Source: an uncultured Flavobacterium sp. (GTDB taxonomy: Bacteria > Bacteroidota > Bacteroidia > Flavobacteriales > Flavobacteriaceae). From it: DNA of 39,308 nucleotides. Positions within the stretch are counted from its first letter, which is position 1; the number at the start of each line of letters is the position of its first letter. The stretch covers positions 1-39,308 of the forward strand of contig NZ_CAMLMK010000014.1 in NCBI RefSeq assembly GCF_946481155.1. Direction: 5' to 3'. The notes under the pieces were generated by a model that ran no database searches, was not told where the DNA came from, and worked only from the letters and a program-made list of their open reading frames with translations. Positions 1 through 39,308 of the stretch are shown here, piece by piece. The position numbers were made by a program, and so were the translations under genes.

Positions 1-177
1 ATCAGCCAAATTGGAAATAAACATAGTTGCATTTAATTTTAAATTCGGTTCATTTGCAGTACTTGAATTTTTGAACGTCTTTAATACACCGGTAAGAGCG
101 CAGAACAATGAAAAAATCATATATATTCCAATTAGTATCGCAATTGTAATCAATGATGATTTGAAAAATTTTTTCAT
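1..177 (-). CDS. Small membrane-anchored protein, N-terminal part only (cut by window edge)
   Basis: An open minus-strand frame starts at an ATG at 177 and runs 59 codons without a stop to the window edge. It begins MKKFFKSSLITIAILIGIYM, a positively charged start followed by a hydrophobic stretch to about residue 32, so it is a signal anchor or signal peptide with the rest outside the cytoplasm. The family is not recognisable from this piece. The start codon lies 37 bases beyond the end of the boundary element at 214-340, the same geometry as the next gene in the array. I infer that it is the third gene of a cassette-like series. No promoter of its own is obvious. Confidence 0.6.
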   Translation of the reverse strand, partial: MKKFFKSSLITIAILIGIYMIFSLFCALTGVLKTFKNSSTANEPNLKLNATMFISNLAD

Positions 178-213
178 TTTTAATTGTAGATTATGTTTTT
201 GGCTATATCGCCC

Positions 214-340
214 AATGTTCCGTCGGCTTTAAGCAGGAGGGAACTTTTAGTACTCAATTTTCGGTTAACACCAAAGTCAAATATAAAAAAGAAGATTCAG
301 TTAAGCTTTAAACTCTTGCTTAAAACCGCTGTTAGTAGCC
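214..340 (-). repeat. Cassette boundary element 1 (hairpin-ended intergenic repeat)
   Basis: A 127-bp element between two minus-strand genes. Read on the plus strand it opens AATGTTCCGTCGGC and closes ACCGCTGTTAGTAGCC. Both ends closely match those of element 2 at 755-885. Its inner arms, 224-236 and 316-328, are inverted repeats (11 of 13 positions pair). The arm sequence differs from that of element 2, yet pairing is kept. The centre also resembles element 2 (an AGTAC-containing stretch). The upstream gene stops 10 bases before it and the downstream gene starts 37 bases after it. Confidence 0.65.
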
Positions 341-350
341 GTTTTTAGTT

Positions 351-725
351 TTAATCAAATTGCCACCATTTCTTTTTTTTCTTTATATCAAATACCTTTT
401 GAATAGCGTTGTAAAAAGAGTAAATAGAATCTTCTAACCCGTTTTTAAATTGCTTTTCGACTTTTGTTAAAGGAAATATCTTATTTTCATCATCAAAAGC
501 TATTGCCATTTCGTCATCATGGTTTACCCATTGACCACCAAAATTTTTTATAATACATTCTCCAAGAAATGCCGAACAAGAATTTATTAAACCTTTTAAT
601 TCTTCTTCCGTCATTTCTATTTTAACTCGCTCGATAAAACCTTCTAAATATTTTACACTTTCAGCATTGTATTTTAGGCTTAGTTGTGTTTTTACGGTTT
701 CCGCTAAGTTTTTAATATCGTCCAA
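351..725 (-). CDS. Small soluble protein of unknown function (cassette gene)
   Basis: A 124-residue protein with no signal peptide or membrane segment. It has a lysine-rich tail (KKKKKWW near the C-terminus) and a central FLGECIIKNFGGQW stretch at about residues 53-66, followed by an acidic loop. I have the impression of a small Bacteroidetes family with a G-FLGE-I--G--W pattern but cannot name it. The best start is TTG at 725: no in-frame ATG lies between the upstream boundary element and this codon. Its stop is exactly 10 bases from element 1, and its start 30 bases from element 2, which supports one gene per cassette. Confidence 0.6.
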   Translation of the reverse strand: MDDIKNLAETVKTQLSLKYNAESVKYLEGFIERVKIEMTEEELKGLINSCSAFLGECIIKNFGGQWVNHDDEMAIAFDDENKIFPLTKVEKQFKNGLEDSIYSFYNAIQKVFDIKKKKKWWQFD

Positions 726-754
726 ATTACGTTTTGTTTTTTTATAATTACTGT

Positions 755-885
755 AATGTCCCGCCGGCTTGGCGATGTTGCGGCTAATTTAGCGAAAAGT
801 TTCTGAGTACGATGAAGGTTGTTTTTTTCAAAAACTTCCAAATACACACCAAAACCAGCAATATCGCCAAACCGTTGTTATAGGC
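755..885 (-). repeat. Cassette boundary element 2 (hairpin-ended intergenic repeat)
   Basis: A 131-bp element, same orientation as element 1. Plus-strand ends are AATGTCCCGCCGGC and ACCGTTGTTATAGGC. Arms at 765-781 and 858-874 are inverted repeats, with 15 of 17 positions complementary, so one strand can fold into a long hairpin with a loop of about 75 bases. Read on the minus strand it starts GCCTATAACAACGG, loosely reminiscent of an integron attC core but not a match to the RYYYAAC consensus. Confidence 0.7.
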
Positions 886-895
886 AGTCTTTTAA

Positions 896-1573
896 TTAAT
901 AGTCAATGAACTCTCCATTAAATATAACCTCAAACTTAAAAATGATTTTTAAGATAATATATGTTATTACTAGAGTGCTTATAACTACTATATGCATTTT
1001 AAGTTTATAGTTTTTATTGTTATATGTGTAAGTAGGATATGTTTTTCGAGTTAATGCAAAAACACTAATTAAAATCTGTGGAACGAATAATAATCCTAAT
1101 GAAAGTATTGTATTTTTTCTGTTTGTTTCTGCCTTATTATAATCAAGATAATCTTTGCCATTTTTTGAAAAAGAATGTATTGAATTTTCAAACCTAGAAA
1201 TTGAAATAGTATCCTTTGAGGCTATTTCTGAATCGAAATCTCTTTTTTTTAGATAATTGTAATCTACACCATCTATTTCGTATTTATTATTATCATTCAA
1301 AAAAGTCACTTCAACAAGATAAGAAGTGTTTTTACCATGCCTATCAACTTTGAAAAAGTAATGGTCTAAAATTTTATCTTCTCGTATGAATTCAGATTCT
1401 TTTATTTTTGTTTTATATCCGGGCCATATTAGAAAAGCAAATGTTATTAAAACTGATATAAAAAGACCTGTGCCGAATTGTTTTTTAATTCGAATCCATT
1501 CTGTATCGGTTAGATTATTTGTCATATTGGTTAATTCTGTGTCAAGATTGCCTATCACTTCAAATATATTCAA
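896..1573 (-). CDS. Hypothetical membrane protein with about three TM segments (cassette gene)
   Basis: A 225-residue protein. A hydrophobic segment lies at about residues 34-52 (GLFISVLITFAFLIWPG), then a hydrophilic domain of about 100 residues rich in Lys, Asp and Tyr, then two more hydrophobic segments at about 156-174 and 193-213. The soluble loop resembles DUF3592-type membrane proteins only in general layout; no family is claimed. It is very AT-rich like the other genes of this left block. The stop codon is 10 bases before boundary element 2. Upstream (to the right) there is no further boundary element but the tRNA-derived repeats, so this would be the first gene of the array. Confidence 0.6.
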   Translation of the reverse strand: MNIFEVIGNLDTELTNMTNNLTDTEWIRIKKQFGTGLFISVLITFAFLIWPGYKTKIKESEFIREDKILDHYFFKVDRHGKNTSYLVEVTFLNDNNKYEIDGVDYNYLKKRDFDSEIASKDTISISRFENSIHSFSKNGKDYLDYNKAETNRKNTILSLGLLFVPQILISVFALTRKTYPTYTYNNKNYKLKMHIVVISTLVITYIILKIIFKFEVIFNGEFIDY

Positions 1574-1639
1574 TTTCTTAAATTACTTCCTAAATTTGAA
1601 GCTTACTTTTAAGATCAATTGACTTCAATTGTGGATTAT

Positions 1640-1669
1640 GGGATTTCTCCCTCTGGTCGAAATGACAAA
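1640..1669. repeat. Possible dispersed intergenic repeat
   Basis: The stretch around GTCATTTCGACCAGAGGGAG (minus strand) resembles a short motif that I remember as widely scattered in Bacteroidetes intergenic DNA. Only one copy is present in this window, so its repeat status rests on memory rather than on the sequence. Confidence 0.25.
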
Positions 1670-1703
1670 CGCTTGGCAACAAGAGAGAATTCAGATTGAC
1701 CGA

Positions 1704-1760
1704 GCAGATTCGAACCGCAAATCTTTACCTAATTTTTTCCAAAAATTAAACATAAAAAAA
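1704..1760 (-). repeat. T-arm-containing direct repeat A
   Basis: A 57-bp sequence nearly identical to 1797-1853. On the minus strand it ends in GCGGTTCGAATCTGC, a tRNA T-arm that differs by one base from that of the adjacent tRNA-Cys, preceded by an AT-rich inverted repeat (TAATTTTTGG / CCAAAAATTA type). It carries no complete tRNA. It may be a remnant of tRNA-targeted integration or of decayed tRNA copies. Confidence 0.6.
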
Positions 1761-1796
1761 AGCCCTCTTTTACAAGAAAGCTAACTGAGGAATCAC

Positions 1797-1853
1797 GCAG
1801 ATTCGAACCGCAAAATCTTTACCTAATTTTTCCCAAAAATTAGAAATAAAAAA
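1797..1853 (-). repeat. T-arm-containing direct repeat B
   Basis: Second copy of the 57-bp repeat, immediately downstream of the tRNA-Cys terminator. Its inner inverted repeat is CTAATTTTT-CCC-AAAAATTAG. The spacing from copy A start to copy B start is 93 bp. The sequence between the copies includes GCCCTC next to an A-run, possibly a decayed terminator, which suggests duplication of a tRNA 3' end plus terminator unit. Confidence 0.6.
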
Positions 1854-1874
1854 ACCTCCAAGTTTCCTTGGAGG
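1848..1874 (-). terminator. Intrinsic terminator of tRNA-Cys
   Basis: An 8-bp perfect stem (CCTCCAAG / CTTGGAGG) with a 4-base loop. On the minus strand it is followed by seven T residues (1854-1848), six bases past the 3' end of the tRNA. Confidence 0.85.
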
Positions 1875-1880
1875 TTTTAG

Positions 1881-1951
1881 AGGCATCGAGCGGATTCGAA
1901 CCGCTGTAGACGGTTTTGCAGACCGCTGCCTAGCCACTCGGCCACGATGCC
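1881..1951 (-). tRNA. tRNA-Cys (GCA anticodon)
   Basis: A 71-nt cloverleaf on the minus strand. The acceptor stem GGCATCG pairs with CGATGCC and the discriminator is U. The anticodon stem GCGGT/ACCGT (one G-U pair) closes the loop CTGCAAA, so the anticodon is GCA. The T-arm is GCGGTTCGAATCCGC. CCA is not encoded. It has its own terminator. It sits exactly at the junction between the accessory left block and the housekeeping genes, as expected of a tRNA used as an integration site. Confidence 0.95.
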
Positions 1952-2043
1952 CAATGAATGGACGGCAAATATATAATAATTTTTTATAGTTCCAAAGCCA
2001 CAGGGGAACAGACTTGCAAAGTTTTTTGTGCAGAACGGGAAAA

Positions 2044-2403
2044 TCAGCTGCGGTATTCTTCCAATTGGATGGTAACTGCTTCAACATCACCGCCAATAGG
2101 CGGATTGAGCTTCGAAACACCAACGATAATCCGGGAAACAGCAGGGATTTCTTTAAAGATACGCGCGATGATGCGTTGCGCGACATGTTCCAATAGCTTT
2201 GAACGTATGGCCATTTCTTCCACCACAATCTTATTGAGCAGTACATAATCCACGGTGTCGGCCAATTCATCTGAAAAAGAGGATTTGCGCAAATCGGTCT
2301 TGATTTCCAGATCCACGGAGTAATCCGAACCAATCCTGCTTTCTTCCATCAAACACCCGTGAAAGGAAAACGTGCGGATGTTTTTTAACTTAATAATTCC
2401 CAT
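2044..2403 (-). CDS. folB: Dihydroneopterin aldolase
   Basis: A 119-residue protein of the FolB family, which in folate synthesis cleaves 7,8-dihydroneopterin to 6-hydroxymethyl-dihydropterin and glycolaldehyde in the cytoplasm. Family marks visible: FHGCLMEE near residue 14 (the conserved HG and Glu that bind the pterin), VDY at 51-53, KLLEHVAQ near 70 (the conserved LIE/LLE pterin contact), and a C-terminal K-NPP. The length is normal for the family. It is divergent from glnS with an 84-bp shared upstream region. The tRNA-Cys gene lies 92 bp downstream on the same strand, so the two could be cotranscribed only in the order folB then tRNA. Confidence 0.9.
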   Translation of the reverse strand: MGIIKLKNIRTFSFHGCLMEESRIGSDYSVDLEIKTDLRKSSFSDELADTVDYVLLNKIVVEEMAIRSKLLEHVAQRIIARIFKEIPAVSRIIVGVSKLNPPIGGDVEAVTIQLEEYRS

Positions 2404-2460
2404 AATTCTTTTTCGGCGCCAATTAAAAACGTTGAGATTTTCAAATTGACGAATTAAACT

Positions 2461-2468
2461 TATCTTTG
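2461..2468 (+). promoter_or_regulatory. -7 promoter box of glnS
   Basis: TATCTTTG matches the Bacteroidetes -7 consensus TAnnTTTG exactly and lies 19 bases before the glnS ATG. No convincing -33 TTTG is seen at the usual distance. Confidence 0.55.
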
Positions 2469-2487
2469 CTAAAATTACATAAAATCT

Positions 2488-4173
2488 ATGTCAACGAAAG
2501 AAAAATCATTGAATTTTATAGAGCAGATCATTGAAGAGGATTTGAAAAATGGCCTGTCACAAGATAAATTGCGTTTCCGTTTCCCGCCGGAACCAAATGG
2601 CTATCTGCATGTTGGGCATGCGAGTGCGATTTGCCTGAACTTCGGATTGGGAATCGATTATAAAGCGCCGGTAAACCTTCGTTTCGACGATACCAACCCG
2701 TCAAAAGAAGAGCAGGAATTTGTAGATGCCATAAAAAGAGACGTGGAATGGCTGGGTTACAAATGGGCGGAAGAGCGTTATGCTTCCGATTATTTCCAGC
2801 AATTATTTGATTGGGCGGTTGAGCTTATCAAAAAAGATAAAGCCTATGTTGACAGTCAGTCCTCTGAAGATATGGCCATCCAAAAAGGAACGCCTACGCA
2901 AAGTGGTACCGACAGTCCATACAGAAACAGATCTGTTGAAGAGAATCTGGACTTATTCCTTAGAATGAAAAACGGTGAATTCCCGAAAGGAACACATGTT
3001 TTGAGAGCTAAAATCAGCATGTCTGCCAAAAATATGCTGATGCGTGATCCTATTATTTACCGCATCATGCATGAGCATCATCACCGCACAGGAAACGATT
3101 GGTGCATTTATCCGATGTATGACTGGGCGCATGGTGAAAGCGATTATTTGGAACAAATCTCGCATTCATTCTGTACACTTGAGTTTTTACCGCACCGTGA
3201 ATTGTATGATTGGTTCCTGGATAATATTTATGACGAATCAAAAGTACGCCCGAAACAACGCGAATTTGCAAGAAGAAATTTGTCGCACACCGTTGTTTCA
3301 AAGCGTAAATTATTGCAATTGGTACAGGAAAAACATGTAACCGGCTGGGACGATCCGAGAATGAGCACTATTTCCGGAATGCGCCGTCGCGGGTATACGC
3401 CAATGGCTATCCGTAATTTCGCTAACACTATCGGGATTGCAAAACGTGATAATTTAATTGATGTTTCTTTATTGGAATTCTGCGTACGTGAGGATCTGAA
3501 TAAAATTGCTCCGCGTGTCATGGCTGTCCTTGATCCGGTAAAATTGGTTATTACCAACTATCCCGAAGGAAAAACAGAATGGTTAGAAGCCGAAAACAAT
3601 CCGGAGGAAGAAGTGATGACGTACAGACAAGTGCCGTTTTCCAGGGAATTATATATCGAAAGAGACGATTTCCAGGAAGAAGCGAATAAGAAATTCTTCC
3701 GATTAACGTTGGGCACAGAAGTACGTCTAAAAAACGCTTACATTATCAAAGGCGAAAGCGTAGTGAAAGACGCTGATGGAAAGATTACCGAAATTCACGC
3801 TACATACGACGAAGACAGCCGTAGCGGAAGCGGAACCGAAGCCAGCCAGCGCAAGGTAAAAGGAACCATTCACTGGGTTTCAACCGAACATGCGATGGAG
3901 GCGGAAGTGCGCATCTACGACCGATTGTTCTCCCACGAAAATCCGGACGGAAATAAAGAGGTTGATTTCAAGGAATTCATCAATCCGAATTCACTTCAGG
4001 TGATCACAGGGTATTTGGAGCCAAGCCTTCAAACCGCGAAAGACGGCGACCGATTCCAGTTCCAGCGATTAGGATATTTCTGCGTGGACAGGGATTCTAC
4101 AACAGAAAAACTGGTTTTCAATAAGACCGTTGGCCTCCGTGATACCTGGGCGAAACTGGAAGCTAAAGAATAG
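2488..4173 (+). CDS. glnS: Glutaminyl-tRNA synthetase
   Basis: A 561-residue class Ib aminoacyl-tRNA synthetase that charges tRNA-Gln in the cytoplasm. The ATP-binding HIGH-type motif is PPEPNGYLHVGH (residues 33-44), and the second signature, KMSKS-type, is VVSKRKL at 269-275. The catalytic Rossmann core is followed by the beta-barrel anticodon-binding region (about residues 340-550). PEPNGYLHVGHA distinguishes GlnRS from bacterial GluRS; a true GluRS (gltX) is also in this window. Whether the organism still uses the GatCAB route cannot be seen here. The length is close to that of E. coli GlnRS. The gene has its own terminator and appears monocistronic. Confidence 0.97.
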   Translation: MSTKEKSLNFIEQIIEEDLKNGLSQDKLRFRFPPEPNGYLHVGHASAICLNFGLGIDYKAPVNLRFDDTNPSKEEQEFVDAIKRDVEWLGYKWAEERYASDYFQQLFDWAVELIKKDKAYVDSQSSEDMAIQKGTPTQSGTDSPYRNRSVEENLDLFLRMKNGEFPKGTHVLRAKISMSAKNMLMRDPIIYRIMHEHHHRTGNDWCIYPMYDWAHGESDYLEQISHSFCTLEFLPHRELYDWFLDNIYDESKVRPKQREFARRNLSHTVVSKRKLLQLVQEKHVTGWDDPRMSTISGMRRRGYTPMAIRNFANTIGIAKRDNLIDVSLLEFCVREDLNKIAPRVMAVLDPVKLVITNYPEGKTEWLEAENNPEEEVMTYRQVPFSRELYIERDDFQEEANKKFFRLTLGTEVRLKNAYIIKGESVVKDADGKITEIHATYDEDSRSGSGTEASQRKVKGTIHWVSTEHAMEAEVRIYDRLFSHENPDGNKEVDFKEFINPNSLQVITGYLEPSLQTAKDGDRFQFQRLGYFCVDRDSTTEKLVFNKTVGLRDTWAKLEAKE

Positions 4174-4193
4174 TAAATTATACCTTAAATACA

Positions 4194-4219
4194 AAATCCG
4201 CATCACAGCGGATTTTTTT
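4194..4219 (+). terminator. Terminator of glnS
   Basis: Stem AAATCCGC / GCGGATTT with a 6-base loop, followed by a run of T residues, 21 bases after the glnS stop. Confidence 0.85.
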
Positions 4220-4306
4220 GTTTATTCATCGTTTTAACTCCTCATTAACAGCAAGTTAGCCACATAATTCGTAAGTTTATAATTATTAACTCAAAATCTC
4301 AAAATT

Positions 4307-4630
4307 ATGTCAGGTAACACAGGAAAAACACTGCTAGGGATCCTAGCAGGTACAGCAATTGGGGCAGGGTTAGGAGTACTGTTCGCTCCCGATAAGGGAT
4401 CTGTAACAAGAAAGAAAATACAAGACGGTTATGAACATGAAAAAGAAAACCTTAAAGGTAAATTCAATCAGTTAACCGGGAATCTTAAAAACAAACTTTC
4501 AAACGTAAAAGAAGATTTAGGAAGCGGATATCAATCTCTTTCACCAACGGCCAGAAAAGAAGATGAAATCGGGTCTATGGAAAGCCGACTGTCCGATTTG
4601 AAAAATCAGGGACCAACTGGTAAAAGATAA
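4307..4630 (+). CDS. YtxH-domain protein
   Basis: A 107-residue protein. The N-terminal glycine-rich hydrophobic segment LLGILAGTAIGAGLGVLFAP (residues 9-28) ends in the APDKGSVTRKKI motif typical of YtxH proteins. The remainder is a charged helical tail. Relatives in Bacillus are general-stress proteins of the envelope; the function here is not known. It is the first gene of a tight three-gene operon (3-bp and 9-bp gaps). A TAAGTTTA box at 4272-4279 is one base off the -7 consensus and could drive the operon. Confidence 0.8.
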   Translation: MSGNTGKTLLGILAGTAIGAGLGVLFAPDKGSVTRKKIQDGYEHEKENLKGKFNQLTGNLKNKLSNVKEDLGSGYQSLSPTARKEDEIGSMESRLSDLKNQGPTGKR

Positions 4631-4633
4631 TGT

Positions 4634-4984
4634 ATGCCACTCCAACATCTAAAGGAAGACGCTGAAGAAATTCAAGATAAGCTACAGCATGTAGTAGACA
4701 GTACTATTGCTTACTACAAACTCTGGCTATTCAAAATTGCTACGAAATCAACATCCACGTTATTCAAGATACTGTTGTTATCAGTATGCTTTATGATGGT
4801 GCTTTTTTTCTGCTCGTTTGCTTTGGCTGTATATTTAGGACAACTATTGGAAGACAATACCTTAGGCTTTTTAGCGGTCGGAGGAATTTATCTTGTGCTG
4901 ATGCTTATCATTGCCATGATAAAAGATAAAATTGTGGAGGGCCCTATACTCAAAAATTTTTCAAAAGTCTTTTTTAACGATTAA
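4634..4984 (+). CDS. Phage-holin-superfamily-like membrane protein
   Basis: A 116-residue protein with an amphipathic N-terminal helix (about residues 1-35) and two adjoining transmembrane helices (about 48-70 and 77-97) joined by a short polar turn, then a short charged tail. This layout is that of the 'phage holin family' / DUF1469-like proteins that commonly accompany YtxH genes in Bacteroidetes. No phage genes are nearby, so a lysis role is unlikely. An envelope or stress role is inferred from the operon with YtxH. Confidence 0.7.
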   Translation: MPLQHLKEDAEEIQDKLQHVVDSTIAYYKLWLFKIATKSTSTLFKILLLSVCFMMVLFFCSFALAVYLGQLLEDNTLGFLAVGGIYLVLMLIIAMIKDKIVEGPILKNFSKVFFND

Positions 4985-4993
4985 TCCCGGCAT

Positions 4994-5230
4994 ATGGAAA
5001 CTACAGTTTATACCTCTTATGAGGACATTGACAGAGATTTAGCAATACTAAAACTCCAGAAAGAAATTGACCTGAAAAAACTGTCTCTTTCGGTCGAGAA
5101 AACTGTCGACAGATTTACTCCTAACAATATGATAATGAATGTTGTAGAAAATGTCGGAAGCTCAATTACCAAATTTGGATTACTTCAGAAATTCGTACTT
5201 CCTTTTATAATGCGAAAGTTCGTAAAATGA
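4994..5230 (+). CDS. Small conserved protein, third gene of ytxH operon
   Basis: A 78-residue, mostly helical protein beginning METTVYTSYEDIDRDLAILK. It has an amphipathic N-terminal half and a weakly hydrophobic C-terminal half (GLLQKFVLPFIMRKFVK) that could lie on the membrane. I recognise the ytxH-holin-this order as common in flavobacteria, but no function is known to me. It ends 1 bp before a strong terminator. Confidence 0.7.
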   Translation: METTVYTSYEDIDRDLAILKLQKEIDLKKLSLSVEKTVDRFTPNNMIMNVVENVGSSITKFGLLQKFVLPFIMRKFVK

Positions 5231-5257
5231 AAAAGAGGTCAGTTGACCTCTTTTTTT
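5231..5257 (+). terminator. Terminator of the ytxH operon
   Basis: Stem AGAGGTCA / TGACCTCT with a 2-base loop and a following run of seven or more T. The matching A-run to the left lets it also serve the facing SPFH gene. Confidence 0.85.
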
Positions 5258-5272
5258 ATGCTTTACAATTTC

Positions 5273-6241
5273 TTATTCCGGATCGGACGGATTGTAATCC
5301 AATGACGTGTGATCGTCTTTTTTCTTAATGCGCTGCGGCATCTTTTTCATCGTTTCCCCAATTTGGTTGCTCGCCGAGAAAGAAGCTACCATGTTGTTCA
5401 GCATGTCGCTTCCGGCCTGTGGTGAATTTGGCAATAAAATCAGGTTTGAATTGGTATCAGCGCCTATGGCTTGTAGTGTGTCATAATGTTGCGTCACCAC
5501 AATTAAAGCCGAAGCTTCCTGTGAGTTGATACCCACATTATTCAACACTTCCACACTTTCTACCAATCCGCGCGCAATTTCTCTTCGCTGATCGGCGATA
5601 CCCTGACCTTGCAAACGCTTGCTTTCTGCTTCTGCTTTAGCTTTGGCTACGATTCTGATACGCTGTGCTTCCGCTTCATATTCCGCTGCGGTTTTTTCAC
5701 GATCGGCCGCGTTGATTCGGTTCATCGCGTTTTTCACCTGGATGTCCGGATCGATATCGGTTACCAAAGTATTGATGATTTCATATCCATAGGTTGTCAT
5801 CGCTTCATTCAACTCTCGTTTCACTGCTATAGCGATGTCATCTTTGCGCTCAAAAACATCATCTAAGATCAGTTTCGGTACTTCGGCACGCACTACGTCA
5901 AATACATACGAAGTAATCTGATCGTGCGGGTATTCCAGTTTGTAAAAAGCATCGTATACTTTCTCCTGAAGCACCTTAAACTGCACGGAAACTTTCATTT
6001 TCACGAACACGTTGTCCTTGGTTTTGGTTTCGATAATAACGTCCAATTGCTGAATTCTTAAATTCACCCTTCCGGCAATTCGGTCGAATACCGGGATTTT
6101 AATCTGTAAACCCGATTGTCGGATACTGTTGAATCTTCCGAAACGCTCCACAATCACAGCCGATTGCTGTTTAACGGTGAAGAACGACGCCAGAAAAAGA
6201 AAAAATCCTACAACAAGGATAACAAGTAATGGAATGTTCAT
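5273..6241 (-). CDS. SPFH/band-7 (stomatin-like) membrane protein
   Basis: A 322-residue protein. An N-terminal transmembrane helix (residues 4-22) is followed by the SPFH/band-7 domain (about 24-200, starting VKQQSAVIVERFGRF), then an Ala/Glu-rich coiled coil (AADREKTAAEYEAEAQ and onwards to about 225) and a C-terminal oligomerisation region with EASALIVVTQHYDTLQAIG. This is the stomatin/HIR layout: proteins that form large membrane-bound ring or cage assemblies and scaffold membrane microdomains, often with an NfeD partner. No nfeD is adjacent. It is monocistronic, convergent with the ytxH operon and divergent from the small barrel gene. Confidence 0.9.
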   Translation of the reverse strand: MNIPLLVILVVGFFLFLASFFTVKQQSAVIVERFGRFNSIRQSGLQIKIPVFDRIAGRVNLRIQQLDVIIETKTKDNVFVKMKVSVQFKVLQEKVYDAFYKLEYPHDQITSYVFDVVRAEVPKLILDDVFERKDDIAIAVKRELNEAMTTYGYEIINTLVTDIDPDIQVKNAMNRINAADREKTAAEYEAEAQRIRIVAKAKAEAESKRLQGQGIADQRREIARGLVESVEVLNNVGINSQEASALIVVTQHYDTLQAIGADTNSNLILLPNSPQAGSDMLNNMVASFSASNQIGETMKKMPQRIKKKDDHTSLDYNPSDPE

Positions 6242-6301
6242 AATGATTGAAGTTTGGTTACGTAAGATTATACGTTACAAAGAATTAAAAGTTACAGGGT
6301 T

Positions 6302-6334
6302 TTTGATAAATATGTTATCATATGTTTACATTTG
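6302..6334 (+). promoter_or_regulatory. Promoter of the PorT-like barrel gene
   Basis: TTTG at 6302-6305 and TACATTTG at 6327-6334 fit the Bacteroidetes -33 and -7 boxes with a 21-bp spacer. They lie 20 bases before the ATG at 6354, which supports that start over the longer open frame. Confidence 0.65.
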
Positions 6335-6353
6335 CCGAAATTTATGCACTTTC

Positions 6354-6995
6354 ATGAAAAAAATAGTTCTTCTTTCAGCCCTTTTTTTTACCTTAATTTC
6401 TAATGCCCAGCATGGCTACCGCGACGGAAACCGTATCGGAATCTATGGGGGTGTTACCTATACTTCTTTGTTAACTTCCGATTTTGACACCAAACCGGAA
6501 ATGGGATGGGCAGCCGGAATGCAGGTGCGGGGCAACTACTATAATAACTTCAGTATGATTTTCGGAATGCAGTTCATGGAAAGTAATTTTTCGGTACACA
6601 CACTTTCTGAGGATGTAAAGTACAAACTTATGGGTGCCCAAATTCGTTTGCTGTTAAGCTATAATGTTGTAAAAGATCATGTTTCTTTGGATTTCGGGCC
6701 GGTGATTCAGTTCAACGATAAGTTGAAAATTGACGATAAATATGAAAACAATTTCGTGAGCGGAACCGCTTTAACCGCGAAAGACATCACCGATGTTACC
6801 CGCATCAACGGAAATCTTTATGCAGGACTTTCGGCCGGAAACAGAAGGGTACGCGTAATCCTGAATTATCAGTTTGGAGCGAACAACTTCCTGAACAAAC
6901 TCAACAAAAAAGATGAATTGCAGGCGGCCAACAACAACAGCAGCTTTAACGGGCATCTGGGAATTTTAAGCGGACAAGTGCTGTTTAACTTATAA
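6354..6995 (+). CDS. Outer-membrane beta-barrel protein (PorT-like)
   Basis: 213 residues from ATG 6354, which begins MKKIVLLSALFFTLISNAQ, a clear Sec signal peptide with cleavage after NAQ. The frame is open 225 bases further upstream, but that extension crosses the promoter and lacks a signal sequence, so it is rejected. The mature part alternates hydrophobic and polar residues in strands (IGIYGGVTYTSLL, MGWAAGMQVRGNYY, LYAGLSAGNRRVRVILNYQFG) and ends LSGQVLFNL with a final aromatic-hydrophobic strand, as in eight-stranded barrels of the PorT / outer-membrane-beta-barrel group. Specific function unknown. Bordered by a bidirectional terminator. Confidence 0.8.
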   Translation: MKKIVLLSALFFTLISNAQHGYRDGNRIGIYGGVTYTSLLTSDFDTKPEMGWAAGMQVRGNYYNNFSMIFGMQFMESNFSVHTLSEDVKYKLMGAQIRLLLSYNVVKDHVSLDFGPVIQFNDKLKIDDKYENNFVSGTALTAKDITDVTRINGNLYAGLSAGNRRVRVILNYQFGANNFLNKLNKKDELQAANNNSSFNGHLGILSGQVLFNL

Positions 6996-7027
6996 CAAAA
7001 AAGCCCTGAAATTCAGGGCTTTTTTTA
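6996..7027. terminator. Bidirectional terminator between barrel gene and gltX
   Basis: Stem AGCCCTGA / TCAGGGCT with A-run on the left and T-run on the right, between two convergent genes. Confidence 0.85.
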
Positions 7028-7030
7028 TTT

Positions 7031-8542
7031 TTATAATGTGGCAATCGCGTTCTGCAGTCGTTTCACGGTTTCTTCTTTTCCTATCAGTTCCACGATGTCG
7101 AACAAATGCGGACCTTTTAAGGCACCTACAAGGCTCAAACGGAACGGCTGCATCACTTTGCCCATCCCGATTTCATTTTTCGTCATCCAGTCCTTAACAA
7201 TCGTTTCGATGTTTACCGAAGTGAAGTCCCCGATATTCTCCAATACGGAAATCAGTTCCTGCATTAGTCCCGGTGTTTCTTCTTTCCAGTTTTTAGCTGC
7301 TTTCTCATCATAGCTCGTTGGTGCCACAAAGAAGAAATCACTTAGTTCCCAAAATTCGGAAACGAAATGCGCTCTTTCTTTAATTGAGGAAACGATTAAC
7401 GTCAGCTCGTTTTCAGAAACTGAAATTCCCTTTTCGACTAACGTAGGAGCAAAGGCCTTCGCTAAAGTAGCGTCACTTTGCTGCACAAGATATTTATGAT
7501 TGAACCATTTGTTTTTCTCTGGATCAAATTTAGCACCGGCTTTATGTACTCGGTTTAAATCGAATTTTTTCGCTAATTCTTCTAAAGAAAATAATTCCTG
7601 ATCGGTTCCATCGTTCCAGCCTAATAGCGCTAAGAAATTCACTACTGCTTCCGGGAAGAAACCTTTTTCTCTGTATCCGGACGATTTCTCTCCGGAAACA
7701 GGGTCGTTCCAATCCAACGGGAATACCGGGAATCCTAATTTATCCCCGTCACGCTTAGATAATTTTCCATTGCCTACCGGCTTTAAAATCAATGGCAAAT
7801 GCGCAAATTCCGGAGCTTCCCATCCGAAAGCTTTGTATAATAAATTATGAAGCGGCAACGAAGGCAACCATTCTTCCCCACGAATTACATGTGAGGTTTC
7901 CATTAAATGATCATCCACAATATTCGCTAAATGATACGTTGGCATCCCATCGCTTTTAAACAATACTTTATCGTCCAATAAATTGGTTTCAAACTTAATA
8001 TCGCCACGGATGATATCTTTTAAATGTAATGTTTCATTCACCGGCGTTTTGAATCGGATGACATATTCTTCACCATTAGCAATTCGTTCCGCCACTTTTT
8101 CTGCAGCATTCGTCAGGGAATTATCCAACTGCTCACGAACGGTGTGGTTATATATAAAAGTATTTCCGGCTTCTTCCGTAGTTTTTCGCAAATGATCCAA
8201 CGCTTCTGCCGTATCAAAAGCATAATACGCCCAACCCGAAGCAATCAGCTGATCGGCGTATTGCTTGTACAAAGGTTTTCTTTCGCTTTGACGGTACGGT
8301 CCAAATTTTTCATTTTTCCCAACGGTTTCATCCGGAGCTATACCCAACCATTCCAATGCTTCCATTATATATTTTTCTGCACCGGGAACGAAACGGTTCT
8401 GGTCAGTATCTTCCACACGTAAGTAAAAAGTTCCACCATGTTTTTTAGCAAACAAATAATTAAACAAGGCAGTTCGAACACCACCTATATGTAAAGGCCC
8501 AGTAGGGCTCGGTGCAAAACGCACTCTAACCGGTTTTGACAT
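7031..8542 (-). CDS. gltX: Glutamyl-tRNA synthetase
   Basis: 503 residues from ATG at 8542. It charges tRNA-Glu. The HIGH-type motif is FAPSPTGPLHIGG (residues 9-21), and the KMSKS-type motif is KLSKR at about 260-264. The catalytic core is followed by the helical anticodon-binding region. The frame could begin 18 bases earlier at GTG 8560, but that codon overlaps the TATCTTTG promoter box and would add six residues ahead of a canonical GluRS start. It is transcribed away from the AT-rich region to its right and has its own promoter and a shared terminator. Confidence 0.97.
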   Translation of the reverse strand: MSKPVRVRFAPSPTGPLHIGGVRTALFNYLFAKKHGGTFYLRVEDTDQNRFVPGAEKYIMEALEWLGIAPDETVGKNEKFGPYRQSERKPLYKQYADQLIASGWAYYAFDTAEALDHLRKTTEEAGNTFIYNHTVREQLDNSLTNAAEKVAERIANGEEYVIRFKTPVNETLHLKDIIRGDIKFETNLLDDKVLFKSDGMPTYHLANIVDDHLMETSHVIRGEEWLPSLPLHNLLYKAFGWEAPEFAHLPLILKPVGNGKLSKRDGDKLGFPVFPLDWNDPVSGEKSSGYREKGFFPEAVVNFLALLGWNDGTDQELFSLEELAKKFDLNRVHKAGAKFDPEKNKWFNHKYLVQQSDATLAKAFAPTLVEKGISVSENELTLIVSSIKERAHFVSEFWELSDFFFVAPTSYDEKAAKNWKEETPGLMQELISVLENIGDFTSVNIETIVKDWMTKNEIGMGKVMQPFRLSLVGALKGPHLFDIVELIGKEETVKRLQNAIATL

Positions 8543-8559
8543 TTTAGTAAAATTTTGCA

Positions 8560-8567
8560 CAAAGATA
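8560..8567 (-). promoter_or_regulatory. -7 promoter box of gltX
   Basis: TATCTTTG on the minus strand, an exact TAnnTTTG match, 17 bases upstream of the ATG at 8542. Confidence 0.6.
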
Positions 8568-9338
8568 CTTTTAAGTTGGAAGTTAAAAGTTAGAAGCAGC
8601 AGTTTTTTTAGTGCAGGTTTAAGTTATCAACAATTGATTTGCAACTTAAGGTTTGTGTAACTGCTTTATTTCAAAGTATTTGCTTTACTATTAAAAAAGT
8701 ATCATTAGTAAAATCGTAATAAATAAGCATTGTAATTTTAGTTTTATATAAGAATTTAACGTGAATTTTTCAGAATGTTAATTAAATTCTGCTGATCGCT
8801 GAAAAACAAGCTTTTACCGATTAACAACTTTTGTTGATAACTTAAGATAGAATTTTACAACTGTTTTTTGTTTCTAACGGAAATTTTTATAATCCAAAAC
8901 GCGTTTGAGAAATCCTAGTGAAGTTTTTACTTTTTACTTTTTATTTATCAAGAACAGAAGCACAGTTATTAACAGGAATCCCGGTTGTTAATTATTAAGA
9001 TTAACAGTAAAAAAATACATTTCAACGATTGTTAATAACTGTAGAAGGTAAATTGATTTACAAGCTTTTACTACAAAAACAGTATGTTGATAACCCGGTA
9101 TAAAAACATATAACCCTAAAACAATGCTTTTAAAAATAAAGTTATTGCCACTATTAACAAGCTATAATAACAATCATAAATTTAAATTTAATTAAAATCT
9201 TTTTTTCTTTTATTTAATGAATGTTGACAACTCTTTGTTTTGAAAAAATAAAATTGATTTTTGTCTGAAGCATTCTTTAACGTATTTTATAGTTTTTGGT
9301 TTTATTTAAAATTGTAATTTTATCGGTTATAACTAAGC
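8568..9338. other. Gene-free AT-rich region, candidate chromosomal origin of replication
   Basis: 771 bases with no credible gene and a visibly lower GC content than its neighbours. TTATCAACA occurs three times (8624-8632 plus; 8832-8840 and 9085-9093 minus) and TTATTAACA twice (8966-8974 plus; 9030-9038 minus). There are one-mismatch copies at 9151-9159 and 9222-9230. TTATCAACA is one base from the DnaA box TTATCCACA. Genes on both sides point outward, mnmG is 3.8 kb away, and three parS-like sites lie within 6 kb. The oriC role is inference; GC skew is needed to test it. Confidence 0.5.
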
Positions 9339-12300
9339 ATGCAGATTTTGGAAGCGAAAAATAGCATATTTCTTAAGCTCGAAGCCTTCATAAAAAAGTA
9401 TTACGCCAATGAATTGCTCAAAGGTTCGATACTTTTTATAGGGTTGGGTTTGCTCTATTTTATTTTCACATTGCTTGTGGAACATTTTCTTTGGCTGCAG
9501 CCAAGAGGAAGAAGTTTCCTTTTTTGGTTATTTATTATTGTGGAAGTTTTTCTTTTGTTGCGTTTTATCCTGTTTCCGATTTTTAAATTAGTGAAGCTTC
9601 AGAAGGGAATCGATTATGCCCAAGCCTCAAGAATTATTGGAAATCATTTTTCGGAAGTGAGTGATAAGCTTACGAATTTCCTTCAGCTGAATGAGCAGTC
9701 GGATTCTTCAGAATTATTATTAGCGTCTATTGAACAGAAAGCAAAAAATTTGCAGCCGATTCCGTTCAGCAATGCTATCAATTATAAAAATAACACGAAG
9801 TATCTTCCTTATGCAGCGGTTCCGTTGTTGTTGCTTTTATTTTTCATGCTTAGCGGAAATTTGGGAATGATTACTCAAAGTTTTGACAGGGTAGTGCATT
9901 TCCAGAAACAGTATACGCCTCCGGCTCCGTTTGAATTTCAGATTGTGAACCAGAACCTGACCTCAGAACAGGGAAAGGATTTTTTATTGCAGGTTAAGAC
10001 CAATGGCACGATTATCCCTGAGAATGCTGTGATCAGAATTGGGGAAGAAAGCTATTATCTTGAGAATACGAAACCAGGTGAATTTCAATATAAGTTTGAA
10101 AATACAATGAAGTCGGTTGCATTTCATTTAGAAGCTAACGATGTGGAATCAAAGGAATATGAGTTGAATGTAGTAGCTGTTCCGACTATAGCTAATTTCG
10201 AAATGGTTTTACAGTTTCCTTCGTATTTAAGTAAAAAGACTGAAGTTATTCGTGGAACAGGAAATGCTGTAGTTCCGGAAGGTACTAAAGTTACGTGGAA
10301 AGTAGATGCATTGGCTACTTCGTCTGTGGTCTATTTAAGTAATTCACGACAGACAGTTTTTCAGCGCAGTGAGAATTCATTTCTATTAGCTAAAAATATA
10401 CTTCAAAATACTGATTATCAAATTATTACTTCAAACAAAGACGTAAAAAATTACGAAAAACTGAATTATCAGATCACAACGGTTAAAGATCAGTATCCTA
10501 CCATTTCAGTTCAGTCAGCCCCGGATACTCTGAAGCTGAAAAAGAATGTTGTGCTGGGTCAGGTTTCAGATGATTACGGTTTAACGAGACTTCAGGTTGT
10601 CTTTTATCCGAAAGATCAGCCTGCACAGGTTCGCCGTGGAACATTAGCCGTGAAAAAAACAGCCTTTGATCAGTTTGTGTACAGTTTCCCTGATGGATTG
10701 AGCATTCAGCAAGGTGTTGCTTATGATTATTATTTTGAGGTTTTTGACAATGATGCGATTCATAATTACAAGAGTTCTAAATCTTCGGTTTTCTCGCATC
10801 GTGAATTGACTGCGGAAGAGAAGGAAGAGCAGAACTTACAGGAGCAGAATTCGAATATCAACAGTTTAGAAAAGTCGATTAAGAATCAGGACAAGCAATT
10901 ATCGGAGCTTGATAAGCTTCAAAAATTAGGAAAAGAGAAAACGAATCTTGATTTTAAAGATCAGAAGAAAGTACAGGATTTTATCAATCGTCAGAAACAG
11001 CAGGACGAGATGATGAAAGAATTTTCAAAAAAATTAGAAGAGAATTTAGAGCAATTCAATCCGGAGAAGAAAGATGACTTTAAAGAAGAATTATTGAAAC
11101 GTCTGGAGAAAAATGAAAAGGAAATTGAGAAGAATGAAAAACTTCTGAAAGAACTGGAAGAGCTGACCAATAAACTGAAAGAGGAAGAATTATTCGATAA
11201 AGTTGATAAACTGAAACAGAATACTAAAGATCAAACTAAAAGTCTGGAGCAGTTAGTCGAAATGACAAAACGCTTTTACGTGGAGAAAAAAGCGGAACAG
11301 ATTGCCAACAAATTAGATGAACTTTCTAAAAAGGAAGAGAAGTTATCGGATAGCAAAGATAATAATGCTAAAGATCAAGATGATATTAATAAAGAATTTG
11401 ATAAAATTCAGGAAGATTTAAAAGAGCTCGACAAGGAAAATAAAGAGTTAAAAGCACCAATGGACATTCCGAATGATAAACAGGAGCAGCAAAGTGTTGA
11501 CGAAGATCTGAAAAAAGCATCGGAAGAATTGCAGAAGCAAAATCAGTCTAAAGCAAAACCTAAACAGAAATCGGCAGCGCAGAAAATGCAGCAGATGAGC
11601 CAGAAAATGAAGGATTCGATGGAGATGGGCGAGATGGAACAAATGGAAGAAGATGTTAAAATGCTCCGTCAGATCCTTGATAATTTATTAGCTTTTTCTT
11701 TTTCTCAGGAAGATTTGATGCGGAACTTTAAATCAAATTCCAGTCGTACTATTGGATTTAACAAATTGTTAAAAAAGCAGCAGGATCTAAAAAATCAATT
11801 CAAACATGTAGATGATAGTTTGTTTGCGATGTCTTTACGCAATCCAAGAATCTCGGAGATGATTACGAAAGAGGTTGGAAGCGTACAGTACAATGTAGAT
11901 AAATCTATTGATAATCTCGCAGAAAATAATATACCAAAAGGGGTTTCGCATCAGCAATATTCGGTTACATCAGCTAATAAGTTAGCGGATTTTCTTAGTG
12001 ATGCCATGAATGATATGCAGATGGACATGCAAATGCAGGGACAAGGTCAGGGCAAAGGCAAACCTAAACCTGGTCAGGGAAGCGGCATGCAGTTACCGGA
12101 CATTATTAAGCAACAGGAAGGTTTATCCGAGAAGATGAAGAAAGGCATGAAAAAAGGGGAGCAGCCTGGTGAAGGAGAGCCTAGTAAAAATGGAAAGAAA
12201 GGATCGAAAGAAGGTGAAGGCGGACAAGACGGAGAAGGCAATGCGGGAGAAGTTTTGGAAATTTATAAAGAACAACAGCGTCTACGCGAAGCGTTACAAA

Positions 12301-12647
12301 AAGCTTTGGAAAAAGAAGGTATGGGCGGAATGGGCCAGAATGCCGCTAAACAAATGAAAGATATTGAAAAGCAATTACTAAACAAAGGTTTTAAGAATGA
12401 AACGTTGCAAAAGATGTTGGCATTGAAACACGAACTTTTAAAATTGGATAAAGCTATTCAACAACAAGGTGAGGAAAACAAAAGGCAATCGCAAACGAAT
12501 ACCAAAGCATTTAACAATCAGGCGACTCAGCTGCCGGCGGCTTTAAAAGAATATTTAAACAGTGTAGAGATTTTAAACCGACAAAGCTTACCTTTGCGCC
12601 CTAATTTTAATCAAAAGGTGCAGACCTATTTCAAGAACAATGATTAG
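9339..12647 (+). CDS. Large DUF4175-type membrane protein
   Basis: A 1102-residue protein typical of Bacteroidetes. Two membrane helices lie near the N-terminus (about 29-50 and 59-82) and a third at about 156-176. An extracytoplasmic region of beta-rich domains (about 185-480, containing YPTISVQSAPDTLKLKKNV) follows, then a very long Glu/Lys/Gln coiled-coil region (about 490-800) and a low-complexity Gly/Gln/Lys stretch (MQGQGQGKGKPKPGQGSG) before a helical end. It matches the DUF4175 family as I remember it; the biochemical role is unknown, probably envelope scaffolding. Its stop overlaps the ybeY start by 8 bases, implying coupled translation. It is the first gene rightward from the AT-rich region. 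Confidence 0.85.
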   Translation: MQILEAKNSIFLKLEAFIKKYYANELLKGSILFIGLGLLYFIFTLLVEHFLWLQPRGRSFLFWLFIIVEVFLLLRFILFPIFKLVKLQKGIDYAQASRIIGNHFSEVSDKLTNFLQLNEQSDSSELLLASIEQKAKNLQPIPFSNAINYKNNTKYLPYAAVPLLLLLFFMLSGNLGMITQSFDRVVHFQKQYTPPAPFEFQIVNQNLTSEQGKDFLLQVKTNGTIIPENAVIRIGEESYYLENTKPGEFQYKFENTMKSVAFHLEANDVESKEYELNVVAVPTIANFEMVLQFPSYLSKKTEVIRGTGNAVVPEGTKVTWKVDALATSSVVYLSNSRQTVFQRSENSFLLAKNILQNTDYQIITSNKDVKNYEKLNYQITTVKDQYPTISVQSAPDTLKLKKNVVLGQVSDDYGLTRLQVVFYPKDQPAQVRRGTLAVKKTAFDQFVYSFPDGLSIQQGVAYDYYFEVFDNDAIHNYKSSKSSVFSHRELTAEEKEEQNLQEQNSNINSLEKSIKNQDKQLSELDKLQKLGKEKTNLDFKDQKKVQDFINRQKQQDEMMKEFSKKLEENLEQFNPEKKDDFKEELLKRLEKNEKEIEKNEKLLKELEELTNKLKEEELFDKVDKLKQNTKDQTKSLEQLVEMTKRFYVEKKAEQIANKLDELSKKEEKLSDSKDNNAKDQDDINKEFDKIQEDLKELDKENKELKAPMDIPNDKQEQQSVDEDLKKASEELQKQNQSKAKPKQKSAAQKMQQMSQKMKDSMEMGEMEQMEEDVKMLRQILDNLLAFSFSQEDLMRNFKSNSSRTIGFNKLLKKQQDLKNQFKHVDDSLFAMSLRNPRISEMITKEVGSVQYNVDKSIDNLAENNIPKGVSHQQYSVTSANKLADFLSDAMNDMQMDMQMQGQGQGKGKPKPGQGSGMQLPDIIKQQEGLSEKMKKGMKKGEQPGEGEPSKNGKKGSKEGEGGQDGEGNAGEVLEIYKEQQRLREALQKALEKEGMGGMGQNAAKQMKDIEKQLLNKGFKNETLQKMLALKHELLKLDKAIQQQGEENKRQSQTNTKAFNNQATQLPAALKEYLNSVEILNRQSLPLRPNFNQKVQTYFKNND

Positions 12648-13059
12648 TTTTAATTACGAAACCGATTTTCATTTAGAGAATGAGCAGTTATTCGAAGACT
12701 GGATTTCTCGTGTTATTTCATCCGAGCAGAAAGAGGAAGGAGAGATTAGTTATATCTTTTGCGATGACGAGTTTCTGCATAAAATGAATGTGGAATACCT
12801 CAATCACGATACCTTAACCGATATCATTAGTTTCGATTACACAGTAGGAAACGAATTACACGGTGATATTTTCATTTCTGTGGAAAGAGTTCTGGAAAAT
12901 GCTGAAGATTTTGGTGTTTCTTTCGAGGATGAATTGAAGCGTGTCATCATCCATGGTATTTTACATTACTGTGGTTATAAAGATAAGTCGGAAGAAGACG
13001 AAGCGTTAATGCGCCAAAAAGAAGATGAAAAAGTATTAATGTTCCACGTGGAACATTAA
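12640..13059 (+). CDS. ybeY: Endoribonuclease YbeY (rRNA maturation factor)
   Basis: A 139-residue zinc-dependent single-strand endoribonuclease of the UPF0054 family, acting in 16S rRNA 3' maturation and ribosome quality control. The signature HGILHYCGYKDKSEEDEALM (from about residue 104) carries the first two metal-binding His of the family's HGxLHLxGYDH motif. The third ligand position holds Lys-Asp-Lys instead of D-H, as in other Bacteroidetes copies where the motif is looser; this deserves a check. Start ATG 12640 overlaps the end of the DUF4175 gene. Its last codons (MFHVEH) are encoded by a parS-like palindrome. Confidence 0.9.
   Translation: MISFNYETDFHLENEQLFEDWISRVISSEQKEEGEISYIFCDDEFLHKMNVEYLNHDTLTDIISFDYTVGNELHGDIFISVERVLENAEDFGVSFEDELKRVIIHGILHYCGYKDKSEEDEALMRQKEDEKVLMFHVEH
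13040..13055. promoter_or_regulatory. parS-like site 1
   Basis: TGTTCCACGTGGAACA, a perfect 16-bp palindrome with the CACGTG core and flanks of ParB-binding parS sites (TGTTnCACGTGAAACA type). It lies inside the last codons of ybeY. Confidence 0.8.
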
Positions 13060-13091
13060 GTTATTAATTTTATAATACTGAAACAGTAAAA

Positions 13092-13107
13092 TGTTTCACG
13101 TGGAACA
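13092..13107. promoter_or_regulatory. parS-like site 2
   Basis: TGTTTCACGTGGAACA, ending on the base before the mnmG start codon and 52 bp from site 1. A position touching the start codon means bound ParB could also affect mnmG expression. Confidence 0.8.
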
Positions 13108-14985
13108 ATGAGTTTATTTCAAGATGTATATGATGTAATTGTGGTGGGTGCCGGTCATGCCGGTTCTGAAGCTGCGGCTGCGGCTGCAAACATGGGTTCG
13201 AAAACCCTGTTGGTTACAATGAGCTTGCAGAACATTGCTCAAATGTCGTGTAATCCCGCAATGGGAGGAATTGCAAAAGGACAGATCGTTCGGGAAATTG
13301 ATGCATTAGGGGGGTATTCCGGAATCGTTTCGGATAAAACTGCCATCCAATTCAAGATGCTGAACAAATCAAAAGGACCTGCGATGTGGTCGCCACGTGT
13401 GCAATCGGACAGAATGCGATTCGCGGAAGAGTGGAGAAGCATGCTCGAGCAAACCCCGAATCTGGATTTTTACCAGGAAATGGTTGGTGGTATTTTAACA
13501 GAGAATGGAAAAATTACCGGAATCAGAACTTCGTTGGGTATCGAGATAAAAGCTAAATCGGTTGTATTGACTAATGGAACTTTCCTAAACGGATTGATTC
13601 ATATTGGCGATAAACAATTTGGAGGTGGCAGAGCAGGAGAAAGTGCTGCTTACGGAATTACCGAAGATTTAGTAAAGTTAGGTTTCGAATCAGGAAGAAT
13701 GAAGACGGGAACTCCGCCACGTGTGGATGGAAGATCTTTGGATTATTCTAAAATGATTGTACAACCCGGTGATGAAAACCCGGATAAGTTTTCGTATTTG
13801 GAAACTATAAAACCGTTGACGCTTCAGAGAGATTGTCATATGACTTATACCTCGGAATTGGTTCATGATTTATTGCGCGAAGGTTTCGACCGCTCGCCGA
13901 TGTTCAACGGAAGAATCAAAAGTTTAGGCCCGCGCTATTGTCCTTCCATTGAAGATAAGATTAACCGGTTTGCGGATAAAGACCGTCATCAACTTTTTGT
14001 AGAACCGGAAGGTTGGAATACGGTGGAGGTATATGTGAACGGATTTTCAACCTCACTTCCCGAAGACGTTCAGTTTAAAGCGCTGAGTTCTGTTGCCGGT
14101 TTTGAGAAGGTGAAATTCTTCCGACCGGGATATGCAATCGAATATGATTACTTTCCGCCAACACAATTAAAGCATACTTTAGAAACTAAATTAGTAGAAG
14201 GTTTATATTTTGCCGGACAGATCAACGGAACAACCGGATATGAAGAAGCTGCTTCTCAAGGTTTAATGGCAGGAATCAATGCTGCTTTAAAAGTACAGGA
14301 AAGAGCGCCATTTATTTTAAAGCGAAATGAAGCATACATAGGAGTCTTGATAGATGATTTAATTACTAAAGGAACAGAAGAGCCTTATCGTATGTTTACT
14401 TCCCGTGCTGAGTACAGAACATTGCTTCGACAAGATAATGCTGACGATCGTTTGACGCCTCTATCATATGAAATTGGTTTAGCAAGTGAAGAGCGTTTGC
14501 GAAGAATGGAAAAGAAACGCGACCAATCGGAAGCCTTTGTCAATTTCTTCAAGGAAACAAGTCTGAAGCCGGAGGAAGCAAATCCGATTCTGGAAGAAAA
14601 AGGTTCCGCACCGATGTCCCAGCCCGATAAAATGTTTAAAGTCTTTTCACGACCGCAATTGGAACTGGAAGATTTTGTTAAGTTTAAAAAAGTTGTGGAA
14701 TACATCGACGAACATAATTTAGATAGGGAAGTGGTAGAACAGGCTGAAATTTTAGTCAAATATTCAGGATATATCGAAAAGGAAAAATCCAATGCAGATA
14801 AACTAACGCGTTTGGAAGATTTAAAAATCCATGACAGTTTCGATTATGATACCGTGAAATCGATTTCACATGAAGCCCGCGAGAAATTGAAAAAAATCAG
14901 ACCGGTTACCATTTCGCAAGCCTCAAGAATCAGCGGCGTTTCACCGGCGGATATTTCAATCTTGTTAATTCATATGGGAAGATAG
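13108..14985 (+). CDS. mnmG: tRNA uridine-5-carboxymethylaminomethyl modification enzyme MnmG (GidA)
   Basis: A 625-residue FAD enzyme that with MnmE places the (carboxymethyl)aminomethyl group on wobble U34 of tRNAs. The dinucleotide-binding GAGHAG lies at residues 14-19 after a beta strand. The family signatures CNPAMGGIAKGQIVREIDAL (about 48-67), GGGRAGE and GLYFAGQINGTTGYEEAA are present, as is the C-terminal helical domain that binds MnmE (ending ISGVSPADISILLIHMGR). The length is normal. gidA is a classic origin-proximal gene, in keeping with parS-like sites on both sides of it. The start is set by ATG 13108 directly after parS site 2. Confidence 0.97.
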   Translation: MSLFQDVYDVIVVGAGHAGSEAAAAAANMGSKTLLVTMSLQNIAQMSCNPAMGGIAKGQIVREIDALGGYSGIVSDKTAIQFKMLNKSKGPAMWSPRVQSDRMRFAEEWRSMLEQTPNLDFYQEMVGGILTENGKITGIRTSLGIEIKAKSVVLTNGTFLNGLIHIGDKQFGGGRAGESAAYGITEDLVKLGFESGRMKTGTPPRVDGRSLDYSKMIVQPGDENPDKFSYLETIKPLTLQRDCHMTYTSELVHDLLREGFDRSPMFNGRIKSLGPRYCPSIEDKINRFADKDRHQLFVEPEGWNTVEVYVNGFSTSLPEDVQFKALSSVAGFEKVKFFRPGYAIEYDYFPPTQLKHTLETKLVEGLYFAGQINGTTGYEEAASQGLMAGINAALKVQERAPFILKRNEAYIGVLIDDLITKGTEEPYRMFTSRAEYRTLLRQDNADDRLTPLSYEIGLASEERLRRMEKKRDQSEAFVNFFKETSLKPEEANPILEEKGSAPMSQPDKMFKVFSRPQLELEDFVKFKKVVEYIDEHNLDREVVEQAEILVKYSGYIEKEKSNADKLTRLEDLKIHDSFDYDTVKSISHEAREKLKKIRPVTISQASRISGVSPADISILLIHMGR

Positions 14986-15056
14986 CGTTGAGATTACAGA
15001 ATGCAGAATGCAGAAGTCAGATTGAAATCTGCAAGCTGCTACCCGCTATCTGAATT

Positions 15057-15072
15057 TGTTCCACGTGAAACT
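15057..15072. promoter_or_regulatory. parS-like site 3
   Basis: TGTTCCACGTGAAACT matches the B. subtilis-type parS consensus at 15 of 16 positions. It is intergenic between mnmG and the methyltransferase gene. Confidence 0.75.
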
Positions 15073-15124
15073 ACGCCGGAAAGTCCCGTTATCAAAGAAA
15101 AGCTTTAAAATATTTTAAAATAGA

Positions 15125-15973
15125 ATGAATTTTTCAGAACAGAACGTTTTTATAAAAGTTACCGATTATTCCGTGTCCGGAGAACATTTTGATTTGCTTT
15201 TGGATCCCGAACTGCAGTTGTTGAAAACCCATCCGCAGCCTTCTTTGGAGAACCTTTCGAAATATTATGAAAGCGAGGATTATATTTCCCATACGGACGG
15301 AAAGCGATCGTTGTTTGAGAAAGTCTATCATTTCATCAAAAGAAAAGCCATACGCGATAAAGTAAAATTGATTACTTCGCTGCAGCCCGATAAAGGGATG
15401 CTTTTGGACATTGGTGCCGGAACCGGAGATTTTCTTCAGGAAGCCCATAACCAAAATTGGAATACGACAGGAATTGAGCCTAGTGCTAAAGCAAAAACGA
15501 TAGCTGTTCAAAAAGGAGTTTCTTTTGCAGAAAGTTTAGAAGCCTTAGAAGATCATTCCTTTGATGTGATTACCATGTGGCATGTATTGGAACATGTTCC
15601 GAATCTTGAAAAACAAATTCAGGAATTAAAGCGATTGTTAAAACCAACAGGAACTATTGTAATTGCAGTGCCGAATTTCAAATCTTATGATGCGCAGCAT
15701 TACGGACATTTTTGGGCGGCTTATGATGTTCCGAGACATCTTTGGCATTTTTCTAAACTTTCCATTTCAAAATTATTCGAGAAGGAAAGCATGAAGCTGA
15801 AAAAAGTATTGCCAATGTATTTCGACAGTTTTTATGTTTCGCTTTTATCCGAAAAATATAAAACCGGAAAAATGAATGTCATCAACGGGTTTTTGATAGG
15901 ACTGCAATCAAATTTAAAAGCAAAACGCAATTTTGAGTATTCTTCACATATTTATGTGATAAAAAACGCTTAA
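15125..15973 (+). CDS. Class I SAM-dependent methyltransferase
   Basis: A 282-residue protein of the Methyltransf_23 kind. An N-terminal segment of about 85 residues contains YYESEDYISHTDGK, commonly found before this domain in Bacteroidetes. Motif I follows, LLDIGAGTGDFLQ at residues 93-105, then the acidic SAM-ribose contact in TTGIEPSAKA, and FDVITMWHVLEHVPNLEKQI, the post-II motif of this family. The C-terminal part has NFKSYDAQHYGHFWAAYDVP. The substrate is unknown; similar proteins are often annotated as acting on small molecules or surface glycans. Monocistronic as far as visible; a gap of 263 bases with nothing recognised follows. Confidence 0.85.
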   Translation: MNFSEQNVFIKVTDYSVSGEHFDLLLDPELQLLKTHPQPSLENLSKYYESEDYISHTDGKRSLFEKVYHFIKRKAIRDKVKLITSLQPDKGMLLDIGAGTGDFLQEAHNQNWNTTGIEPSAKAKTIAVQKGVSFAESLEALEDHSFDVITMWHVLEHVPNLEKQIQELKRLLKPTGTIVIAVPNFKSYDAQHYGHFWAAYDVPRHLWHFSKLSISKLFEKESMKLKKVLPMYFDSFYVSLLSEKYKTGKMNVINGFLIGLQSNLKAKRNFEYSSHIYVIKNA

Positions 15974-16236
15974 AAAGTAAAATAAAGCTTCATTTTAAAC
16001 GAAATTAACCTTCAGGAAGTAAATTATTATCTTTTTAAAGAAAATCGCTTAGAACGCTTTAAATAAATTCAATTTTAATAGGATTAATTTATGTAATGTT
16101 TGTTAGTTATAAACAGAGTTTATAGTCTAAATTTTTCCAAAAACTGAATTATTACATCCGAAAATTTGCCATCTTTGGCACTTTGAACAGAATTAGTACT
16201 TTTACAAAATATATTAATAAAAACAGATTTAAAAAA

Positions 16237-16812
16237 ATGAATAAACTGATCTTACTTTCGATTGCTGCTTTGGCAATTATTTCTTGCAATAAGGAAACGC
16301 CGACGGCAGATAAAATGAAGACAGCATATATTGATATTTCAAAATTGCTGAAAGAAAATATAGAAGCTAAAGATATTGAAGATAAGCTGAAAGTGAAATC
16401 AGAAGAAATGGGCCGTGAGTTACGTGCCGAAGCGAGCCGTTTTCAAAGTGAAGCAGCCGCATTCCAGCAAAACGCACAGTTAAAAGGCCAGGCATGGGCT
16501 CAGGCTAAAGGAATGGAATTGCAGAAGAAAGAGCAGGAAATCGGAATGAAACAAGAATCAATTATGCGTGCATTGCAGGCGGAAGGCAATAAAGAAAATG
16601 ACAGCTTGGTAAAAAGAATTAAAACGTTTATTGAGGATTACGGCAAGAAAAACGGCTTCGATTACATTTACGGAACAGGTGATGGCTCAGCGACAGTCCT
16701 TTACGGAAAAGAAGGTTACGACATTACGGAAATCATCAGTAAGGAACTTAACGAGAAATATAAAGGCTCCGCTAAAAAAGAGGAGGAACCTAAAACAGAG
16801 GAAAAAAAATAA
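16237..16812 (+). CDS. OmpH/Skp-family lipoprotein
   Basis: 191 residues from ATG 16237; the open frame begins 54 bases earlier, but only this start gives MNKLILLSIAALAIISC, a lipoprotein signal with the lipobox IISC and the acylated Cys at residue 17. It is followed by TAYIDISKLLKE, the typical OmpH strand, a Glu/Lys/Gln-rich helical hairpin (about 45-130) and the closing NGFDYIYGTGDGSATVLYG motif. Skp/OmpH proteins are periplasmic trimeric chaperones for outer-membrane proteins. A lipid anchor would tether this one to a membrane, unlike the soluble Skp. A Glu/Lys-rich tail ends the protein. Followed at once by a terminator. Confidence 0.85.
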   Translation: MNKLILLSIAALAIISCNKETPTADKMKTAYIDISKLLKENIEAKDIEDKLKVKSEEMGRELRAEASRFQSEAAAFQQNAQLKGQAWAQAKGMELQKKEQEIGMKQESIMRALQAEGNKENDSLVKRIKTFIEDYGKKNGFDYIYGTGDGSATVLYGKEGYDITEIISKELNEKYKGSAKKEEEPKTEEKK

Positions 16813-16818
16813 TTGAAT

Positions 16819-16843
16819 AGCCTTCCAATCGGGAGGCTTTTTT
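16819..16843 (+). terminator. Terminator of the OmpH-like gene
   Basis: Stem AGCCTTCC / GGGAGGCT (with G-T pairs), AATC loop and T-run, 6 bases after the stop. Confidence 0.8.
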
Positions 16844-16873
16844 ATTATTTTCACATCTTAATTTATACGCCAC

Positions 16874-19147
16874 ATGGAACAATTATCAGCACCAGCCGCC
16901 TACGCCCTTCGGTTCATAAACCAAACCAACCGCTCGATTTTCCTAACCGGGAAAGCAGGAACCGGTAAAACCACATTACTTCGCGAAATTATTGCCACAA
17001 CCCACAAGAATACGGTCGTTGTGGCACCAACAGGCATTGCCGCTCTAAATGCAGGCGGAGTAACCATCCACTCGATGTTTCAGTTGCCTTTCGCGGCCTT
17101 TATCCCTGATACTAAAGAACTTCCGTATTTTTCCGACACCGTAAAATTTGAAAACCAGGATTCTTTGAGTCGTCATTTCAACATGAACAATACCAAGCGC
17201 TCGGTAATCCGGAACATGGAACTCCTTGTTATTGATGAAGTCAGCATGCTTCGGGCCGATGTAATTGATGCCATGGATTTTATGATGCGGAAAGTACGCC
17301 GCAACGAACGCCCTTTTGGAGGCGTACAAGTTTTATTTATAGGAGATTTATTACAATTACCACCTGTTGTAAAAAATGAAGAATGGCAGATGCTCCAGAA
17401 ATACTATCGCGGTATGTTCTTTTTTCATTCGCATGTGGTGCAGCAATACCCGCCACTGTATATCGAATTGGACAAAATTTTCCGCCAGACGGACGATAAG
17501 TTTATTTCTGTACTGAACAATTTAAGAAATAATACTATTACACCTTCTGATATTCAGGTGCTTAACCAATTCGTGAAACCCGATTTCGATAGTAAAGCGA
17601 ATAAAGGCTACATCACACTTACCACCCACAATTCCAAAGCAGATGCAATTAACTCAGAATCTCTTGCGGAATTATCCGGAAAGCAATACACTTATAAGCC
17701 GGAAATTATCGATGAATTTCCTGAAAAAATTTATCCTGTCGAGGAGAAGCTGCAGCTTAAAGTTGGTGCCCAAGTGATGTTTATAAAAAACGATTTGTCC
17801 TTCGAAAAGCAGTTTTTTAATGGAAAAATGGGCGTAATCAAGTCACTTTCCGATAATGAAATTCTCGTGCATTTCCCTGAAGAGAACAAAACCATAGAAG
17901 TGGAACGTTATGAATGGGAGAACATTAGGTATAAAGTAAACGAAAATACCAAGGAAATAGAAGAGGAGCTTTTAGGGACTTTTACCCATTATCCCATTAA
18001 ATTGGCGTGGGCGATCACCGTTCATAAAAGCCAGGGACTGACATTTGATAAAGCTGTGTTGGATGTATCGAATGTTTTTGCGCCAGGGCAGGCATATGTC
18101 GCTCTTTCGCGTTTACGTTCGTTAGACGGCCTTATTTTGCTTTCTCCGCTGCGAATGAATGGCATTTCGTCGGCAGAAGATGTTATAGAGTACGCATCTA
18201 ACAAAGCGAGCGAGGAAATTTTGCAAAATTCGCTGACATCCGAAACTAAAAATTACCTTTTTCAATGCCTGAGTAACGGCTTCGACTTTAAAGCGCTGAT
18301 CCAGGAATGGCGCAATCACAGCTTTAGCTACAATGCGGAAGCTCCTAAATCTCCAAAAAGCAAGCATAAAGATTGGGCAAAAACCAATGCCGACAGGATT
18401 GCGGAAATAGGGGATGCTTCTGCAGGATTTCAATTACAGTTGCATAAGTTATTTTCTGAAAATCCCGTGAATATTGACTTTATACGTCAGCGTTGCGAGG
18501 CGGCGCATGATTATTTTTTCAAAACGCTCGATACCGGCGTGGAGGAATTGCTGCTGAAAATCGAAGAAATTAAACGCATCAAAAAAGTCAAAACATTTTA
18601 CGAAGAGCTTTTAACATTGGAAGAACTGCAGATCAAGACCGTTTTGCAGCTGAAGAAATTACGCTTGCTTTTAAAAATCGTTGCAGAAGGAAAAGAGATT
18701 TCAAAAGATACTTTGCTTTCGGAGGAAGCTAAGAATTATAAAATCAATAAATTAGTGACTGTTGCCGAACGCTTTAGAAGCGAAAATGCAGCATTAGTAG
18801 ACGACGAAGACGATGCCTCTTATTACGAACCGAAAATGAAGAAAAAGAAAGCCCCGAAAAAAGCGACTATCGAAGAAACTCTGGAATTATGGAAGCAAAA
18901 CCTTTCCATACACGAAATCGCAAAGCAGCGTAAACTTACGCCCGGAACGATTTTCGGCCATTTCACTAAACTGATCCAGATGGAGATAATGGAACTTTCA
19001 GATATTTTACCTGAAGATAAAATTGCCGATTTACGATTGGCGTTCAAGGATTTCAAAGGAGAAAGTCTCGGCGAGCTGAAAGAGCTTTACGGGGAAAAAT
19101 TTTCCTGGGATGAACTGCGCCTGTATAAAGCAAGCCTGAAAAATTAG
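16874..19147 (+). CDS. Pif1-type DNA helicase with C-terminal HTH domain
   Basis: A 757-residue SF1B helicase. Walker A is GKAGTGKTT (residues 26-34), motif Ia VVVAPTGIAALNAGG (48-62), and Walker B LLVIDEVSML (117-126). Motif III GVQVLFIGDLLQLPPV follows. The SH3-containing region and final motif YPIKLAWAITVHKSQGLTFD then VALSRLRSLDGL match the Pif1/RecD2-like family. After about residue 480 come helical segments and a helix-turn-helix (LELWKQNLSIHEIAKQRKLTPG near residue 665) like the HTH_40 domain found at the end of RecQ proteins. It likely unwinds structured DNA or RNA-DNA hybrids; partner unknown. Own terminator shared with doxX. Confidence 0.9.
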   Translation: MEQLSAPAAYALRFINQTNRSIFLTGKAGTGKTTLLREIIATTHKNTVVVAPTGIAALNAGGVTIHSMFQLPFAAFIPDTKELPYFSDTVKFENQDSLSRHFNMNNTKRSVIRNMELLVIDEVSMLRADVIDAMDFMMRKVRRNERPFGGVQVLFIGDLLQLPPVVKNEEWQMLQKYYRGMFFFHSHVVQQYPPLYIELDKIFRQTDDKFISVLNNLRNNTITPSDIQVLNQFVKPDFDSKANKGYITLTTHNSKADAINSESLAELSGKQYTYKPEIIDEFPEKIYPVEEKLQLKVGAQVMFIKNDLSFEKQFFNGKMGVIKSLSDNEILVHFPEENKTIEVERYEWENIRYKVNENTKEIEEELLGTFTHYPIKLAWAITVHKSQGLTFDKAVLDVSNVFAPGQAYVALSRLRSLDGLILLSPLRMNGISSAEDVIEYASNKASEEILQNSLTSETKNYLFQCLSNGFDFKALIQEWRNHSFSYNAEAPKSPKSKHKDWAKTNADRIAEIGDASAGFQLQLHKLFSENPVNIDFIRQRCEAAHDYFFKTLDTGVEELLLKIEEIKRIKKVKTFYEELLTLEELQIKTVLQLKKLRLLLKIVAEGKEISKDTLLSEEAKNYKINKLVTVAERFRSENAALVDDEDDASYYEPKMKKKKAPKKATIEETLELWKQNLSIHEIAKQRKLTPGTIFGHFTKLIQMEIMELSDILPEDKIADLRLAFKDFKGESLGELKELYGEKFSWDELRLYKASLKN

Positions 19148-19232
19148 ACAAGCGATCTTTATCGTTAATTCATTAGTTAATAAGCAATTAATTTTAAACC
19201 ATTCATTCAATCATTAGAGCAAGCAGCCAAAT

Positions 19233-19267
19233 AAAAAAGCCGCAGATTTTAATTCTACGGCTTTTTG
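19233..19267. terminator. Bidirectional terminator between helicase and doxX genes
   Basis: AAAAAAGCCGCAG / CTACGGCTTTTT inverted repeat with one unpaired base and A- and T-runs outside, between convergent genes. Confidence 0.75.
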
Positions 19268-19288
19268 TTTACTATGTTTTCCGGAAAA

Positions 19289-19675
19289 TTACAACCAATA
19301 TACCGCCAAAATCGCCGGGATGAAGTAAATCACAATGGTTCTCGCGCCATCATAATCTTTTGCAATTCGTTGTCCGAAAAGCAGAAACAGCAATGTAATG
19401 CAAGACATTACCGCACCATAGTGTGCAATTACGCTACTTCCGTTGGCAAACAACTGAATCGCGCCCGCAACGCACAAAGCCCCGGCAATAATTTCCAAAA
19501 CAAGAATTAGTGCTAAAGCAGCAGGTACCTGATCTTTAATAAATGTTTGTGAAAAATGTCCCTTGAGCCATTCGATATTTCCTTTCCAGTCGGTGATTTT
19601 ATCATATCCGGATTGTAAAAAAGTAACGGCTAAAAACGCCAGGATAAGGATGCCGAAAATTTCTGTGTTGGTCAT
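19289..19675 (-). CDS. DoxX-family membrane protein
   Basis: A 128-residue protein with four hydrophobic helices (about 6-22, 50-76, 82-101, 110-127) and the DoxX-type feature SGYDKITDWKGNIEWLKGHF after the first helix. Members are inner-membrane proteins of unclear function, some tied to redox stress. It lies 6 bp behind holB on the same strand, so they probably share a transcript; there is no evident functional link. Confidence 0.8.
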   Translation of the reverse strand: MTNTEIFGILILAFLAVTFLQSGYDKITDWKGNIEWLKGHFSQTFIKDQVPAALALILVLEIIAGALCVAGAIQLFANGSSVIAHYGAVMSCITLLFLLFGQRIAKDYDGARTIVIYFIPAILAVYWL

Positions 19676-19681
19676 AATGTA

Positions 19682-20830
19682 TTATTTTTTATGGATTAAT
19701 CGGGTTAGTTTTATGGATAGGTCGGTTAAGATAATCTTAGCGTTTCCGTTACGCTCAATATGATAGATGGCATCGGAAAGCTCTTTAAAAATATCGTTGA
19801 TGTTGTTGCCGTTCACAAAGGGCGCAAAATTCTCCAGCTTGAATTTCTCCACGGTTGGCTCGATGTAAACCAATGAAGGCGATTCGTAATTCAGCAATAA
19901 GGCCTGGCGGAACATTTCCACGCAAAAATGCAAAAATTGTTTCTGGGCTTCACGGCCGATACCGGCGATTTGCTCACTCCAGGCTGTTAGATCCAAAACC
20001 GCCGCGGCATTTCCTTTGGCACGAAATGCGGCACGGACCCATTGCACGAACCATTCCTCAAACGGAAATTCGGTTTCATCTTTGTGCAGAAGCTGCAATG
20101 CTTTATTGTAATTTCCCTGTGCCTGATGGGCGATGCGCAAAGCCATTTTTTCGTCAATCGCATGTTTAGAAACTAAAGCTTCTGCGATAACACTTTCGGG
20201 CAATCCCTTAAAATCCAACACCTGGCAACGGGACAAAATCGTTTGCATGATATCGTCGGCGTTTTCGGTAACCAGAAGGAAAACCGTTTTCTGCGGCGGT
20301 TCCTCCAATAATTTCAGAAGCTTGTTTGCCGTTTCAATGTTCATCTTATCGGCCATCCAGATAATCATCACTTTATAACCGCCTTCATAGGATTTCAGCG
20401 AAAGCTTTTTCACAATTTCCTGCGCTTCATATACATTGATCAAGCCTTGCTTGTTCTGAATACCTAGTGATTTCAGCCATTCGAAAAGGCTTCCGTACGG
20501 ATTATCGGTTATAAACTCGCGCCATTGCTTCATAAAATTATCGCTCACGGGATGCGTTTTCACATCTTCATTGGCGGCGACCGGAAATACAAAATGCAGG
20601 TCAGGGTGCGAGAAATGCTCAAATTTCAGATTGCAGGCTTCATTCCCGCCTGAGTTTTCACCTGAAACATTCGAGCACAAAATGTAGCGCGCATAAGCAA
20701 TCGCCATGGCAAGCGTACCCGATCCTTCCGGTCCCACAAACAATTGCGCATGCGGAATCCGTCCCAAATCGGCACTTTTGGTTAAATGACTTTTGATGTG
20801 TTGTTGCCCTAATATTTCCTGAAATAGCAT
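19682..20830 (-). CDS. holB: DNA polymerase III clamp-loader subunit delta'
   Basis: A 382-residue AAA+ protein. GPEGSGTLAMAIAYARYILC (about residues 33-52) stands where the P-loop would be. The invariant Lys is absent (GSGTL instead of GKT/S), as expected for the non-hydrolysing delta' subunit of the clamp loader. Sensor region: KLLKLLEEPPQKTVFLLVTE; SRC arginine-finger motif: TILSRCQVLDF. Only two Cys remain of the zinc module. The C-terminal helical collar domain follows. It works in the cytoplasm with tau and delta to load the sliding clamp. First gene of a pair with doxX; divergent from pgk. Confidence 0.9.
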   Translation of the reverse strand: MLFQEILGQQHIKSHLTKSADLGRIPHAQLFVGPEGSGTLAMAIAYARYILCSNVSGENSGGNEACNLKFEHFSHPDLHFVFPVAANEDVKTHPVSDNFMKQWREFITDNPYGSLFEWLKSLGIQNKQGLINVYEAQEIVKKLSLKSYEGGYKVMIIWMADKMNIETANKLLKLLEEPPQKTVFLLVTENADDIMQTILSRCQVLDFKGLPESVIAEALVSKHAIDEKMALRIAHQAQGNYNKALQLLHKDETEFPFEEWFVQWVRAAFRAKGNAAAVLDLTAWSEQIAGIGREAQKQFLHFCVEMFRQALLLNYESPSLVYIEPTVEKFKLENFAPFVNGNNINDIFKELSDAIYHIERNGNAKIILTDLSIKLTRLIHKK

Positions 20831-20928
20831 GAAGCAAAGATAACAGAAAGTTGCTAAGATTAAAATCGGATTGAAAATGAGAATTTGCCAAAAAAATATA
20901 AGACAAAAACCTGAAAAAAGAAAAATCG

Positions 20929-20936
20929 TATATTTG
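20929..20936 (+). promoter_or_regulatory. -7 promoter box of pgk
   Basis: TATATTTG, an exact match to TAnnTTTG, 39 bases before the pgk ATG. Confidence 0.6.
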
Positions 20937-20975
20937 CGGATTCATAAATAAACAATCAACAACAAAATAATACGA

Positions 20976-22163
20976 ATGAAAACCGTTAACGATTTCAATT
21001 TTGCAGGCAAAAAAGCCATAATCCGTGTAGATTTCAATGTTCCCTTGGATGAAAATTTCAATGTTACCGACGCCAACCGGATTGAGGCGGCAAAACCGAC
21101 TATCGATAAAATCTTAAAAGACGGCGGAAGTGTTATTTTGATGTCGCATCTAGGAAGACCGAAAGGTGCTGAAGATAAGTATTCTTTGCGACATGTTGTG
21201 GCTAAAACAAGTGAAGTGCTTGGTGTTCCGGTGAAATTCGCTTCAGATTGTATGGGGGAAGTGGCTGAAAATGCTGCCGCCGCTTTGCAACCGGGAGAGG
21301 TTTTGTTATTGGAAAACCTGCGTTTTTACGCAGAAGAAGAAAAGGGCGATATTGAATTTGCCAACCAATTAGCGAAGTTGGGGCATATTTATGTGAACGA
21401 TGCTTTCGGAACGGCACACAGGGCGCATGCTTCCACAACGATTATAGCCGATTTTTTTCCGGCACACAAATGCTTCGGTTTGTTATTGGCCAAAGAAATC
21501 GAAAGCCTGAACAAAGTATTGAATAATTCAGAGAAGCCTGTCACGGCTGTTTTAGGAGGTTCGAAAGTTTCTTCGAAAATTACGGTTATTGAAAACATTT
21601 TGGATAAAGTAGATCACATGATTATCGGGGGCGGGATGACGTTTACGTTCATAAAAGCTTTAGGCGGAAAGATCGGAAACTCTATTTGCGAGGACGATAA
21701 AATGGATTTAGCATTAGAGATCTTAGAAAAAGCCAAAGCAAAAAATGTACAGATTCATTTGCCTATAGATATGGTTATCGCTGATGCATTTTCTAATGAT
21801 GCCAACACACAGATCGTAAACGTAAACCAAATTCCCGACGGATGGCAAGGGCTGGATGTAGGTCCGAGAACTTTAGAAGGACTGAAATCTGTGATTATGG
21901 AGTCGAAAACGATTCTTTGGAACGGACCATTAGGCGTTTTCGAATTGGAAAAATTTGCAGAGGGAACCGTAACATTAGGCAACTTTATCGCAGAATCGAC
22001 TAAAAATGGTGCCTTTTCGCTTGTAGGCGGTGGTGATTCTGTCGCAGCGGTTAAACAGTTCGGTTTAGAGCCTAAAATGAGCTATGTTTCCACTGGTGGT
22101 GGGGCAATGCTGGAGATGCTGGAAGGCAAAACGTTACCGGGCATCGCGGCTATTTTATGTTAA
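20976..22163 (+). CDS. pgk: Phosphoglycerate kinase
   Basis: A 395-residue cytoplasmic glycolytic enzyme that transfers phosphate from 1,3-bisphosphoglycerate to ADP. The substrate-binding start is [20 protein letters not shown] (about residues 11-30), then SHLGRPKG (58-65), AHRAHAST and, in the ATP-binding half, [30 protein letters not shown] and the final GGGDSVAAV that holds the phosphate. Length and order are normal. No other glycolytic gene is adjacent; the gene is monocistronic. An AT-only inverted repeat (GTTAAAA / TTTTAAC) after the stop is a weak terminator candidate. Confidence 0.97.
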
Positions 22164-22212
22164 AATTTTAAGTTTTAACAATAAATTAGACAATTTTTTA
22201 GTTATAATCCAG

Positions 22213-22220
22213 TATGTTTG
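22213..22220 (+). promoter_or_regulatory. -7 promoter box of the LysM transglycosylase gene
   Basis: TATGTTTG, an exact TAnnTTTG match, 47 bases upstream of ATG 22268. Confidence 0.55.
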
Positions 22221-22267
22221 CAAAACTCATAAGGAATTGATTATTAACATGTTATAAGATTGAGTGT

Positions 22268-24118
22268 ATGAATAAAACAAAAGCATTAACATTACTTTTC
22301 GGGATAATGGGGTTCGTCGCTTCGGCACAGGACGCTTCCGAAAACCAAGTGCAGATCAATCAGCTCCCAAAGCTATCTTACTTAGATTCTATTAAAGCGA
22401 CTTTCGTACACCACGAGACCAGCAACTGCATCGATGAGATGTGGATGAAAGAACTAAACAATCAGGACCTTTTTGATAACATGCAATCCGACATCGCCAA
22501 GGTAAACTCCGGCGAGACTGTCTCTTATGATTTAAGCACAGAGCTTTTAAAAGAGAGACTGGAGAAATTAAATCAGAAATCACCCTTCAATGTGGAATAC
22601 AATCCCACGGTGGAAAATGTAATCAAATCGTTTTTAAAGAATCGGCCGCGTGCGTTCGAGCGTTTAATGGCGATTTCGGAATACTATTTCCCGATGTTCG
22701 AATCCAAATTGGCAAAATACGATCTTCCTTTGGAAATCAAGTATTTGGCGATTGTGGAATCAGCACTCAACCCGTTGGCAAAATCAAGGGTAGGGGCGAG
22801 CGGTTTATGGCAGTTCATGTTTGAAACCGGAAAGCAATACAATCTTGAGGTGAATTCGTATGTGGATGAGCGTTACGATCCGTTGAAAGCTACCGAAGCG
22901 GCATGCCAGTATTTCACGAACATGTACCGAATTTTTGGCGACTGGGATTTAGTTTTAGCATCGTACAACACGGGACCGGGCAACATTTCCAAAGCGATCC
23001 GTCGCTCGGGAGGCCACACCAACTACTGGAACATCAGAAAATATATGCATCAGGAAACCCAAGGCTATTTGCCGGCGTTTTATGCTACGATGTATGTTTA
23101 CGAATACAAAAAAGAACATGGAATTGTACCTCAGCGTGCTCCTATGACCTATTTCGAAACGGATACCGTAATGGTGAAGAAACAAATGTCATTCAAGCAA
23201 ATCGCGGATTTATTAGACATGCCGGAAGAGCAATTGCGTTTCCTAAACCCTATTTACAAACGCAGCATTGTTCCTTTTGTTTCTGATAAAGCTCATTTCT
23301 TACGTTTGCCGAAAAACAAACTGGCGATTTTCACTTCCAACGAAGATAAAGTATATGCTTATATCGATTACGAAGACAGCAAACGCGAAAGACAGATTTT
23401 CAAGGTTAAAAAACCAAGAACATTTGACGCCGATTCTACTCAAACTGCTATAGCTTCGAACGATAGCCAGTATGAAGAAGAAGTTGCTACAAAATCGGTT
23501 AAGAAAATGAAAACCAAGTTTTACACTGTGAAACGCGGTGACAACCTTTCCGAGATCTCTGATAAGAATAATGTTTCCATTGCCGAATTGAAAAAATGGA
23601 ACAAAATCAAAGGCAATAATGTGAATGCGGGCCAGAAGCTGAAAATCCAGTATGAAACCACGGTAGTAGTAGCGGACAAATCAGCAAAGAAGAAGAAAGC
23701 GGATACACTTAAGGTTACTGAGCCGGCTGTGAAAACAGAAGTGGCTTCAACTGAAAAAGTATATGTAGTGCAGAAAGGCGACAACCTTACGCAGATTGCC
23801 ACTAAAAATAACGTAACCATCGCGCAATTGAAAGAATGGAATGCGATGGATAACGAAGGCCTTGCTGCCGGCCAGGAAATCAAAATCCAGGCTCCTGCAG
23901 ACGCTGTAGCTTCAGTGGAAAAAGAAGAGAAAAAGGAAACCAAAAAATCCATCAGAGAGCGCCAGCTTGAGAAGGAGAGAATGTACGTAGTACAGAAAGG
24001 GGATTCTTTAATCAGCATTTCTAAAAAACAAGGTACTACGGTGGCCGAAATTAAAAAACTCAACAACATCAAGGGCGATAACATCAGACCCGGAATGAAA
24101 CTCAAAATCAACGGATAA
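22268..24118 (+). CDS. MltD-like lytic transglycosylase with three LysM domains
   Basis: A 616-residue exported murein hydrolase. The signal peptide (about residues 1-20, ending ASAQ) lacks a lipobox. The SLT domain lies at about 145-280, with the catalytic Glu at residue 164 in LAIVESALNP, followed by GASGLWQFM and ASYNTGPGNI, the usual SLT motifs. Three LysM peptidoglycan-binding repeats are at 418-461, 498-541 and 572-615, each starting YxVxKGDxL and separated by Lys/Glu-rich linkers. It cleaves glycan strands to 1,6-anhydro products in the periplasm. It is followed at 9 bases by a terminator hairpin that runs into the next gene. Confidence 0.93.
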   Translation: MNKTKALTLLFGIMGFVASAQDASENQVQINQLPKLSYLDSIKATFVHHETSNCIDEMWMKELNNQDLFDNMQSDIAKVNSGETVSYDLSTELLKERLEKLNQKSPFNVEYNPTVENVIKSFLKNRPRAFERLMAISEYYFPMFESKLAKYDLPLEIKYLAIVESALNPLAKSRVGASGLWQFMFETGKQYNLEVNSYVDERYDPLKATEAACQYFTNMYRIFGDWDLVLASYNTGPGNISKAIRRSGGHTNYWNIRKYMHQETQGYLPAFYATMYVYEYKKEHGIVPQRAPMTYFETDTVMVKKQMSFKQIADLLDMPEEQLRFLNPIYKRSIVPFVSDKAHFLRLPKNKLAIFTSNEDKVYAYIDYEDSKRERQIFKVKKPRTFDADSTQTAIASNDSQYEEEVATKSVKKMKTKFYTVKRGDNLSEISDKNNVSIAELKKWNKIKGNNVNAGQKLKIQYETTVVVADKSAKKKKADTLKVTEPAVKTEVASTEKVYVVQKGDNLTQIATKNNVTIAQLKEWNAMDNEGLAAGQEIKIQAPADAVASVEKEEKKETKKSIRERQLEKERMYVVQKGDSLISISKKQGTTVAEIKKLNNIKGDNIRPGMKLKING

Positions 24119-24125
24119 TTTTAGT

Positions 24126-24172
24126 AAATTCGCTTTTCAAAACAACACTGTGAGAAAAGCGAATTTTTTTTT
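24126..24172 (+). terminator. Terminator or attenuator overlapping the DUF4837 start
   Basis: Stem AAATTCGCTTTTC (24126-24138) pairs perfectly with GAAAAGCGAATTT (24154-24166). Nine T residues run from 24164 to 24172. The right arm and T-run are also codons 2-8 of the downstream gene, whose GTG start (24150) lies at the loop edge. Confidence 0.8.
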
Positions 24173-25136
24173 CGGCCTGTTGCTGCTTCTGGCTTTGGCT
24201 TCCTGCACTAAAAACGAAAGGCAGGAAGATCTTGTCTTGCCCAATTCCACCGGTAAAATCAACACCATTTCCCTGATCATAGACGATGTGTTGTGGAACG
24301 GTGATGTGGGCGATGCGCTCCGAAAAAAACTCGCCGCTCCGGTAGACGGTTTGCAGGACGAAGAACCACTGTTCACCATCAATCAATATTCCCCGAAAAT
24401 CTTTAACAACGATGTCAAGCTGGGCAGAAACATCGTTGTCGTTACCAAAGCGCTGAATCCCGAATTCAAGCACGTAATTGACCAATACGCATCCCCGCAA
24501 AATGTGTTCTATATTACCGGCCACAACCTGCATGAAATTATCCAGACAATTGACCTTCACGCAGAAACCCTGATCAGCAGCATTAAATTTTACGAAATCA
24601 TTGAGAGTCAGAAAGCTACTTCGAAAGCGCTATTGAACGATAAGAAAATCAAAGAAGCATTCGATTTTACCATTCAGGTTCCGAATAACTTTACTTATGC
24701 ACTGATTAAAGACAAGTTTATCTGGCTGAAGAAAGACCTGCCTTCAGGGAATGCCAATCTTTTGATTTATGAAGTTCCGATGAATGCCTTTACAGACAAA
24801 AATCCCGTGGAAAACATGGTGCGGTTGCGCGATTCTATCGGAAAAAGATACATTCATGGCATGCCGGATAAATCTGCTATGATAACCGAGGAAAGCTATT
24901 ATCCGTATTTGTCCGCGACGAGGATAGATGAGAAAAAAGCCCACGAAATAAGAGGCGCCTGGGAACTGGAGGATAACTTTATGAACGGCCCGTTTCTAAA
25001 CTACGCTATTGAAGATCCGGAAAACAAACGCATTGTAATTGTTGAAGGCTTTGCCTATAATCCATCGAGCACGAAACGCGACATGATTTTCGAACTTGAG
25101 TCGATCATAAAATCCATACACTTTTTAAAACACTAA
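24150..25136 (+). CDS. DUF4837-type lipoprotein
   Basis: A 328-residue protein starting at GTG 24150: MRKANFFFGLLLLLALASC is a textbook lipoprotein signal with the acylated Cys at residue 19, which fixes the start despite the weak codon. The mature part has LPNSTGKINTISLIIDDVLW and VRLRDSIGKRYIHG and an AWELEDNFMNGPFLNYAIED segment, characteristic of a Bacteroidetes family I remember as DUF4837. Function unknown; envelope lipoprotein. It lies between a cell-wall hydrolase and an acetyltransferase 6 bp downstream. Its translation start is embedded in a strong terminator hairpin, so most upstream transcripts should end before it. Confidence 0.8.
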   Translation: MRKANFFFGLLLLLALASCTKNERQEDLVLPNSTGKINTISLIIDDVLWNGDVGDALRKKLAAPVDGLQDEEPLFTINQYSPKIFNNDVKLGRNIVVVTKALNPEFKHVIDQYASPQNVFYITGHNLHEIIQTIDLHAETLISSIKFYEIIESQKATSKALLNDKKIKEAFDFTIQVPNNFTYALIKDKFIWLKKDLPSGNANLLIYEVPMNAFTDKNPVENMVRLRDSIGKRYIHGMPDKSAMITEESYYPYLSATRIDEKKAHEIRGAWELEDNFMNGPFLNYAIEDPENKRIVIVEGFAYNPSSTKRDMIFELESIIKSIHFLKH

Positions 25137-25142
25137 GAACAC

Positions 25143-25589
25143 ATGAAGCCGAAATTCGAAATAAAGCCTTTTAAAGCACTTTCTCTGTCTGAACTATATC
25201 AAATACTGCAATTGCGTTCCGAAGTGTTTGTGGTAGAACAAAACTGCGTTTATCAGGATATTGACGGCAAAGATCAAAAGGCATTGCACGTTTTAGGTAT
25301 GTATGAAGGCATTTTGGTAGCCTATGCACGTTTATTCCGGCCGGGCGATTATTTTGAGAACGCTTCGATTGGACGCGTGATTGTGAAGCCCTCGTTTCGG
25401 GATAAGAAATGGGGACACGATCTGATGACCGCTGCCATAAAAGGCGTTTCGGAAGAATTTGGCACCGATAGAATCACGATCTCAGCACAACTATACCTCC
25501 AAAAATTCTATGAAAGCCACGGGTTTGTGCAGACCAGCGAAATGTATCTTGAGGATGACATTCCGCATATCGAGATGAAACGCGGCTAA
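25143..25589 (+). CDS. ElaA-like GNAT acetyltransferase
   Basis: A 148-residue GNAT fold protein close to E. coli ElaA. It has LYQILQLRSEVFVVEQNCVY (about 17-36), with the VFVVEQ signature of ElaA, then the acetyl-CoA pyrophosphate loop region VKPSFRDKKWGHDLM (residues 81-95, a variant of the R/Q-x-x-G-x-G/A loop) and a late QLYLQKFYESHGF helix-strand. The substrate is unknown. It follows the DUF4837 gene by 6 bp and so probably shares its transcript. Its stop overlaps the stop of the facing OmpA gene by four bases. Confidence 0.88.
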   Translation: MKPKFEIKPFKALSLSELYQILQLRSEVFVVEQNCVYQDIDGKDQKALHVLGMYEGILVAYARLFRPGDYFENASIGRVIVKPSFRDKKWGHDLMTAAIKGVSEEFGTDRITISAQLYLQKFYESHGFVQTSEMYLEDDIPHIEMKRG

Positions 25590-26479
25590 TTAATACTGGT
25601 AATGCAGATTTCCACACGCTTGTTGTTGCGTTCTTTCTCGCCTTGTAACGGGAAATCACGGCCGTACCCTTTGTAGGTCATTCGGTCTTCCGGAATTCCG
25701 TTGGCGATCAGATAAGCGAAAATAGCTTTAGCCCGTGCTTCTGAAAGGTTGTTGATTCCGGTATCTTCGTCAACAGCATCCCTGAAATAATCGGTATCGA
25801 TGCAGCACACATGGCCCTGGATCTGGAATTTGAAATTAGGGTTGTTGCGAAGCTCGTCAAGCAATTTTTCTAGCTGTTTTTCGGATTTTCTTAGCAGGAC
25901 AGCTCTCCCACCTTCAAAGTATAAATCTTTCAGCTTGATGATGTCGCCTACTTTCAACGGTTTGTCTTCAAAGGTTTTTAGTCGTAATTGACGGTTTTCT
26001 GCCTCTAATTTTGTTGGAAGCGAATCTTTTGGCTTACTTAAATCAATAAAATCATTGTGGAAATATTCCAGGTAAACATCTACTCTTCGGTTGAGCTGGC
26101 GCGTGGCATCGAGTTCGTCATCACTAAGCTTAAGCTCCGTAATCCGTAAATCGATTTTCCCTTTTCCTTCCACGTTTTTTTGCTTTGAGGCAATTTCCTG
26201 AAGGATATCGGAAACGGTTTTGGCGCGGCGTTGTGAAAGCAGACGGTTGTATTCGATACTTCCTCGGTCGTCACAAAAACCTTCCAGTCCGATGGAAAGG
26301 ATTACGATATTACCCAAACTTGCTACATAATCCTTAAGGCGCTTGTCTTCCTCGTCGGTTAGCTTGTGCTTGTCAAAATCAAAATAAACGGAATATTTGT
26401 CGGTTTTCACCTGGGTCAGTTCCTGCGAATGACTCAAAGTAAGGCCGAATAAAAAAAGCAGCGTAAAGATTCTCTTCAT
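25586..26479 (-). CDS. Exported protein with two OmpA-like domains (copy 1)
   Basis: 297 residues with signal peptide MKRIFTLLFLFGLTLSHSQ. Two OmpA-type peptidoglycan-binding domains follow in tandem: about 30-135 (VYFDFDKHKLTDEEDKRL ... FCDDRGSIEYNRLLSQRRA ... NRRVDVYLEYF) and about 180-297 (DLYFEGGRAVLLRKSEKQLE ... NNLSEARAKAIFAYLI ... GYGRDF ... NNKRVEICI). The D and R positions that grip meso-diaminopimelate are visible in domain 1 (DDRGSIEYNRLLSQRR). No barrel or other domain is present. It is a tandem paralogue of the gene at 26486-27298, 6 bp apart, in the same orientation behind kup. Confidence 0.88.
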   Translation of the reverse strand: MKRIFTLLFLFGLTLSHSQELTQVKTDKYSVYFDFDKHKLTDEEDKRLKDYVASLGNIVILSIGLEGFCDDRGSIEYNRLLSQRRAKTVSDILQEIASKQKNVEGKGKIDLRITELKLSDDELDATRQLNRRVDVYLEYFHNDFIDLSKPKDSLPTKLEAENRQLRLKTFEDKPLKVGDIIKLKDLYFEGGRAVLLRKSEKQLEKLLDELRNNPNFKFQIQGHVCCIDTDYFRDAVDEDTGINNLSEARAKAIFAYLIANGIPEDRMTYKGYGRDFPLQGEKERNNKRVEICITSIN

Positions 26480-26485
26480 AAGCCG

Positions 26486-27298
26486 TTAGATTTTTGTAAT
26501 AACCAATTCCACACGTCGGTCCTGTTCCGGGCCATTTCCTAAAGGACGGGTGTTTCCATAACCTTTAAAAGTCATTCTTTTCTTGTCGATTCTTTTAAAA
26601 ATCAAATATTTGTAAACGGCTTCAGCCCTGTTGATGGAAAGCATTCTTTTGCGGGTGCCTTTGTCGATGGCTTCACGTTGGAAGGTAGGCGTACAACAAA
26701 TATGTCCCTGAATTTCGAATTCGATATTTTTATATCTGTGAAGGATACGCGCTACACGTTCCAGTTCCTGCTTTGATTTCGCAGTAAGTCTGCTGCTTCC
26801 GTTGTCAAACAAAATCTTTTCCAGGTAAATGCGGTCACCTACAACAAGGTCTTTTTTCAGGTCTTTGTATACCCCGGGAATCGGTTTTGGCGGCACCGGC
26901 TTGAAGTTCATCACTACATCGACACGTCGGTTTTTTTGGCGTACTTCCGGCAGGTTATCGATAATATCATCATCAATCAGGATTCTTCCTTTCCCCTCGA
27001 TCGTAACAATAATTATGTTTTTTATGCCTTTTTCAATAAGTTTCGCCTTAATGGTATTGGCTCTCTTGCTCGAAAGTTTGTAGTTATAAGCATCTTTTCC
27101 CCTGTCGTCGCAATATCCGTATATCTGAACGCTTTCAATGCGCGAAGTATCAATCGCTTTTACGAAGGCTACCACATCGTTGGCTTGTTTTTCATCAAGG
27201 TTGAATTTGTCAAACTCGAAATATACAGAATGCACTACTTCTTCCTGTGCAGAAAGCAGGTTAGCAAATAACAGCAGGAAAAAAAATGCTCTTTTCAT
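26486..27298 (-). CDS. Exported protein with two OmpA-like domains (copy 2)
   Basis: 270 residues, signal peptide MKRAFFFLLLFANLLSAQ. Domain 1 at about 22-130 (VYFEFDKFNLDEKQANDVV ... YCDDRGKDAYNYKLSSKRA ... QKNRRVDVVMNF), domain 2 at about 155-270 (KILFDNGSSRLTAKSKQELE ... LSINRAEAVYKYLI ... GYGNTRPLG ... DRRVELVITKI). Both domains have an unusual HICC/HVCC cysteine pair in the second repeat (QGHICCTPTF here, QGHVCCIDTD in copy 1). It lies 1 bp behind the kup stop codon, so it is almost certainly cotranscribed with it. Confidence 0.88.
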   Translation of the reverse strand: MKRAFFFLLLFANLLSAQEEVVHSVYFEFDKFNLDEKQANDVVAFVKAIDTSRIESVQIYGYCDDRGKDAYNYKLSSKRANTIKAKLIEKGIKNIIIVTIEGKGRILIDDDIIDNLPEVRQKNRRVDVVMNFKPVPPKPIPGVYKDLKKDLVVGDRIYLEKILFDNGSSRLTAKSKQELERVARILHRYKNIEFEIQGHICCTPTFQREAIDKGTRKRMLSINRAEAVYKYLIFKRIDKKRMTFKGYGNTRPLGNGPEQDRRVELVITKI

Positions 27299-27299
27299 C

Positions 27300-29288
27300 T
27301 TAATGGTGATGACTACGGTCTTTTATACGTGTTAAATTAATTTCTCCCGGCGGATGAATCAGGATCGGATATTGCTCGACTTTCACGGAACTGCTGTCCA
27401 ATCCAAAAGCCTGCTCTTCCGACAAACTGATTTTCTTAAGGAAAAAGTAAATATCTAAAATTATTCGTTCATACCAAGGAAAATCGTTGTCATAAGAAAT
27501 AAATTTCTCAATCAGGACGAATTTGAAATCCCCGATAACATTATTTCGCTGCAATGACTCGTAACGGCTGGTGATGTCTACCTCTCCTTTTTTCACCATA
27601 TCCTGTACTACTTTTTTGAAAAGCAGGTTGATACGCGGTGCCACACGGAAACCTAAGTAAAAGTCAACACGGATGATATCGTCTTTCTCGATTTCGCGCA
27701 CGCGGTACTCCATTTCATAGGGTTCATCGGTAACATTTACGTGGACAAACCAATAGATATCAGCACGTTTTGGTCGTTTTTGCAGGATCGAATATACAAT
27801 TTTTGATTCAATTTCATCACTCATGCCGGCATTAGTCAGATAGACCAGGTGCGTGGCATATTTTGGGATAGAAATGTCATTACTCAAATCGGAGATAACG
27901 TTCTTGAAATTATTGATTTTGACAAATTCGGTATATTCTTTCCGGATCTTCTTCGCCGTAAACCAGACTACCATAACAAAAGCCAAGAGACCGGCAATGA
28001 ACACGGAAACATAACCCCCGTGAGGGAATTTGTCAATGTTCGCTACAAAGAATGAAAGCTCAATGGACAGGTAAGTAGCCAGGATCAACACAATCAGGAA
28101 TGGGTTGTAGCGTTTTAATACCATGAAGAAACCAAGCAGGATCGTAGTCATGATCATGCACAATACAATCGCTAAACCGTAGGCCGCTTCCATGTTTCCG
28201 GATTCTTCAAAGTGAACAACGATGAAGACACAACCCACGAATAAAAGCCAGTTGATCGAAGGAATGTATAATTGCCCTTTCAATTCGGTTGGGTATTTTA
28301 CGCGTACTTTCGGCCAGAAATTCAGACGCATAGCTTCAGAAATCAACGTAAACGAACCACTGATCAAAGCCTGGGAAGCAATAACAGCCGCCGAGGTCGC
28401 AATCGCAATTCCGAAAGGTAAAAACCAATCCGGCATTACTAAATAAAATGGATTTCCGGGGTTGCTCGTGCTTCCGCTCAATTGAGTCAATGTGCTTCCT
28501 TCATGTGCAATCAAATAAGCACCCTGTCCGAAATAGTTGATTACCAGCATGGTTTTTACGAAAATCCAGCTGATTCTGATATTTTTAATGCCGCAATGAC
28601 CTAAGTCGCTGTATAAAGCCTCAGCACCTGTAGTACAAAGGAAAACATAGCCTAAAACATAGAATCCTTCGTGGTGTACCTGAAGCAAATGATAGGCGTA
28701 ATAAGGGTTCAACGCTTTTAAAACGGCGATATTACTAAACAAATGAATACCTCCTAAAATCCCAAGCATCCCAAACCAGAGCAACATCATAGGTCCGAAA
28801 AACTTCCCTACGAATTTGGTTCCGAAGCGCTGAATGAAAAACAGCACGAATAAAATCGCGATTACAATTGGTATTGTATTTAATTCCGGGTTGTAAGCAC
28901 GCAATCCTTCCACAGCGGATGCTACAGAAATTGGAGGGGTGATGATACCGTCGGCGAGCAGCGCACTACCCCCGATGATAGCCGGAACAATCAGCCATTT
29001 TTTCTTCAGTTTCTTAACCAGGGTATATAACGAGAAAATCCCTCCTTCGCCTTTATTATCAGCACGAAGCGTTAAAATAACATATTTCAGTGTGGTTTGC
29101 AGTGTCAGCGTCCAGAAGATGCAGGAAATCGCTCCCAGCACTACATCTGAGTCGATGGCCTGTTTGCCAACAATCGCTTTCATTACATAAAGAGGAGAGG
29201 TACCAATATCTCCGTAGATAATTCCTAAGGTAACAACTAAACCACCTAACGTTAATTTGTTCAGGTGATTACTACTGTGTGAACTCAC
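27300..29288 (-). CDS. kup: Kup-type potassium transporter
   Basis: A 662-residue KUP/HAK/KT family K+ uptake protein. The signature GGLVVTLGIIYGDIGTSPLY (about residues 15-34) is exact for the family, followed by about 12 transmembrane helices to residue 450 and a cytoplasmic C-terminal domain of about 200 residues. TTLKYVILTLRADNKGEGG (about 61-79) is a second family signature. The protein ends with a His-rich KDRSHHH. It heads a three-gene unit with the two OmpA-domain genes and has a good promoter. Its link to peptidoglycan-binding proteins is suggestive of turgor or envelope adaptation, but that is inference. Confidence 0.95.
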   Translation of the reverse strand: MSSHSSNHLNKLTLGGLVVTLGIIYGDIGTSPLYVMKAIVGKQAIDSDVVLGAISCIFWTLTLQTTLKYVILTLRADNKGEGGIFSLYTLVKKLKKKWLIVPAIIGGSALLADGIITPPISVASAVEGLRAYNPELNTIPIVIAILFVLFFIQRFGTKFVGKFFGPMMLLWFGMLGILGGIHLFSNIAVLKALNPYYAYHLLQVHHEGFYVLGYVFLCTTGAEALYSDLGHCGIKNIRISWIFVKTMLVINYFGQGAYLIAHEGSTLTQLSGSTSNPGNPFYLVMPDWFLPFGIAIATSAAVIASQALISGSFTLISEAMRLNFWPKVRVKYPTELKGQLYIPSINWLLFVGCVFIVVHFEESGNMEAAYGLAIVLCMIMTTILLGFFMVLKRYNPFLIVLILATYLSIELSFFVANIDKFPHGGYVSVFIAGLLAFVMVVWFTAKKIRKEYTEFVKINNFKNVISDLSNDISIPKYATHLVYLTNAGMSDEIESKIVYSILQKRPKRADIYWFVHVNVTDEPYEMEYRVREIEKDDIIRVDFYLGFRVAPRINLLFKKVVQDMVKKGEVDITSRYESLQRNNVIGDFKFVLIEKFISYDNDFPWYERIILDIYFFLKKISLSEEQAFGLDSSSVKVEQYPILIHPPGEINLTRIKDRSHHH

Positions 29289-29310
29289 TTTTTGAAAAAT
29301 TTAATTGTCA

Positions 29311-29344
29311 CAAAATTATCATAAAAAAGGATAGCACAACCAAA
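29311..29344 (-). promoter_or_regulatory. Promoter of kup
   Basis: Minus strand TTTG (29344-29341) and TAATTTTG (29318-29311), 22-bp spacer, 23 bases before the ATG. Close to the Bacteroidetes consensus. Confidence 0.55.
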
Positions 29345-29357
29345 AACGAACTGAAAT

Positions 29358-30998
29358 TTAGTTTTTCAGTATTTTATTGTATTCCGTAGGATTATTTAAC
29401 ACGCTCATCGCCTTTGTTATTTCGGAATTGCTTTTGGTGTAATACAGATACAAACCTTCGCGGTATTGGTAACGTTTTATGATTTCATCCAACAATAAAT
29501 TCTTGATTTCGTCTTTGTGTTTTTCAAGCTCTTTTTCTTCACTTCGCTGCAGGGCCGAGAGCAATTGTTGGTACTCCGCCGAAATGGATTCGTCGATTCG
29601 TTCTTTTTTCGCAGCAATCATCGTGTTTTTAAGTGCGACTTCGGTTTCGGTATCCAACTGGAAATTCTCTTTTTTGAGGAAGGCTTTGAAGTTGGCGAAG
29701 TCCGTATCGGTAATCGTGGGAATGGTTGTGCCCAGGTTCGGGTTTTTATAGAAATAATCCGTGGCAAAATTGAAGATGCCGTCGCTTCGTAAAAGGGCTG
29801 CGGCGATAGTGCTTTGCTTGGTTTCGGCTAATTCCACATCGGGTTGGATGCCTCCGCCGTCATATACGGTTCTGCCTTTTTTTGTTTTGAAAGCGTTATA
29901 GTTTTTCGATTCGGTGCGGATGGCTCTTCCGTCTTTGTCTTTATGCGTATAATCCAAAGCCTGGATACATCTGCCGGAAGGCGTATAATATCTTGAAATC
30001 GTAACTTTTACCTGGGTTCCGTAGGTCAGATCCAACGGGCGCTGCACCAGTCCTTTTCCGAAACTGCGGGTTCCGATGATTACGGCACGGTCTAAATCCT
30101 GTAAAGCTCCCGCAACAATTTCTGAAGCCGAAGCACTTTTTCCGTCAACCAAAACCGCTAACGGAATCTCAAGATCAACAGGTGCTTTCTGGGTTTTATA
30201 GATATTGTTGTGCTTGTCGCTTTTCGATTTGGTGGTTACGATAACTTCGCCCTGAGGCACAAAAAGATTACAGATGTTCACTGCCTCATGTAACAAACCG
30301 CCGGGGTTTCCGCGAAGGTCCAATACGATTTTATCGGCGCCTTCGTTTTTCAGTTTCTGCAGGGCTTCTTTTACTTCGTAGGAAGCTTTGGCATTGAATT
30401 GGGAAAGCACAATATAACCGGTTTTCTTATCGGATAAAAGTGAAGAAAACGGCACCGCTTTCACATCTACCTCATCTAAGGTAATCTGTGTGTTCAGGAG
30501 TTTTCCCTGACGCTTGTATTTAATGTCGACTTTAGTGTTTTTGGCACCGCGTAAAAGCGTTCCGGCGTCTTCCTTAAAATCTACCAGATTCACATCGCCT
30601 ATCTGCACGATTTCGTCTCCTGCTTTTAATCCTGCTTTGTCAGCCGGGAAATTTTTATATGGCTCTACGATAATCAATCTTCCGTCTTTACGGTTGATCA
30701 TGGCACCAATACCGGTGTATTCGCCTGTGGAATTGATCTTGAAACGGGCTACATCCTGCTCATTGAAATAGTTGGTGTACGGATCCAGATCGGCGAGCAT
30801 GCTTTTAATGGCTTTGTCCATCATCTCTCCGGGATTGACCTCATCCACGTAATTCTGGTTCACGGTCTTGAACAGCGTGGTGAAGATTTCAATCTGTTTT
30901 GCGATTTCAAAAAAGTCCTGCTTAAAGCTGACGCCTACGAATAAAAACCCGCCGGCTACGACAGGAATTATATATCTTTTTTTTAGTAATGATAACAT
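29358..30998 (-). CDS. S41 family C-terminal processing peptidase
   Basis: 546 residues from ATG 30998, where MLSLLKKRYIIPVVAGGFLF gives a signal or anchor sequence. The frame extends 138 bases upstream, but that overlaps the preceding lipoprotein gene and has no signal sequence. A PDZ domain at about residues 85-165 (GIGAMINRKDGRLIIVEPY and AGLKAGDEIVQIGD) precedes the S41 protease core with DLRGNPGG and DGKSASASEIVAGAL. The predicted dyad is Ser290 and Lys315 (the conserved 25-residue spacing). A tail of about 150 residues follows. Periplasmic Ctp proteases trim other envelope proteins. It follows the DUF4349 gene by 2 bp. Confidence 0.93.
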   Translation of the reverse strand: MLSLLKKRYIIPVVAGGFLFVGVSFKQDFFEIAKQIEIFTTLFKTVNQNYVDEVNPGEMMDKAIKSMLADLDPYTNYFNEQDVARFKINSTGEYTGIGAMINRKDGRLIIVEPYKNFPADKAGLKAGDEIVQIGDVNLVDFKEDAGTLLRGAKNTKVDIKYKRQGKLLNTQITLDEVDVKAVPFSSLLSDKKTGYIVLSQFNAKASYEVKEALQKLKNEGADKIVLDLRGNPGGLLHEAVNICNLFVPQGEVIVTTKSKSDKHNNIYKTQKAPVDLEIPLAVLVDGKSASASEIVAGALQDLDRAVIIGTRSFGKGLVQRPLDLTYGTQVKVTISRYYTPSGRCIQALDYTHKDKDGRAIRTESKNYNAFKTKKGRTVYDGGGIQPDVELAETKQSTIAAALLRSDGIFNFATDYFYKNPNLGTTIPTITDTDFANFKAFLKKENFQLDTETEVALKNTMIAAKKERIDESISAEYQQLLSALQRSEEKELEKHKDEIKNLLLDEIIKRYQYREGLYLYYTKSNSEITKAMSVLNNPTEYNKILKN

Positions 30999-31000
30999 TG

Positions 31001-31837
31001 TCAAGTGGTTTTTCTGCGGAAGCGTCTTCGGAGAAAGACAAATCCTATTACGAAAATAAGGATAAATGGCCAAATGTGAAGCAATCCGAGAAAGAAAGTT
31101 GCAATGTTGTTGAATCCGTCTTTCAGGGCATTCCACATTTTTCCGAAATATGAAACAGTAGCGCCGCTCTCTGACGCGTTTTTGGTGTACATCTGCAAAT
31201 GGACCATGCTCATGGAAACCCTGTTCTGAAGGTATTTCAACCGTCCTTCCTTGGCCTCTATTTCCTCGCGGATTGCCGAGAGCTGTTTTTCAATCTCCAG
31301 CATTTCCGAAATCTTGGTCGCTTTGTTCAAAAGTTCAAAATAACGTTTTTCCAGAACTCTTTTAGCATTCAGCCGCGCTTCCACGTCGATATATTCTTCG
31401 GTGACGTCCTGGGAGGAAATTTCTTTCTGGTCGAAATGTTTTACCCCCTGGCTGATTTCGGCGATAAAAGCATCAAAGGAAGCGCTGGGCACTCTGATGG
31501 TAATATTGCGGTACACCGACTCGTAATTTTTCCCTGAATCATCATTCTGGATAGAGGCTTTGTGTCTTGCAATGGCTTTCTGTACGGCGGCATACGATTC
31601 GTCAAGGTTGTCGGTCTCAAAGCGAAGGGTGCCGGTTTTGATGATTTTCGGCTGAGGAACGGTTCCTGGTATTGCTTTTGCGGCTTCTATATTTTCTTCC
31701 ATTGGTGGTGGCGGAGCGGATCCAACGGCAGCGGCTTCTACGGAAATCGTTTCGTCATAAGCAATGGACTGTTTATTTTCTTCATTGCAGGAGCAAAAAA
31801 TTAACATCAGGGTTAGGCAAGCGAATAGCGTTCTCAT
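31001..31837 (-). CDS. DUF4349-type lipoprotein
   Basis: 278 residues from ATG 31837: MRTLFACLTLMLIFCSCNEE is a lipoprotein signal with Cys at residue 17. A Pro/Ala-rich linker follows, then the DUF4349 core: IIKTGTLRFETDNLDESYAA, NITIRVPSASFDAFIAEI, and a coiled-coil stretch (LEIEKQLSAIREEIEAKEGR). Close to the C-terminus there is a transmembrane helix (FFLGLLHIWPFILIFVIGFVFL) followed by RRRFRRK. DUF4349 proteins are envelope proteins of unknown function. The frame also extends 30 bases upstream to another ATG; the lipobox favours 31837. Tightly linked with the S41 protease. Confidence 0.85.
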   Translation of the reverse strand: MRTLFACLTLMLIFCSCNEENKQSIAYDETISVEAAAVGSAPPPPMEENIEAAKAIPGTVPQPKIIKTGTLRFETDNLDESYAAVQKAIARHKASIQNDDSGKNYESVYRNITIRVPSASFDAFIAEISQGVKHFDQKEISSQDVTEEYIDVEARLNAKRVLEKRYFELLNKATKISEMLEIEKQLSAIREEIEAKEGRLKYLQNRVSMSMVHLQMYTKNASESGATVSYFGKMWNALKDGFNNIATFFLGLLHIWPFILIFVIGFVFLRRRFRRKTT

Positions 31838-31900
31838 AGGTTTTTGGTTTTTAAGGTAGTAACGCAAAAGCCGATGTAAAAAGTACGCTTTGTTCAGAAA

Positions 31901-32284
31901 TTATTTAACCTGCGGTTTAGTGGCTTCAACGAATTTCTGAAACAAGTGGACGGTTTTTTCGTAAATCTCTTTATAGTCCAAACGCTCTTTCGTCTGATAG
32001 AAAAACATGAAGGCATACGGCTGATCCATATTTTCCAGCAAAAGCTGCTTGTTCAGACGATAGCACTCCCTGAGGACACGCTTGTAATAATTGCGGTCGA
32101 CGGCTTTCTTGAAGTATTTCTTGGAAACAGATACGCCCATTTTCAGGCGCTCTTCATTTTCTAAAGCAACGGGAACATACACCAAACGCAACGGATATTT
32201 CGACACCGATTTCCCTTCGGAGAACAAGAGGTCGATCGTGGTTTTGCTTTTCAGCTTTTCGTGCTTTGGATAGGTAGGCTTCAT
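31901..32284 (-). CDS. rnpA: Ribonuclease P protein component
   Basis: 127 residues from ATG 32284, the small basic protein that supports RNase P RNA in trimming tRNA 5' leaders. Marks: LKSKTTIDLLFSEGKSVSKY near the N-terminus (central cleft F), and VDRNYYKRVLRECYR, the RNR signature. The family length is about 120. The open frame reaches 42 bases further, but a TAACTTTG promoter box lies inside that extension, so 32284 is the better start. rpmH, normally its partner, is absent from the neighbourhood. It leads the run rnpA-DUF4349-S41 peptidase. Confidence 0.95.
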   Translation of the reverse strand: MKPTYPKHEKLKSKTTIDLLFSEGKSVSKYPLRLVYVPVALENEERLKMGVSVSKKYFKKAVDRNYYKRVLRECYRLNKQLLLENMDQPYAFMFFYQTKERLDYKEIYEKTVHLFQKFVEATKPQVK

Positions 32285-32292
32285 CGTGATGG

Positions 32293-32300
32293 CAAAGTTA
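32293..32300 (-). promoter_or_regulatory. -7 promoter box of rnpA
   Basis: TAACTTTG, an exact TAnnTTTG match on the minus strand, 8 bases before the ATG, so the mRNA leader would be only a few bases long. A TTTG at 32327-32324 could be the -33 box. Confidence 0.5.
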
Positions 32301-32431
32301 CAAAGGTTGTGGTAAATTGAAGCCAAAAAACGGAAAGTCGTCGATAATTTTCTCCTGAAAGCAAGGAGAGCCGATTAATTGGCTAACTTTAATAGTGTAA
32401 TTTCTGATAGCTTTCAGGCAATCGAACCTGT

Positions 32432-33043
32432 ATGGACAAAAAGCGCTTCTTTATCCTGTACCTGTTTTTACATCTCAGCGTGCTTTGCGCTCAGGAGGAA
32501 AAAAGATTTTCCTTAGGATTTGCCTATGGCTATGGTACGCAACTGCGGGACAGGGATTTTACTTATACCAATCGTTTTTATAAAATCCAGTTGGGCTATC
32601 TGTTGAAAACCGCCAGGTATTTTACTTATGAAGTCATCCTGCAGCCCGAAGTGAATTTTGGAGAACACCAGTTGCTTAACATGTATTTCGTACAACCGGA
32701 CGAGCCTGATTATGAGGCCCAACGCGAACGGTTTACCAAACTCAAAGACATTCATGATTATATCCTCAATGTGGGCGTAGTGGTACGAAAACCGATTTCA
32801 AAAACCTTCAGCGTATATATTTTGGGCAGCGTCGGACCGATGATAACGGATACCGAGACTGAGCGGCTTTCCAAAGGTTTTGCTTTTTCGGATGTAATTG
32901 CAGTTGGACTTGCTTTTAAAGTCAGGAAGTTCAGTTTTGACCTGCGTCCGAGCCTGAGGCATGTTTCCAATGGTGGCTCACAGGGTTCCAATGCGGGCGT
33001 GAACACTAAGAATATCGAGTTTGCTTTTTCTTTTCTCCTGTAA
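32432..33043 (+). CDS. PagL-like outer-membrane acyloxyacyl hydrolase
   Basis: 203 residues with signal peptide MDKKRFFILYLFLHLSVLCAQ. The mature part is a beta-barrel of about eight strands ending FAFSFLL. Near the end it has LRHVSNGGSQGSNAGVNTKN, resembling the lipid A 3-O-deacylase (PagL) motif, in which His-x-Ser are catalytic. The position 14 residues after His, Glu in Pseudomonas PagL, is Asn here, and the next Glu is at +19. The family call is sound from the motif; deacylase activity is less certain. Operon with a small lipoprotein 12 bp downstream. Confidence 0.8.
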   Translation: MDKKRFFILYLFLHLSVLCAQEEKRFSLGFAYGYGTQLRDRDFTYTNRFYKIQLGYLLKTARYFTYEVILQPEVNFGEHQLLNMYFVQPDEPDYEAQRERFTKLKDIHDYILNVGVVVRKPISKTFSVYILGSVGPMITDTETERLSKGFAFSDVIAVGLAFKVRKFSFDLRPSLRHVSNGGSQGSNAGVNTKNIEFAFSFLL

Positions 33044-33055
33044 TATTTAATAATT

Positions 33056-33490
33056 ATGCGAAAACTGATTTTGTTAGCAATGCTGTTTTGCCTTTCGTTT
33101 TCCTGCCGTCGGGACGATACTACTGTGGTTAAGAAAGAGCGGAGATGTATTGACCGAGTGCTTGTGGAAGACGATGCGATTGGCAAACTCAGGAACCAGG
33201 AGTGTAAAACGGCTTCCATGAGCCGCACGATTTTGAATTACACAGATCGAATGAAAGCTATTGACCTGAAAGATTGTCCTGAAAATTTTACGAAAGCTTA
33301 TACTGCGCACCGCAAAGCTTGGGAAGATTTAGTGCCAATAACGGATAACTATCCGGCGCTGCGGGGCGAAATGCATGATTTGTTCAGGCAGATCGAAACC
33401 GGTAAAGACTCGGTGCTTTTCAAAAAAAGAGTAGCGGAGGTGTGGTCTACCTGGGCGGAAGTGGAAAAGGCTTCGGTTGGGAAGGAGTGA
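33056..33490 (+). CDS. Small lipoprotein of unknown function
   Basis: 144 residues: MRKLILLAMLFCLSFSC is a lipoprotein signal with Cys at 17. The mature part is helical with three further Cys (in RRCIDRV, RNQECKTA and LKDCPENF) and the stretch FTKAYTAHRKAWEDLVPITD, which I have the impression is shared with other flavobacterial lipoproteins. No function known. Twelve bases behind the PagL-like gene, so likely cotranscribed and placed in the same envelope. Confidence 0.75.
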   Translation: MRKLILLAMLFCLSFSCRRDDTTVVKKERRCIDRVLVEDDAIGKLRNQECKTASMSRTILNYTDRMKAIDLKDCPENFTKAYTAHRKAWEDLVPITDNYPALRGEMHDLFRQIETGKDSVLFKKRVAEVWSTWAEVEKASVGKE

Positions 33491-33510
33491 TTTGTTTTGG
33501 GATTTGTATA

Positions 33511-33541
33511 AAAAAACCGTGTCCATTTTTAAGGACACGGT
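33511..33541 (-). terminator. Terminator of the PKD lipoprotein gene
   Basis: ACCGTGTCC / GGACACGGT 9-bp stem. On the minus strand it is followed by a T-run (33516-33510). On the plus strand no T-run follows, so it mainly serves the minus strand. Confidence 0.75.
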
Positions 33542-33567
33542 ATAAAAACATAGTTTTTTTTAATATG

Positions 33568-35277
33568 CTATTGCATACAACTTACAACATGTGTGAGCGT
33601 TTGGCTAAAATTGTCCGTAGTATGAGTAAATGTTACCGAATAAGGTGCGTTAGCATCAATGCCGTAACGATCATTTGAAGAATACTTCTGTTTTAGTTTC
33701 TTTTTTCCGCTTTGGGAAACGTAAGGTAAAATCGTGTTGATTTGCGTTGGTACGCAGTTCAGTCCTACTTCCTTAAGCACTGTACCGTTGGAATTGATGG
33801 CTTTTGTCCCCTCGATGCGGCAACGGAACTTGTTGATTAATTTGCTTCCGCCTCCAAATAATTGTGCACGCGGTTTAATCTTGATCTTGATTCTGGCTTT
33901 TTTGTTGCCTATGGTGTACTTTTCTTTTTCCACATTGCGCGCTATTACACAAGGATTGCCTAAAGTAATCTGAGACGTACTAAAGCTGTTTGCGCAAAGG
34001 TTCAGCGGTTTTTCGATATAGGCTGTTGGGGTGAAATCTTGTGAGAAACAAGGTATGCTGTACTGATGTGTAGTAACCGCCGTTGATGTAGTCGTGATTG
34101 TTCCGTCTCCAAAGCTCCATTTGATAGTATAGCCTGTAACATTCAGCCATTGTAATCCCTCAATGGAGAATTCATATAAACCTGAGGAATAGTCAAGTAT
34201 CTTTTTAGTCATGGAAAGCGGACACTGGATGTTTATAGATACTGCATCAGTATCGCTGCAGCTGTTGGAGCTCACGCCATTGATCAAACTTGTTAAGGTA
34301 GTGCTTATAGCGGGAACTTCGGCCAAAGTCGCGTAGTTGCTGAAGTCAATTTCTACTTCTACCCATTCGCCTACATAAGTACCCGGCCAGGATGTGGTTG
34401 ATCCTGTAGGCGGATAAAAAGGTGTCGAACTGCTTATTACGGTCACTGCCTGGTAAGCCGATGCGTTACTGATAATGAAACTGTTTATTGGAGTAGTTCC
34501 TGCAAGTTCAGCTGTACTTGCAGTTAGTTTTACACGGATCTTATCGTTTATTAAATCGTAACCGGTGATTTTGTGGTTTAGAATCGTTTCCAGTCCGCAT
34601 GCATTCTTTTGCGTTATGGCCGGATAGTCTCTTCTGTTGTCGATTCTTGTTCCGTATTCGGATATTGAGGCTAAATCATAACGCGGATCCATCCCGATAA
34701 CGATATCCTGAATCCCGTAATTGTTTTTCAGGTTCTGAATCGCTAAGCTTTGGGTTGGTGTAAATCTCAATCGGTCCCTGTAATTCATCATGATCAGGTA
34801 ATTGCTGCACGAATAAGGCAGTTTATGGATTACGGTTCCGTCAGACCACAAATAAAGATCCGTTCCAATGATTACCATTCCGTCTTTGTTTAAAATGGTT
34901 TCCAAAACACTGTCTGAAGTATAGTCAAACGGGTCGAAATTAGCTTCATCCGGAATGATTCCTTCTGTTATTTCATAGTCTTTTTTTCTTAGGGAATAGA
35001 AGTTCCCGTGTGCGATTTCGTAGTTTTCAAGCACTACCTCATCCTCTGCTGCGGCCATATAGGCATCATATAAGGTTTTGTGTTCCAACTGAAGCGCATC
35101 AAGCGACGCAAAAGATTGTACAGTGCCGTAAGGACATGGAGCCGGTTTTAAGGCGTTGCCCTGCGGATCTGTTTTTTCTTCGATGTCATACTTGTCACAT
35201 CCGGTCATCAGTACCACATATCCGAGTAGTGGCAGACAGCACATTGCAAATGCTTTTAAAAAATTTTTTCTTTTCAT
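33568..35277 (-). CDS. Large exported lipoprotein with a PKD-like domain
   Basis: A 569-residue protein. The signal MKRKNFLKAFAMCCLPLLGYVVLMTGC has a lipobox near residue 27, although it is long for a lipoprotein signal. The mature part includes a PKD-type beta domain at about residues 385-415 (WSFGDGTITTTSTAVTTHQY), where the WxFGDG-xx-HxY pattern is diagnostic. The N-terminal 300 residues have no family I can name; no catalytic motif is visible. The C-terminal part is basic (KKARIKIKIKPRAQ). Likely a surface-exposed adhesin-like lipoprotein. It has its own promoter and terminator and so stands alone. Confidence 0.75.
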   Translation of the reverse strand: MKRKNFLKAFAMCCLPLLGYVVLMTGCDKYDIEEKTDPQGNALKPAPCPYGTVQSFASLDALQLEHKTLYDAYMAAAEDEVVLENYEIAHGNFYSLRKKDYEITEGIIPDEANFDPFDYTSDSVLETILNKDGMVIIGTDLYLWSDGTVIHKLPYSCSNYLIMMNYRDRLRFTPTQSLAIQNLKNNYGIQDIVIGMDPRYDLASISEYGTRIDNRRDYPAITQKNACGLETILNHKITGYDLINDKIRVKLTASTAELAGTTPINSFIISNASAYQAVTVISSSTPFYPPTGSTTSWPGTYVGEWVEVEIDFSNYATLAEVPAISTTLTSLINGVSSNSCSDTDAVSINIQCPLSMTKKILDYSSGLYEFSIEGLQWLNVTGYTIKWSFGDGTITTTSTAVTTHQYSIPCFSQDFTPTAYIEKPLNLCANSFSTSQITLGNPCVIARNVEKEKYTIGNKKARIKIKIKPRAQLFGGGSKLINKFRCRIEGTKAINSNGTVLKEVGLNCVPTQINTILPYVSQSGKKKLKQKYSSNDRYGIDANAPYSVTFTHTTDNFSQTLTHVVSCMQ

Positions 35278-35308
35278 AAAAGATTTTTTTTGGGTTTAAA
35301 TTCGGAGC

Positions 35309-35316
35309 CAAAATTA
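35309..35316 (-). promoter_or_regulatory. -7 promoter box of the PKD lipoprotein gene
   Basis: TAATTTTG on the minus strand, an exact TAnnTTTG match, 31 bases before the ATG. The rest of 35278-35568 shows no gene. Confidence 0.55.
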
Positions 35317-35528
35317 ATTTTCGAATCCGGCTAAACAGCATGCAAATAGGGTTTTGTGATGAAATACCCTACAATAGTGACGAATTCAGCAGGTTGTTTT
35401 TTTTATTTCTTGTAAGAATCGTTGGAGGAAATTTAAAAGCTTCCGGTTGGGGATTTATGACTGAGATAAGAACCGTTTTCGGAACTAAATTTCTAACTGA
35501 AAGTTTTCTTTCCCAAAACGTATAAAAC

Positions 35529-35560
35529 TAAAAAACCGTAATCGCGTTAAGGATTACGGC
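35529..35560 (-). terminator. Terminator of the patatin gene
   Basis: CCGTAATC / GATTACGG stem with 8-base loop. On the minus strand a T-run follows. It sits 9 bases past the patatin stop. Confidence 0.75.
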
Positions 35561-35568
35561 TTACTGCT

Positions 35569-36606
35569 TTACTTATTTTTAATCAGCTTCTTGGCAATTT
35601 CATTGAGCATTTCCCGGTTTTTGTCGATGAAGAACAATCCGGCCTGGATGAGTTCGTAGATGTTTTTCTTGGAGGTATCATCCATTTCCGGAGATGCGTT
35701 TTTTAAATCGGGCATCAGGCGGTAATAATTCCTCTGGTTTCTAGGGCCTAAGGTTTCGTACATCTTGGTAAGATGGTAGTCGACGGTTTCTGCATTGGCA
35801 GACAGCAGGATATCGATTAGTGGCGATATCCATTTGATTTTTCCGGCTTTCTCGAATTTCTCAAACGAATACGGCTTCAGGACCTGACCCGTACCGATGG
35901 AGACTATCACCATGTCGTTGATGTTGGGGTTGTCTGCCTTTTCCTCGTCCTTCAGAACTTTGGAGAACTGGATTTTACGGGCTTCCGCGTAGGCGCAAAG
36001 TGCGGGATTGTTGGCATATACTCCTCCGTCGATTAAGGTGAATTCCTGTCCGTAGCGTGATTTGATCTTAGCCGGCTCGAAATAGGTTGGTGCGGCACTG
36101 GTAGCGCGGCAGACATCTTTCATGTAAAAATTCTCAAGCTGCGAATGGGCTTCGTGACTGCAGAAGAACTTGGCCTTGCGCGAATTGATGTCGTAAGAAG
36201 TTATCAGGCAGGGCTTGATGAGGTCTTTCAGTTCCAGTGTCCCAAAGATTTCGCCCAATTGCTTTTCGAGGTTGTTCTGTGAGATTTTCTCATTGAAGAG
36301 ACCAAACGGATTGAGCACCTGATCCCAGAAAGAAACATTGAAGATCGTATCGCCGTTTTTGGCATACAGCTCCAGGGCCGTTTCGACGGAAAATTTTGCC
36401 TTTTTGGAATTGTCCGGAAAGAGAATCAAAGAGGCTAATAATCCGCCGGTGCTGCTTCCTGCCACCAGATCGAAATAATCGCCAATCCGGGCGTTGGGGT
36501 TGTCTGTTTTCTGTAATTGCTCCTCGATGTATTTTAGGATGACGCAGGTAATAATCCCACGGATTCCGCCGCCGTCCAGACTTAATATTCGTATTTTCTT
36601 TCCCAT
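35569..36606 (-). CDS. Patatin-like phospholipase
   Basis: 345-residue serine-aspartate lipid hydrolase without signal peptide. Oxyanion loop DGGGIRG (residues 11-17), nucleophile elbow GSSTGG with Ser52, and the catalytic Asp193 in LIDGGVYANN. This layout (patatin near the N-terminus and about 130 residues of helical tail) is like CapV-type effectors of CBASS and other cytoplasmic patatins. However, no cyclase, Cap2/Cap3 or HORMA gene is near, so a defence role is not supported here. It follows the M15 peptidase gene by 4 bp on the same strand, a strong sign of cotranscription. Confidence 0.9.
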   Translation of the reverse strand: MGKKIRILSLDGGGIRGIITCVILKYIEEQLQKTDNPNARIGDYFDLVAGSSTGGLLASLILFPDNSKKAKFSVETALELYAKNGDTIFNVSFWDQVLNPFGLFNEKISQNNLEKQLGEIFGTLELKDLIKPCLITSYDINSRKAKFFCSHEAHSQLENFYMKDVCRATSAAPTYFEPAKIKSRYGQEFTLIDGGVYANNPALCAYAEARKIQFSKVLKDEEKADNPNINDMVIVSIGTGQVLKPYSFEKFEKAGKIKWISPLIDILLSANAETVDYHLTKMYETLGPRNQRNYYRLMPDLKNASPEMDDTSKKNIYELIQAGLFFIDKNREMLNEIAKKLIKNK

Positions 36607-36610
36607 AGTT

Positions 36611-37093
36611 TTATTTTTTTAGGATAACATATCCATTTTTATCTTGTTTTAGTTTGATGAGTTGGCGCCAGTTGTTGAGACCGCGCTTGTCGAAATGGGG
36701 CAGGTCTTTAAATTTTTTCCAGTTGCCGCCCCAGTCCCAGCCGTAGCGGGCGAAAATTTTCACGCATTCGTACCAATCGGCTACCATGTCGTTGTCCCAG
36801 TCTTTTACAGTGTCCCAGGAGGCGGTTTTCCCATTGATGATCAGACAGATGTCTACCGCAAAGCCATAATTGTGGACCGATTGCCCTCCTTTTGCATTGG
36901 TGATTTTTTTACCCGGAAGGGTCCTTCCTTGTGCGTATAGAAGATTTTGTTCTTCTACTGTGCGCAATCCCTGTGTGATTCGAATTTTGGCTTTTCCGGT
37001 GAGCGATGCGTCGCAAGCATTGATAATAGTGACAACCTCATCCCTAATGGAAGGGTGTAATTTCTTGATTTGTAATTTGTTATGTGAGTCCAC
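36611..37093 (-). CDS. M15 family peptidoglycan peptidase (endolysin-like)
   Basis: 160-residue zinc peptidase of the L-alanyl-D-glutamate / CwlK endolysin kind. The metal ligands are His74 and Asp81 in QSVHNYGFAVDI and His133 in LPHFD. RITQGLRTVEEQNLLYAQGR (about 38-57) is the typical N-terminal part. No signal peptide is seen, unlike exported cell-wall peptidases; this is the pattern of phage endolysins or toxins released in another way. It is first in a two-gene unit with the patatin. The surrounding region is repeat-rich and accessory. Confidence 0.88.
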   Translation of the reverse strand: MDSHNKLQIKKLHPSIRDEVVTIINACDASLTGKAKIRITQGLRTVEEQNLLYAQGRTLPGKKITNAKGGQSVHNYGFAVDICLIINGKTASWDTVKDWDNDMVADWYECVKIFARYGWDWGGNWKKFKDLPHFDKRGLNNWRQLIKLKQDKNGYVILKK

Positions 37094-37246
37094 GCTTTTA
37101 TTCCTTTATTTTATTACAAAAATAAAGAAAATAATCTAATAATCCAAATGAAATAAAGAAAATAATCTTATAAAATAATTCTTTTTGTGGCTAAAAACTT
37201 TCGGTAGTCGTTTCTTTCCTATCTTTAGTCTTCAAAAAATATAATT

Positions 37247-37729
37247 ATGACATCGATTCGATATTTTCAGACGCTGCTGCATACGGCCTTTGCTTTGTAT
37301 TTTGGTCAGGAAGCCATGTATTCGGCTTTGAAAGAGGTGCCATTGCCTGAAGAGCAGCTCCTGCCGGACCAGGAAATGAGTTGGGAAGAGAAAGTGGTAT
37401 TGCTGTTGGCGCTGATGCCACATAGCAATCCGGAAACCTTGGATTTGTTCTTAATTCAAAACAAGAATTTGAACAGGACTTATACAGAGTTTGGCGGCTG
37501 GCAAGGCATTTCACACAATGGCTTTTTGCCTACCGGGCAAACCGCTGCTTTCCTGTTGGGAGTAGCCGGGATGGAAAGAACAGCGATCCTGGAAATGTTT
37601 GCCAGGGAGCATTGGTTTTATAAGAAGGGTATTTTGCATTTGGAAGGGCAGGGGTCTGGTGAGCCGTTTTTGAGTGGCCGACTGATTATTACGGAAGAGG
37701 CGCTGGATCGGGTGAAGCAGTTATTTTAA
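37247..37729 (+). CDS. Stand-alone domain resembling the N-terminus of a Bacteroidetes ATP-binding protein
   Basis: 160-residue soluble protein. Its second half (HNGFLPTGQTAAFLLGVAGM, then KKGILHLEGQGSGEPFLSGR) recalls a region ahead of the AAA+ domain in a family of ATP-binding proteins, where I remember a PTGETALFLLAG and EPxLSG pattern. Here no P-loop or AAA+ part follows: the frame ends at TAA 37729 with a terminator right behind. It is either a free-standing domain or the remnant of a longer gene. No partner lies nearby. A TATCTTTA box at 37220-37227 may be its promoter. The identification rests on memory and should be searched. Confidence 0.5.
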   Translation: MTSIRYFQTLLHTAFALYFGQEAMYSALKEVPLPEEQLLPDQEMSWEEKVVLLLALMPHSNPETLDLFLIQNKNLNRTYTEFGGWQGISHNGFLPTGQTAAFLLGVAGMERTAILEMFAREHWFYKKGILHLEGQGSGEPFLSGRLIITEEALDRVKQLF

Positions 37730-37735
37730 ATAAGG

Positions 37736-37766
37736 AAACCGCAATTTTATGTTGCGGTTTTTTGTT
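37736..37766 (+). terminator. Terminator after the 37247-37729 gene
   Basis: AAACCGCAA / TTGCGGTTT stem, 7-base loop, followed by a T-rich run, 6 bases after the stop. Confidence 0.85.
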
Positions 37767-37816
37767 TTTTATTCTGTGCCTCAGAGGCTGGCTGTTCGAA
37801 ATCAGATTTTTTTTGT

Positions 37817-38098
37817 TTATTTTTCAATGTCTATATACCAATGAGGTGTCATTATGTACAATAACTCCCCTGTATATGCGTCAACATAGACCCCCATACG
37901 TTTTTCTTCCTGTGTCCACATAGCAAAATAACTATAAGCATATATATCTGTAAATTCCCCTTCTCTTGCCCCATGTGCTATTTCTCTATTTTGATATAAA
38001 GTGATTTCGTTCGCATCATCAAGTAATTTTGTATACGATATGTTTTTCTCTTTAAGGTATTTCTCTACTTTTTCTTTTACGGTTTCTTTGGTAATCAT
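37817..38098 (-). CDS. Small protein of unknown function, possible immunity-type protein
   Basis: 93-residue acidic soluble protein. A Lys/Glu-rich helix at 1-40 is followed by IAHGAREGEFTDIYAYSYFA and GVYVDAYTGELLYIMTPHWY, a YxDAxTGELLYI strand pattern like PepSY-type or immunity-type sheets. Size and accessory setting resemble orphan immunity proteins of polymorphic toxin loci, but no toxin is visible. Function not assigned. Starts with a clear ATG. Confidence 0.6.
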   Translation of the reverse strand: MITKETVKEKVEKYLKEKNISYTKLLDDANEITLYQNREIAHGAREGEFTDIYAYSYFAMWTQEEKRMGVYVDAYTGELLYIMTPHWYIDIEK

Positions 38099-38138
38099 GT
38101 TTTTTAGCTTTTAGAACCTGTTTTAACTATTAGTTTCT

Positions 38139-38360
38139 TCATCGCCATAATAAAGTCTCAACAGCATTTTGAATTTCCGAACTCATTTTTTTTGGATACT
38201 TTTCTTCTATTTTTTGAAGACATTCCACAAACTCTTTGCTTTGAAATTTAAAAGAAAGCTCTTCAAAATCAGAGCTTAGCCAAAGCAGATGATCTATCGA
38301 GATAGCGCGGATTTGCAATCCGTGCCTACAAGAATATAAAACTAAAACAAAAAACCGCAA
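38139..38360 (-). pseudogene. Truncated gene whose 5' part is palindromic repeat sequence
   Basis: The open frame reads 73 codons, but residues 12-20 (RHGLQIRAI) are simply the translated 26-bp repeat at 38302-38327, and the start region lies inside the upstream terminator hairpin. The plausible original coding part is the last 53 residues (DHLLWLSSDFEELSFKFQSK onwards), a helical acidic end of some small protein. This looks like a gene beheaded by insertion or expansion of the repeat. It may not be translated. Confidence 0.45.
38302..38327 (+). repeat. 26-bp palindromic repeat, copy 1
   Basis: GATAGCGCGGATTTGCAATC followed by CGTGCC. It contains the palindrome GGATT-TGC-AATCC. Three further copies lie within 760 bp. 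Confidence 0.75.
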
Positions 38361-38378
38361 CTTTTTTTGTTGTGGTTT
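38352..38378 (-). terminator. Terminator of the 38417-38692 gene
   Basis: AACCGCAAC and GTTGTGGTT form a stem (one G-T pair) around a T-rich loop. On the minus strand a T-run follows. Confidence 0.6.
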
Positions 38379-38416
38379 GATTATCTAAAAGTTACTGTTC
38401 TCTTTAGTGTCAAAAA

Positions 38417-38692
38417 TTATTGACTTATTTTTTCAAAAATATTTTTTCCTATTATATATTCTAGGTCATTTGTTTTAACATCCATAGCAACAGTATATAT
38501 ATTACTAGTAAGGGGATTTCCTTTAATTGCTTCGAGATTAAAATTGATAATATGCATTGGCTTTGTTCCAGTCCCTTCAAAAAGAGGACTGTTTTCCCTG
38601 ATACCATTATATGATAGATCGTCGATCTCAACAGTATAGCCACTTTCTTTCAAGTATATCAAAACTTTTTCTAAAATCATATTTTCTTTCAT
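38417..38692 (-). CDS. Small protein of unknown function
   Basis: 91-residue soluble protein starting MKENMILEKVLIYLKESGYT. A helix at 1-18 is followed by predicted strands (YTVEIDDLSYN, MHIINFNLEAIKG, NIYTVAMDVKTNDLEYIIG), a compact alpha-plus-beta shape like the 37817-38098 product and like many immunity proteins. No family recognised. Own terminator 39 bases past the stop; flanked by palindromic repeats on both sides. Confidence 0.55.
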   Translation of the reverse strand: MKENMILEKVLIYLKESGYTVEIDDLSYNGIRENSPLFEGTGTKPMHIINFNLEAIKGNPLTSNIYTVAMDVKTNDLEYIIGKNIFEKISQ

Positions 38693-38780
38693 AACTAATT
38701 ATTTTGGGATTTTAATTTTTCTTATTTCTAAATGATATTTGTAAAGGTCAAAATTGAAAAAATTATCACATAATTCTTCA

Positions 38781-38806
38781 GATAGCGCGGATTTGCAATC
38801 CATGCC
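38781..38806 (+). repeat. 26-bp palindromic repeat, copy 2
   Basis: GATAGCGCGGATTTGCAATC then CATGCC, one base different from copy 1, same orientation. Confidence 0.75.
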
Positions 38807-38859
38807 CGCAAAGTATGTAAAACTTTAAAAGAATTGAACGGCCATGGTAAAAAAACAAA

Positions 38860-38891
38860 AAAACCACAACACTTGTTTTTGTTGTGGTTTA
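38860..38891 (-). terminator. Repeat-associated hairpin 1
   Basis: AAACCACAAC / GTTGTGGTTT stem with a T-run on the minus strand. It is part of a composite unit repeated at 38979-39010 (hairpin, then 40-50 bases, then the 26-bp palindrome). Confidence 0.55.
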
Positions 38892-38932
38892 GGCTTGAGG
38901 AATTGACACTTTCCTTGTTTCTCCTCTTTGGA

Positions 38933-38958
38933 TGCACGGATTGCAAATCCGCGCTATC
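38933..38958 (-). repeat. 26-bp palindromic repeat, copy 3 (inverted)
   Basis: Reverse complement of copies 1 and 2 with one changed base (TGCACGGATT then GCAAATCCGCGCTATC). Confidence 0.75.
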
Positions 38959-38978
38959 GGGACTATTGTAAAAAAACA

Positions 38979-39010
38979 AAAAACCACAACGCTTGTATTT
39001 GTTGTGGTTT
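38979..39010 (-). terminator. Repeat-associated hairpin 2, terminator of the partial gene at the window edge
   Basis: AAACCACAAC (38981-38990) pairs with GTTGTGGTTT (39001-39010), with an A-rich left flank that reads as a T-run on the minus strand. The partial gene's stop codon (39011-39009) touches the stem. Confidence 0.6.
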
Positions 39011-39308
39011 AGGTTTGTGGAGTTAATGCTGTCATTGCATTTCTTTGCTTCTCTTGTGGGCACGGATTGCAAATCCGCGCTATCGGGGTTTTGTTGTGGT
39101 TCAAATCATATTTCAAAATCTGGAGACTTTTCGATGCTCGGTCATCTGCAGCAATTACATAGTTGGAGGATCCCTCTTTAAACCAAATTACAGGTGTTTT
39201 TTTATGAGAATCGAAAAAAGCTGCTACTTTATTATTTTCAATATGCCTATATGCTTTAGTATTTTTAGTCGCAACTCTAAACCTACATTTGTTAAAAGAA
39301 ACAATTTT
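39009..39308 (-). CDS. C-terminal part of an unidentified protein, tail encoded by repeat sequence
   Basis: Minus-strand frame open from the window edge to TAA at 39009-39011, 99 residues. The first 70 (KCRFRVATKNTKAYRHIENN, then VIWFKEGSSNYVIAADD) look like a normal globular protein. The last 28 or so are translated from the 26-bp palindromic repeat at 39059-39084 (TPIARICNPCP) and neighbouring repeat sequence. The original stop was probably lost to repeat insertion. The start lies outside the window. Family unknown. Confidence 0.5.
   Translation of the reverse strand, partial: KIVSFNKCRFRVATKNTKAYRHIENNKVAAFFDSHKKTPVIWFKEGSSNYVIAADDRASKSLQILKYDLNHNKTPIARICNPCPQEKQRNAMTALTPQT
39059..39084 (-). 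repeat. 26-bp palindromic repeat, copy 4 (inverted)
   Basis: GGCACGGATTGCAAATCCGC then GCTATC, the exact reverse complement of copy 1. It lies in frame inside the 3' end of the partial gene. Confidence 0.8.

Follow-up and report, generated by a model that had tools for sequence, protein, structure and literature searches.

A probably decayed, integrase-less cassette array in Flavobacterium and its place in an integron-type system of Bacteroidota

The textbook integron is made up of gene cassettes, recombination cores, hairpin-forming sites and an attI site. Its attC sites fold preferentially as the bottom strand, and the 3' half of the site of a cassette (R'') pairs with the first bases of that same cassette. 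Xer enzymes, which are simple tyrosine recombinases, act at fixed double-stranded sites, where they resolve dimers. The capacity of integrons for single-strand recombination is attributed to the I2 helix of the integrase; a paper on integrase evolution states that no other protein has been found to contain this helix and that a causal role of it lacks direct proof (PMC7790495). The IntI-specific domain is given as one defining characteristic of integrons in a study of integrons in Archaea (PMC9668308), and a classification of tyrosine recombinases presents the insertion as not fully conserved in the integron-like subgroup, yet essential for integron function (PMC8138268). A natural history of integrons lists Bacteroidota among the integron-bearing phyla (PMC8618304), and integrons are reported to be few in Bacteroidetes, passages of the IntegronFinder 2.0 paper mentioning one complete integron newly detected there, in Salinibacter (PMC9024848). 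Searches of PMC on integrons and Bacteroidota brought up no description of a system of the kind presented below; bioRxiv and most subscription papers lie outside this search, and priority is not certain.

We analysed positions 1 to 39,308 of contig NZ_CAMLMK010000014.1 from an uncultured Flavobacterium sp., a stretch of 39,308 nucleotides referred to here as the window. A first-pass annotation, made from the letters alone, had read its left end as a cassette-like array of one-gene units bounded by hairpin elements. Our reading, to which we give a probability of about 0.9, is that a cassette array without an integrase begins in positions 1–1557, that this array belongs to an integron-type system found across Bacteroidota, and that it is probably decayed.

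Two attC-like sites, both on the minus strand and flanked by three minus-strand genes, lie exactly where the annotation had placed its elements. Site E1 (205–343) has its R'' AAC box at 331–333, a stem formed by 224–236 and 316–328, and an ATT core at 214–216; site E2 (747–889) has its AAC box at 877–879, a stem formed by 765–781 and 858–874, and an ATT core at 755–757. The inner arms of both sites pair as described, and the shared outer ends, AAGCCGRCGGRACATT and TAACARCGGTTT, have no further exact copy within the window. Cassette 1 (757–1557, minus strand, 801 bp), a gene with its own site whose boundaries were drawn from complementarity and core positions, starts at GTG|ATAGGCAATC (1546–1558, minus strand), with the crossover point between 1558 and 1557 placed by complementarity to its own R''. 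Its gene (896–1525, minus strand, ATG start) encodes a protein with hydrophobic stretches discernible by eye and no significant Pfam family (best E 0.009, below the cut-off). Cassette 2 (216–756, minus strand, 541 bp), delimited by core positions and with two non-complementary ends, carries a gene with a TTG start (351–725, minus strand) whose product is weakly DUF3806-like (Pfam E 0.026, below the cut-off). Cassette 3 (1–215, minus strand), whose start is placed by the core position, is truncated by the window end and retains a partial gene (<1–177, ATG at 177). The window content is thus about 2.3 cassettes, located on the left of a minus-strand tRNA-Cys (1881–1951), and the distances from stop codon to site and from site to start codon agree with those in the cassettes of relatives.

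The R'' box of E2 (GACTGCCTAT|AAC, 877–889) pairs with the start of cassette 1 (1558–1546) at nine of ten positions, and the sole mismatch falls at position 8, which is paired in just 3% of the 215 own-cassette pairs of the relatives. This start gives the single score of 9 or more among 39,295 window positions; 11 positions score at least 8, and these include a GTT at 985 within the cassette 1 gene. In cassette 2, two of ten positions are paired between the R'' and the start of the cassette, and the best other place within 1.7 kb upstream reaches seven of ten. An attI-like sequence was searched for by eye before cassette 1 and was not found, the base at −4 being T and not A. A tblastn search of the window with one array recombinase and IntI1 detected no recombinase (best E 3.5), in agreement with the annotation, which had seen no integrase there. 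The window array, with sites and genes and no recombinase in the window, is in this respect similar to CALIN, the attC clusters without integrase, from which it differs by its sites of the Bacteroidota type.

Positions 1697–1831, between the tRNA-Cys and the array, hold two decayed copies of the tRNA-Cys T-arm region, CAGATTCGAACCGCA at 1705 and 1798, about 93 bp apart, the counterpart of which in the tRNA-Cys is CGGATTCGAACCGCT at 1891. Each copy is followed by TTTACCTAATTTTT. These copies are possibly scars of integration at the tRNA 3' end.

The relationship of the two elements to sites of other genomes was addressed with two covariance models: R1, built from the two window elements alone, and R2, built from 53 diverse elements of other genomes with those of the window excluded. 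The search across the family that the annotation had proposed gave R1 matches at E ≤ 0.01 in 218 of 397 genomes, often with several per contig. R2 recovered E1 with 75.1 bits (E 4e-13) and E2 with 71.9 bits (E 2e-12), E-values that are rough owing to a short calibration, and the next match in the window had an E of 0.13. Since R2 was built without the window and detects both elements, these are members of the site family of the relatives. The alignment of the 53 non-window elements has an invariant AAC towards the 5' end and an invariant CGTT towards the 3' end, and RNAalifold predicts 16 stem pairs, 15 of which show two-sided compensatory changes, bearing out the earlier claim that pairing and not sequence is kept. 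One stem column pair is A.C in 50 of the 53 elements, and A stands opposite C at the same place in both window elements, as read by hand. The conserved A.C stem mismatches (G.T on the other strand) set these sites apart from those of integrons; the alignment shows no consistently extrahelical base, which may be a further difference.

One statement of the annotation has to be amended, its denial of a match between the sites and the attC core: the sites of the relatives have AAC and GTT, and the window keeps AAC while ATT replaces GTT. The 3' end of the relatives' elements is mostly CCGTTR or ACGTTR, that of the window elements ACATTR. An exact-pattern scan with both window ends, which could not reach the relatives because they have CGTT where the window has CATT, gave no match in the genome contigs and one chance match in a GC-rich phage. 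BLAST of E1 against plasmids returned two chance matches alone, and an Rfam search with both elements returned none. E1 is 71–73% identical to a pattern-matched site in five of eight genus arrays, and E2 is at best 68% identical. At the glnS loci of 80 relatives (1.53 Mb), no element was found with R2 at E ≤ 0.1 or with R1 at E < 0.06, although 24 of 26 relatives checked have a tRNA-Cys close to glnS (on the opposite strand in one of the 24); the array therefore stands outside the common locus, and the fixed gene order in relatives that the annotation had held against cassettes is absent (0 of 80 loci with an element). The window resembles the chromosome of a Flavobacterium, its GlnRS sharing 90% identity with the enzymes of F. 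celericrescens and others.

Arrays of such sites were then described in the relatives. R2 found 217 sites in 20 regions chosen for strong sites, all on a single strand within each region and with a median spacing of 0.65–2.6 kb. Another 20 regions centred on recombinases gave 106 reported sites, of which 105, again on a single strand per locus, were analysed (one site in L168, with E 0.009, was left out), and eight genus arrays contributed 95 more, on one strand in each array. AAC together with CGTT is present in 207/217 and 99/105 sites of the first two sets. Strand and reading-frame statistics refer to 255 cassettes and 266 rebuilt sites out of 322 sites. A sense open reading frame of at least 50 residues was present in 230 of the 255 cassettes and was longer than the antisense one in 225, with a median cover of 90%; the stop codon lies at a median of 13 nt before AAC and the start codon at a median of 30 nt past the boundary.

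The two ends of a cassette match each other in the manner of integrons. Over 215 neighbouring site pairs, the R'' flank pairs with the first bases of the cassette to which it belongs at frequencies of 0.96, 0.93, 0.93, 0.89, 0.94, 0.91 and 0.73 for positions 1–7, of 0.03 for position 8, and of 0.88, 0.87 and 0.83 thereafter. At least five of the first six positions are paired in 196/215 own-cassette ends, against 16/311 pairings of the two ends of one site and 237/3465 other pairings. Most of the position 8 mismatches (47/49) are C.A when read on the top strand and hence G.T on the bottom strand. When the sites are rebuilt, the bottom strand is the more stable one in 253 of 266 cases, with a mean of −27.4 versus −23.5 kcal/mol (DNA parameters). 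Draft contigs (G033, G269, G355, G140 and others) often stop just past the recombinase or within arrays, which would be expected if near-identical sites break assemblies; in that case arrays are undercounted in drafts.

The array of the window deviates from this pattern. Its three crossover cores are ATT, ATT and GTG where the relatives have GTT, and on account of this departure the array is probably decayed or immobile. Among 199 genus genomes, the GTT-form site AAGCCGNNGRRACGTT was counted in 206 copies in 29 genomes, against 7 for a reversed control, with up to 67 copies in one genome, whereas the ATT form of the window gave 30 copies in 29 genomes, its reversed control giving 50 (all these sums were added up by hand). 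The ATT form, being not enriched over its control, is not an established variant of the genus. In addition, the rebuilt sites of the window show no clear strand bias in folding. Decay is the likeliest state given these two observations and the unpaired ends of cassette 2. The array might instead be a functional ATT-core variant served by a recombinase of its own, a reading with which the same core change in both window sites, the intact stems and AAC boxes, and the pairing of the cassette 1 ends save for the conserved mismatch would all agree. We consider such a variant unlikely, though it keeps a real share of our judgement: the 322 sites read include no true CATT core, enrichment is seen for the GTT form and not for the ATT form, the third boundary is GTG, and the ends of cassette 2 do not pair. 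Three apparent CATT cores in L176 turned out to be misplaced anchors.

The annotation had also raised a different, structure-recognising recombination system of flavobacteria, and this suggestion gained support from the tyrosine recombinase found adjacent to the arrays of relatives, which is not a canonical IntI. A search of 26 site-rich genomes, likewise chosen for strong sites, with the integrase model TIGR02249 gave a match in all of them, as in 14/14 controls, and none over the cut-off. The best match lies at most 3.5 kb from a site in 19 of the 26 genomes (determined by hand); of the seven others, three (G033, G269 and G355) have a contig end no more than about 1 kb from the recombinase, G036 has a match on C2 that is near sites, G219 and G381 have Xer-like best matches, and the last is G288. 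All seven recombinases tested fall short of the cut-off of 265 bits, scoring 189–215 bits with the match split into two stretches, and TIGR02249 is the best NCBIfam family for two of them and the second best for the other five. The gap that separates these stretches measures 21 residues (289–311) in one recombinase, compared with 64 (182–247) in IntI4. The spacing from the Lys of KGxKDR to the His of HxLRH is 64–65 residues in 19/19 array recombinases, compared with 106 in IntI1, which makes this segment about 42 residues shorter; the motif picked out the recombinase in 19 of 21 adjacent loci (L120 and L180 were unmatched). As judged from these alignments, the array recombinases examined differ from those of integrons in lacking the IntI-specific insertion (I2 region). 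In the recombinase tree, which has two Xer rows as outgroup, the IntI rows lie on a long branch. The array recombinases are also distinct from XerA/XerH and other simple tyrosine recombinases in that they sit at cassette arrays with folded sites.

In 18 of 20 loci the recombinase gene lies upstream of the array with the same orientation, an arrangement unlike that of integrons; in G007 and G402 it is divergent. Traced by means of its own R'', the first cassette starts at a GTT scoring at least 8 out of 10 in 15 of the 20 loci, the other five giving no such start; 14 of these 15 starts lie 50–138 bp from the recombinase domain and correspond to attI. The set of 15 attI sequences, which leaves out L162 and includes L167 (boundary scored 7), has A at base −4 in 15/15 and an upstream inverted-repeat content of 6.4 versus 4.5 in shuffled sequences (maximum of 300 shuffle means, 5.2). 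The system shares with integrons, especially the sedentary chromosomal ones, single-gene cassettes that all lie on the same strand, sites that have AAC/GTT cores, cross over at G|TT and form long, imperfect hairpins with a preference for the bottom strand, a pairing of the two cassette ends by which the site is restored, an attI beside the recombinase gene, and arrays with many similar sites per genome.

G165 carries two equal-scoring domain-less recombinase copies (C1:2189958 and 3113060) and a third recombinase. The closest recombinase of the array family found on plasmids, with 36% identity, is that of L213, on Chryseobacterium oryzae plasmid NZ_CP094530.1, where a VOC-family gene and an IS91-family transposase come after it. 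R2 found no site on this plasmid, and the recombinase may thus be a mobile or divergent form.

The AAC/GTT cores, the cassette logic, the attI beside the recombinase and the rank of TIGR02249 among the families could also suggest ordinary integrons, with a canonical IntI and divergent attC sites missed by existing software. This we hold to be very improbable, as 0/26 genomes exceed the TIGR02249 cut-off, 7/7 proteins stay below it in bits, the KGxKDR–HxLRH segment is shortened in every recombinase measured, and the IntI-specific domain counts among the defining characteristics of integrons (PMC9668308).

Comparison of 271 cassettes between genomes revealed three shared pairs that are 92–96% identical and break exactly at the cores. 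Cassette L174_2 (G312) is 96% identical to L162_10 (G119) over the full 968 bp, and L172_5 (G165) matches L129_8 and L165_10, two cassettes of G261, at 92% identity over 734 bp. The homology begins and ends at G|TT, and the blocks outside the sites of the shared cassettes are 0.50–0.56 identical, compared with a median of 0.51 and a maximum of 0.57 for random 300-mers. Altogether, 14 inter-genome matches cover at least 60% of a cassette; six rows (the three pairs) are exact from core to core, and in the remaining ones the neighbouring site is unannotated or the match is shorter. Core-to-core homology is the trace that cassette transfer at the integron crossover point would be expected to leave. 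G261 has near-identical cassettes at two places (L129 and L165).

Homologues of the cassette 1 protein occur in 3/199 genus genomes at four places, one of which (L217, 45%) lies between two R2 sites, and those of the cassette 2 protein in 2/299 family genomes at three places, two in G165 (L215 and L216) between R2 sites and one in G226 with no site nearby. Three of the seven places are therefore inside arrays and four have no site near. The presence of homologues in few genomes of the family or genus indicates that both window proteins are accessory.

The cassette interpretation of the elements is supported by the compensatory stems, the one-strand arrays, the own-end complementarity and the core-to-core sharing between genomes. 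Terminators (tandem ones included), small or otherwise structured RNAs, or miniature transposons lying by chance between genes would also give hairpins in AT-rich intergenic DNA just past stop codons and repetition in genomes, and were dropped as extremely improbable given the negative Rfam search and their inability to accommodate either complementarity of cassette ends across a whole gene or homology breaks at the cores, provided that these two results do not stem from the choice of loci.

The integron-type system that we propose would operate as follows. Its unit would be one gene followed by a site of about 130 nt. The unit would leave in circular form, its own two ends coming together to restore the site, and the site, preferably as the bottom strand, would fold into a long imperfect hairpin serving as a single-strand substrate. 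The tyrosine recombinase would read this hairpin by its shape, and the circle would be inserted by recombination at G|TT, either at the attI beside the recombinase gene or at another site. Comparison among genomes shows the cassette structure, the stems, the crossover point and the cassette sharing, as well as, in the relatives, the strand bias in folding energy and the linkage of recombinase and attI; recombination activity and a role of the N-terminal domain described below are presumed.

Another difference from integrons is an N-terminal domain seen in 16 of 21 array-adjacent loci, whose predicted fold, among the families listed by VIA-align, looks HARP/XPB-DRD-like. The recombinases of L135 and L140, 580–590 residues in length, apparently carry three successive copies of the domain. 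In a sample of 296 Bacteroidota genomes that was not chosen for strong sites, R2 (E ≤ 1e-4) detected sites in 148, and the N-terminal domain was present in 54. Sites occur in 53/54 domain-bearing genomes versus 95/242 domain-less ones (Fisher p 2.5e-17), and 95/148 site-bearing genomes have no N-terminal domain at the threshold used. Distances were compared for 55 of the 64 listed domain places, among the sites listed: at least 30 of the 55 domain copies share a contig with a listed site and at least 21 lie within 20 kb of one, the site being downstream and on the same strand in 21/21 of the latter. R2 gave no match on the short non-Bacteroidota sequences L001 and L212.

These data lead us to a broader proposal, which is tentative and for which we see a little less than an even chance: that Bacteroidota harbour a second great branch of integrons, capturing genes through folded sites without the I2 helix, in many of which a HARP/DRD-like fork-binding domain recognises the folded site, and which would be either an independent invention or a pre-I2 ancestral state. 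A natural cassette system without I2 makes the question of I2 causality testable. The near-identical sites may also account for the breaking of draft assemblies at arrays. Half of the sampled genomes of the phylum (148/296) have sites, against the reported scarcity of integrons in Bacteroidetes, and, if active, the system would be a large unrecognised route of gene exchange.
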